The position numbers and the translations under genes are program-made. The notes beneath the pieces were generated by a model. It saw nothing but the letters and a program-made list of their open reading frames with translations, made no database searches and was not told the DNA's origin. A stretch of DNA of 49,884 bases from Deltaproteobacteria bacterium. Its GTDB lineage: Bacteria; Myxococcota_A; UBA9160; SZUA-336. This document shows, piece after piece, positions 1 to 49,884 of the stretch (its first letter is position 1; each line of letters begins with the position of its first letter). The stretch lies in NCBI GenBank assembly GCA_016875225.1, contig VGRW01000021.1, positions 1 to 49,884 of the forward strand, read 5' to 3'.

Positions 1-58
1 GCTTCGGTTCGCGAATCAGGGGCGCCACTCGCTCCCAGTCCCGATCCGTGAGGTCCAC
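1..58 (-). CDS. IS5-type transposase, N-terminal fragment (runs off the left edge)
   Basis: The minus strand reads GTG then VDLTDRDWERVAPLIREPK before leaving the window. This matches the N-terminal 'LTDxxWxxxxPLL' signature of IS5-family transposases (DUF4096 region). A GGGAGG ribosome-binding site lies just upstream of the GTG, which supports this start. Only 19 residues are visible, so it cannot be said whether the element is intact. A terminal inverted repeat cannot be confirmed from one end. The family assignment rests on the motif alone. Confidence 0.6.
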   Translation of the reverse strand, partial: MDLTDRDWERVAPLIREPK

Positions 59-244
59 GCACCTCCCCCTTCGAAAGGGGAGACGAGTCTCGCGTCAGCA
101 CCCGCTGCCCGAACTCGCGTTGGCTACACCGTAGCGCAACATCTATTTTGGGACCGCTTCTAGTGCGCAGGCGAAATTTTGCTTGACCGGCTGGTGAACG
201 CGGTGTTACTCTTTCCCCACGAAGTCCGGTAAACGTCTAATTTC
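59..244. other. Intergenic stretch between IS5-type transposase start and PEP-CTERM gene
   Basis: No gene is seen here. At 66-80 there is a hairpin (CCCCTT, loop CGA, AAGGGG) directly upstream of the transposase ribosome-binding site; it could shield translation of the transposase, or mark the region near the element's end. A possible but weak sigma70-like promoter for the next gene is TTGACC at 183-188 with TTACTC 17 bp later. The run at 150-240 is more AT-rich than the surroundings, as expected for a promoter region. Confidence 0.35.
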
Positions 245-916
245 ATGGACGGAGTTGGAATGCTGTTGCGGGTACGCGCTGCACTGGTCGCCTCGATGCT
301 CTCTCTCGCGCCGCTCGCCGGCGCCGCCACCCTGGACCTGACGGGTCTCACGGGTGCCGCCATCGCGTCCGGCTACGCCGGAACCGTGACCTACGCTGGC
401 AACGCCGCGTTCGGTCCGGTCACGTTCTCCGCGAATCCGGCGGGGAGCGATCTGACCTGGAGCGCAGGCAACGGCTTCGGCATCAACTGCCCGATCACGG
501 TCCGCGGATGCCTGATCGATTCCCCCTACGAGATCGACGCGCCCGAGGTGCTCTCGATCAGCTTCGCGACTCCGGTGCTGCTCACCTCGATCGACATCGG
601 CATGCTGTCCACGACGGGAATCAGCTTCCTGCGCGTGGTCGATCAGGGCTCGGTCGTCGGAAGCGACTTCACGATCGGGTTCAGCGCCGCGGGCGCGAGG
701 CACGGCCAGCTCACGCTCGACATCAACCGCGTGGTCACGTCGGTGAGCTTCGTGCCCGACCGCCGCGAGTGGCGCGACTTCACGCTCGCCAGGATCCGGA
801 TCGCCGACGGCGCCGGGCCGATCGGCACGAGCAATCCGATCCCCGAGCCGAGCTCGGTGCTTCTCGCGCTGCTCGGCGGCGGGATCGTCGCGAGCCAGAT
901 TCGCGCGCGCTCCTGA
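245..916 (+). CDS. PEP-CTERM sorting domain protein
   Basis: A secreted protein of 223 residues. It has an N-terminal signal peptide (hydrophobic stretch about residues 12-28 ending in LAGA) and a C-terminal PEP-CTERM signal: PIPEPSS, then a hydrophobic segment (VLLALLGGGIVAS), then basic residues ending RARS. By family knowledge, such proteins are cut and anchored or exported by an exosortase (EpsH/XrtA type); no exosortase lies in this window. The middle (residues 30-195) is a beta-rich exported domain of unknown function. Two in-frame ATGs, at 245 and 260, are possible starts; both keep the signal peptide. It may be an extracellular matrix or surface protein. Confidence 0.85.
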   Translation: MDGVGMLLRVRAALVASMLSLAPLAGAATLDLTGLTGAAIASGYAGTVTYAGNAAFGPVTFSANPAGSDLTWSAGNGFGINCPITVRGCLIDSPYEIDAPEVLSISFATPVLLTSIDIGMLSTTGISFLRVVDQGSVVGSDFTIGFSAAGARHGQLTLDINRVVTSVSFVPDRREWRDFTLARIRIADGAGPIGTSNPIPEPSSVLLALLGGGIVASQIRARS

Positions 917-935
917 GCGCCGCGCGAGAGACGAC

Positions 936-2216
936 TCAGTCGGAGGCAGGCCCGAGCCGTCGGGCCTCCAGATAGAAGCGCTTCTCCTCCGCCTCGCCGA
1001 GCGAGAACGCCTTTCGCGGCAGGACGCCGCGCCGCGCGACCGTCGGAAACAGCGCCGACTTCTCGAACGCGGGCAGCCGAAAGCCGATCCTGCGCGGCGC
1101 CGCCGCCAGCTCCGCCAGCGCCTCGTCGCCGTGGATGTAGTCGATGCGCGCCTCGGGGTGCTTCGCGAGCCAGCCGTCGAGAAAGCCCTGCAGCGCGGCG
1201 ACCGCCAGCGGCTCGTCTCCGGCGGGCAGCGTTGCGACACCGGACCGTGTCGAGGCCAGCCAGGGCAGCGCGTGCTTCGGGCCGGCGCCGGCAAGCCGGT
1301 CGAGGTCGGCGAGAAGCGCTTCCGGATCGACGTCGAAGACGATCCGGTGGATCGGTTCGAAGCGCAGGCCGGGGTCGTGCACGTTCACGAGCTCCACGAG
1401 CGCGAAGCGCGCCGGGTCCCGCTCGCGCTGCGCTGCGCCGAGCGCGCCCTTGCGGCGGTCCCAGAAGAGCTTCGCGGCCGCGAGCGAGTGGTTGCCGTCG
1501 CCGGAGGCGTACAGGAACGGATCGCCGTCGCTCGCCCCGTATTTCGCGGCCTGAAGCGCGGGCTCGGCCAGCGCCGCGAGCGAGCGCGCCACGCCTTCGA
1601 TCCGCGCCGGCTCGCTCACTGCGAAGCCCCGGATCCGGCCGGCCCCGTTCATGAGCTCGAAGTCGTAGAGCGCAGGCGTGCGAGAGGCCGCGTCGCAGAC
1701 CGGACCGATCACGGTCTCGCCGGGATCGTCGATCAGGACCAGCACGTGCGGTAGCTCGAGCGCCGCACCTTCTCGAACGCGCAGGCGCGGGGGCAGGCGC
1801 TCGGGGACGGTCGCCTCGGTCGGGCGCACGAGCGCTCGCGCGCCCGGGCGCCAGTCGTAGCGCTCGAGGTCCAGCGCCACCATCAGCCCGCGGCGCGCCG
1901 CGACATGAGGCGTGCTGCGCACGACCGCGACGAAGCCCCGCAGCGGCTTCGCGAAGACGCCCCGCGCCAGGTACTCGCGCATTCGCGCCTGGATCGCCGC
2001 GATCCGCGCCTCGATGTCGGGCGCCTCGAGATGGACCTCGGGCAGCACCAGACGCAGCGCGGACGGCGAATCACCGACGCTGTGGTCGACGGCCCGCCAG
2101 TACTCGGGCTGGGAGGTGTACTGGTCGCAGGCGACCACCGCCCAACGCGCGAGATCCACGCCGGCTGCGGGCAAGAGGATCTCGGGCACTTCGAGGCCGA
2201 TCTCGGCGAGGCGCAT
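936..2216 (-). CDS. DUF1015 family protein
   Basis: The 426-residue product begins MRLAEIGLEVPEILLPAAGV and continues with ACDQYTSQPEYW, the characteristic N-terminus of the DUF1015 family. A conserved GDGNHSLAAAK motif lies near the middle. The length is typical of the full family. The biochemical function of DUF1015 is not established; some homologues sit near amino-acid or nucleotide metabolism genes, but nothing adjacent informs the role here. The ATG at 2216 lies 37 bp from the end of the tRNA-Asn gene, which is transcribed toward it, so the two may share a transcript. Confidence 0.85.
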   Translation of the reverse strand: MRLAEIGLEVPEILLPAAGVDLARWAVVACDQYTSQPEYWRAVDHSVGDSPSALRLVLPEVHLEAPDIEARIAAIQARMREYLARGVFAKPLRGFVAVVRSTPHVAARRGLMVALDLERYDWRPGARALVRPTEATVPERLPPRLRVREGAALELPHVLVLIDDPGETVIGPVCDAASRTPALYDFELMNGAGRIRGFAVSEPARIEGVARSLAALAEPALQAAKYGASDGDPFLYASGDGNHSLAAAKLFWDRRKGALGAAQRERDPARFALVELVNVHDPGLRFEPIHRIVFDVDPEALLADLDRLAGAGPKHALPWLASTRSGVATLPAGDEPLAVAALQGFLDGWLAKHPEARIDYIHGDEALAELAAAPRRIGFRLPAFEKSALFPTVARRGVLPRKAFSLGEAEEKRFYLEARRLGPASD

Positions 2217-2253
2217 GCTGACCCTCGAGCCTCGCGCGCCCCGACCGCGACGA

Positions 2254-2329
2254 TGGCTCCCCGGGACGGACTTGAACCGCCGACCTAGTGGTTAACAGCC
2301 ACCCGCTCTACCAACTGAGCTACCGGGGA
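2254..2329 (-). tRNA. tRNA-Asn (anticodon GTT)
   Basis: On the minus strand a complete cloverleaf can be folded. The acceptor stem is TCCCCGG/CCGGGGA, the D-arm contains AGCTCAGTTGGTAGAGC, and the anticodon stem GGTGG/CCACT encloses loop CTGTTAA with anticodon GTT. The T-arm contains GGTTCAAGTCC, the discriminator base is G, and the CCA end is encoded. The gene is 76 nt. It sits alone between the DUF1015 gene and the Fn3 lipoprotein gene; no integrase or repeated attachment site is seen beside it. Confidence 0.97.
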
Positions 2330-2402
2330 ATGGGTGGCTCAGTCTACGGATGCGCGATCGGGATTCAAGTGGGCCCCCCAGCGGAGCGCGGCCGAACCCG
2401 CA

Positions 2403-3683
2403 TCACGGCACGACCAGGCGACACGGCGGCGCCGACTCCGTCTCTCCCGTCGCGCTCGCTCGCGTGAACACCACCGCGAGCTCCTTCCCGCTCTCGAGCT
2501 CCGGCAACGCGAGCTCGCCGCCGACCTCGGAGCTCGCGAGCTCGCGGTCCGGGCGCACGCTGCGAATCTCGCGGACGCGCAGCTCCGTGAAGCCCTCCGT
2601 GCTCTGCAGGTCCCAGGAGAGCCGCAGCCCGCCTTCCCGCCGGGACAGCCTCAGCCCCGCGTCCTGGCTCCTGACCGCGAGCGGGTCCGAGAGCAGGCTC
2701 TCCAGCCCGTCGGCGTCGGTCGCGCGCACGCGGTAGCGCGCGGTCTGGCCGCAGCCGACGCTCGTATCCACCAGCGCCGTCGTGCCGGCTGGGACCCGGG
2801 CGATCGGCATCTCGTCGGCGAAGTCGGACCCATCGGCGAGCGCGCGCCAGACCTCGTAGCCCGAAAGGTCCGGCTCGACGTTCGGCGCCCAGCGCAGGTC
2901 CACCCGGCCCAGCACGGAGGCGCTCGCCTCGACTCCGATCGGCGGCAGCGGCTCGGCCTTCGTCACGGCGCGAATCGGCTTCTCGGTCGGATCGCTCTCG
3001 CCGCCGAATCGGCTCACGGCGCTGATCTTGTAGTACATCACGCGCAGGTCCCCGGGAACCGTGTCCTCGTACACCGTATTGAGTCGACCCTCGACGAAGA
3101 CCACCCGCTCCCACGGTCCGGCCGTCGACGGGCAGCGGTAGATCGCGTAGCCCGAAACGCCGCTCGTCTCGCTCGGCTTCCAGGAGAGCACCGCGCTACG
3201 CGGCAGGTTCGAGTAGACCTGCAGACCCTCGGGCACGGCGGGGCGCTCCTCCGTCGTCGCGGTCAGCGCGGCGTGGTTTCGTGAGATCCGGCCCTTCGAG
3301 TCGTAGGGGTGGACGCGGTAGGCGTAGGTCTGGCCGTCGCCGAGCGCGCCCGCGGTCGCGCCGGCGTCGATGAAGACGGTGCCGAAGCGCGATCGGGTGA
3401 TGCCGACTCGCAGGTAGGCCTGGTCCGACTTCCCCTTCGCGCGCAGGATCGCGTACCCGGCGACGTCGCCGACCAGAACCGGGTCCCACGCCAGCCCGAT
3501 CTGGCGGTCCTGGTTCGAGGTGATGCGCAGGCCCTCGGGCGGCAGCAGGCGCGAGCTGCGGTCGAAGACGAGCTGCTCGTCGCTCGCGAAGAGGCGCTCG
3601 GCGATCATCGTCCGGGTGCTCGCGCAAGCCAGGCTGCCCGCCGCGAGAAGCACGAGCGCGAACCCGCGAATCTCACGGGCCAC
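2403..3683 (-). CDS. Lipoprotein with fibronectin type III domains
   Basis: A 426-residue exported protein. The N-terminus has a basic start, a hydrophobic core and a lipobox (GSLAC, Cys about residue 20), so it is probably lipid-anchored. At least three Fn3-like modules follow, recognisable by repeated 'x-L-x-W-x-P' and 'GYxIxR' strands: about residues 50-140 (IGLAWDPV...GYAILRA), 150-245 (AVLSWKPS...GYAIYRC) and 250-340 (VDLRWAPN...GYEVWRA). No catalytic domain is seen, so an adhesive or scaffolding role is likely. Its start overlaps the end of the upstream TPR lipoprotein by 11 bp, so the two are translationally coupled. Confidence 0.85.
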   Translation of the reverse strand: MAREIRGFALVLLAAGSLACASTRTMIAERLFASDEQLVFDRSSRLLPPEGLRITSNQDRQIGLAWDPVLVGDVAGYAILRAKGKSDQAYLRVGITRSRFGTVFIDAGATAGALGDGQTYAYRVHPYDSKGRISRNHAALTATTEERPAVPEGLQVYSNLPRSAVLSWKPSETSGVSGYAIYRCPSTAGPWERVVFVEGRLNTVYEDTVPGDLRVMYYKISAVSRFGGESDPTEKPIRAVTKAEPLPPIGVEASASVLGRVDLRWAPNVEPDLSGYEVWRALADGSDFADEMPIARVPAGTTALVDTSVGCGQTARYRVRATDADGLESLLSDPLAVRSQDAGLRLSRREGGLRLSWDLQSTEGFTELRVREIRSVRPDRELASSEVGGELALPELESGKELAVVFTRASATGETESAPPCRLVVP

Positions 3684-4755
3684 GGGTCTGGATCTCCTCG
3701 AGCCGCGAGAGCATCCGCTCCGCCCGGTCCACGTTTTCCCGGGTGCGCGCGTCGTCGGGCGCGATCAGCAGCGCGTTTCGCCACACCACGAGGGCCTTCT
3801 CGAGATCCTCGTCCTGGAAGTAGCGCTTGCCCTGCTCGTACAGCGCGGGCACGCGCGGGGCGAGCTCCGCGCGCAGCGTCGAGAGCCGGCGCTTCGCGGC
3901 CGCGTGCCGAGGCTCGATCCGCAGCGCCATCTGGTATTCGCGGATCGCGCGGTACGGATCTCCCATCTCCTCCGCCGTCTGCCCGGAGCGGAATCGGCCC
4001 TCCGCGATGATCTCTTCCGACGAGACGGACGGCGGCGGCAGGCGGGCCGCGGGGGGCCGGTGGGGCTCCACCGGCTTTGCCTGGTCCGCGACCTGCGCGT
4101 CGTCGCGCTTGATGTAGGAGAGATAGCCGAGCGCGGCCTCGTTCTCGGCGTCGAGCTCGAGCACGCGTTCGAACGCGCCTCGCGCCCCGTCTCGATCGCC
4201 GACGGCGTAGGCGCGTTTTCCGTCCTCCAGGAAGCGCAGCACCTGCGCGCCCGTCTCGGCCCGAACCTGGCGCAGCTCGATCTGGATCGCGGGATCGAAC
4301 GGATCGAGTCTCTGAAGCCGCTTCACCGCGTCGTTCGCTTCGCGCAGGCTGCCCGCGGCAAGAGCGGCGGCGAGATTCGCGCGCTCCGCAGCCTCTCGCG
4401 CCCGCAGCTCCCGGTAGAGTGACTGCGTTCGCGCGAGTGTCTGCGGCCGATCGGGGTCGAGCTTCAGCGCGAGTCGGTAGTAGAGCACCGCTTCCGAGAG
4501 GCGGCCTTCGTCCTCGAAGAACGCCGCGCGCTTCTCGTAGCGCGCAAGCGAGCTCGCGAGCTCGCGCTCGATCGTCTCGAGTCGCAGCTGCGCGCGCGGG
4601 TATTCGGAGCTCGACGGCGGGATGTCCCGCCATGCGCCCAGCGCACCCGCCACGTCGCCCTGGCTGTAGAGCTGCTCGCCGCGCAGATAGGCTCCTGCGC
4701 ATCCGACGAGCGAGAGAAGCAGGGCGCAGCAGAGGGCGGATCGGAGGCGCGGCAC
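3673..4755 (-). CDS. TPR-repeat lipoprotein
   Basis: Read from the GTG at 4755, the 360-residue product begins with a short signal peptide and lipobox (LLSLVGCAG). Helical repeats of TPR type follow throughout (AVLYYRLALKLDPDRPQ; AIREYQMALRIEPRHAA; ALVVWRNALLIAPDDAR). The open frame extends further upstream without a signal peptide, but that part is antisense-shadow sequence of the cyclase gene and was excluded. It probably acts as an envelope protein-protein interaction module. It lies 65 bp after the cyclase gene and overlaps the Fn3 lipoprotein by 11 bp, suggesting a three-gene unit. Confidence 0.82.
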   Translation of the reverse strand: MPRLRSALCCALLLSLVGCAGAYLRGEQLYSQGDVAGALGAWRDIPPSSSEYPRAQLRLETIERELASSLARYEKRAAFFEDEGRLSEAVLYYRLALKLDPDRPQTLARTQSLYRELRAREAAERANLAAALAAGSLREANDAVKRLQRLDPFDPAIQIELRQVRAETGAQVLRFLEDGKRAYAVGDRDGARGAFERVLELDAENEAALGYLSYIKRDDAQVADQAKPVEPHRPPAARLPPPSVSSEEIIAEGRFRSGQTAEEMGDPYRAIREYQMALRIEPRHAAAKRRLSTLRAELAPRVPALYEQGKRYFQDEDLEKALVVWRNALLIAPDDARTRENVDRAERMLSRLEEIQTRGP

Positions 4756-4820
4756 CGCGCGGATGTTAGGGGAAGCCGCACCCGCCGACAGGAAGCGAAG
4801 CTCCGCCGCGGCGTGCCCGC

Positions 4821-6158
4821 TCAGTACAGGACTTCGAAGACCTCGATGGGGTGATCGACCCCCTCGAGCATCCGGGTTCCTTCCGGCTTCACGTCGATCA
4901 GCTCGCCGAGCCGCCCGCGGACCTCTCCGGTGATCTTGATCTGGCCCGGGCCGGCCAGCGCCTGCATCCGGTTCGCGACGTTCACCGGCTCTCCGATCGC
5001 GGTGTAGTCCATCTTCAGCTCGGAGCCGATGTTTCCCACGACGACGGGACCGGTGTGGATGCCGATCCCGACCTCGAGCCGCACGAACGGCTTCCCCGCT
5101 AGCTCGCAGCCCCGATTGCGCTCGTTGATCGCTCGCTGGACGGCGATGGCGGCGGCGACGGCGCGCTGCGCGTGGTCGTCGGTCTCGATCGGCGCGCCCA
5201 GGTAGGCCAGGATCGCGTCGCCGATGTACTTGTCGACGGTCGCTCCGTGGTCGAGCAGCCGAGCCGTGATCAGGTCGAAGCACTCGTTCAGAAAGGCGAC
5301 GGTCCGCTTCGGTCCGAGGGTGCCCGTCAGTCGCGTGAATTTCCGGATGTCGAGATAGATGACCGAGACCTCGCGGAGCTCGCCCTTCAGATGGATCGAC
5401 TCGGGCGAGTCGATCACCTCGCGGAGCACGTGGTCGGAGACGTAGCGCCTGAACGCAGTCTCGATCCGGCGCTTCTCTCCCAGGCTCTCGCTCATCTCGT
5501 TGAAGGCGCGCGCCAGCACGCCGATCTCGTCGCGCGAGGTCGGCTGCACGCGCGCGGAGAGGTCGCCGGCCGCGAGCGCGTTCACCGCCAGGCGAAGCTG
5601 CCGCAGCGGTCGGCTCAGGATTCCCGACACGACGAACGCGATCACGAGGCCGATGCCGAGCAGGATCCCCGCGGCGACCAGCACCTGACGCCGCGCGGCG
5701 CGGATCGCGCGTCCGGTGACCGCCTTCACGTCGAGCACGACCTGCGCCTCGCCGATGTCGAGGTCGCGGTAGGTCATGCGCGCGGCCACGATCAGCATTC
5801 CGCCGAGCGGCCAGGTCGCGAGCTCCTTCTCGCGCGTCATGCGATCGCGGATCTCCGCCTCGTCGTCGCGCGAGGACGCGATCACGCGTCCGCTCTTGTC
5901 GAGCACGCGGGTGACGGTGACCTCCGACTCGTTCGAGACCGTCGCGAGCAGCTGCGAGAGCCGCAGGTCGTCCTCGAGCAGCAGCGGCTCGCGGGCGTTG
6001 CGCGCCAGCTGCTGAGCCAGGACGACCGCGCGCTTTCCGGCCTCGTCGGCCAGCGCCTGCGCGCTCCGCTCCAGCACGACCAGCGAGATCGTGCCGATCG
6101 CGCCCACCAGAAGGACGCTCGACAGGATTGCGAGCTTGAAGCGCAGCGGGAAGATCAC
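4821..6158 (-). CDS. Membrane class III adenylate/guanylate cyclase with HAMP domain
   Basis: A 445-residue sensor cyclase. TM1 lies at about residues 8-28, followed by a periplasmic sensing region (30-160), TM2 (about 162-184), HAMP (185-235) and a class III cyclase domain (about 262-440). The cyclase domain shows the metal-binding Asp in VIYLDIRKFTRL, the KYIGDAILA segment with the second Asp, and the catalytic VNVANRMQ (Asn-x3-Arg). All are intact, so it should be active; the DKYIGD context favours ATP as substrate. The GTG at 6158 is chosen because it follows AAAGGG and starts just before TM1. The frame is open upstream but overlaps the divergent phosphatase gene. Confidence 0.88.
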   Translation of the reverse strand: MIFPLRFKLAILSSVLLVGAIGTISLVVLERSAQALADEAGKRAVVLAQQLARNAREPLLLEDDLRLSQLLATVSNESEVTVTRVLDKSGRVIASSRDDEAEIRDRMTREKELATWPLGGMLIVAARMTYRDLDIGEAQVVLDVKAVTGRAIRAARRQVLVAAGILLGIGLVIAFVVSGILSRPLRQLRLAVNALAAGDLSARVQPTSRDEIGVLARAFNEMSESLGEKRRIETAFRRYVSDHVLREVIDSPESIHLKGELREVSVIYLDIRKFTRLTGTLGPKRTVAFLNECFDLITARLLDHGATVDKYIGDAILAYLGAPIETDDHAQRAVAAAIAVQRAINERNRGCELAGKPFVRLEVGIGIHTGPVVVGNIGSELKMDYTAIGEPVNVANRMQALAGPGQIKITGEVRGRLGELIDVKPEGTRMLEGVDHPIEVFEVLY

Positions 6159-6267
6159 AGGCGGGAAATTCCCTTTCCGTACCGAACGTTGGCCTGCGGT
6201 CCGAGGTTTTCGAAGCGTATCATCGGGGATCTCGCGCGCAAAGCAGGGCCGTCCTAGTCTGTGCGCG

Positions 6268-6945
6268 GTGGAGACAGCCCGGTCCGGCCGCGTCGTGATC
6301 TTCGACTTCGACGGCACGCTCGCCGACACGTGGCGCGACCTGGCCTCGGCTCTGAACCGGACGCTCGACGACGCCGGACTTCCCGCCGTCACGGGTCCAC
6401 AGGTGAAGGCGGGGATCGGCGACGGCGCGCTGAAGCTGCTCGCGATGTCGCTTCCCGAAGCGGAGCGCGCGCCGGAGCGACTCGAAGCCCACTACGAGCG
6501 CTTTCGCGCCCACTACGACCGCTGCTGTCTCGACACGACCGATCTCTACCCGGGAATGGCCGACTGTCTGGACGCGCTCTCCGGCGAGACCCTGGCCGTG
6601 CTCTCGAACAAGCCGGTGCGCTTCCTCGATCGCATCATCGAAGGCCTCGGCCTCGAGTCGATCTTCGGCGCCGTGCTTGGCGGTGACACGCTCTCGATTC
6701 GCAAGCCCGACCCGGCCGTTCTCGTGCACGTGCTCGACCGACTCGGCCGCCGATCCGCCGAGGTCTGGATGGTCGGCGACAGCGCCGTCGACGTGGAGAC
6801 GGGGCTCGCGGCCGGTGCGCGCACGATCGGCTGCGGTTGGGGACTGCGCGGTCGCGAAGAGCTGCTCGCGGCGGGCGCGGAATTCCTGCTCGAGCACCCG
6901 CGCGAGATCGCAGCGACGGTGCTGGGCCAGAAGGAGCGGGCCTGA
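6268..6945 (+). CDS. gph: HAD-superfamily hydrolase, phosphoglycolate phosphatase-like
   Basis: The 225-residue protein carries the HAD motifs in order: I DFDGTLADT (nucleophile and acid/base Asp), II SNKP, III the Lys in IRKPDP, IV GDSAVDVE. An alpha-helical cap lies at about residues 20-90. The pattern and length match phosphoglycolate phosphatase (Gph), which turns 2-phosphoglycolate into glycolate. That would feed the glcDEF-encoded glycolate oxidase about 27 kb away, though substrate cannot be read with certainty in HAD enzymes. The GTG at 6268 is chosen because it lies directly before the first strand. It is divergent from the cyclase gene, 109 bp apart. Confidence 0.8.
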   Translation: METARSGRVVIFDFDGTLADTWRDLASALNRTLDDAGLPAVTGPQVKAGIGDGALKLLAMSLPEAERAPERLEAHYERFRAHYDRCCLDTTDLYPGMADCLDALSGETLAVLSNKPVRFLDRIIEGLGLESIFGAVLGGDTLSIRKPDPAVLVHVLDRLGRRSAEVWMVGDSAVDVETGLAAGARTIGCGWGLRGREELLAAGAEFLLEHPREIAATVLGQKERA

Positions 6946-6998
6946 AGAACCGCCCGCGCGACTTGACCCCCGACGGAGCGAGGAGTCCACTAGCCGCG

Positions 6999-8315
6999 AT
7001 GAGTGCGACCGAGCGTCTGGCGGAGTTTGCCTGCGGGCTCTCGCTCGAGAAAGTGCCCGAGTCGGCGCGCGAGAGTGCGCGAGCGGCGATGCTCGACGCG
7101 GTCGCGTGCGCGATCGCCGGGCGCGACGAGCGCGTGACTCGCGAGCTGCGCGGCTTCGCGCTCGAGCAGGGCTCGTACCCTCGCGCGAGTCTCTGGGGAA
7201 CCGGAGAGCGCGTCTCGCCGGCGCTCGCCGCGCTCGTGAACGGAGCAGCCGCGCACGCGCTCGATTTCGACGACGTCTCCTGGGCGATGAACGGTCACCC
7301 GACGGTTCCGCTGCTGCCCGCCGCGTTCGCGCTGGCCGAGGCACTCGGGCGCTCGGGCGCGGAGCTGATGCTCGCTTACGTCGCCGGATTCGAAGTCCAG
7401 GCGCGGCTCGGACAGGCGCTCGGAAAGCCGCACTACGAGCGCGGCTGGCACGCGACGTCCACGCTCGGCGTCTTCGGAGCCACGGCGGCGTCGGGCGTGC
7501 TGCTCGGGCTCGACGCGGGCGCGCTTCGCCGCGCGTTCGGGATCGCGACCTCGCGGGCGGCGGGAACGCGCGGGAACTTCGGCACCGACGCCAAGCCGCT
7601 GCACGCGGGACTGGCCGCGCGCGCGGGTCTCGAGGCGGCCGAGCTCGCGCGCCGCTCCGTGACCGCGCGTCCCGACGCGCTCGAGATGGAGCTGGGGCTC
7701 GCGGATCTCTACGGCGGCGCGCGTCCGCTCGAGCTGCCGCCGCTCGACGCCGGCTTCGCGCTCGACGATCCGGGCGTGGAGCTGAAGCCGTATCCGTCGT
7801 GCCGCTTCACGCACCGCGCGATCGACGCCGTGCTCGCGCTGCGCGAGAAGCATGAAGGCCGCGAGCTGCGCGCGATCGAATGCGCGAGCGACCCGCTCGG
7901 GCTCTCGATCCTGATCTACCCGGAGCCTCACACCGGGCTCGAGGCGAAGTTCTCGCTCCAGTACTGCGTCGCGATTGCCTGGCTCTCGGGCTGGCCCGGC
8001 CTGGACGCGTTCTCCGATGCGCGCGCTGCAGCCGACGACGTCCAGGCTCTGCTCCGCCGCGTCAGCGTGCGCGCGACCCGCTCCGCCGACGAGGAGGTCG
8101 AGCTGATCTTCTCCGACGGCACGCGCGCGAGGCAGAGCGTGAGGATCGCGCGCGGACATCCGCAAAACCCGCTGAGCGACGCACATCGCGAGGCGAAGCT
8201 CGCGCTCTGTCTCGAGCCCGCGCTGGGTGTGCAGCGGGCACGGGCGCTGATCGACTCGTTCTCGTCGCTCGAGACCCTCCGCGACGTGCGAGAGCTTGCA
8301 GGGAGGCTCGCGTGA
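6999..8315 (+). CDS. MmgE/PrpD family protein (2-methylcitrate dehydratase-like)
   Basis: The 438-residue protein matches the MmgE/PrpD fold. It has an N-terminal helical domain with the family signature HALDFDDVSWAMNGHPT, then GWHATSTLGVFGATAA, and a central KPYPSCRFTHRAIDA segment. Family members dehydrate 2-methylcitrate or related hydroxy-acids. Its stop overlaps the GTG of the next gene (GTGA), and that gene encodes an isocitrate-lyase-type enzyme. This resembles the dehydratase/lyase pair of the methylcitrate cycle, but no methylcitrate synthase is present. An iminodisuccinate-epimerase-like or dimethylmalate-type pathway is equally possible. The ATG at 6999 starts the conserved domain. 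Confidence 0.82.
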   Translation: MSATERLAEFACGLSLEKVPESARESARAAMLDAVACAIAGRDERVTRELRGFALEQGSYPRASLWGTGERVSPALAALVNGAAAHALDFDDVSWAMNGHPTVPLLPAAFALAEALGRSGAELMLAYVAGFEVQARLGQALGKPHYERGWHATSTLGVFGATAASGVLLGLDAGALRRAFGIATSRAAGTRGNFGTDAKPLHAGLAARAGLEAAELARRSVTARPDALEMELGLADLYGGARPLELPPLDAGFALDDPGVELKPYPSCRFTHRAIDAVLALREKHEGRELRAIECASDPLGLSILIYPEPHTGLEAKFSLQYCVAIAWLSGWPGLDAFSDARAAADDVQALLRRVSVRATRSADEEVELIFSDGTRARQSVRIARGHPQNPLSDAHREAKLALCLEPALGVQRARALIDSFSSLETLRDVRELAGRLA

Positions 8316-9130
8316 CGCTCTCGGTCGGTGTCTGGGACGCGCTCTCGGCGAAGCTCGCGGAGCGGGCGGGCTTCGAGCTGCTCTTCGTCTCGGGCTTCGC
8401 CGTGGCGGGAACGCAGCTCGGCGAGCCGGACTTCGGGCTGCTCACACAGACGGAGATGCTCGACTGCGCGCGGCGAATCGTGCGCGCGGTGCGCGTGCCC
8501 GTGATCGTCGACGGCGACACGGGCCACGGCGGGCCGCTGAACGTGCAGCGGCTGGTTCGCGAGCTGATCGCGCTCGGCGCCGCGGGAGTGCTGCTCGAGG
8601 ACCAGGTCTGGCCGAAGCGCTGCGGCCACATGCAGGGCAAGGAGGTGATCCGAGCCGAGGAGCACGCGCAGAAGATCCGCGCGGCCGCCGATGCCCGCGC
8701 GGGCGCGAGCTTCACGATCCTCGGTCGCACGGACGCGCGCGCGCCGCTCGGTCTCGACGAGGCGATCCGGCGCGGGCGCCTGTACCGCGAGGCGGGTGCG
8801 GATCTGATCTTCGTCGAGGCGCCGCAGTCCCGCGACGAGCTGGCGAGGATCGGCCGCGAAGTTCCCGGCCCGCTGATGGCGAACATGGTCGAGGGCGGAA
8901 AGACGCCGATCCTCCGCCGTTCCGAGCTTCGCGAGCTCGGCTTCGAGTACGTCGTCTACCCGCTCACCGGCCTGCTGGCGGCGTCGCGCGCGATGGAGCG
9001 GGCCTTCGAAGCGCTGGTGAGGACGGGAGTCTCCGCGGACGACGCGAGCGCGAAGACGAGCTTCGCCGAGTTCACCGGGATCGTCGGACTGGAAGGGAAG
9101 TACGCGGACGCGGAGCGCTACAAGGTCTGA
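8312..9130 (+). CDS. Isocitrate lyase/PEP mutase family enzyme (methylisocitrate or dimethylmalate lyase-like)
   Basis: The 272-residue TIM-barrel enzyme shows DGDTGHGG (metal and substrate binding), the catalytic-loop motif PKRCGHMQGK (K-R-C-G-H), GRTDAR and the FVEAPQS strand. The intact Cys of K(K/R)CGH indicates C-C lyase activity, as in methylisocitrate or 2,3-dimethylmalate lyases, rather than phosphonate mutase. It starts with GTG at 8312, overlapping the stop of the PrpD-like gene, so the pair is translationally coupled. The acyl-CoA ligase gene begins 16 bp after its stop. The exact 2-alkylmalate-type substrate cannot be read from sequence. Confidence 0.84.
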   Translation: MTLSVGVWDALSAKLAERAGFELLFVSGFAVAGTQLGEPDFGLLTQTEMLDCARRIVRAVRVPVIVDGDTGHGGPLNVQRLVRELIALGAAGVLLEDQVWPKRCGHMQGKEVIRAEEHAQKIRAAADARAGASFTILGRTDARAPLGLDEAIRRGRLYREAGADLIFVEAPQSRDELARIGREVPGPLMANMVEGGKTPILRRSELRELGFEYVVYPLTGLLAASRAMERAFEALVRTGVSADDASAKTSFAEFTGIVGLEGKYADAERYKV

Positions 9131-9146
9131 ATCAGGGAGAGAAGTG

Positions 9147-10784
9147 ATGCCGACACAGCCGGACGCGAACGTGTCAAGCGATGCGCTCACGCCGCTCGTC
9201 ATGCTGATGCGCACGGCGCGCGTCTTCCCGGACCGCGAAGCGGTCGTACACGGCAAGCTGCGCTGGAGCTACGCGCAGCTCGCGCTCGAGACCGGGCGAA
9301 TGGCGGGCGCACTGCGCCGCGCGGGCGTGGTCGCGGGCGATCGCGTCGCGATCCTGGCGCCGAACACGCCCGCCCACCTGCTCGCGCACTTCGCCATGCC
9401 GCTGCTCGGCGCGCCGCTGGTCTCGATCAACACGCGGCTCGCGCCGGCCGAGATCGCCTACATCCTCGACCACTGCGGCGCCAAGATCCTGCTCGTCGAT
9501 CCGGAGCTCGCGCCGCCGCTCGACGCGATCCTTCCCGCGCGGCGGGCGCTGCGGACGGTCGTCGAGATTCCCGACGAATTCGCGCCCGCGCGGCCGGGCA
9601 AGCTCGCCTGGGACGAGTTCGCGAGGGACGCGCCGGTGCTGCCGATCTCGAACACGGTCTCCGACGAGGAGAGCGTGATCTCGATCAACTACACCTCGGG
9701 CACGACGGGCCAGCCCAAGGGAGTGATGTACACGCATCGCGGCGCGTACCTGAACGCGCTCTCCCAGATCGGGGTGCTGGGGCTCGACCGCCGCTCGACG
9801 CTGATCTGGACCGTGCCGATGTTCCACTGCAACGGCTGGTGCATGGCCTGGGCGTTCACCGGCGCGGCCGGCAAGCACGTCTGCCTGCGCAAGGTCGATC
9901 CGCCGGAGATCTTCCGGCTGATCGACGACGAGGGCATCACGCACCTGAACGGCGCGCCGACCGTGCTGCTCATGCTCGCGTCGGATCCGGCCGCGCAGGG
10001 AAGACGCTTCGACCCACCGCTCCACACATGCACGGGCGGAGCGCCGCCGTCGCCGACGCTGCTAGAGCAGATGGAGAAGCTCGGCGTCCGGATCACGCAC
10101 TTGTACGGGCTGACCGAGACCTACGGTCCGCACGTCGTCTGCGAGATGCAGGACGGCTGGGAGCGGCTCGAGACGGGGGCGCGCGCGAAGCTGATGTCCC
10201 GCCAGGGCGTGCCGTACCCGCACGCGATCTACCTGCGCGTGGTCGACGGCGAGATGAACGACGTGCCCGCCGACGCCGCGACCATGGGCGAGGTCGTGAT
10301 GCGCGGCAACAACGTGATGCGCGGCTACTACGACGACCCCGAGGCCACCGCGAAGGCGTTCGCCGGCGGCTGGTTCCACTCCGGCGACGTGGGCGTCGTG
10401 CACCCCGACGGCTACATCGAGCTTCGCGACCGCTCCAAGGACATCATCATCTCGGGCGGCGAGAACATCTCCACGATCGAGGTCGAGAACATCGTCGTGA
10501 AGCACCCCGCAGTGCTCGAGTGCGCGGTCGTCTCGATGCCGCACGAGAAGTGGGGAGAGGTGCCGAAGGCGTTCGTGGCGCTGCGCCCGGGCGCGAACGC
10601 GACCGCCGAGGAGATCATCGCGTTCACGCGCGAGCACCTCGCCGCATTCAAGTGCCCCAAGGCGATCGAGTTCGGCGAGCTGCCCAAGACCGGCACCGGC
10701 AAGATCCAGAAGTTCAAGCTGCGCGAGAAGGAATGGCAGGGGAAGGGCCGCGTGATCATGGGCGTCGAGTTCAAGGGAAACTAG
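9147..10784 (+). CDS. Fatty-acid/acyl-CoA ligase (AMP-dependent synthetase)
   Basis: A 545-residue member of the ANL superfamily that activates a carboxylic acid with ATP and CoA. Motifs: the P-loop NYTSGTTGQPKGVMYTH, YGLTETYGP, GWFHSGDVGVV with the Asp, RSKDIIISGGENIS, and the catalytic Lys region KTGTGKIQKFKLRE. Length and motif spelling fit AlkK-like medium- to long-chain ligases. An adjacent in-frame GTG (9144) precedes ATG 9147; the ATG was chosen because AGGGAGA lies 6 nt upstream. It is last in the run with the PrpD-like and lyase genes, so it may supply or recover the acyl-CoA of that pathway. Confidence 0.9.
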   Translation: MPTQPDANVSSDALTPLVMLMRTARVFPDREAVVHGKLRWSYAQLALETGRMAGALRRAGVVAGDRVAILAPNTPAHLLAHFAMPLLGAPLVSINTRLAPAEIAYILDHCGAKILLVDPELAPPLDAILPARRALRTVVEIPDEFAPARPGKLAWDEFARDAPVLPISNTVSDEESVISINYTSGTTGQPKGVMYTHRGAYLNALSQIGVLGLDRRSTLIWTVPMFHCNGWCMAWAFTGAAGKHVCLRKVDPPEIFRLIDDEGITHLNGAPTVLLMLASDPAAQGRRFDPPLHTCTGGAPPSPTLLEQMEKLGVRITHLYGLTETYGPHVVCEMQDGWERLETGARAKLMSRQGVPYPHAIYLRVVDGEMNDVPADAATMGEVVMRGNNVMRGYYDDPEATAKAFAGGWFHSGDVGVVHPDGYIELRDRSKDIIISGGENISTIEVENIVVKHPAVLECAVVSMPHEKWGEVPKAFVALRPGANATAEEIIAFTREHLAAFKCPKAIEFGELPKTGTGKIQKFKLREKEWQGKGRVIMGVEFKGN

Positions 10785-10796
10785 CGCGGCCGCGAC

Positions 10797-11585
10797 TCAC
10801 GCGATCCGCCCCGGCACGAACGGGTGACTCGACGAGAGCCCGCCGTCCACCGCGAACGCCTGCCCGTTCACGTAGCTCGCTTCGTCGCTGGCCAGGAACA
10901 GCGCCATCCGCGCGATCTCGACCGGCTGCCCGGCGCGCTTCAGGGGGTTCAGCTGGCCGAGCTTCTTGTCGCTTCCGCGCTCGCGCGCGAGCTCGAAGAT
11001 CGGCCGGGTCATGCCGGTTTCGATCAGGCCGGGACAGATCGCGTTCACGCGCACGTTGCTTCCCGAGAGCTGGTTCGCCGCCGTTTGCACCAGGCTGATC
11101 ACCCCCGCTTTGCTGGCGCTGTACGCGGAGCCGCCGGCTCCGGAGCGCAGTCCCGCGACCGACGCGGTGCACACGATCGATCCGCCGCCGGCGTCGCGCA
11201 TCAGCGGCGCGGCGTGCTTGATCGCGAGGAACGGGCCGATCAGGTTCACGCGCAGGACCCGCTCCCAGTCGCCGGCCGTGAGCTCGAGCAGCGGAACGAA
11301 CCCGCCGCTGATCCCTGCGTTCGCGTAGCAGACCTCGAGCCCGCCGAGGTCTCGCTTCGCCGCCGCGACGAGCTCGCGCACGACGTCCTCGTCCGATGCG
11401 TCGGCGCGGCGGATCAGGCACTTCGCGCCCAGCCTCTCGATCTCCCGGCGGGTCCCCTCGAGCCCCTCCTCGGCAAGGTCGACCGCGAGCACGCTCGCTC
11501 CCTCCGAGGCGAACAGGATCGCGCTCGCGCGCCCGATTCCGCTCGCGGCTCCCGTGACGATCGCGCGCTTTCCGGCCAACCTCAT
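10797..11585 (-). CDS. Short-chain dehydrogenase/reductase
   Basis: A 262-residue classical SDR. The cofactor motif is TGAASGIG (TGxxxGxG) at about residues 11-18. VDL after beta-2 suggests NAD preference. The active site includes NAG (YANAGISGG), the Ser of IVCTASVAG and the YSASK pair (Tyr-x3-Lys). The C-terminus is the usual [20 protein letters not shown]. The substrate is not readable. The start at 11585 is supported by GAGGGAG just upstream. It lies 22 bp after the D-2-hydroxyacid dehydrogenase gene on the same strand and is convergent with the acyl-CoA ligase. Confidence 0.9.
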
Positions 11586-11607
11586 GACGTTCTCCCTCTC
11601 TGTCGGA

Positions 11608-12576
11608 TCAGTAGCCGCGCGCGCGGTCGACTTCGTTGCGAAGCGGCCGGCCCGTTTCGATGCGCTGCAGGTTCTCGGCGAAGATCTCCGTGAGTCGGTC
11701 CATGTAGCCCGGGCCCAGGCCCGAGACGTGCGGCGAAAGGATCGTGTTCGGCGCGCTCCAGAGCGGGCTCGTGGCCGGGAGCGGCTCCTCCGCGAAGACG
11801 TCGAGAGCCGCGCCGGCGAGCCGTCCGGCACGAAGCGCCGCCGCGAGCGCGTCCTCGTCCACGATTCCGCCCCGGGCCAGGTTCACCAGGTACGCGCTAG
11901 GGCGCAGCCAGCCCAGCTCCACTGCTCCGAGCGAGCCGCGCGTCCGGGGCGTGAGGGGCAGCAGCACGACCACGAAATCCGACTCGCGAAGCACGGCTCG
12001 CGTCCCGTCGCCTGCGAAGACCCGGTCGACGTGAGGGGTGGCTTTCGGCTCTCGCTGCGTGCCGATCACGCGCATCCCCAGCGCGTTCGCCTTCTCCGCC
12101 ACGGCCGAGCCGATCGCACCCAGCCCCAGGATCCCGAGCGTGCGACCCGAAATGGTGTCGACCGCGTAGGGCTTCCAGAGCCGATTGCGGCTCTGCTCGA
12201 GCGCCCGAGGCAAGCGCTTGGCGAGCGCGAGGATCATTCCGAGCGCGAACTCGCTCATCTGCGGTCCGTGGATGCCGCGCGCGTTCGCGATTCGCACTGC
12301 CGAAGGCAGATCGGGGGCCGGCAAGAGCGCGTCGACACCCGCGCCCATCATCTGGAACAGCCGCAGCCGCGTCGCTCCGGCCCAGAGGCCGCGCGGCGGG
12401 CGGTACGCGAGCAGCGCCTCGACCTCGCCGATGCCCGCGCGAAGCTCGTCCTCGCGGGCCCAGACGATCACCTCGCGATCGGGCAGGCGCGCGCGGAGCG
12501 GGCGGGCGAGGGCCTCGGAGAGCTCCTGCGAGATCCCGTGATAGATGTGGATTCGCGCGATACGGCCTGTGGACAT
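11608..12576 (-). CDS. D-2-hydroxyacid dehydrogenase (NAD-binding)
   Basis: The 322-residue protein has the D-isomer hydroxyacid dehydrogenase layout: a split catalytic domain (about residues 1-100 and 285-322) around a Rossmann domain with [13 protein letters not shown] (GxGxxG). Catalytic Arg is in [11 protein letters not shown], Glu in DVFAEEPLP, and His in [11 protein letters not shown]. Related enzymes reduce glyoxylate, hydroxypyruvate or phenylpyruvate-type acids. It is divergent from typA with 32 bp between starts, and is followed by the SDR gene, possibly in one transcript. Confidence 0.9.
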
Positions 12577-12608
12577 CCGGCGGATTGCATCTTAGCCTCG
12601 CCGCCCCG

Positions 12609-14417
<1,809 letters not shown>

Positions 14418-14440
14418 TCGGTCTCTGCTAGGCTCGCGCG

Positions 14441-15307
14441 ATGCTGCACTCGCTCGACCACCTGATCGTCGGCGTGCGCGATCTCGAAGCGGCGACCGCG
14501 GCCTACACCACGCTTCTCGGTCGCGAGCCGTCGTGGCGCGGCGCGCACCCTGGAATGGGCACGGCGAACGCGCTGTTCCGCCTCTCGAACACCTATCTCG
14601 AGCTGCTCGCAGCGGTCTCGGACGGGCCGACCGCCGCGATGCTCCGCGCGCGGCTCGACTCGGAAGGCGAGGGTCTGATCGGCCTGGCCTTCGGCACCGA
14701 CGATGCCGAGGCGTGCGCGCGCGAGCTGCGAAGCCGAGGGCTGTCTGCGTCCGAGCCGAACCCGGGCCGCGGCCGCGACGAGCAGAGCTCGGCGGAGCGC
14801 GCCTGGAAGAACGTGGTGCTTCCGCCCGGCGACACCCGCGGGCCGCTCGTGTTCGCGATCGAGCACCTCTCCGCGCCCGACGCGCTTCCGCTCGTCGCCC
14901 CGCACGTCGCGCGCGAGTCCGCGGTCGCGGCGCTCGACCACGTGGTCGTGCAGACGGCCGACGTCGAGTCCACGCGCGCGTTCTACGGCGAGAAGCTGGG
15001 CCTGCGTCTGGCGCTGGACCGCACGTTCGAGAATCGCGGCTTGAGGCTGCTGTTCTTTCGCGTCGGCGGGGTCACCGTGGAGCTCGCGAGCCGACTCGAT
15101 GCGCCACCCGATCGCGAGGCGCGCGATCGGCTCTTCGGCCTCGCCTGGCAGGTTCCCGACGCCGAGGCCGCTCGAGCCCGGCTCGTGGCCGCGGGCGTGT
15201 CCGCGAGCGCGGTGCGATCCGGCCACAAGCCGGGTACGCGGGTCTTCACGGTCGAGAGCGGGACCCATGGGGTCGCGACGCTCGTGATCGAGCCCTCGAG
15301 CGCGTGA
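14441..15307 (+). CDS. Tandem VOC (glyoxalase/bleomycin-resistance fold) protein
   Basis: A 288-residue protein with two vicinal-oxygen-chelate modules. The first (residues 1-135) begins LDHLIVGVRDLEAATAAYTT; it matches the glyoxalase-like-domain type and contains TYLELLA. The second (about 165-285) begins LDHVVVQTADVESTRAFYGE and has VTVELASR. Metal-ligand-type His and Glu positions are present (LDH and YLEL; LDH and VELAS). VOC proteins include dioxygenases, isomerases and lyases, and the reaction here is unknown. Its stop overlaps the GTG of the transporter gene (GTGA), so the two are probably co-translated and may handle the same compound. Confidence 0.82.
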   Translation: MLHSLDHLIVGVRDLEAATAAYTTLLGREPSWRGAHPGMGTANALFRLSNTYLELLAAVSDGPTAAMLRARLDSEGEGLIGLAFGTDDAEACARELRSRGLSASEPNPGRGRDEQSSAERAWKNVVLPPGDTRGPLVFAIEHLSAPDALPLVAPHVARESAVAALDHVVVQTADVESTRAFYGEKLGLRLALDRTFENRGLRLLFFRVGGVTVELASRLDAPPDREARDRLFGLAWQVPDAEAARARLVAAGVSASAVRSGHKPGTRVFTVESGTHGVATLVIEPSSA

Positions 15308-16770
15308 AGGATCGAGGCGTCCCGAGCTACCTCCGCCGCTCGCGCGAAGGCCCGCTTTCGTTTCGCACCAAGCTCTACCAGGGAATCGGAGCGGTTCCCG
15401 ACACGGTGAAGAACTGGACCTTCAACACCTTCCTGCTCCTCTACTACAATCAGATTCTCGGCGTCGATCCGAATCGCGTGTCGATCGCGCTCGCCGTCGC
15501 GATCGTCTTCGACGCGATCACCGACCCGGTCGTCGCCTCGCTCTCCGACAATCTCTCGACGCGTTGGGGACGCCGGCATCCGCTGATGCTGATCGGCGCG
15601 CTCCCGCTCGGCGCCGCTCTCTACCTGGTGTTCGTGCCGCCGTCGGGACTCGGCGAGACGGGTCTCGTGCTCTGGCTCGGCGGCTTCGCGATGCTCACCC
15701 GCGGACTGATGACGCTCTTCTTCGTGCCCTGGGCGGCGATAGCGGCCGAGCTCTCCGACGACTACGCCGCGCGAACCAGCGTGATGTCGCACCGCTTCGC
15801 GGCGGGCTGGACGATCGGGGTGGCCTTCCCGCTGTTCGTGTTCAGCTTCGTCATGCGCGCCACGCCCGAGCAGCCGGTCGGACAGCTGAACCCCGCCCAC
15901 TACCCGACGATGGCGCTCTGCGCGGGCATCCTGCTCACGTCCGGCGCTCTCGCGACGACGCTCCTCTCGCTGCGCGAGATTCCCTACCTGCGCCAGCACG
16001 CGGTCACACCCGAGGGATTCAGCCTGAAGGGAACCGTTCGCGAGCTGCTGCGCGCGCTCTCCAACCGACAATTCGCGCTGATCTTCGTGATCGTCCTGAT
16101 CTCGTCGGCGATCAGCGGCACCACGGCCAACATCCAGATCTACATGACGACCTACTTCTGGGGGCTGACCGGCGAGGACCTGCGCTGGTTCGCTCTGGTG
16201 TCGGTCGGGGCGCTCGCGGCGTTTCCGCTCGTCGCTGCCTCGCAAAGGCGATGGGACAAGAAGCACGTCCTCTTGGTCTGCGCCTCGATCAACGTGATCG
16301 ACGGCGTCACGCTGGTGTCGCTCCGCTTCCTCGACGTGCTGCCCGCGAACGGCGATCCGCGGCTCCTGGGCATCCTGGTCGGAATGGGAGTCTTCGGCGC
16401 CGGGATCTCCGTCGTTCAGGGCATCATCGGCGCGTCGCTGGTCGCCGACGTTCTCGACGATCACGAGCTCCGCACCCACTACCGCCAGGAGGCGATGTTC
16501 AGCGCCGCGCTCTCGTTCTCGGGCAAAGCGGTCTCCGGGATCGGCATCGTCCTCGGCGGGCTCATTCTCGGCATGATCGATCTGCCGCGCGCCGCGGCTC
16601 CGGCCGAGGTTCCGGCCGACACGATCCTGCGTCTGGGCGTGGTCGTCGGGATCTGTCTTCCGCTGCTGCACGTGATCCCGATCAGCCTGATCACGCGCTA
16701 CCGGCTGACACGCGAGGCGCACGCCGAGATCCGGCGCGCGCTCTCTCGGCGTCAGGCCGGCGCCGACTAG
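15304..16770 (+). CDS. MFS transporter of the GPH (glycoside-pentoside-hexuronide:cation symporter) type
   Basis: A 488-residue membrane protein with about 12 hydrophobic segments. The MFS_2/GPH signature DNLSTRWGRRHPLMLIGALP follows the second segment, and an N-terminal KNWTFNTFLLLYYNQILG matches the family. Such proteins usually carry sugars or other small solutes with Na+ or H+. The GTG at 15304 overlaps the stop of the VOC gene and is the natural start before the first membrane segment; the frame is open further upstream only as a shadow of the VOC gene. It is convergent with the PPOX-fold gene, sharing 4 bp at the two stops. Confidence 0.85.
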   Translation: MKDRGVPSYLRRSREGPLSFRTKLYQGIGAVPDTVKNWTFNTFLLLYYNQILGVDPNRVSIALAVAIVFDAITDPVVASLSDNLSTRWGRRHPLMLIGALPLGAALYLVFVPPSGLGETGLVLWLGGFAMLTRGLMTLFFVPWAAIAAELSDDYAARTSVMSHRFAAGWTIGVAFPLFVFSFVMRATPEQPVGQLNPAHYPTMALCAGILLTSGALATTLLSLREIPYLRQHAVTPEGFSLKGTVRELLRALSNRQFALIFVIVLISSAISGTTANIQIYMTTYFWGLTGEDLRWFALVSVGALAAFPLVAASQRRWDKKHVLLVCASINVIDGVTLVSLRFLDVLPANGDPRLLGILVGMGVFGAGISVVQGIIGASLVADVLDDHELRTHYRQEAMFSAALSFSGKAVSGIGIVLGGLILGMIDLPRAAAPAEVPADTILRLGVVVGICLPLLHVIPISLITRYRLTREAHAEIRRALSRRQAGAD

Positions 16771-17444
16771 CGCGGCGCCCGTGAGTAGCCGTCTAGGTAT
16801 CCCGGCAGCGGGATCTCCTCGGCGAGCGCGGGGTCGCGGACCGGCGGCCCGTAGCGGGTCTGGATCGGCAGCAGGCCCGCCCAACAGCCCAGTCCCATGT
16901 CGGCCTCGTCGTCGACCACGCCGTGCGCGCGGATCTTCGCCGAGGCCTCCGCGATCGGGAGCTTCACGACCAGCGTCTGCTTCAGCTCCGCGGCGTTCGG
17001 GCCGCGCACGTCCTTCGAGCGGCCGGCCATCACCTGCTCGACCAGCAGCCGCAGCGCCTCGCGCTTCTCGTCCGGGTCCGTGACCTCTTCCGCCTGGCCG
17101 TAGACCACCGCGGAGCGGTAGTTCACGGAGTGGTGGAACGCGGAGCGCGCCAGCACCAGCGCGTCGACGTGCGTGACCGAGAGGCAGGCGTCGTGACCGG
17201 GCTCGATCATCGCGTTCAGCATCCGGTTCGCGCGCGCGCCGTGCAGGTACAGGAAATCGCCGCCGCGCGCGTAGATGGTCGGAATCACGCGGGCCTGCCC
17301 CTCGTACAGGAACGCGACGTGGCACAGGAAGCCCTCGTCGAGGATCGCATTCAGCACCTCGCGGTCGTAGCTGCCGCGCTGCGGCAGCCGCTTGACTCGG
17401 GTCCGTGGGGTGGGGGCGAGCTCGGCCATGGTTGACGTCTCCAT
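16767..17444 (-). CDS. Pyridoxamine 5'-phosphate oxidase-fold FMN-binding protein
   Basis: The 225-residue protein fits the PPOX-fold group (FMN-binding split barrel, nitroimidazole-resistance type). It shows ILDEGFLCHVAFLYEGQARVIP, an HGARANRM strand and the YRSAVVYGQAEEV strand that packs near FMN. Likely flavin-dependent reductase or oxidase; the substrate is unknown. Two starts are possible: ATG at 17444, or ATG at 17429, which has GGAG upstream. It is divergent from a MocR-type PLP regulator, an arrangement seen where MocR proteins control neighbouring vitamin B6-related or flavin genes; a role linked to PLP is only inferred. Confidence 0.82.
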   Translation of the reverse strand: METSTMAELAPTPRTRVKRLPQRGSYDREVLNAILDEGFLCHVAFLYEGQARVIPTIYARGGDFLYLHGARANRMLNAMIEPGHDACLSVTHVDALVLARSAFHHSVNYRSAVVYGQAEEVTDPDEKREALRLLVEQVMAGRSKDVRGPNAAELKQTLVVKLPIAEASAKIRAHGVVDDEADMGLGCWAGLLPIQTRYGPPVRDPALAEEIPLPGYLDGYSRAPR

Positions 17445-17459
17445 CCGGGTTGAGCTACT

Positions 17460-18806
17460 TTGTTACAGAACAATACAGAGTCTGTACTGGCACAGCATAT
17501 CACAGGGAAGACCGCCGTCGAGATCGCTTCGAGCGTGGAGACCGCGCTGCGGGACGGCGCGCTCGGCTCGGGCGCGAAGCTGCCCACGGTGAGGGAGCTC
17601 GCGACGCGCCTGCGCGTCAGTCCGACGACCGTCGCGTCGGCCTACCGCACGCTGCGCCTGCGCGGCCTGGTGGTGGCGCAGGGCCGGCGCGGATCCGCGA
17701 TCAGCCATCACCCGCCGATCGCGCAGGCGCGCGCGGCCGCGCGTCTGCCCGCGCACGCCGTGGACCTGGCCAGCGGAAATCCCGATCCGGCGCTGCTGCC
17801 CGATCTGGGACCCGCGCTGCGCGGAATCGATGCCGGCTCGATGCTCTACGGCGGGGATCTCTGCGACCCGGGCCTGATGCGGATCGCGCGCCGGGCGCTG
17901 GTCGCGGACGGAATTCCCGCCGACTCGCTCACCGTGGTGAGCGGCGCGCTCGACGGGATCGAACGCGCCCTCGCCGCGTGGCTCCGGCCCGGAGACCGGG
18001 TCGGCGTCGAGGACCCCGGCTTTCCCGCCGTCTTCCATCTGGTCTCCGCGCTCGGCCTGGTGCCGGTCCCGATCGAGATCGACGACGCGGGACCGAAGCC
18101 CGGGGCGACCGAGCGTGCGCTGCGCTCGGGCCTCGCGGCGCTGGTCGTCACGACCCGGGCGCAGAATCCGTTCGGCTCCGCTCTCGACGACCGACGCGCG
18201 CGCGAACTCCGCGGTCTGCTCCGCGCGCACCCGGGCACGCTCGTGCTGGAAGACGACCACGGCGGCAGCGTCGCGGGCGCCACCGCGCGAACGCTCTGCT
18301 CGAGCGGCGTAGAGCGCTTCGCGATCGTGCGATCGGTCTCGAAGGCGCTCGGCCCCGACCTCCGGGTCGCGTTCCTGGCCTGTGACGAGGCGACCCTCGC
18401 GCGCGTCGAGGGCCGCCTCGCTCTGGGCATGCGCTGGGTCAGCCATCTGCTGCAGCGCACGGTCGCCGCGCTGCTCGGCGACAAGGGCGTGCAGCGCGGT
18501 CTGCGCGAGGCGGATCGAACCTACACCGAACGGAGACGCGCGCTCCTGGAGGCGCTCGCGGAGCGCGGCCTCGCGGCGTTCGGACGCTCGGGTATGAACG
18601 TCTGGGTGCCGGTTCCCGACGAGGACGCCGCCGCGAGCGCGCTGCTCGCGGCGGGCTTCGCGGTCTCGACCGGGGCCCGCTTCCGCATCCACAGCGCGCC
18701 CGCGCTCCGGATCACGACCGCCTCGCTTCGCCGCGACGACGCGGCCGCCGTCGCGGATGCGCTGTCACTCGCGCTTCGCCCCGCGCGACGGACTCTCTCC
18801 GCCTGA
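17460..18806 (+). CDS. MocR/PdxR-type GntR transcription regulator with aminotransferase domain
   Basis: The 448-residue regulator has an N-terminal GntR winged helix (about residues 18-82: LPTVRELATRLRVSPTTVAS). A fold-type I aminotransferase domain (about 95-440) follows. The PLP-binding region contains EDDHGGS (Asp for the pyridine N) and the Schiff-base Lys in VRSVSKALGPDLR. The DNA site is probably the palindromic cluster in its own 5' region. The start is uncertain: TTG 17460 keeps the whole helix-turn-helix but covers the palindrome; GTG 17535 would cut into helix 1. Divergent from the PPOX-fold gene, it probably controls that gene and itself, sensing PLP or an amine. Confidence 0.85.
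   Translation: MLQNNTESVLAQHITGKTAVEIASSVETALRDGALGSGAKLPTVRELATRLRVSPTTVASAYRTLRLRGLVVAQGRRGSAISHHPPIAQARAAARLPAHAVDLASGNPDPALLPDLGPALRGIDAGSMLYGGDLCDPGLMRIARRALVADGIPADSLTVVSGALDGIERALAAWLRPGDRVGVEDPGFPAVFHLVSALGLVPVPIEIDDAGPKPGATERALRSGLAALVVTTRAQNPFGSALDDRRARELRGLLRAHPGTLVLEDDHGGSVAGATARTLCSSGVERFAIVRSVSKALGPDLRVAFLACDEATLARVEGRLALGMRWVSHLLQRTVAALLGDKGVQRGLREADRTYTERRRALLEALAERGLAAFGRSGMNVWVPVPDEDAAASALLAAGFAVSTGARFRIHSAPALRITTASLRRDDAAAVADALSLALRPARRTLSA
17464..17486. promoter_or_regulatory. Putative MocR operator: repeated TACAGA half-sites
   Basis: TACAGA occurs at 17464-17469 and again at 17474-17479, one helical turn apart. The second copy forms a perfect inverted repeat with TCTGTA at 17481-17486 around one central G. 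The cluster lies between, or just inside, the divergent PPOX-fold and MocR genes. GntR/MocR dimers are known to use direct or inverted half-sites. The assignment to this regulator is inference from position and symmetry. Confidence 0.45.
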
Positions 18807-18837
18807 CTGCGCCGCTCGCGCCTTAGGCGACCCCGGT

Positions 18838-19851
18838 CTAGCGGGGCTGCTGCTGCGTCAGGCAGTGCACCGCGCCGAGCCCTCGAACCAGCGCGCGCGA
18901 GGGAATGCCCGCGATCTCCCGCCCCGGGAAGACCGCGCGGAGCACATCGAGCGCCTTCCGGTCGGAGGGCGCGTCGAAGACGGGCACCAGCACCGCCCGA
19001 TTTGCGACGTAGAAGTTCGCGTAGCTCGCCGGGAGCCGGTCGCCGTCCGCGCGAACCGGCGGCGGCATCGGCAGGTCGATCACCTCGAGCGAGCGACCCC
19101 GGGCGTCGGTCGCCGCGCGCAGGCGCGCGATGCAGTCCTCGAGCGGCCGGTGGTTCGGGTCGCTCGGGTCGGGCTCGCGGGCGCAGACCACGCGGCCGGG
19201 TGCGACGAAGCGGGCGATGTCGTCGATGTGCCCGTCGGTGTCGTCGCCCTCGATTCCGTCGCCGAGCCAGATGGTCTTCTCTACGCCGAGTAGCTCGAGC
19301 AGGAGCGCTTCGATCCTGGCCCGATCGATGCCGGGGTTCCGCTTCGGATCGAGAAGCGTCGGCTCGGTCGCGAGCAGCGTGCCCTCGCCGTCGACCTCGA
19401 TCGCGCCGCCCTCGAGCACGATCCCGGGCCGCTCGCGGCGCACTCCCGCGAGCTCGGCGACGCGCGCCGCGACCGCGTCGTCGCGGTCCCACGGCGGGTA
19501 CTTGCCGCCCCAGGCGTCGAAGGTCCAGTCGAGCGCGACCAGGCCGTCCGGGCCGCGAACGAAGGTCGGGCCGATGTCGCGCATCCAGACGTCGTTGGTC
19601 GCGATCACGTGCAGGCGCAGCGCGTCACCGCGGGCGACCTCGCCCAGGCGAGCCTCGATCCGGGCGCGCTGTGCCTCGCTCTGGACCACGAGCTCCACGC
19701 GCTCGAAGCGCGCCAGCGTGCGGACCAGCAGCTCGAACTCGCGCTCGGCCGCGTCGAGGCAGCCCGGCCAGGTCGTGATCGCGTGCGGCCAGGCGAGCCA
19801 GGTGGCCTGGTGCGGCTCCCATTCGGCGGGCATGTGCAGGCGCGCCGTCAT
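18838..19851 (-). CDS. aguA: Agmatine deiminase
   Basis: The 337-residue protein has the agmatine deiminase (peptidylarginine-deiminase-type) signature. The N-terminus is MPAEWEPHQATWLAWP, followed by NDVWMRDIGPTFV, a DWTFDAWGGKYPPW segment, EGGAIEVDGEGT and GHIDDIARF, with the catalytic Cys330 in GAVHCLTQQ near the end. It turns agmatine into N-carbamoylputrescine plus ammonia. The start codon is 1 bp after the stop of aguB, which does the next step, so the pair forms a complete agmatine-to-putrescine route. No arginine decarboxylase gene is in the window. Confidence 0.96.
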   Translation of the reverse strand: MTARLHMPAEWEPHQATWLAWPHAITTWPGCLDAAEREFELLVRTLARFERVELVVQSEAQRARIEARLGEVARGDALRLHVIATNDVWMRDIGPTFVRGPDGLVALDWTFDAWGGKYPPWDRDDAVAARVAELAGVRRERPGIVLEGGAIEVDGEGTLLATEPTLLDPKRNPGIDRARIEALLLELLGVEKTIWLGDGIEGDDTDGHIDDIARFVAPGRVVCAREPDPSDPNHRPLEDCIARLRAATDARGRSLEVIDLPMPPPVRADGDRLPASYANFYVANRAVLVPVFDAPSDRKALDVLRAVFPGREIAGIPSRALVRGLGAVHCLTQQQPR

Positions 19852-19852
19852 G

Positions 19853-20715
19853 CTAGCGGCGGAAGCGCGAGAGCAGCTCGCCGTACGCGTCGATGCGGCG
19901 GTCGCGCAGGAACGGCCAGCCGCGCCGCTGGCTCTCGATTCGCGCCAGGTCGCACTCGACCACGAGCACCTGCTCGGACGAATCGTCGGCCTGCGCGATC
20001 AGCTGGCCGCGCGGATCCGCGACGAAGGAGCTGCCCCAGAAGCGCAACCGCTCCTCGCGGCCCACCCGGTTCGCGGCGCAGACGAACACGCCGTTCGCGA
20101 TCGCGTGGCCGCGCTGCACCGTGAGCCACGACTCGCGCATCGCCGCGTTCTCCTCGTCGGTCTCGCCATCGAGATACGCGATCGCGGTCGGGTAGAAGAG
20201 CAGCTCCGCGCCGTCCATCGCCATGAGTCGCGCGGCCTCGGGGAACCACTGGTCCCAACAGATCAGCACGCCGATCCGGCCCACGGACGTGTCGATGCAG
20301 TGGAAGCCGAGATCGCCGGGCGCGAAGTAGAACTTCTCGTAGAACAGCGGATCGTCGGGGATGTGCATCTTCCGGTAGTGACCGCGGATCGTCCCGTCAC
20401 GCTCGATCACGATCGCGGAGTTGTGGTACAGCCCCGCGGCGCGGCGCTCGAAGACGGGCACGACCAGCACGACGCCGCAGTCGGCCGCGAGCTTGGACAT
20501 TCGCTCGGTCGTCGGTCCCGGAATCGACTCGGCCAGGTCGAAGAGCGCGGCGTCCTCGCGCTGACAGAAGTAGCGGGTGCGGAAGAGCTCCTGCAGGCAG
20601 ACCAGCTCCGCTCCGCGCGAAGCCGCTTCGCGGATCGCCTGCTCCGCGCGCAGCAGATTCCGCTCCGGGTCGTCGCCGACCGCCTGCTGAACCAGACCGA
20701 TGCGCCGGACCCTGC

Positions 20716-20719
<4 letters not shown>
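19853..20719 (-). CDS. aguB: N-carbamoylputrescine amidase
   Basis: A 288-residue nitrilase-superfamily enzyme (CN hydrolase). The Glu-Lys-Cys triad is visible: Glu44 in CLQELF, Lys in HYRKMHIPDD, and Cys in LICWDQWFPEAAR. The segment GFHCIDTSVGRIGVLICWDQ and the C-terminal RRIDAYGEL are typical of AguB. It hydrolyses N-carbamoylputrescine to putrescine. GTG 20719 overlaps the topoisomerase stop codon (GTGA), and aguA follows 1 bp later, so topoisomerase, aguB and aguA look like one transcript. The open frame continues upstream but only as a shadow of the topoisomerase gene. Confidence 0.95.
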
Positions 20720-23472
<2,753 letters not shown>

Positions 23473-23682
23473 TGCTCCTCCCGGTTCTGGGAATCGACCC
23501 TAGTAGCCCTCGCTCCTGTCCTAGGCAAGCGCCCGTCCTTCTTCGGGGATCCCGCGCGCGAGCCTGAGCCCGCCGCCAACCGTTCCGTTGCGGGGCGCGG
23601 TCCTGGCCCGGCGAGATGCGCACAACTGCACGTCCGGGAAGCGGATTTACAAGCCCGCGCCGCGCGTGCTAGACGGGCTCTG
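23473..23682. other. Divergent intergenic region between topB and a PPOX-fold gene
   Basis: This is the longest gene-free stretch of the window (210 bp). It must hold the promoters for the leftward topoisomerase operon and the rightward PPOX/SulP genes. The topoisomerase ribosome-binding site is at its left end. No convincing -35/-10 pair, riboswitch or RNA gene was recognised. Confidence 0.4.
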
Positions 23683-24156
23683 ATGACCCGGGACGAGCAG
23701 CTCGAGACGATCCGACGGGTTCTCCGCAGCGAGAGCCTCGCGGTCTTCTCGTTCGCAGGTCCCGAGGCGGGGGATCCGCCGTACAGCTCGGTCATGTTCT
23801 TCGCCGAGGACGACCCGGCGCGCCTGATCTTCGGCACCAGCCCCGGGTCGATGAAGCGGCGCTACCTCCGCGGCGGAAACGGCGCCTGCGCGCAGATCGA
23901 CACCCGTGGCGTCGGGCTTTCGAACATGAGCCGGTTCGCCCGCGTGACGATCCAGGGGCGGCTGCAGCAAATCGAGTCGGAGCCTGAGCGCGCGCGGGCG
24001 ATCGAGCGCTACGTCGCGAAGCTGCCCGACGCGAAGGTCTTCATCGCGCGCCCCGGGGTCGAGATGTACCTGCTCGAGCCGAGCCATGCGGTCTGCGCGC
24101 GCGGACTGCTCGAGCGCTTCGAGGTCGACTTCCCCGCAGACGCGGCTCGGGAATAG
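23683..24156 (+). CDS. PPOX-fold (pyridoxamine-phosphate-oxidase-like) flavin/heme-related protein
   Basis: The 157-residue protein resembles the small PPOX-fold proteins related to the HugZ N-terminal domain: SLAVFSFAGPEAGDPPYSSV for the first strands, GTSPGSMKRRYLRGG, and ARVTIQGRLQQIESEPERA with the following helix. It may bind FMN or heme. Its function is not established. The stop is 3 bp before the TTG start of the SulP gene, so they are probably co-transcribed. It is unlike the other PPOX-fold protein at 16767-17444 in length and sequence, so it is not a recent duplicate. Confidence 0.72.
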   Translation: MTRDEQLETIRRVLRSESLAVFSFAGPEAGDPPYSSVMFFAEDDPARLIFGTSPGSMKRRYLRGGNGACAQIDTRGVGLSNMSRFARVTIQGRLQQIESEPERARAIERYVAKLPDAKVFIARPGVEMYLLEPSHAVCARGLLERFEVDFPADAARE

Positions 24157-24159
24157 TCG

Positions 24160-25932
24160 TTGGAGCAGAGTCCGCTGCGCAGTGCGCTCGGCCGTTTCGC
24201 CCCGCACCTGCGCGGCACCGGCCGTGCGGACGTCTTGCCGGATCTCCTCGCCGGTTTCGCGATCGCGGCGCTCGCGATCCCCCAGGCCGTCGCCTACGCG
24301 CTGGTCGCGGGCTTGCCCGCCGAGATGGGCCTGGCCGCGGCGGCGCTGCCCGCGTTGATGGGGTCGCTGTTCGGCTCGAGCCGCTTCATGGTGACGGGAC
24401 CCACGAACCCGACGGCGCTTCTGCTCGGCGTCTCGGTGGTCGCGCCCGCGGTCGCGCGCGGGGCCGATCCGGTCGCGGCTGCGCTCGCCACCGCCTTGTG
24501 CGCGGGACTGATCCTGATCGGGCTTGGCGTGCTCGGCTACGGGCGGGCGTCGCGCTTCCTGTCCGACTCCGTCATCTCCGGGTTCAACGCCGGCGTCGGT
24601 CTTCTGATCGCGCTTCGCTACCTGCCGATGCTGGCGGGGGTCGAGCCCGCGCCGCACGAGACGTCGGTGTGGGTGCCGAACGTCTGGTGGGCGCTTCGCG
24701 GCGCGGCGAGCGCGATCGGGGCCGCGGATCCGCGCGCGCTCGTCGTCGGAAGCGCGGTTCCCGTGCTGATCCTGGCGGCGCGGCGTCTCGGTCCGCGCTT
24801 TCCGGCGGCGCTCGCGGCGCTTGCGCTCGTCGCGGCGGCCGCGACCGCGCTCGGCTGGACGGAAGGAGAGGGAGGACTCCAGCGACTGCAGGCGCTCGCG
24901 CTCGAGCTGCCCGGCTTTCACGCTCCGCGCGGGTTCGATCCCGCCCACATCCTGCCGCCCGCGCTCGCGCTCTCGCTGCTCGTCACGGTGCAGGCGATGG
25001 CCTCGGCCCGCGCGCTAGAGCCCGGGCGCGGCCCCGCGCTCGACCCGGATCGCGAGCTCTTCTCGCAGGGGGTCGCAAACGTGACCGCGGCTCTGGTCGG
25101 CGCGCAGTGCACCAGCGGCTCGCTCACGCGCTCCCTCACCGCGCGGCTCTCCGGCGCGCGCACCCGCCTCGCGAGCGCGACCGCCGGAGGGCTCGTGGCG
25201 CTGTTCCTGCCCGTTCTCGCGCCAGGGCTCGAGCGCGTGCCGCTGGCCGCGCTCGCCGGCCTGATCGTGCTCACCGGCTTCGCCTCGATCTCGCCGACGC
25301 AGATCCGACGCGCCGCGGCGACTCCGGGCGACGCCGCCGTTCTGGTCGTGACGTTCGCCGTCACGCTCTGGCTGGATCTCGTGCCGGCCGTGTACGCGGG
25401 GCTGCTTCTGTCGCTGGCGTTGCTCGTTCGGCGCGCGGGGCGCTTGCAGATGGTCGAGCTCGTGCAGAGCGGGCAGCGGCGCCTGCGCGAGATCCCGATC
25501 GACGCGAGTACCGGCGCGACCCCGGCCGTGCTCCTGCAGCTCGAGGGAGATCTGAACTTCGCGGTCGCGCCCGAGCTCGCCGACCGCTTGAAGGAGATCG
25601 CCGCGCGCGGTCCCTCATTCGTCACGCTGCGCTTGAAGCGTGCCCGGCATCTCGACGCGACCGTGCTCGAGGTGCTGCGACGCGTGGCGACGGAGCTCGA
25701 GTCGCGCGGCGCGATGCTGGTGCTCTGCGGCCTGAACGAGCCGCTGCGCGCCCTGCTCGCGCGCACCGAGCTCGGCCTGGTGCTCGGGCCCGAGGCGCTG
25801 CTGCTCACGGGCGGCCGGCTCTTCGAGGGCCTCGAGCGAGCGCTCGATCTCGCCCGCCGGCGGCTTCGCCCGCTCCCGGACACGGAGCTGTTCCGCAACG
25901 AGCCCGACGACGACTGGCAGTACGAGATCTAG
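24160..25932 (+). CDS. SulP family anion transporter with STAS domain
   Basis: The 590-residue protein has the SulP layout: a 10-14 helix membrane domain (about residues 30-430) that starts with DLLAGFAIAALAIPQAVAYA (the SulP 'IPQ' region), MVTGPTNPTALLL, and NVTAALVGAQCTSGSLTRS. A cytoplasmic STAS domain follows (about 445-555; VLLQLEGDLNFAVAPEL). These transport sulfate, bicarbonate or other anions; the substrate is not readable. TTG 24160 is the start next to the upstream stop; no better start precedes the first membrane helix. The gene lies between PPOX and S4 genes on the same strand. Confidence 0.88.
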   Translation: MEQSPLRSALGRFAPHLRGTGRADVLPDLLAGFAIAALAIPQAVAYALVAGLPAEMGLAAAALPALMGSLFGSSRFMVTGPTNPTALLLGVSVVAPAVARGADPVAAALATALCAGLILIGLGVLGYGRASRFLSDSVISGFNAGVGLLIALRYLPMLAGVEPAPHETSVWVPNVWWALRGAASAIGAADPRALVVGSAVPVLILAARRLGPRFPAALAALALVAAAATALGWTEGEGGLQRLQALALELPGFHAPRGFDPAHILPPALALSLLVTVQAMASARALEPGRGPALDPDRELFSQGVANVTAALVGAQCTSGSLTRSLTARLSGARTRLASATAGGLVALFLPVLAPGLERVPLAALAGLIVLTGFASISPTQIRRAAATPGDAAVLVVTFAVTLWLDLVPAVYAGLLLSLALLVRRAGRLQMVELVQSGQRRLREIPIDASTGATPAVLLQLEGDLNFAVAPELADRLKEIAARGPSFVTLRLKRARHLDATVLEVLRRVATELESRGAMLVLCGLNEPLRALLARTELGLVLGPEALLLTGGRLFEGLERALDLARRRLRPLPDTELFRNEPDDDWQYEI

Positions 25933-25955
25933 GCGGCCGGCTTAGACTCCCGGCG

Positions 25956-26324
25956 ATGGAGAGTGTGCGGATCGATCGCTGGCTCTGCGCAGCGCGGGTG
26001 TACAAGTCGCGAACCCAGGCGACACAGGCCTGTGTGGGCGGCCGGGTGAAGGTCAACGAAGAGGGAGTGAAGCCGCATCACGGGCTGCGAGTCGGCGACC
26101 GCGTGAGCGCGCAGACCGAGCGCGGACCGCGAATTCTCGAGGTGACGGCGCTCGCGGAGAAACGCCTCTCCGCGGCGCTCGCGCGCGAGCTCTTCCTGGA
26201 CCACTCGCCGCCGCCCGAAGCCCGACCGCTGCGCGCGCGCATGCCGCAGCGCGCTCCCGGGGCGGGGCGCCCGACCAAGCGCGAGCGCCGGGATCTCGAG
26301 CGCTTCCGCGGCGGAGGGTCGTAG
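25956..26324 (+). CDS. S4-domain RNA-binding protein (HslR/Hsp15-like)
   Basis: The 122-residue protein starts MESVRIDRWLCAARVYKSRT and continues with GGRVKVNEEGVKPHHGLRVGD, the S4 RNA-binding fold typical of Hsp15/HslR (residues 1-60). The C-terminus is basic (RPTKRERRDLERFRGG), as in HslR. HslR binds stalled 50S subunits that carry nascent chains. It starts 23 bp after the SulP stop on the same strand, and the next gene is convergent, so it is the last gene of that transcript. Confidence 0.85.
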   Translation: MESVRIDRWLCAARVYKSRTQATQACVGGRVKVNEEGVKPHHGLRVGDRVSAQTERGPRILEVTALAEKRLSAALARELFLDHSPPPEARPLRARMPQRAPGAGRPTKRERRDLERFRGGGS

Positions 26325-26353
26325 CCGTCCGCGGGCGCGCGGAGTCTCGAGCT

Positions 26354-27586
26354 TCAGCGCCCCGCGCGGCGCGGCAGGCGGCGCAACAGGAATGGAAGCG
26401 CGAAGCGCAGCGCCGGCGCGATGCTTCGACCGAGCCATCCGAGGCGCCGAGTCTGCGCGGCCGACGCGAAACGATCGAGCTCCAGTCTGTCGCGGAGATC
26501 GGCGCCGAGCGCCGCGACCGAGCGGTCCAGTGGAATCCCCGTGGCGTCGGCGATCCGAACCATGCGCTCGAAGTTCGACGCAACGGCCGCAGCGTCCACG
26601 AGCCCCGCGGGCCCGAGCGCCGCGCGCACCCGCTCCCGCGCGCGCGAGAGCGCCTGGTCGTCGCGTCCGACCAGCGCCTCGGCGAAGGCGCCGAGCGCCG
26701 GACCGTTCGGGACGAGGCTCGAGCCGGCTTCGTCTCCCGTCGCCACGGCCTCGACGCCGTAGCGTGTGCCGTCGATCTCGCCGCTCGCACGGAGCAGCAG
26801 CGCGTGGGAGCTGGTTCAGTAGAAGCACTCGCGAAGCGCGGAGACGCGCGCGGCCAGGAATTCCGCCTGCGCGCGCGAGAGCGTTCCCACTCTCGCTCTC
26901 GGGTCCGGGACGAGCTCCATCGGCAGGTAGTGCGCGCGGCTCAGATCCGCGAGCGTGCGGACCTCGTCGGGCACGAGGCTCAGTGCGCGGATCACGTTTC
27001 CCGTCGCTCCCCGGCGCCAGAGATCGGCTTCGCGTCCGGTCGCGCCGAGCGCGGGGATCATCGGCACCCAGGCTCCGTCGTCGCGCGCCTGGCTCGGTCG
27101 GTAGTGCGACGGCTCGCCGGCGAGCGGCAGCGGAAGCGCGTGCTTTGCCACGCCGATCGCGCGACAGAAGGCATCGATGCTGACCACCGTCACGACGACA
27201 CCGACGAGCTCGACGTACGCGCCGCTCTCGAGACCGGCCGCTTCGAGAGTTTCGAGCCAGCGCTTCGAGAGCCGGCCGGGGTCGCCCGCGATGCGGTGCG
27301 CCGCCTCGACCGCCGCCGCGTCGAGCGGTGCGGCGGCCGCGTGCTCGCCCGGGACCGCGCCCGGCGCGATCGCGTCGCGCCGCGCCGCGCAGAGCGCGCA
27401 GCTCGCTTCGCTCCGCACCTCGCGCGCGATCGCCACGCGCTCCGCGCCGGTCCACCAGGTCCCCGGCGAGGCGAGCCGGAGCCATGCACGCCGATGCGCC
27501 GCCGGAAGGTCCGTGCGCACCGCGACCTCGGCTCGCGAGTAGTCGATCGGATCCGCCGCTGTTCCTCGCGCGTCGATGGTCTTCAT
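26354..27586 (-). CDS. AhpD-like (carboxymuconolactone decarboxylase fold) selenoprotein with in-frame TGA as Sec
   Basis: Read from ATG 27586, 256 codons end ...RECFY, then TGA (26818-26816), then 153 sense codons in the same frame beginning TSSHALLLRASGE. The joint gives E242-x11-C254-F-Y-U257-T-S-S-H261, exactly the spacing of the AhpD catalytic motif E-x11-C-x2-C-x3-H, with Sec in place of the second (resolving/attacking) Cys. The downstream part (NFERMVRIADATGIP) is the normal C-terminal helix of the fold. A SECIS-like hairpin follows the TGA. The N-terminal half carries another CxxC (C63, C66). Total 410 residues. Likely role: thiol/selenol peroxidase or reductase, probably fed by the upstream glutaredoxin. 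A nonsense mutation or read error is the alternative; Sec machinery is not in this window. Confidence 0.85.
26779..26799 (-). promoter_or_regulatory. Putative bacterial SECIS hairpin for Sec insertion
   Basis: In the mRNA just after the TGA an 8-bp stem forms (UGCUGCUC... paired with GAGCGGCG, including two G-U pairs) closed by the 5-nt loop CGUGC. The loop starts 24 nt after the TGA and has G at its second position followed by U. Known bacterial SECIS elements have a short apical loop with an early G about 16-37 nt from the UGA. Fit is good, but hairpins are common in GC-rich RNA. Confidence 0.6.
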
Positions 27587-27606
27587 CGCGCAGGCGCGCG
27601 GGGCGC

Positions 27607-27873
27607 TCAGCCCCGGTTCGCGACCTCGGTCTCGAGGTAGCGGATGATGTCGAGCGATTCGTGCATCCAGCGCACGCCGCCGCCGGGCAGCTCGATGCGC
27701 AGGCACGGCACCGTCTGTCTGCCCGTCGCCTGCACCAGCTCCCGCCGACGGTCGGGATCGAGCTCGATGTCTCGCAGCTCGAGCTGGAGGTCGAGACGGT
27801 TCAGGGCGGAGCGCACGCGCCCGCAGTAGGAACAGCCGTCGAAATGGTAGAGCGACAGATTCGGAGCCTTCAT
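27607..27873 (-). CDS. Glutaredoxin family protein
   Basis: An 88-residue thioredoxin-fold protein. It begins LSLYHFDGCSYCGRVRSAL, so the redox pair is C-S-Y-C. The cis-Pro is in RQTVPCLRI, and the end (HESLDIIRYLE) is the usual glutaredoxin C-terminus. Its stop is 20 bp before the ATG of the AhpD-like selenoprotein, on the same strand. The pair is probably an operon, and the glutaredoxin is a likely reductant for the selenoprotein. The start ATG at 27873 has no strong competitor. Confidence 0.9.
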   Translation of the reverse strand: MKAPNLSLYHFDGCSYCGRVRSALNRLDLQLELRDIELDPDRRRELVQATGRQTVPCLRIELPGGGVRWMHESLDIIRYLETEVANRG

Positions 27874-27884
27874 CGCCTCCTCGG

Positions 27885-27899
27885 CGACCCGTAGGGTCG
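27885..27899. promoter_or_regulatory. Inverted repeat between grx-selenoprotein operon and divergent lipoprotein gene
   Basis: CGACCC, spacer GTA, GGGTCG: a perfect 6-bp inverted repeat in the 68-bp space between two divergent starts. No gene is transcribed into it from outside, so it is unlikely to be a terminator. It could be an operator or a 5' leader hairpin of the glutaredoxin mRNA. Confidence 0.35.
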
Positions 27900-27941
27900 G
27901 GCACGCGGAGCTTACTTCAGCCGGAGCGGGTAAGGTACCGG

Positions 27942-30900
27942 GTGCCGATGCGTCGCCTCGTCGCCGCCGTCCTCGCCGCGCTGCTGATCGCTTGCGCCCA
28001 AGCGCCGCCGCTCCCGACTCGAGCCGGTGACGCCGCGCCGGAGGCGCGCTCTTCCGACGGCGAGCTTTCGAAGCCCGCGCCGGCGCCGCGCGAGGTCGCG
28101 GCCGCCGAGGTCGGGTCGATCCTGCCCTCGCGATCCGACCTCGTCGTGCGCGGCGAACGCAGCTACTGGATCGCGGCTCCGGGGCAGGAGTACGAGATCC
28201 TGCGCGCGCGCGAGGGCGACTGGCTCGCGCTCGCGACCGGAATCGGCGAGCTGCGCGCGAGCTGGGGGCTGCTCGCGGGATGGAACTCCGATCCGCTCCG
28301 CGATCTGCCGGCGCTGCTCGCGCACGCGCGCGCTTCGGGGCTTCGCGGCGAGGACCTGGTTCTCTACGAGGAGGAGCTCACCGGCGCCTACCTCGTCGGC
28401 CGCGACCTGTACGTCGTGCGCGAAGGCGTGTTGCGGGAGCGGCCCCGCGAGCCGCTCGCGAAGCAGACGCGCGCGGAGCACGCGGCGAGCCGTGAACGGC
28501 TCGCGCGGGCCGTCGATGCGCTGATCGCTTCGTTGCCGAATACGCCGATCGCGCCCGAGAGCCGGTCGGCGCTGGCGGAGATCCTGGCGCAGATCACCCT
28601 GGAGGACGCGCAGCACGATCTCGATCTGATCCCTCCGAGCTTCGCGCGCCGGCTCGTGCGCGCCGGATGGCTCTCGGTCCTGCACGCGCCCCGCGCCTTG
28701 ACCGACGCCGTGCGCGACGCCGTGCTGCGCTGCGAGACCATGCTTCCGATCGCGAGCTTCGGGCGGCCAGGTGCCGAGATGCAGCTCGTCGAGGATGCGT
28801 TCGGAGCGCGCGTCTGGACCCTGGCGACACGCGAACGTGTCGGGTATGCGGTGTTCGCGCCGCTTCCCGCCTACTACAGCAACGGAAGCGTGACGCGCCT
28901 GGTCGTGCGCCTTCCGGGCGGAGCCGACCCGATTCGCGACGCTTCGCGCTGGATCGAGGCGGAGCTGTGGAACGGCCCCGAGCGCATCGCGGCCTGGGAT
29001 TCCGCGCACGGTCTGCGATCCGAGCCCGACGCCTGGCGCAAGGCGTTCCCGAGCACCGGGCCAGGGGTCGAGTGGGCGGCACTGCGCGATGCGCTTCCGC
29101 CGCACATCGTCGTGACGGCGCCCAACTCCGACGTTCTGGCGCTCGTCACCGCACACGGCCGGCTCGACCCGGTGCAGGGAGCGGGCGAAGCGGCGGCGGA
29201 GATCTGGTACCGGCGGGCCGCTGCCGCGCTACCCGACGCGGCGCACCTGGACCTGATCGGGCAGTACCTGCTCGTCTACACCTTCGACAGCCCGGACCCG
29301 CGGATTCCGCTGTTGATCGGCACGCGGACGGTCTCGGGCGACGTACACCAGACGGCGTTGCAGACGCTCTCCGCCCAGGCCGGCGGAATGCTCCGCGGCG
29401 ACTGCGACGATCTCTCCGAGCTCTATCAGGAGATCGCCGCGCGGCAGGGTCGGGTCGCGCACATGATCGGACTGCCCGCGCATGCGGCGCTGGCCTGGGC
29501 CGAGCGGGAGAACGACGGAGTCTGGCTCACCTACGTGCTGCAGACCGGGCAGCCGCTCGCGTTCCCGGGCGCGTCGCTGCAGGAGAGCCTGGAGCTCGCC
29601 TACAAGAGCTTCGGCAGCGGGGAGCTCTTCGACCTCACGAAGCTCGAGGTGCTGCTGCGCTTCTCCGGCGAGAACACGCGCTCGAGCTGGTTCCTCTCCT
29701 CGCGGATCTTCGAGGATCCGCAGTACGCGCGGACGATGATCGACGTGCAGCGCGACTGGCACTTCCAGACCTATCAGCGCGCGATCGAGAAGATGCGCAG
29801 GCTCATCGCCGGCGGCGACGAGGACGCGTCGAACTACACCGAGCTCGCCGGCCTGTACCACTACACCGGTCAGTACGAGCTGGCCGCGCAGGCGCTGTCG
29901 GAGGCGATCTCGCGCACGCCGGTCGGGGGCACACGACTGTCCATGTCGATCGATCGCGTGATCGCGCTCTTCAAGGCCGGCCAGCTCGACGAGGGACGCG
30001 CGCTCGCGCGCGAGCTTCGCCTCGTGCAGATCCCGGCGCTCGAGGACGAGCTCGGCACGCCGCTCGTCGACCCGAGGCTCGCGCTCGCGGATGCGCTGCA
30101 GGTCGAGCGCGCGGATCTTCCGCTCGCGCTCGAGATCATGGCGGAAGAGGTGACGCCTGCGGTCGAGAAGCTGATCGCGCGGCTCGACACGTCGCTCTCG
30201 GACGAGGGGCTCGATCTCGAGCTCTGGCGCGCGCAAACCGAGCCCGAGCGCGGACGGCTGCGCTGGTACGTGGCGAGCGGCGTGTCTCTGCTCCTCGCCT
30301 GTCGCAAGTTTGAGCCGGAGGCGCGCTCGGACCTGCGAGCGGAGATCGAATCCGGGATCTCGCGCTGGATCGACAGGCTCGCCTTTCGCGAGCTCGATCC
30401 GGCGGACGCGACGCTCACGCGCTACGCGGTGCTCGCCCGCTTCTACGAAGCGCGTTTCGGGCCCGAGGCGATCCTCGCGCGCGTCGAGGCGGCTCCGCTC
30501 CCGCCGAGTGGCGGCATCGACCACGCTCGCCGCGAGTCCGGCGACGCGCAGATCGAGCGGGATCTCTCGTTCGCGCGCGTCTCGCCGACCTTCTGGGCCA
30601 GCGAAGTCGCATCGCTCTTCTCGGAGGAGCACCGGAGCCTCGACGTCGATCGCGTCGCCCGCCTGGCCAGGCGCAGCGGCCAGGCGCGCGAAGAGGCGCG
30701 CGCGCTCGGGCTCGATCACCGCAGCTTCGAGACGGAAGCGCGCGAGCTCCGGCTGATCGCCGCACTCGCAAGCCAAGATTCGATCGCGCTGCGGCGCGAG
30801 CTGCGCGAGATCAAGGTCGAGAACGACCGCCGCGTGCGCATGAACGCAGCGAGCTGGATCGCGAGCGCCTCGCGCTTCCAGACGCTGCGCGAGTTCGCGC

Positions 30901-31178
30901 GCGTGGTCGCGATCTGGCGCGAGGAGGTCGGCTACAAGCCGATGTGGTTCTGGATCGCCTGGAGCGCCGCGCTGAACGGCGCGACGGATCAGGCGCTGCT
31001 GGTCGCGAGATCGGCCGCGAACGAATACCCCGACGACCGCGCGTTCGCCGAGGAGTACCAGTTCATGCAGCGGCGCTTCGCCGCCCCACCATCTGCCGAT
31101 AGGCCGAGACGGGAAGCAAGTACGCGATCATCGACGCCGGAATCACGCCGACGATCAGGCACAAAAGCCCGACCATGA
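27942..31178 (+). CDS. Large lipoprotein with transglutaminase-like domain and TPR-type repeats
   Basis: A 1078-residue exported protein. The lipobox LLIACAQ (Cys18) follows a short hydrophobic segment. A transglutaminase-like cysteine-protease core lies about residues 470-530: Cys488 in LRGDCDDLSELYQEIA, and His514 in GLPAHAALAWAE. Helical TPR-like repeats follow (about 600-700, LAGLYHYTGQYELAAQALSEAI). The role could be proteolytic or cross-linking at the envelope; no closer function is recognised. The GTG at 27942 has AAGG 6 nt upstream; ATG 27948 is also possible. The last 38 codons overlap a convergent gene and look unlike the rest, so the true stop may once have been earlier. Confidence 0.75.
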   Translation: MPMRRLVAAVLAALLIACAQAPPLPTRAGDAAPEARSSDGELSKPAPAPREVAAAEVGSILPSRSDLVVRGERSYWIAAPGQEYEILRAREGDWLALATGIGELRASWGLLAGWNSDPLRDLPALLAHARASGLRGEDLVLYEEELTGAYLVGRDLYVVREGVLRERPREPLAKQTRAEHAASRERLARAVDALIASLPNTPIAPESRSALAEILAQITLEDAQHDLDLIPPSFARRLVRAGWLSVLHAPRALTDAVRDAVLRCETMLPIASFGRPGAEMQLVEDAFGARVWTLATRERVGYAVFAPLPAYYSNGSVTRLVVRLPGGADPIRDASRWIEAELWNGPERIAAWDSAHGLRSEPDAWRKAFPSTGPGVEWAALRDALPPHIVVTAPNSDVLALVTAHGRLDPVQGAGEAAAEIWYRRAAAALPDAAHLDLIGQYLLVYTFDSPDPRIPLLIGTRTVSGDVHQTALQTLSAQAGGMLRGDCDDLSELYQEIAARQGRVAHMIGLPAHAALAWAERENDGVWLTYVLQTGQPLAFPGASLQESLELAYKSFGSGELFDLTKLEVLLRFSGENTRSSWFLSSRIFEDPQYARTMIDVQRDWHFQTYQRAIEKMRRLIAGGDEDASNYTELAGLYHYTGQYELAAQALSEAISRTPVGGTRLSMSIDRVIALFKAGQLDEGRALARELRLVQIPALEDELGTPLVDPRLALADALQVERADLPLALEIMAEEVTPAVEKLIARLDTSLSDEGLDLELWRAQTEPERGRLRWYVASGVSLLLACRKFEPEARSDLRAEIESGISRWIDRLAFRELDPADATLTRYAVLARFYEARFGPEAILARVEAAPLPPSGGIDHARRESGDAQIERDLSFARVSPTFWASEVASLFSEEHRSLDVDRVARLARRSGQAREEARALGLDHRSFETEARELRLIAALASQDSIALRRELREIKVENDRRVRMNAASWIASASRFQTLREFARVVAIWREEVGYKPMWFWIAWSAALNGATDQALLVARSAANEYPDDRAFAEEYQFMQRRFAAPPSADRPRREASTRSSTPESRRRSGTKARP

Positions 31179-31776
31179 CGACGACCAGCGACATGACGAT
31201 CAGTGCAGCGCAGCCACCCTTGAGGCCCGAGGTCGCGTCCCACGAGGTCTGCAGCGCCTCGACGGGGCCGAGACCCTGATCCACCGCGTAGAACCAGGCG
31301 AAGTTGAGCCGCGCCATCACCAGGAAGGTCCACGCCAGGTTCACGATTCCCCCGACCGCCTCGAGGATCGGCGCGCCCGCCGCGGTTCCGATCAGGCTCA
31401 AGGACTGTCCGAGCGCGCTGATCAGCGAGCTCAGAACGAAGAGCAGGAGCATCGAGAGCAGCGAGCGGCCGTAGTCCTGGAAGCCACTGAACAGGTCGGC
31501 GAACTCCGCCTCCCCGTCGATCACGTTCAGCAGGAAGCGGATGGCACCCCAGGCGAAGACCGGCACGAGCAGGAAGATTCCGACGACGGTGACCATCGAC
31601 GCGAGCGCGAGCAGCACGCCGACGAGACCGACTCCGAGCAGGAGTCCGAAGTTGGCCCAGGTCTTCGCCCACGCCTCGTTGAACGCGAGCCCGAGGTCGA
31701 AGCTGCCGGTGCCAGCGACGGCCAGCGACGGCTGGGTGAGGTTCGCTTGCGGCGGTGCGTACCGGTCGTCCGACAT
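31063..31776 (-). CDS. Integral membrane protein (DUF975-like)
   Basis: The 237-residue product has five to six hydrophobic segments (for example LGLLLGVGLVGVLLALASMVTVV-type and LLSMLLLFVLSSLISAL). It starts at ATG 31776 with MSDDRYAPPQANL, a short polar N-tail with PPQANLTQP typical of small multi-pass proteins that resemble DUF975/YciC-type families. Function unknown. The 3' 116 bp overlap the end of the convergent large lipoprotein gene. The start is divergent from the zinc-ribbon gene, 60 bp apart. Confidence 0.75.
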   Translation of the reverse strand: MSDDRYAPPQANLTQPSLAVAGTGSFDLGLAFNEAWAKTWANFGLLLGVGLVGVLLALASMVTVVGIFLLVPVFAWGAIRFLLNVIDGEAEFADLFSGFQDYGRSLLSMLLLFVLSSLISALGQSLSLIGTAAGAPILEAVGGIVNLAWTFLVMARLNFAWFYAVDQGLGPVEALQTSWDATSGLKGGCAALIVMSLVVVMVGLLCLIVGVIPASMIAYLLPVSAYRQMVGRRSAAA

Positions 31777-31836
31777 CGTCTCGGAGTCTAGTCGAATCGG
31801 TTGACCGGCGAAGGGCGACGTGAGAGCTTCGCCGCG

Positions 31837-32544
31837 ATGGATGCCTCGAATCCGAGCCTGTCTCAGCTCGCCGAGACCGAGGCTGCGATCCTGTCGCTCG
31901 AACGCGAGCGAACGCGACTGCCGCAGGTGATCGACGCCGCCGAGGCGCGCGCCGCAGCCGCGAGCGATCTCGCGGCACAGGCGCGCGCGCGGCTCGAGTC
32001 CGCCGAGAAGGACCGCCGCACGCGCGAGGCCGAGGTTCAGGATCTCGGCTCCAAGCGCAGCAAGTTCCAAGCGCAATCGGCGGTCGTGAAGACGAACAAG
32101 GAGTACACGACCCTGCTCCACGAGATCGAGACGCACTCCAAGCGCATTGCCGAGGTCGAGGACGCGATCCTGGTCGCGATGGAGGCGATCGAGGCGGCGA
32201 CCGAGGAGCTGCGGCACGCGGAGGCGGCCGCGAAACAGTCCGACCGCGAGGTGAAGAAGGAGACCGACGAGCTTCGCGAGCAGCTCGCCGACGTCGAGAG
32301 GCGCCTCGCGCAGCACCGCGAAGTGCGAACGGCGCTCCTGAGCGGGCTCGGTCCGAAGGTCGAAGCCCTGTACTCGCGCGCGCTCAAGACCCGCGCCAAC
32401 GGCATCGCGCGCATCGAGCACGGCGGCTGCTCGGCGTGTCATCGCACGCTGCCGCCCGAGGTGATGAATCGCGTGGTGGCAGGCGAGGTCCACGCCTGCG
32501 CAAGCTGCCACTGCATCCTCGTGCCCGCCTCGCTCGTCGTGTAA
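31837..32544 (+). CDS. Coiled-coil protein with C4 zinc ribbon (CT398-like)
   Basis: A 235-residue protein. Residues 1-170 are a long Ala/Glu/Arg-rich coiled coil with the conserved KTNKEYTTLLHEIE of the family. Residues 190-230 are a C4 zinc ribbon (GCSACHRTLPPE ... HACASCHCIL). This matches the 'C4-type zinc ribbon domain' family (CT398-like, probably nucleic-acid binding). Its function is not settled; links with RNA metabolism have been proposed for homologues. ATG 31837 is the natural start. The stop is the TAA at 32542-32544, inside an AT-rich hairpin. Confidence 0.88.
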   Translation: MDASNPSLSQLAETEAAILSLERERTRLPQVIDAAEARAAAASDLAAQARARLESAEKDRRTREAEVQDLGSKRSKFQAQSAVVKTNKEYTTLLHEIETHSKRIAEVEDAILVAMEAIEAATEELRHAEAAAKQSDREVKKETDELREQLADVERRLAQHREVRTALLSGLGPKVEALYSRALKTRANGIARIEHGGCSACHRTLPPEVMNRVVAGEVHACASCHCILVPASLVV

Positions 32545-32577
32545 AATCTCTTTTACTGTCAAATAGTTACGAGATTT
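32541..32577 (+). repeat. AT-rich nested inverted repeats after the zinc-ribbon gene
   Basis: GTAAAA-TCTC-TTTTAC (32541-32556) forms a 6-bp hairpin over the stop codon of the zinc-ribbon gene. AAATCTC (32544-32550) also pairs with GAGATTT (32571-32577). The stretch is much more AT-rich than the surrounding genes. It may be an unusual terminator, or the promoter/operator of the TPR-zincin gene that starts at 32651. The two hairpins exclude each other, so they could act as a switch; that is speculation. Confidence 0.4.
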
Positions 32578-32650
32578 CATCGACGGTGGTCCGGCGAGCA
32601 GCGCGAGTTCGAGGTTTGCTAGACTCGCGCGCGGTCCAGGGGGCACGCAC

Positions 32651-33688
32651 ATGCTCGATCGAGAACGCTATTGGGATTGTCTGGACCAGGCCATGGAAGC
32701 CTCCTCAAACGGGCAGCCGGACGAGGCGCTGGCCTGGTTGAACGAGGCTCTGAAGGCCAACCCAGAAGGGGCGGAGGCCCACAACAGCCGTGGAGAGCTG
32801 TTCTGGGACAGCGGTCGACACGAGGAGGCGCTCCAGGAGTTCGAGCGCGCGCTCGAGGCCGAGGCCGACTACCAGCCCAGCCAGCTGAACCGGATCGAGA
32901 TTCTGATCGAGGAGTTCCAGGAGTTCGAAGAGGCCCTCGATCTTGCCGACGACCTGCTCCAGTCCGCGCTCGAGAAGCCCGTCGAGGCGGAGGTCTACTA
33001 CCTGAAGGCGAAGGCCCTCTTCTACCTGGACGACCTGGAGGGGGCGCTCTTCCTGCTCCGGCGTGCGATCAAGATCCAGGGAGAGGTGGGCATCTACCGC
33101 GGCTTCGAAGGGCAGGTTCTGTTCGAGATCGGGCAGTTCGACGAGGCCCGGCGCTCGCTCGAGCGGGCGCTCGCGCTCGAGCCCGAGTGCGCCCACAGCA
33201 CCTACCACCTGGCCCTCGTCGCCGAGCATGCCGGCCGGCTCGAAGAGGCGGAGCGGCTCTTCGCGAAGGCCGCTCGCCTGGCGCCAGAGCTCTACCCGCT
33301 GCCGATCCGGATCGGCGCCGCCGAGTTCGAGGCCGCGGCCGAGCAGGCGCTGAAGAGCCTGCCCGAGACGATCCACAAGTACGCAGAGAACTGCCCGGTG
33401 ATCATCGAGGACCTGCCGAGCGACGAGATCGTGAAGCGCGAGTACGTATCGCCGCAGGTCCTCGGGCTGTTCCTGGGCGTGCCCGCGACCGAGGTCGGTG
33501 CGAGCCCCACGCTGGGCACGCTCCAGCGCGTCGACATGGACCGGATCCTGCTCTTCAAGCGCAATCTCGAGCGGATCGCGAAGGACCACGACGATCTCGT
33601 GGAGCAGATCCAGATCACCGTGAAGCACGAAATCGGCCACTTCCTCGGCATGGACGAGGAAGAGGTCGAGCGCCTCGGACTCGCCTGA
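32651..33688 (+). CDS. TPR protein with C-terminal minimal zinc metallopeptidase domain
   Basis: The 345-residue protein has about five TPR motifs (residues 20-230; ALAWLNEALKANPEGAEAHN, ALQEFERALEAE, ARRSLERALALEPE). A C-terminal zincin_1-like domain (about 250-345) carries HEIGH (HExxH-type) at about residues 329-333, near LGMDEEEVERLGL. This matches the short metallopeptidase family with HEIGHxxG, usually soluble. Partner or substrate unknown. The glcD gene starts 8 bp after its stop, so it may share the glycolate oxidase transcript. Confidence 0.85.
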   Translation: MLDRERYWDCLDQAMEASSNGQPDEALAWLNEALKANPEGAEAHNSRGELFWDSGRHEEALQEFERALEAEADYQPSQLNRIEILIEEFQEFEEALDLADDLLQSALEKPVEAEVYYLKAKALFYLDDLEGALFLLRRAIKIQGEVGIYRGFEGQVLFEIGQFDEARRSLERALALEPECAHSTYHLALVAEHAGRLEEAERLFAKAARLAPELYPLPIRIGAAEFEAAAEQALKSLPETIHKYAENCPVIIEDLPSDEIVKREYVSPQVLGLFLGVPATEVGASPTLGTLQRVDMDRILLFKRNLERIAKDHDDLVEQIQITVKHEIGHFLGMDEEEVERLGLA

Positions 33689-33696
33689 GGCGGGTC

Positions 33697-35145
33697 GTGG
33701 CTGCGTCCGGGGCGATCGGGCTCGCGCAGCGCCTGCGCGCGCTCCCCGACGTTGTCGAGGTTCTGACCCGACCGGCGGAGCTCTTCTCGTACGAGTCCGA
33801 CGGGCTGACGCTGGAGCGCGGCGCGCCCCTCTGCGTCGCGTTCCCGACCACGGCCGAGTCCGTGTCCGCGATCGTCCGGGCCTGCAACGAGGCGGGGGTG
33901 CCGTACGTGCCGCGTGGCGCGGGCACCGGGCTCTCCGGCGGCGCGACTCCGGTGAACGGCTGCGTGATGATCGAGTGCGCCCGGATGGACCGCGTGCTCG
34001 AGATCGACGCCACCAATCGGACCGCGACCGTGCAGCCGGGCGTGATCAACGAGCATCTCTCCCACGCGGTCCGTCCGCTCGGCCTCTTCTACGCTCCGGA
34101 TCCGTCGAGCCAGTCTGCCTGCACGATCGGCGGAAACGTCGCCGAGAACAGCGGCGGCCCGCACACCCTGAAATACGGGACCACGAGCCCGCACGTGCTC
34201 GAGCTCGAGGTCGTCCTTCCGGACGCCAGCGTCGTGCGGCTCGGGCGCCGCGATGGTCACGCGCACGGCTACGACCTGCGCGGCCTCTTCGTCGGCTCGG
34301 AGGGAACGCTCGGAATCGTCTGCTCCGCGACCGTCCGGCTGCTGCCGCTGCCCGAGGCGGTCTGCACGCTGCTCGCCGGATTCGCGAGCCTTCGCGACGC
34401 GTGCGCGGCGGTCTCGACGATCATCGCGAGTGGAATCGTGCCGTCTGCGCTCGAGCTGATCGACGATCGCACGATCGACGCGGTCGAGGCGTCGGTGTAC
34501 GCGGCCGGCTATCCGCGCGACGCGCGCGCGGTGCTGCTCGTCGAGCTCGATGGGCCCGAGGTCTCGGTCGGATCCGAACGCGACCGCATCCGCGAGATCT
34601 GCAGCGCGGGCCGGGCCGTCGAGGTTCGCGTCGCGCGCGACGAGGCCGAGAGGCTCGCGCTCTGGCGCGGACGCAAGGGAGCGTTCGGCGCGATGGGGAG
34701 GCTGGCGCCGGATCTGTACGTGCAGGACGCGGTCGTGCCGCGGACGAAGCTGCCGGAGGTGGTCGATGCGATCGACGCCGCGGCCGAGGCCCGGGGCATT
34801 CGGATCGCGAACATCCTGCATGCCGGCGACGGGAATCTGCACCCGAACATCAGCTTCGACCGGCGCGATCCCGAGCAGCTTCGCACGGTGCGCGCGCTCG
34901 GTGAAGCGATCCTGCGCATCTGCATCGATGCGGGCGGCGTGCTCTCGGGCGAGCACGGGATCGGGCTCGAGAAACGCGACTACATGTGCCTGATGTACTC
35001 CGAGGCGGACCTCGCGCCGATGCACTGGGTGCACGACGCCTTCGACCCGATCGACCGCTGCAATCCCGGAAAGCAGATTCCGGCGCCGCGGGCGTGCGCG
35101 GAGAGCAATCCGCGGCACCGCGGCTACGAGCACGTGAGCTTCTAG
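33697..35145 (+). CDS. glcD: Glycolate oxidase, FAD-binding subunit D
   Basis: The 482-residue protein is a VAO-type FAD oxidase subunit. The FAD site is PRGAGTGLSGGATP, followed by CTIGGNVAENSGGPHTLKYG. The C-terminal domain has NILHAGDGNLHPNI, SGEHGIGLEK and the end FDPIDRCNPGKQ. With GlcE and GlcF it oxidises glycolate to glyoxylate and passes electrons to the respiratory chain. GTG 33697 is chosen before the conserved N-terminal helix; it is 8 bp from the TPR-zincin stop. The glcE start is 2 bp after its stop. No glcC regulator or malate synthase is seen. Confidence 0.93.
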   Translation: MAASGAIGLAQRLRALPDVVEVLTRPAELFSYESDGLTLERGAPLCVAFPTTAESVSAIVRACNEAGVPYVPRGAGTGLSGGATPVNGCVMIECARMDRVLEIDATNRTATVQPGVINEHLSHAVRPLGLFYAPDPSSQSACTIGGNVAENSGGPHTLKYGTTSPHVLELEVVLPDASVVRLGRRDGHAHGYDLRGLFVGSEGTLGIVCSATVRLLPLPEAVCTLLAGFASLRDACAAVSTIIASGIVPSALELIDDRTIDAVEASVYAAGYPRDARAVLLVELDGPEVSVGSERDRIREICSAGRAVEVRVARDEAERLALWRGRKGAFGAMGRLAPDLYVQDAVVPRTKLPEVVDAIDAAAEARGIRIANILHAGDGNLHPNISFDRRDPEQLRTVRALGEAILRICIDAGGVLSGEHGIGLEKRDYMCLMYSEADLAPMHWVHDAFDPIDRCNPGKQIPAPRACAESNPRHRGYEHVSF

Positions 35146-35147
35146 CC

Positions 35148-36344
35148 GTGATCGCTGCGTTCGAGGCGATCGTCGGCGTCGCGCACGTCGAACGACCGGC
35201 AGCGCTTCGACTCGCGGGGGCAGGCGTTCGCGGGATCGTTCGCCCGAAGCACGCGCGCGAGCTCGCCGCCTGCCTGCGCATTGCGGCGGAGCGGGAGCTC
35301 GCGGTCGTCGCGCATGGCGCGGGAACGCGGCAACACCTGGGCAATCCGCTCGCCGCGGCTTCGTGCATTCGGCTCGACCTCGGGCGAATCCGAGAGCGGA
35401 TCGAGATCGACGCCGACGAGGGCATCGCGACGATCGACGCGGGCGTGCGGGTCGGCGAGCTCGCGCTCAGGCTCGGAGCCCTGGGAAAGACGAGCCTGCT
35501 CGCGGAGCTCACGCCCGAGGGGACGGTCGGTGGCGCGCTCGCGTCGGATCCGCTTCGTCCCGAGTGGTCGCTCGATCGACGCCTCGCAAACGAGGTGCTC
35601 GGCATCGAGGTCGCGCTCGCCAACGGCGAGCTGGCCTTCGCCGGCGGACGGGTCGTGAAGAACGTGACCGGCTTCGACCTGGTGCGGCTCTACTGCGGAT
35701 CCCTCGGCACGCTCGGCGTGATCACGCGCGCGACCCTGCGCCTGCGTGCGGCGCCGGAGCGAGAGCGGATCGCCGTCGCCCGCTTTCCGTCGCTCGAGGC
35801 GGGAATCCAGGCGTTCTCGAGCTGCGCGGCTCCGTTCCCGTCCGCGGGCGCGGCTCTGATTCCCGACGGCTCCGGCGTGCAGCTCGTCACCAGGATCGTC
35901 GGCGACACGCGGGCGGTCGAGCAGCACGCGGCGCGGATTCCGGGCGACGAGGTTCCGCCCGAACGCTGGGGGCGGTTGCGGCATTCTCTCGCGACGGCGC
36001 CCCCGGCGGGTCGTGCGCGTGTCCGTCTGTCCGCGCGCCCGAGCGACGCCTTGGACTTGTGCCTCGCCACCGCGGGAGTGGTGGGCCTCGCTTCGCTCCG
36101 CGTGGTCCTGCCGAGCGCGGGCTCGGTGGTCGCAGAGGTCGACGACTCCGAGCTGCCGCGGCTCTTCGAAGCGGCGGAGCGGCTGGACGCGCTCTTCGTC
36201 GCGGAGCGCGCGCCGGACGCCGGGCCCGCCCCGTGCGACGTCTTCGGACCGCCGCCCGGGTCGCTTGCGCTGATGCGCGCGCTGAAGGCGCGCTTCGATC
36301 CGCGGCGCGTGCTCGCGCCCGGTCGCTTCGTCGGGGGGATCTAG
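35148..36344 (+). CDS. glcE: Glycolate oxidase, FAD-binding subunit E
   Basis: The 398-residue subunit is the shorter FAD-domain partner: VAHGAGTRQHLGNP corresponds to the FAD-binding region, then LDLGRIRERIEIDADEGIAT, TPEGTVGGALASDP and NVTGFDLVRLYCGSLGTLGVI, as in GlcE. The end RFDPRRVLAPGRF is the family's C-terminus. GTG 35148 starts 2 bp after the glcD stop. Transcription and assembly are expected with GlcD and GlcF; on its own it is not expected to be active. Confidence 0.92.
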   Translation: MIAAFEAIVGVAHVERPAALRLAGAGVRGIVRPKHARELAACLRIAAERELAVVAHGAGTRQHLGNPLAAASCIRLDLGRIRERIEIDADEGIATIDAGVRVGELALRLGALGKTSLLAELTPEGTVGGALASDPLRPEWSLDRRLANEVLGIEVALANGELAFAGGRVVKNVTGFDLVRLYCGSLGTLGVITRATLRLRAAPERERIAVARFPSLEAGIQAFSSCAAPFPSAGAALIPDGSGVQLVTRIVGDTRAVEQHAARIPGDEVPPERWGRLRHSLATAPPAGRARVRLSARPSDALDLCLATAGVVGLASLRVVLPSAGSVVAEVDDSELPRLFEAAERLDALFVAERAPDAGPAPCDVFGPPPGSLALMRALKARFDPRRVLAPGRFVGGI

Positions 36345-36346
36345 CC

Positions 36347-37585
36347 TTGGCGGAGCCGAGCCTGATCGACTACCAGGCGACACTCGACTGTGTCCACTGC
36401 GGCCTCTGCCTGCCGCACTGCCCGACCTACCAGGAGACCGGAAGGGAGTCGAGCTCGCCGCGCGGTCGCATCTACCTGATGCGCGGCGTCGCCGAGGAGC
36501 GCATCCCGCTCGACGAGCTGGTCGTCGACGAGATGAGCCTCTGCCTGGGATGCCGAGCCTGCGAGTCGGCCTGCCCGGCCGGAGTGCGTTACGGCCACCT
36601 GCTCGAGGGCATGCGCGCCGAGATCGACGTGCGCGGTGCTCGCGGTCGCGTGCGTCGCTTCGCGGCGAGGATCGCGCTGCGCCGGGTCGTCGCGTCGAAA
36701 GGCGTGCTGCGCGCGCTCGTCGGAGCGCTTCGCGTCTATCAACGCAGCGGCATGCAGCGCGTGCTGCGCGCATCGCGACTGCTCGGGCTCGTCCCGCCGC
36801 TCGCGCGGATGGAGCGCATCCTGCCGACGCTTCCCGATTCGCATCGGGCGCCACTCCTGATCCCCGCGCGGGGCGCGCGGCGCGGGCGCGTCGCCTTCTT
36901 CTCGGGCTGCCTGATGCCGGAGGTCTTCGGCCCGGTGAACGCGGCGACGATCGAGGTGCTCGCGCGAAACGGCTTCGAGGTCGAGGTCCCGACGGGGCAG
37001 GGCTGTTGCGGCGCGCTCCACCTGCACGCGGGCGATCCGGAAGCCGCGGAGAGACTGCACGCCGCCAATGTCGCGGCCTTCCGGCTCGACGGGATCGATG
37101 CGCTGATCCTGAACTCGGCCGGCTGTGGCGCGGCACTTCGCGAGTCGGGCGACGGTCTCGCGCGCAAGGTTCGGGACGTGACGGAGTTTCTCGCCGAGGT
37201 CGGGCTGCGCGAGACCCCGCGGCCGCTTGCGATGCGCGTCGCCTACGACGATCCGTGCCATCTCCTCCACGGCCAGCGCGTCGCCGCGGCGCCGCGGGAT
37301 TTGCTGCGCGCGATCCCGGAGCTCGACCTGTTCGACCTGCCGGGCTGCCGCGACTGCTGCGGCGCGGCCGGGATCTACAACCTGACGCAGCCGGCGATGT
37401 CCGCGCGTCTGCTCGAGCGCAAGATCCAGGCGATCCGCGACACCGCGCCCGAGGCCGTCGTCAGCGGAAATCCGGGCTGTCTGCTGCAGATCGGCGCGGG
37501 TGTGCGAGCCTCGCGGCTGCCGGTCGAGGTGCTGCACCCGATCGAGCTGCTCGCGCGCGCCTACGCAGATTCGCGTCAGTCGTAG
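36347..37585 (+). CDS. glcF: Glycolate oxidase, iron-sulfur subunit F
   Basis: The 412-residue protein has two ferredoxin-type 4Fe-4S sites, CVHCGLCLPHCPTY and CLGCRACESACPAG. Two CCG (cysteine-rich) domains follow (FFSGCLMPEV with QGCCGALHLHAG; YDDPCHLLHGQ with PGCRDCCGAAG). This is the electron-transfer subunit that links GlcDE to quinone. The TTG at 36347 is chosen: it is 2 bp after the glcE stop with a GGGGGG ribosome-binding site upstream. It is convergent with the next lipoprotein gene, overlapping by 10 bp at the stops. Confidence 0.93.
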   Translation: MAEPSLIDYQATLDCVHCGLCLPHCPTYQETGRESSSPRGRIYLMRGVAEERIPLDELVVDEMSLCLGCRACESACPAGVRYGHLLEGMRAEIDVRGARGRVRRFAARIALRRVVASKGVLRALVGALRVYQRSGMQRVLRASRLLGLVPPLARMERILPTLPDSHRAPLLIPARGARRGRVAFFSGCLMPEVFGPVNAATIEVLARNGFEVEVPTGQGCCGALHLHAGDPEAAERLHAANVAAFRLDGIDALILNSAGCGAALRESGDGLARKVRDVTEFLAEVGLRETPRPLAMRVAYDDPCHLLHGQRVAAAPRDLLRAIPELDLFDLPGCRDCCGAAGIYNLTQPAMSARLLERKIQAIRDTAPEAVVSGNPGCLLQIGAGVRASRLPVEVLHPIELLARAYADSRQS

Positions 37586-39834
37586 AGCAGGGCGTCCGCG
37601 GGCGCTTGCGGCAGGCGGATGCGTGGAAATGCGGCCAGCCCCAGGGATTCGACGCCGCCCTGCAGCACGAGATCGACCGGAAGGATGCTCTCGCGCGCGT
37701 TCACGAAGCCGTGTTTCTCGTGCGTGCTCCGGTAGACGGCTTCGGAGCGCGCGGACGGGCGAAGATCCGGCGCATCGACCGTCCCGAGGCGCGCGGACGC
37801 GAGGAACGCGTCCCGAGCCGCGTCGCTGCTCGGGGATTCGCGAGGATCGCGTGTCAGGCTCGCGTAGCTGATCTGCTCCAGACGCGCCGCGAAACGCGCG
37901 AAGTCGTCGGCCGGGATCTGGGCCAGAGCCGGCTCGCGATCCTCGAGCGAGATCTCGATGGCGCTCCGGCCGACCAGCACGACGCCCGCCGCGGCGATCT
38001 CGCCGTTTCGCGTCGCGCCGTCGAGAAGCTCGGGATTCAGCCCGAGCATTCCCGGAGCCCAGAGCTCCGGGTGCTCGACCAGGAATCCGTGGGTGAGCCT
38101 GATTCGCTGCGGGGTGACGGCGCGCTTCTCTGCGATGAAGCGCTCCCGCGCGCGCGCTCCAGACTCCGTGTCCGGGTACTCGCGCGCGATCGCGACGAGC
38201 AGGGCGAGCTTCATGTCGATGCGCTTCTCCCGCTCGACACCGGAGAGCATCTGCTCGGCGATCTTCTCGCGATGGCTCGCGATCCGCTCCGGATCAGGAT
38301 CGGCGAGCGCCTGCTCGTGTCGCAGCGCTGCGCCGAACTGTCCCCGCGCCGCGTAGCGGGAGGCGAGATCTCGGTCGATCTCCGGGGCGTGCTGCCCGTG
38401 TGGACGCCGCACGGTGTAGCGCTCGCCCGCGATCAACACGCCCTGCCCGAAGCGCGCGCTCGCGGTCGGGTACTGGATCAGCCGCAATGGGAAGGTGACG
38501 AGTGAGATCGCGGTGCCGGGCAGATCGAGCAGGTACTCGAGCGGCCGCGGCAGATCGCGGTGCCGCGGCCCGTTCGCATGCGGGCCGAGCGCGAGCCAGG
38601 CGAGCCGCGCGCGACGGTCGGCCGTCGCCGCGGCGCGGTAGACGGCGTACGGGTTCTGGTCCGGATCCGTGAGGATCGCGACGGCCTGTCGCGACACGGA
38701 GTCACCCTTGGGGGCGAGCTTCGGGACCTCGCCAAGCGTCGCGAAGAAGCCGTCCTCGTCGCCGCGCGCGAGCGGGCCGAAGCTGGACAGGAACGCGAGC
38801 TCGCCGCCGATATGCGGCGGCGCGCCGTCCGCTCGCCAGCCTGCCGCGCGGGCGGCAAGAGGCTCCGCCGCAGCCACGAGCGCCTCGCGCGCGAGTTCGA
38901 GATACGCGTCGCGCGAGCTCGTTTCCAGGCTCGGCGGCGCGAGCTCGTGCATCTGGAGCGAGCTGCGCACCTGCGCGTCGCGGCTCGCGAGACCTGCGCT
39001 GGAACGCTCGAAGAGCTTCGCAGCGGGCTCGCTCTCGGGCCGGCTCGCGAGCGCTCGCCCCGCCAGGATCCGCGCGCGCTCGAGCTCGCGCGCTTCCAGC
39101 GCCTCCTCCGCGCCCGCGAGCGCGCGCTCGTAGCGCTCGGCTTCGAGCTTCGCGCGGTAGCGCTGCGCGCGCGCGGCGATCTCGCGAGCGCGCGGATCGT
39201 CCGGATGGCGCGCCAGCCAATCGTCCCATGCGCGCAGCGCTCGCCGCTCGCGAACGCTCGCTCGAGGCAACTTGTGCGCCGTGAGAAGCGTCGCGAGCAG
39301 CGTCCGAGTCGCGTCGATCGGATTCAGCAGGCCGGTGAGCAGGAGCTTCGACGCCGGCTCGACGATCCGGTTCACGAGCGCGCCCGCCCTGAAGCGCCGG
39401 TCCGCGGCGAGATCCGCGTTCGCGCTCTCGAGCGGGTCGCTCGCGATCACCCGCTCCAGGCGAAGCCGGATTGCGGGATCCAGATCGTCGCGCGCGAGCA
39501 GAGTGCGTGAATGCGCCGGGAAGGTGTCGCTGCCGTCGCAGGCGGCCACGACCTCCGCCGCGTTGTCGACCAGACCCGAGGGTGCTTCGGCTCGCTGTTT
39601 TCGCAGCTTCTCCTCGCGCTCGAGCGCTGCGCTTCGCGACAGCGCCTGGTCGGTTCGGCCAGCGAGCGCAGCGGCAGCGACACGCACGGCAATGCGTTCG
39701 GCGTCGTCGGGAAGCGGCGATCGCGCCGGGCGCGCGTCCCGACGCGGCTGCAGCTCTGCGGGTGTCGGCGCGCGCGTGCACGCGCACGCGCAGACCGCGA
39801 GCACCAAGGTGAAGGCGAGCCTAGCGCGGGACAC
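37576..39834 (-). CDS. Large lipoprotein of unknown function
   Basis: A 752-residue protein. It starts at GTG 39834 with a signal peptide and a lipobox-like cluster (LAVCACAC, Cys at 15, 17 and 19). The rest is mainly alpha-helical and Ala/Arg/Glu-rich with scattered helical-repeat character (residues 200-330). No catalytic motif is recognised; a longer hydrophobic stretch near residue 490 (LLDLPGTAISLVTFPLRLIQ) could contact membrane. The start overlaps the end of the smaller lipoprotein gene by 14 bp, so both are probably made together and may form one envelope complex. Not assigned to a known family. Confidence 0.72.
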   Translation of the reverse strand: MSRARLAFTLVLAVCACACTRAPTPAELQPRRDARPARSPLPDDAERIAVRVAAAALAGRTDQALSRSAALEREEKLRKQRAEAPSGLVDNAAEVVAACDGSDTFPAHSRTLLARDDLDPAIRLRLERVIASDPLESANADLAADRRFRAGALVNRIVEPASKLLLTGLLNPIDATRTLLATLLTAHKLPRASVRERRALRAWDDWLARHPDDPRAREIAARAQRYRAKLEAERYERALAGAEEALEARELERARILAGRALASRPESEPAAKLFERSSAGLASRDAQVRSSLQMHELAPPSLETSSRDAYLELAREALVAAAEPLAARAAGWRADGAPPHIGGELAFLSSFGPLARGDEDGFFATLGEVPKLAPKGDSVSRQAVAILTDPDQNPYAVYRAAATADRRARLAWLALGPHANGPRHRDLPRPLEYLLDLPGTAISLVTFPLRLIQYPTASARFGQGVLIAGERYTVRRPHGQHAPEIDRDLASRYAARGQFGAALRHEQALADPDPERIASHREKIAEQMLSGVEREKRIDMKLALLVAIAREYPDTESGARARERFIAEKRAVTPQRIRLTHGFLVEHPELWAPGMLGLNPELLDGATRNGEIAAAGVVLVGRSAIEISLEDREPALAQIPADDFARFAARLEQISYASLTRDPRESPSSDAARDAFLASARLGTVDAPDLRPSARSEAVYRSTHEKHGFVNARESILPVDLVLQGGVESLGLAAFPRIRLPQAPADALLYD

Positions 39835-40753
39835 GTTCCTCGTGCACCTGCATGGTGAAGCCGAGGAAGGCCTCGAGCTTGTGCGCGCCCTCCAGCTTCT
39901 CGACGCTGCCGTCCTGCTGCGCGACGACCTCGTAGACGCGCGTCGCACCGTGTGCGTACTCGTCGAAGGTGGTCGCGTCGAAGCCGAGCGACGGCGGCGG
40001 AAACCGCTGCGCGTACCTGCGCGAGAATGCCGCGTACAGATCGCCGAGCGCGAGCAGGTGGCGGTTGTGGTACTTGCTCTCGCCGTGGACCCGCACCAGC
40101 GCTTGAGCGCTCTGCAGCGCGGCGGCCTCGTAGCGCGGGTCGAGCGCCGCGTGTGCAGCGAGCGTCGCGGCCTCGTCGACGTCGACGCGCTCGAGCTCCT
40201 CGTCGACGACGTGGCGCCAGTGCGTGGTCGCGACCTCCGAGCGCAGCGCGCCGAGCACCTCGCGCTGCGTCGCCCGGGCGTCGGCGGCCTGCTCGGGCGT
40301 CGCCTCGGGTGAGGGTGCCAGCATCCGAGCGTCCTCGAGCCGCGCGTTCACGTCCCGCCCCGCGCGCGCGGCATCGGCCAGCTCCGAGCCGAGATCGGTG
40401 ACGCGCGCGTAGTGGCGCCGCGCCAGGTCGTACTCGCCGATGCGCTCGAGCGCGCGCGCCTTGGTGAACCAGACCACGTCGGTCGCGTAGCCCGAGGCCA
40501 GCTTCTCGGGATGCGCGGTCTCCAGCGACTCGAGCCGTTCGAACGAGACGCGGAAGACGTTCTTCCCGGTGAAGTCGCGCGCCGGCGCAAAGCGGTACGT
40601 GTCGTCGTCGACGTGCAGCCTCACGACCGCGACCACTTCGAGCAGATCCTGCGTCGGCGCCAGCGCAGCCGGCGGCTCGGTGCTCGCGCATGCGCTCGCG
40701 AGCGCGGCGCAGGCGAGCGTCCGGGCCGCGAGCCCCGCTCGCGCGCGGGTCAA
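39821..40753 (-). CDS. Putative lipoprotein, helical
   Basis: A 310-residue protein. The signal peptide ends in a lipobox (LASACAS, Cys about residue 22). The body is mainly helical with TPR-like segments (RALERIGEYDLARRHYARVT). Function not recognised. The start is TTG 40753, which overlaps the stop of the isopropylmalate-synthase-like gene (TTGA). This overlap, and the 14-bp overlap with the next lipoprotein, make translational coupling in a three-gene set likely. It may be an accessory subunit of the 752-residue lipoprotein. Confidence 0.72.
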   Translation of the reverse strand: MTRARAGLAARTLACAALASACASTEPPAALAPTQDLLEVVAVVRLHVDDDTYRFAPARDFTGKNVFRVSFERLESLETAHPEKLASGYATDVVWFTKARALERIGEYDLARRHYARVTDLGSELADAARAGRDVNARLEDARMLAPSPEATPEQAADARATQREVLGALRSEVATTHWRHVVDEELERVDVDEAATLAAHAALDPRYEAAALQSAQALVRVHGESKYHNRHLLALGDLYAAFSRRYAQRFPPPSLGFDATTFDEYAHGATRVYEVVAQQDGSVEKLEGAHKLEAFLGFTMQVHEERVPR

Positions 40754-42291
40754 GGTCGTGCTTTCCGCCGCGCCGCGATCAGGTTCAGCATCTTCTCCGT
40801 CGCGATCACGGCAGCCGCCAGCTGATCCGGATCGACCCCGATCGTGCTGAACGGCTGCGCGCGCGCGCTCGTCTGCCAGCTGATCAGCGTCTCGACCAAC
40901 GCCCCCGTCTTTCCGCCGGGCGGGATCCGAACCTTGTAGTCGACCAGCTGCGGCAGCTTCAGGTCGAAGCCGCGCACGGCCTTGGCGAGCGCCTTCATGA
41001 AGGAGTCGTAGCCGCCGTCTCCGGAGGCGGAGGCCGTCACGAGCTTGCCGCGATAGCGCAGCGAGACCGAGGCCCGCGGCTCGCCGTCGCTCTCGGAGTG
41101 GAACTCGTAGCGCTCGATCCGAACCAGGGATTCGCCGGGAGTCTTCAGCACGTCCGCGATGATCAGCGGCAGGTCCTCTGGCGTGACGATGTGCTTCTTG
41201 TCGCCGAGCTCGACGATCCGGCGCAGCACCAGGTCGCGCTTCTCCGCCGGCAGCTTGATGCCGAGCGCCTTCAGGTTCTGGTCGATCGAGGCCTTGCCCG
41301 CCATCTTCCCCAACGCGTAGCGGCGTCGGCGACCGAAGCGCCCGGGCGAGAGCCGCGTCAGGTAGAGCTCGGCCTTGGCATCGCCGTCCGCGTGGATTCC
41401 GGCGGTCTGCGTGAACACGTCGCGACCGACGACCGGCGTGTTGTCGGCGATCGCCTTGCCGGAGAGCGTCGCGACGATCTCGGAGACGGCGACGAGCCTG
41501 CGCTCGTCCACGCCGGTGCGGAACGGCGTCAGGTCGTGCAGCGCGGCGACGACCTCCGCGAGCCGCGTGTTGCCCGCGCGCTCGCCCATTCCATTCACGC
41601 TGGTGTGCACGCCTCGCGCACCGGCGGAGACCGCTGCGATGCAGTTCGCGGCGGCGAGTCCGTAGTCGCCGTGTCCGTGGAACTCGAAGTGGATCTCGGG
41701 CCAGGTCCGCGTCATCAGGCCCACGTAGCGAGTGACGTCGTCCGGAGTCATCACACCGAGCGTGTCGGGCAGATAGACGCGTCGCACACCCAGGCCCGTC
41801 AGGTTCTGCACGTGGCCGAAGACGTAGTCGAAGCTGTCGCGAACGCCCTGCGACCAGTCCTCCAGGTAGACGTTCACGACGAGCTTTCTCGAGCGCGCGT
41901 AGCGGATCGTCTCGGCGATCTCCTTGAAGTGCAGCTCCGGCGTCTTGCGGAGCTGTCCCTCGCAGTGGCGGCGCGAGCCCTTCGTGAGCAGGTTCACCGC
42001 GCCGCCGCCGTGGGCGACGATCCAGTCGACCGACCGGCGCCCGTCGACCAGTCCGAGGATCTCGCTGCGCTCCGCACAGCCGTTCTTGCGCGCCCAGGCG
42101 GAGATCCGCTTCACCGCCTCGACCTCGCCCTCCGAGACGAAGACCTGCGCGATCTCGATCCGATCGACGCGAACCGAGTCGAGTAGAAGCCTCGCGAGCT
42201 CGAGCTTCTCCGAGGGAGCGTACGCGACGCCCGGCGTCTGCTCGCCGTCGCGAAGCGTCGTGTCCATGATCTGGATCAGCGGGGGGGGCAT
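40750..42291 (-). CDS. Alpha-isopropylmalate/citramalate synthase-like enzyme with LeuA regulatory domain
   Basis: The 513-residue protein belongs to the DRE-TIM metallolyase family. The N-terminus has IMDTTLRDGEQTPGVAY (metal-binding Asp and catalytic Arg), the HGHGDYGLAAANC strand and NGMGERAGN. After the TIM barrel (about 1-290) there is a linker region and a C-terminal LeuA-type dimerisation domain (about 365-480). SRRHCEGQLRKTPELHF resembles isopropylmalate-synthase variants seen in Bacteroidetes and similar lineages. It probably condenses a 2-oxo acid with acetyl-CoA (leucine, citramalate or homologue); the substrate is uncertain. No leuB/leuC/leuD genes accompany it. Confidence 0.85.
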   Translation of the reverse strand: MPPPLIQIMDTTLRDGEQTPGVAYAPSEKLELARLLLDSVRVDRIEIAQVFVSEGEVEAVKRISAWARKNGCAERSEILGLVDGRRSVDWIVAHGGGAVNLLTKGSRRHCEGQLRKTPELHFKEIAETIRYARSRKLVVNVYLEDWSQGVRDSFDYVFGHVQNLTGLGVRRVYLPDTLGVMTPDDVTRYVGLMTRTWPEIHFEFHGHGDYGLAAANCIAAVSAGARGVHTSVNGMGERAGNTRLAEVVAALHDLTPFRTGVDERRLVAVSEIVATLSGKAIADNTPVVGRDVFTQTAGIHADGDAKAELYLTRLSPGRFGRRRRYALGKMAGKASIDQNLKALGIKLPAEKRDLVLRRIVELGDKKHIVTPEDLPLIIADVLKTPGESLVRIERYEFHSESDGEPRASVSLRYRGKLVTASASGDGGYDSFMKALAKAVRGFDLKLPQLVDYKVRIPPGGKTGALVETLISWQTSARAQPFSTIGVDPDQLAAAVIATEKMLNLIAARRKARP

Positions 42292-42315
42292 TCCGCTAGG
42301 CTAACGCAACCCCGG

Positions 42316-43224
42316 CTAGATCGGCTCGGGCTCGGCTTCCTTCTTGGCACGCTCGTCGTGCGCCTTCTTGGCGGCCAGCAACGCGGGCATGACCCGGTCG
42401 AGGTCGTCCTGCCTCCAGAGGTGGTCGGTCGAGAAATCGCGGATCAGCGCCGGCTGCTGCATGATCGCGAGCTGGCCGCGCATCACGTGGATGATCTGGC
42501 CGGTGAACTCCTGCGCCGCCTCCGAGCAGAGCCAGCTCACGACCGGCGCGATCTGCTGCGGGCCGGTCAGCGGGTTCTCGAGGTCCACCTGTGCGCCGCG
42601 GCCCTCCATGAGCGGGATCGTCATGCGCGTCGCGGCGCCGGGCGAGATCGTGTTCACCGTGCAGCCGTACTTCGCAAGCTCCAGCGCAAGCACCCTCGCG
42701 AAGCCGGCGATGCCCGACTTCGCCGCGCCGTAGTTCGACTGTCCGAAGTTCCCGAACAGCCCCGAGACCGACGAGAAGTTGATGATCCGGCAGCCGCGCC
42801 GGTTCGTCTCGCGGATGTAGCGTGCGAACGGCTGCGTGCAGCAGAAGTGGCCCTTCAGGTGGACGGCGATGACCGCGTCCCAGTCGCTCTCGTCCATGTT
42901 GAAGATCGTCTTGTCGCGCAGGATCCCGGCGTTGTTCACCAGGATGTCGCAGGCGCCGAACGCGGAGATCGCGGTCTGGAAGATCGACAGCCCCCCTGCC
43001 ATGGTCGCGACCGAGTCGTAGTTCGCCACGGCCTTGCCACCGAGCTTCGCGATCTCGGCCACCACGTCGTCGGCGACCTTCCCGGAGCCGCTGCCGTCCG
43101 CGTTGCCGCCCAGGTCGTTCACGACCACCTTCGCGCCGTTGCGCGCGAAATCGAGCGCGATCTCCCGGCCGATGCCGCGGCCCGCGCCGGTCACGATCGC
43201 CACCTTTCCGTCCAGAACGCCCAT
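42316..43224 (-). CDS. SDR-family (hydroxyacyl-CoA dehydrogenase-like) oxidoreductase
   Basis: A 302-residue SDR. TGAGRGIG is the cofactor site, NDLGGNADGSGSGK marks the subgroup related to the dehydrogenase domain of peroxisomal-type multifunctional enzyme 2, NNAGILRDKT follows, and the active site is FSSVSGLFG with YGAAK. The C-terminal segment DRVMPALLAAKKAHDER is an extra tail rich in Lys/Glu. ATG 43224 is chosen because GGAGGG lies 6 nt upstream; ATG 43239 would precede that site. The isopropylmalate-synthase-like gene starts 24 bp after its stop. Confidence 0.88.
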   Translation of the reverse strand: MGVLDGKVAIVTGAGRGIGREIALDFARNGAKVVVNDLGGNADGSGSGKVADDVVAEIAKLGGKAVANYDSVATMAGGLSIFQTAISAFGACDILVNNAGILRDKTIFNMDESDWDAVIAVHLKGHFCCTQPFARYIRETNRRGCRIINFSSVSGLFGNFGQSNYGAAKSGIAGFARVLALELAKYGCTVNTISPGAATRMTIPLMEGRGAQVDLENPLTGPQQIAPVVSWLCSEAAQEFTGQIIHVMRGQLAIMQQPALIRDFSTDHLWRQDDLDRVMPALLAAKKAHDERAKKEAEPEPI

Positions 43225-43259
43225 CGCCAAGCCCTCCATGATTCCGGGCCCATTCTACG

Positions 43260-43688
43260 TCAGGACGGCTCCGCCTTGCGCTGGCCGCGGCGCTTGCGCA
43301 GCTCCTTGCGCTGCTCCGGCGTGAGCTCCCGCCAGCGCTCTCGCAGCTGATCGCGTTTCTCGGGCGGAAGCTCGCGCCAGCGCTTGTAGCGCTCGCGCGC
43401 CGCCTTCCTCTGGTCCGGAGAGAGCTTCTGCCAGCGCTCCAGGTTCTTGCGCACCCGGGCCTGCTCCTTCGGCGGGAGCTTCTCGAACTTCTGGTAGCGC
43501 TCGCGAACCTTCTCGCGCTGCTTCGGCGAGAGCTTCTTCCAGCGCTCCCGCGCAGAGCGATCCGGCGACTTCTCGTCGGCGCGCGCGGGCCATGCGCCGC
43601 CCGCGAGGGCGAATGCGCAGGCGCGCAGGAAGCCGCGCCGACTGACGGCGCTTCTGCCCGCCGCGGGGCCGACCGCGCACGGGGTCAT
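43260..43688 (-). CDS. DUF3106-type exported protein with Tat-like signal
   Basis: The 142-residue protein has a twin-arginine-like signal (SRRGFLRACAFALAGGAW). A highly charged region of repeated W-x-x-L-(S/P)-P-x-x-R units follows (WKKLSPKQREKVRERYQ; WQKLSPDQRKAARERYK; WRELPPEKRDQLRERW; then RELTPEQRKEL), typical of DUF3106. Each unit is about 20 residues. Function unknown; the sequence looks like an extracytoplasmic, basic, helical binding or scaffold protein. The start overlaps the anti-sigma stop (ATGA), so it belongs to the ECF sigma operon. Confidence 0.85.
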   Translation of the reverse strand: MTPCAVGPAAGRSAVSRRGFLRACAFALAGGAWPARADEKSPDRSARERWKKLSPKQREKVRERYQKFEKLPPKEQARVRKNLERWQKLSPDQRKAARERYKRWRELPPEKRDQLRERWRELTPEQRKELRKRRGQRKAEPS

Positions 43689-44140
43689 CCCTGGTCCCCC
43701 TCGAGCGCGAGGAGAACGTCGACCATCTCGATCAGCTCGAGATCGGGATCCTCGAGCAGCTCGAGGTCCCGCGTGCTCGAGACGATCGGCAGGTCGGTCT
43801 CGGGCGGGGTGCGTCCGCGCAGAGCCAGAACCACGGCCGCGGTCACGGCCGCGGCCCCGCCGAGTGCGAGCGCCAGCCGCCGCGTCAGCAAGCGCGCGAC
43901 CCCGACGCGCGGAGGCTCCTGCTCGCGCGCGATCCGCGCCCAGAAGCGAGCCTCGAAGCTCGCCGGCGGCTCGATCGCCGGCAGCGAGCCGAGCGCGCGC
44001 GACAGCTCGCGCTCCGTCGATAGCGCCGCCCGGCAGACCGCACAGCCCTCGAGGTGCGCCTCGAGCTCGCGGCGCTCGGTCGCCTCGAGCTCTTCGTCCT
44101 GGTACGCGACCAGCTGCGCGCGGCGCTCCGAGCAGGTCAT
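43685..44140 (-). CDS. Anti-sigma factor with zinc-finger-like (zf-HC2) domain
   Basis: The 151-residue protein has the anti-sigma zf-HC2 motif HLEGCAVC (His-x3-Cys-x2-Cys, about residues 29-36) after the N-terminal helix, which usually contacts the sigma factor. One membrane helix lies at about residues 88-108 (LALALGGAAAVTAAVVLAL). The C-terminal, extracytoplasmic part is acidic (ELLEDPDLELIEMVDVLLALE). Its start overlaps the sigma stop (ATGA), the usual sigma/anti-sigma arrangement. The signal that releases sigma is unknown. Confidence 0.88.
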   Translation of the reverse strand: MTCSERRAQLVAYQDEELEATERRELEAHLEGCAVCRAALSTERELSRALGSLPAIEPPASFEARFWARIAREQEPPRVGVARLLTRRLALALGGAAAVTAAVVLALRGRTPPETDLPIVSSTRDLELLEDPDLELIEMVDVLLALEGDQG

Positions 44141-44691
44141 GGTGAGGTCTCGCTTCCCAGCTCCGCGAGCAGAGTCTCGCGGGCGCGGTGGATCAGGCTC
44201 TTGACGCTCGGAACGGTGGTTTCCAGGGCCAGCGCGATCTCGCTGTAGTCGAGCCCCTGCTCGCTGCGCAGCAAGAGGGCCGCGCGCTGCCGCTCCGGCA
44301 GCTTCGCCAGCGCCCGCTCGATCTGCTGCCGTTTGCGGTCGGCCTCGAGTCGATCGTCCACGCCGGGCGCCGGGTCGACCTGGCCGGCCAGGTCGAGATC
44401 GGTCGCGGGCCTTTCGTGGCGCCGGTGCGCCCGAGAGAGCTCGTTCAGCGCCAGGTTGTGCGCGATCCCGAAGATCCAGGTGGAGAACCGCGCACTGGCC
44501 TGGTAGCGATCCGCGGCGTTGTAGATGCGCACGAACACGTCCTGCGTCAGCTCCTCGGCGCGGGCACGGTCCCGAACCAGCCTCGTGAGGAAGGTCAGTA
44601 TGCGCGGGGTGTAGCGGCTGAAGAGGGCCTCAAACGCGCGCCGGTCGCCGTCCCGAAAGGCCAGCATGAGCCGGGCGTCATCGTCGACCAT
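44137..44691 (-). CDS. ECF sigma factor (RpoE-like, sigma70 family)
   Basis: The 184-residue protein has region 2 (about residues 15-85; AFEALFSRYTPRILTFLTRLVRD, then QDVFVRIYNAADRYQ and FSTWIFGIAHNLALNELSR). Region 4 follows (about 125-175; LPERQRAALLLRSEQGLDYSEIA, with VPSVKSLIHRARETL as the DNA-binding helix). It is encoded upstream of, and overlapping, its anti-sigma factor. A clear ECF-type autoregulated promoter was not identified in the 131 bp upstream. Confidence 0.92.
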   Translation of the reverse strand: MVDDDARLMLAFRDGDRRAFEALFSRYTPRILTFLTRLVRDRARAEELTQDVFVRIYNAADRYQASARFSTWIFGIAHNLALNELSRAHRRHERPATDLDLAGQVDPAPGVDDRLEADRKRQQIERALAKLPERQRAALLLRSEQGLDYSEIALALETTVPSVKSLIHRARETLLAELGSETSP

Positions 44692-44729
44692 CCGCCGCCG
44701 CGCACCCCCGAACGACCTTCAGCCCGTGG

Positions 44730-44752
44730 AACCCGCCGAACCTGCTCGGGTT
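44730..44752. repeat. Inverted repeat upstream of the ECF sigma gene
   Basis: AACCCG (44730-44735) and CGGGTT (44747-44752) form a perfect 6-bp inverted repeat with an 11-nt spacer. It lies in the space between the small membrane protein gene and the sigma gene (44692-44823), where nothing else is recognised. It could be an mRNA hairpin or a weak terminator for the upstream gene, but it has no T-run. Confidence 0.3.
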
Positions 44753-44823
44753 GCGCGGCCGGGGTGCGGGTCGCGCGCTCGCCGACCGGCAGGGGCAGGG
44801 CGAAGTCGGGCGAGCCTTCAGGC

Positions 44824-45030
44824 TCAGCCCGAGATCGCAGGCTTGATGAACTGGACCCAGGTCGCGATCAGCAGGCCGACCGTGGACAGGCCCAGGAACG
44901 TCATCGTGATCGCCATCATTCCCCAGCAGATCATCGAGCCGAGCCGATCCTTGGTGCCCTGCGGGAGGACCATCTCGACGAGGACCGAGCCGGCGATCAT
45001 GCCGAGCATGACGAGGACGATGAACTTCAC
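44824..45030 (-). CDS. Small two-helix membrane protein
   Basis: A 68-residue protein with two hydrophobic segments (about residues 2-20, IVLVMLGMIAGSVLVEMVL, and 32-60, ICWGMMAITMTFLGLST). A good ribosome-binding site (AGGAGA, 7-8 nt upstream) precedes the GTG at 45030, which is why it is called real. Function unknown; the Gly/Met-rich helices do not match a family I recognise. It is on the same strand as the alpha/beta hydrolase, with 54 bp between them. Confidence 0.7.
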   Translation of the reverse strand: MKFIVLVMLGMIAGSVLVEMVLPQGTKDRLGSMICWGMMAITMTFLGLSTVGLLIATWVQFIKPAISG

Positions 45031-45084
45031 AGGCGTCTCCTGGCTGAAAGGCCGGACAAGTAGACCACAGGCGGCCGCGCAGGG

Positions 45085-45909
45085 TCAAAGCCCGTCGCGA
45101 GTCGACCGGACGAAGCGCTCGACCTCGCGCACGAACGCCTCGGGCTGATCCAGGTTCAGCACGTGGCCGGCGCCGGGAATCTCGACGCGGACGGCCCTCG
45201 GCAGCTTGGCGGCCATGACGTGAGACGCGCGCTGGAAGTTCGCGTCGTGCTCGCCGACCAGGACGAGCGCGGGCAGGTCGATCTCGTGCAGCACGTCGAC
45301 CAGGTTCGGCACCGGCCCGGCCACCCCGCGCGCGAAGCGCTGCAGCCCCGGGACGCCCGCGCGCAGGATTCCCCTCCGCGCCTCCGCCGCCTGCGCCGTC
45401 TCGGGGTGGAGCCCGAGCAGCTCGGCCTGCGCGCGCGAGCCCTCCAGGTACTTCTCGAGCCCGACCTCGCCCATCTTCGCCGCGGCGCGCTCGAGCATCG
45501 ACTCCCACTGCGCGAGCGCCTCGGGGTTCTTGAACCCGGGCCCGGTGTTGAAGAGCAGGAGCGCCCTCACGCGTTCGCGGTGCGCGCGCGCGTAGGAGAG
45601 CGAGACGATCCCTCCCACCGAGAGCCCGCCGATGAATGCGGGCTCGCCGCCGGCCGCCGCGTCGTGCACGCAGCGCAGGTCCTCGACGACCTGCGAGAGC
45701 GTGTAGCGCTCCGCCGGCTCCGGAGCGTCGGAGAGACCGTGACCGCGGTAGTCCCAGGTCACCACGCGCGCGAACCGGGCCAGCGCGTCCACTTGCCCGG
45801 CCCAGTGCAGGTGGGTCGAGAACGAGGCGTTCGAGAGCAGCAGCGGCGGTCCCGAGCCCTGCGCCTGCCAGAAGATCTTCGCGCCGTCGCTCGCCTCGGC
45901 GAAGGGCAT
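45085..45909 (-). CDS. Alpha/beta hydrolase (3-oxoadipate enol-lactonase-like)
   Basis: The 274-residue hydrolase shows the nucleophile elbow GLSVGG (Gly-x-Ser-x-Gly, after AFIG), the preceding WDYRGHGLSD, an acid in LVGEHDAN, and the His in GAGHVLNLDQP. The layout resembles 3-oxoadipate enol-lactonase and related lactone or ester hydrolases, but no other catechol-pathway gene is close. ATG 45909 is the first codon before the conserved domain; the open frame upstream is antisense shadow. It begins 2 bp after the stop of the SRPBCC gene, so they are co-transcribed. Confidence 0.87.
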   Translation of the reverse strand: MPFAEASDGAKIFWQAQGSGPPLLLSNASFSTHLHWAGQVDALARFARVVTWDYRGHGLSDAPEPAERYTLSQVVEDLRCVHDAAAGGEPAFIGGLSVGGIVSLSYARAHRERVRALLLFNTGPGFKNPEALAQWESMLERAAAKMGEVGLEKYLEGSRAQAELLGLHPETAQAAEARRGILRAGVPGLQRFARGVAGPVPNLVDVLHEIDLPALVLVGEHDANFQRASHVMAAKLPRAVRVEIPGAGHVLNLDQPEAFVREVERFVRSTRDGL

Positions 45910-45911
45910 GC

Positions 45912-46331
45912 CTAGGCCTGCTCCATCCTGGCTCGGAGCGCGCGCGTCATCTGCTGCAGCTGCTCCTTCATCGGCGCCTTGATCGTGAATTCGGGAACCA
46001 GCGCCCGCGTGCTGCCGTCCATCGCGATCACCACGCGCGTCGTCTCGGGATTCACGGCGGCCAGCGAGATGTTCCCCTCGAGCGAGCGCCAGATCTTGCC
46101 GTCGCAGATCTTCTCGAAGCGCATGCCTCCGCCGGGACGGCTCTTGAACTTGAAGCGCACGGTCGTCTCGGCGCCAAGCGCGGACACGCGCGTGCGCGTC
46201 TCCCGCACGCCGCCGGCGTTCGAGACGATCTCCGTGTCGGGAAACAGCGAGGTGATCGTCGCGTCGCTCTCGAGGACGCTTGCGCAGGCCGCGACCGGTC
46301 GGCGCACGACGAACTCGTTCTCGAACTTCAT
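45912..46331 (-). CDS. SRPBCC-fold (START-like) small protein
   Basis: A 139-residue protein with the SRPBCC layout: MKFENEFVVRRPVAACASVL as strand and helix, a central sheet (TRVSALGAETTVRFKFKSR), and a C-terminal helix (KEQLQQMTRALRARM). Such proteins bind hydrophobic ligands. The ligand is unknown. It precedes the hydrolase gene by 2 bp and is divergent from the ABC1 kinase gene (83 bp apart). Confidence 0.8.
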   Translation of the reverse strand: MKFENEFVVRRPVAACASVLESDATITSLFPDTEIVSNAGGVRETRTRVSALGAETTVRFKFKSRPGGGMRFEKICDGKIWRSLEGNISLAAVNPETTRVVIAMDGSTRALVPEFTIKAPMKEQLQQMTRALRARMEQA

Positions 46332-46414
46332 CCGCGGTCTCCTTCGCCCCCGACCCCGCAGCATACCCGACGCGGGATTTGGACCGGAATCGCCGGCGGG
46401 ATAGGTTCTTCGCG

Positions 46415-48001
46415 GTGACCCCCCCCGAGCCCGGCTCCTTCTCCGACCTGCCGCCCTGGCGCGTCGAGCCCGAGCGGATGCCATGGCGCAGTGGAGTCGA
46501 GGGGCTTCGCGCAGAGACGCTGTCGCGCCTGCCGGGGATGCTGCGCCGGAGCCGGCTGCCGCCGCTGGGTCGATTCCTGGGCGCGGGCTGGAAGCTCGGC
46601 GGCGCGCTCGCCCTCTGGTCGCTCGACGAGCGGCGAACCGGCGGGGCGCACTCCCGGGCCGGCCTCTCGCGGCGGCTGCGGCGCGCGTTCGAGACGCTCG
46701 GACCCGCGTACATCAAGCTCGGACAGATCGTCTCGTCCGGACGCGGGCTCTTCCCGGAGGAGCTCGTGGCGGAGTTCCGCTCGCTGCGCGACAAGGTGCC
46801 GCCGGAGCCGTTCGAGGCGGTCCGCCGCGTGGTCGAGGCCGAGCTCGGCCGTCCGCTCGGCGACGTCTTCGAGAGCTTCGACACGAGCTGTCTCGCATCG
46901 GCGTCGATTGCGCAGGTGCACGCGGCGCGGCTCCGCACCGGCGAGTCGGTCGTGGTGAAGGTGCAGCGCGGGTCGGTCGAACGGCTGGTGGCGAAGGACA
47001 TCCGCGCGATGGCCTGGATCGCGCCGTTCCTGGTCGGCCGGATTCCGGTCGCCGCGCTCGCGAACCCTCCGGCGCTCGTCGAGCTCTTCGCCGAGACGAT
47101 CTCCGAGGAGCTCGACTTCCGGCTCGAGGCGGAGAACATGCTCGACGTCGCGCGCGTGCTCCGCGACGCGGGCTCGTCGGTCGTGATCGTGCCGCGCCCG
47201 CACCCCGAGCTCGTGACGCGCCGCGTTCTGGTGATGGAGCGCTTCGAGGGCTTCGGCTACGAGGAAGCGCCCGAGATGCGCGCGGCGGGAATCGACACCG
47301 CGGCGGTGCTGCGGTCGCTCCTGATCTCGTTCCTCGAGGGCGCGATGATCTACGGCGTATTCCACGGCGATCTGCACGGCGGCAATCTCTTCGTGATGCG
47401 CGACGGACGCGTGGCGCTGCTCGATTTCGGCATGACCGGTCGCATGGACGAGAAGCAGCGACTGGCCTTCCTGCGCATGATGGTGACCGGGGCGATCAAC
47501 GACCGTCGCGGGCAGCTCGAGGCCTTCCGCGATCTCGGCGCGCTGCCCGAGGACGTCGACGTCTCGGCGCTGATCGGCGTGCTGAAGCTCGATCAGGCGC
47601 CCCGGGATCCGACCGAGATGTCGGGCGAGGAGCTGGTCTCCGAGATCCAGGGAGTTCTGAAGGGCCTGCTCGCCCACGGCGCGCGCCTGCCCAAGCACCT
47701 GATGCTGTACGTGAAGAACATGATCTTCCTCGACGGCGCGATCGCGCAGCTCGCGCCCGACCTGAACCTGTTCGCCGAGGTGACGCGGATCTGGGGGCAC
47801 TTCGCGAGCCAGCACGGCGAGCGGATCGCGCGCGACCTCGGCTTCGATCCCGGCAAGGTCGGCCTGGACCTCGACGGAATGAAGGCGACGCTGGGAATCT
47901 CGGCCGAGGTCGAGTCGCTCACGCACCGCGAGCTGATCGCGCGGCGCCAGAAGGTGCGCGAACGGCTGGAAGAGGTCGGCGCCGCGCCGCGCCTTTCTTA
48001 G
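46415..48001 (+). CDS. ABC1/AarF/UbiB-family protein kinase-like protein
   Basis: The 528-residue protein has the ABC1 signatures: YIKLGQIVSSG (K-x-G-Q), ASASIAQVHAARL (Ala-rich loop), VVVKVQRG, a catalytic loop HGDLHGGNLF and LLDFGMTGRMD (DFG). UbiB-type kinases support ubiquinone synthesis and lipid homeostasis. The catalytic-loop spelling HGDLHGGN replaces the common HADPHPGN but keeps the Asp and Asn. GTG 46415 is chosen as the start; the frame is open further upstream but overlaps the divergent SRPBCC gene. Substrate and quinone link are inference. Confidence 0.9.
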   Translation: MTPPEPGSFSDLPPWRVEPERMPWRSGVEGLRAETLSRLPGMLRRSRLPPLGRFLGAGWKLGGALALWSLDERRTGGAHSRAGLSRRLRRAFETLGPAYIKLGQIVSSGRGLFPEELVAEFRSLRDKVPPEPFEAVRRVVEAELGRPLGDVFESFDTSCLASASIAQVHAARLRTGESVVVKVQRGSVERLVAKDIRAMAWIAPFLVGRIPVAALANPPALVELFAETISEELDFRLEAENMLDVARVLRDAGSSVVIVPRPHPELVTRRVLVMERFEGFGYEEAPEMRAAGIDTAAVLRSLLISFLEGAMIYGVFHGDLHGGNLFVMRDGRVALLDFGMTGRMDEKQRLAFLRMMVTGAINDRRGQLEAFRDLGALPEDVDVSALIGVLKLDQAPRDPTEMSGEELVSEIQGVLKGLLAHGARLPKHLMLYVKNMIFLDGAIAQLAPDLNLFAEVTRIWGHFASQHGERIARDLGFDPGKVGLDLDGMKATLGISAEVESLTHRELIARRQKVRERLEEVGAAPRLS

Positions 48002-48039
48002 TTTCCTCCGCCTTCGCTGCGCTGCGCTACGATGCGCAG

Positions 48040-49581
48040 GTGGTGGTGCGCATCCTTCTCGCGCTGCTCGTGCTTCCGTCCTTCGGGTCCGCGAGCGCGA
48101 GCGCCGCTCCGCCGGACGATCTCTTCGAGCTGCAGAGGCTCGAGCCACGCGACGGGCGCACCGTCGCGGCCGAGCTCGGCGACTTCGATGGCGACGGAAG
48201 ATCCGATCTGCTGCAGGTCGTCTTCGCCGGAGTTCCGCCGCACGAGACGCGCCGTCTCCGGCTCTGGCGTCAAGGTGAGGATGGGCGGCTCTCGTCGGAG
48301 CCCAGCTACGAAATTCCGGTGCCGGAACACAGCGCTGCGTACGACGTCGGTGACGTGCTGGAGCTGCCGGGGAGCGAGCTCGTGCTGCTGCGCCCGAACG
48401 GACTCACGATCCTGTCGTTCTCGGATCCGTCGCTGCCGAGCCGCGATCTCGAAGTCGACGGCTCGACCTTGGTGCCGAGCGAGGACGAGCGGGGTCTCGA
48501 TCGCCTGCGCTTGATCTACCGCGATTTCGGCCCGGAGCCCCGGCTGCTGGTGCCGATGCTCGCGGAGACGATCTTCCTCGCGCCAAGCGGCGAGCGGCGT
48601 GCCCGGCTCGATGCGGGCGCGCGCGCGAACTACTTCCTGCCGCCGCGACCCGGGCCGCTGCTGGTCGACAGCGACATCCAGCTGCTGCTCGACGTGCCGC
48701 GAATCTCGGTGGGCGACGTGGACGGCGACGGACGGGCCGACGTCGTGAGCTTGGGCCGCCACCGGATCCGAGTCTTCCTCCAGCGCGAGGACGGAAACTT
48801 CGTCCACGCGCCCGATCGCGAGTACAAGCTCGCGTTGATCTCGGAGCAGGATCACATTCGCGGCTCCGGCGCGGTTCGCGGCGACGCGCGCGACGTCTCG
48901 GGCGACGGAAAGCTCGACCTGATGGTCTCGCACATGGAGGGCGGGCTCACCGACGCGAAGTCCGAGACGCGCATCTACCTGAACCGCGGCGGTGTATGGA
49001 ATCTGGAGGCGCCCGATTTCGTCGCGGACGGCGGCGCCGGCTGGGGCGCGGATCAGCTGGTGGACATCGACCGGGACGGCCGGCCCGAGCTCCTGCACGT
49101 CGCGATCCCGTTCAGCGTGCTCGAGCTGGTCGAGGCGCTCGTCACGCGCTCGATCGACGCGCAGATCCGCGTCTACCGGTCCGACGCCGCCGGTGCGTTC
49201 GCGAAGACGCCCTGGTTCTCGCGCAAGCTCGAGGTCGCGATCAGCTTCGACACGGGGCGGCCGAAGGGCTTCGTTCCGAACGGCAACTTCGACTTGAACG
49301 GCGACGGGTTCGACGACCTGCTCACACCAGGCGACGGCGATCGCGTCGAGGTCTGGCTGGGCGGCCCGGAAGGCATCTCCACGGATCTGGCCGGGGGCCA
49401 GCCGATTCCCACCAGCGGGCGCGTGCGCGGCGGCGACTGGAACGGCGACGGGCTCGCGGATCTGCTCTTCTACGACCCGAGAAAGCCGGCGACGCCGGTC
49501 GTGATCGCGACCAACCGGGGTCTGCTTCCCGGCACGCTTCCGCACATCAGCTCGGAGCACCCGGCGCAGACCGGGCGCTAG
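48040..49581 (+). CDS. FG-GAP/VCBS-repeat exported protein
   Basis: The 513-residue protein has a signal peptide (VVRILLALLVLPSFGSASA) and four to five FG-GAP/VCBS repeats with DxDxDG calcium-binding loops: GDFDGDGRSDLL, GDVDGDGRADVV, DVSGDGKLDLMV, DIDRDGRPELL, DLNGDGFDDLL and DWNGDGLADLL. This is a beta-propeller of calcium-binding repeats, probably extracellular. Three adjacent GTG codons (48040, 48043, 48046) could be the start; the exact one is uncertain. The gene lies 38 bp after the ABC1 kinase stop on the same strand. Confidence 0.88.
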   Translation: MVVRILLALLVLPSFGSASASAAPPDDLFELQRLEPRDGRTVAAELGDFDGDGRSDLLQVVFAGVPPHETRRLRLWRQGEDGRLSSEPSYEIPVPEHSAAYDVGDVLELPGSELVLLRPNGLTILSFSDPSLPSRDLEVDGSTLVPSEDERGLDRLRLIYRDFGPEPRLLVPMLAETIFLAPSGERRARLDAGARANYFLPPRPGPLLVDSDIQLLLDVPRISVGDVDGDGRADVVSLGRHRIRVFLQREDGNFVHAPDREYKLALISEQDHIRGSGAVRGDARDVSGDGKLDLMVSHMEGGLTDAKSETRIYLNRGGVWNLEAPDFVADGGAGWGADQLVDIDRDGRPELLHVAIPFSVLELVEALVTRSIDAQIRVYRSDAAGAFAKTPWFSRKLEVAISFDTGRPKGFVPNGNFDLNGDGFDDLLTPGDGDRVEVWLGGPEGISTDLAGGQPIPTSGRVRGGDWNGDGLADLLFYDPRKPATPVVIATNRGLLPGTLPHISSEHPAQTGR

Positions 49582-49584
49582 TGC

Positions 49585-49884
49585 CTAGCGGATCTCGATC
49601 CAGTACGGCGGCAGGTACGCGAGCGCCCCGTCGACCGGCAGCCAGTCGAGCGCGAGCGCGAACGGCAGCTCCGCGGGGAGCAGCGCGCGCAGCAGCGAAT
49701 TTCGCGCTTCGCCGCGGATCAGCTCGCGAACCTGCTCCGCGGTGCTGCGCGGCGCGGGCAGGATCAGCCGCGCCGGATCTGGCTCGCTCTCGATCCCGGC
49801 CTCCTTGCGCGCGCGCTCGATCGCGGCTCGCAGACCGCCGACCTCGTCGACGAGCTTGCGCGCGCAGGCGTCGCTTCCGAGCCC
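49585..49884 (-). CDS. sppA: Signal peptide peptidase SppA, C-terminal part (runs off the right edge)
   Basis: The minus strand reads an open frame to a TAG at 49587-49585. It gives ...ACARKLVDEVGGLRAAIE, then RARKEAGIESEPDPARLIL, ending LPPYWIEIR. 'G-L-V-D-x-x-G-G-L-x-x-A-I-x-x-A' is the conserved C-terminal segment of SppA-type membrane proteases, which degrade cleaved signal peptides. The catalytic Ser and Lys lie beyond the window. It is convergent with the FG-GAP gene with 3 bp between the stops. Family call rests on about 99 residues. Confidence 0.7.
   Translation of the reverse strand, partial: GLGSDACARKLVDEVGGLRAAIERARKEAGIESEPDPARLILPAPRSTAEQVRELIRGEARNSLLRALLPAELPFALALDWLPVDGALAYLPPYWIEIR

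Follow-up and report, generated by a model that had tools for sequence, protein, structure and literature searches.

Selenoproteins that are related to AhpD and carry a CxxU motif have been described before. The 2005 Sargasso Sea selenoproteome reported 'hypothetical protein 1' as a new selenoprotein with CXXU and of unknown function (PMC1088965), and a 2026 review lists an 'AhpD-related protein (hypothetical protein 1, Sargasso Sea metagenome), NF041238, CxxU' (PMC13188914). NF041238 is the NCBIfam model 'AhpD_rel_CFYUT, alkylhydroperoxidase-related (seleno)protein'; a search of the literature on its members found no biochemical data. Two further systems are relevant. In AhpD of M. tuberculosis the proton relay consists of Glu118, Cys130, His132, Cys133 and His137 (PMC3141380), and Sestrin2 is built of two AhpD-like halves, of which one is catalytic (PMC4674687).

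The window analyzed here is a stretch of 49,884 nucleotides from the genome of a Deltaproteobacteria bacterium (3.87 Mb, 97.8% complete). The original prediction, made from the letters alone, held that an in-frame TGA in this window hides a single AhpD-like CxxU selenoprotein. Reading frame, motif, homologs and sel genes all agree with this; the proposed interval was also right, and the strand, which had not been given, is the minus strand (Table 1). With TGA read as Sec the gene encodes 410 residues, the only internal TGA being codon 257 and the terminal TGA codon 411. The translation contains E242-x11-C254-F-Y-U257-T-S-S-H261, an exact match to the E-x11-C-x2-U-x3-H spacing that had been proposed for residues 242–261. 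We consider it highly probable (about 0.93), from sequence evidence, that codon 257 specifies selenocysteine and that the protein belongs to the NF041238 family. The Sec assignment is made because four lines of evidence agree, namely conservation, machinery, distribution and a SECIS element; these, like the fold prediction, can be read from the sequence.

Membership of the family was assessed with the NCBIfam model. The match to NF041238 was strong (E = 3.6e-137, 457.4 bits against a cut-off of 175) and aligned query residues 23–375 with the whole model (positions 1–357), and all 62 members of our working alignment matched it as well. The protein is thus a further member of a catalogued family. 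The proposal that this layout, two domains in 410 residues plus a CxxC near the N terminus, could be novel does not stand, because the N-terminal region with its CxxC falls inside the model, and the family is already listed in the 2026 review. Scores were below the cut-offs for plain AhpD proteins (TIGR01926, 39.5 against 81.8; PF02627 (CMD), 16.3 against 23). From its fold and active-site geometry the protein is predicted to work like an AhpD domain, while being classed in a family of its own. Several genomes carry two or three family copies. In three loci two copies are separated by no more than a few kb; L062 and L037 have them on opposite strands, and in L065 they are in tandem.

To follow codon 257 across the family, 111 sequences were aligned. 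Position 257 was TGA, and not TGC or TGT, in all 110 homologs with residues there, and Cys in none of them; nor did a search among full-length members find any Cys-containing homolog. Retrieval was not biased toward TGA, as the query had Cys at 257 and no search peptide spanned the motif. The homologs came from MAGs labeled Myxococcota/Deltaproteobacteria, Gamma- and Alphaproteobacteria, Acidobacteria, Actinomycetota, Chloroflexi and Binatota, and the best named relatives suggest a Myxococcota-like source for the window. Among the NF041238 copies listed as over the cut-off in 57 genomes of the window's phylum, each had one TGA, and in another class, that of an Acidimicrobiales MAG (locus L106), TGA was found in 23 of 23 copies from 19 genomes. 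Because the same codon is TGA across the homologs, the genomes of the phylum and another class, the internal TGA is not a chance occurrence.

Looking for selA, selB, selC and selD alongside the gene's own genome sequence had been proposed as a check on the prediction, and all four were found in that genome: selA (513 bits), selB (290 bits), selC (tRNA-Sec, 75.6 bits, with a TCA anticodon) and selD (G000:C36:17696-18622, L128). This selD is itself a selenoprotein gene, with UGA/Sec in GGGU-ARK. A selA match was present in 56 of 57 genomes carrying the AhpD-related gene, compared with 83 of 135 non-carrier relatives, although the genomes are related and these counts are not independent. The sole carrier without a match (G044) is an 85% complete draft. 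The one genome of the same genus as the window's (G001, 95% complete) has neither selA nor the AhpD-related gene, suggesting that the two were lost together, with the Sec trait, within the genus.

A hairpin, CUGCUC-CGUGC-GAGCGG, follows the in-frame UGA. In the alifold consensus of 99 distinct homologs it spans 18–34 nt after the UGA, with a six-pair stem starting at nt 18, and the second base of the apical loop was G in 99 of 99. Compensatory covariation was slight, as the core stem pairs barely vary; because this leaves too little variation for a covariation argument, the SECIS claim is carried by a codon-constraint test. Here codon choice in each of 184 conserved columns was compared with the gene's own codon usage, and the five most synonymously constrained columns were codons 264, 265, 266, 267, and 268. 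The Leu265 codon, for example, was CTC in 98 of 99 homologs. When the region was scanned with Rfam, no family passed the threshold and none of SECIS type was matched. From its position, consensus structure and constraint, we assign the hairpin as a predicted bacterial SECIS element.

Table 1. Coordinates of the selenoprotein gene, its sites and its neighbors (window positions unless a locus is named).
Feature	Position	Strand	Evidence or remark
AhpD-related (CFYUT family) selenoprotein CDS	26354..27586	(-)	410 aa; ATG at 27586; terminal TGA 26354-26356; translation and NF041238
N-terminal AhpD-like domain, residues 1-192	27011..27586	(-)	AlphaFold2 pLDDT 93 alone; Foldseek
N-terminal C63-x2-C66	27389..27400	(-)	Position matching CxxU of C-terminal half; hhalign
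Glu242, predicted proton-relay residue	26861..26863	(-)	Conserved 111/111
Cys254, predicted resolving Cys of CxxU	26825..26827	(-)	Conserved 110/110
In-frame UGA codon 257, read as Sec	26816..26818	(-)	TGA in 110/110 aligned homologs; selA, selB, selC, selD in genome
His261, predicted proton-relay residue	26804..26806	(-)	Conserved 110/110
Predicted bacterial SECIS hairpin	26781..26797	(-)	Alifold consensus and codon constraint
Glutaredoxin/GST_N-like ORF, 88 aa, CSYC	27607..27873	(-)	20 bp upstream; Pfam GST_N_3 3.9e-16, Glutaredoxin 1.5e-12
Prx/thioredoxin-like selenoprotein gene	L074:570-1259	(+)	
Prx/thioredoxin-like selenoprotein gene	L078:3386-4075	(+)	
Prx/thioredoxin-like selenoprotein gene	L085:5235-5924	(+)	
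Prx/thioredoxin-like selenoprotein gene	L102:5432-5962	(+)	

The AlphaFold2 model, made with 62 homologs, was almost all-helical with a pLDDT of 94. When the whole model was submitted to Foldseek, the top PDB matches were the AhpD-like, peroxidase-related structures 6k40, 2prr, 3c1l and 2oyo, with modest E-values (5.5e-3 and worse), and sequence searches put the match to peroxidase-related AhpD structures on the C-terminal half. The N-terminal half alone also gave top Foldseek matches that were all AhpD or peroxidase-related (TM 0.46–0.50, best E 0.016). Its sequence matched no family in Pfam, and a PDB profile search had 2oyo as its weak best match (E = 0.004), with chance matches to chaperonins after it. 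Alignment of the N-terminal against the C-terminal half in hhalign placed C63-x2-C66 on C254-x2-U257 with the later helices in register; this match was weak (probability 27%), and for that reason the fold search is taken as the basis of the tandem claim. Judged from the models, two AhpD-like domains in tandem most likely make up the protein, the C-terminal one with an intact active site. Cys was found at each of positions 63 and 66 in 98 of 111 sequences. Position 70, where the catalytic His of the N-terminal half would fall, was K or R in 89 of 111. A second peroxidase site in this half is therefore unlikely, though the Cys pair is mostly kept.

Within the C-terminal half the residues of the AhpD-type active-site geometry (E242, C254, U257 and H261) were invariant in the aligned homologs. 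The chemistry that follows, with its substrate and reductant and what the N-terminal CxxC would do, is inferred. Reduction of organic hydroperoxides, perhaps of lipids, is the function that we somewhat favor. UGA 257 is most probably decoded as Sec by SelA, SelB, SelC and SelD, directed by the SECIS hairpin just 3′ of it. The Sec257 selenolate, activated by a relay of Glu242, Tyr256 and His261, would attack the peroxide, Cys254 would resolve the resulting selenenic acid to give a Cys-Sec bridge, and the bridge would be reduced by a thiol donor or pass its electrons to a Prx-like partner. Attack by Sec followed by resolution by Cys is the order of events in selenoperoxidases generally.

Genomic context was surveyed for partners. 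Clustering of ORFs gave no family-wide conserved neighbor; most of its components consisted of shadow ORFs on the antisense strand and of close relatives. The glutaredoxin-like ORF upstream is possibly co-transcribed with the selenoprotein gene; it was rejected as a conserved partner, since it lies near the gene in the window's own locus and in no other. Pfam searches on 66 same-strand neighbors gave a mixed set, the commonest families being metallo-beta-lactamase (4), AhpC-TSA (3), SDR (3) and AMP-binding (3). One of the 66 matched Pfam SelA. In a Pseudomonadales MAG the AhpD-related gene is followed, after 172 bp, by a selA-like ORF (L068:1738-3237 (+)).

This mixture (acyl-CoA metabolism, SDR, metallo-beta-lactamase) is not one of stress genes, and it would fit an enzyme in which Sec is real but whose CxxU reduces an electrophile other than a peroxide, for example by dehalogenation as in Bmp8, or acts as a general disulfide reductase. 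The AhpD-fold debrominase Bmp8 (6ohi, 6ohj) was indeed among the PDB fold matches, with a probability of 0.94–0.97, but it ranked below the peroxidase-related AhpD structures. The complete Glu/Cys/Tyr/His relay of the AhpD peroxidases is conserved, which also argues against a non-peroxidase, as do the Prx-like selenoproteins adjoining the gene in four loci. We regard such an activity as possible, if on the improbable side.

These Prx/thioredoxin-like selenoprotein genes lie directly upstream and on the same strand in four (L074, L078, L085, and L102) of about 80 loci with flanks. In L074, L078 and L102 the motif U-P-x-C could be read from the sequence itself, and L085 was found by similarity. 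None of the four proteins reached a cut-off in NCBIfam, so there may be no curated model for the Prx-like selenoprotein. A homolog with one in-frame UGA (FFRGHWUPFC) is present in the window's own genome, on another contig (G000:C13:34467-35021, L141). By analogy with AhpC/AhpD, a working pair of an AhpC-like and an AhpD-like protein is plausible. The fuller proposal, in which a Sec-dependent, Sestrin-like tandem AhpD and the Prx-like selenoprotein would form an all-selenium AhpC/AhpD pair, with the N-terminal CxxC relaying electrons to the CxxU, is put forward very tentatively.

The tandem layout also admits a division of labor as in Sestrin, with one AhpD half a peroxidase and the other regulatory or binding, which would make the protein a redox sensor and not a bulk antioxidant. 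Human Sestrin2, in which only one half is catalytic (PMC4674687), could be aligned along almost the entire model (396 columns, TM 0.40–0.44, probability 0.82), but the global superposition was poor (rmsd 12 Å). Retention of CxxC in the N-terminal half, with Lys/Arg at the catalytic His position, is consistent with a sensor, whereas the catalytic half is C-terminal here and N-terminal in Sestrin, and the sequence gives no sign of a ligand or partner. A sensor role is thus doubtful, and hydroperoxide reduction remains the reading that we prefer.

Without readthrough, standard ORF calling gave two ORFs, 26816..27904 and 26354..26746 (130 aa, start at 26746), either side of the TGA, as had been anticipated for standard annotation. 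The same split would be seen if UGA 257 were a true stop, whether in a pseudogene, through a sequencing error or between two genes. However, GC by codon position was 0.80/0.59/0.86 after the TGA compared with 0.77/0.58/0.87 before it, and homology ran on past the TGA in 62 aligned family members. Because codon-position GC matches the upstream part and homology continues, the segment 3′ of the TGA is read as genuine coding sequence. The downstream part continues the protein, as first proposed, and the homolog alignments do not end at this codon, an outcome that had been named as counting against the prediction. The invariant TGA, the post-UGA codons constrained as SECIS and the full sel machinery likewise contradict a true stop, which is very improbable. 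Genome-wide reassignment of UGA, for instance to Trp, has the in-frame UGA alone to recommend it and is hardly credible, given that the same gene ends in TGA, that tRNA-Sec and SelA/B/D are present, and that one UGA is common to homologs of several phyla at the position of the AhpD catalytic Cys.

An automatically split gene is thus, on our reading, one selenoenzyme, and because the UGA was present in each checked copy that scored over the cut-off, the annotation error should be predictable across the family. As Cys never replaces Sec in the 110 aligned homologs, NF041238 offers a good case for what Sec does that Cys cannot. Our additions to the family are the AhpD-like N-terminal half, which gives a tandem, Sestrin-like pair, and the Prx-like selenoprotein upstream in four loci; together, the layout and the adjacent genes provide a testable partner and mechanism.

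Compared with known systems, the protein differs in nothing essential from NF041238, sharing the CFYUT motif and the N-terminal region; its C-terminal tail of about 35 residues past the model is common to close relatives. With TIGR01926 and the AhpD-like structures (6k40, 2prr, 2oyo, 3c1l) its C-terminal half shares the fold and the Glu, Cys, Tyr, second catalytic position and His, whereas TIGR01926-type proteins are single-domain, of about 190 aa, and have CxxC. Glu242, Cys254, Tyr256, Sec257 and His261 have the spacing of the M. tuberculosis AhpD relay, with Sec in place of Cys133, and Tyr256 occupies the middle motif position as in P. aeruginosa PA0269; chain topology and length differ from M. 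tuberculosis AhpD, and a partner like AhpC is here a candidate only. Sestrins likewise have two AhpD-like halves per chain and one complete active site, but their catalytic half is N-terminal with a single Cys, and their C-terminal half has the DD motif that binds GATOR2. In the protein described here the catalytic CxxU lies in the C-terminal half, and we do not file it as a sestrin; kinship with sestrins is visible in the fold and not beyond it in sequence.
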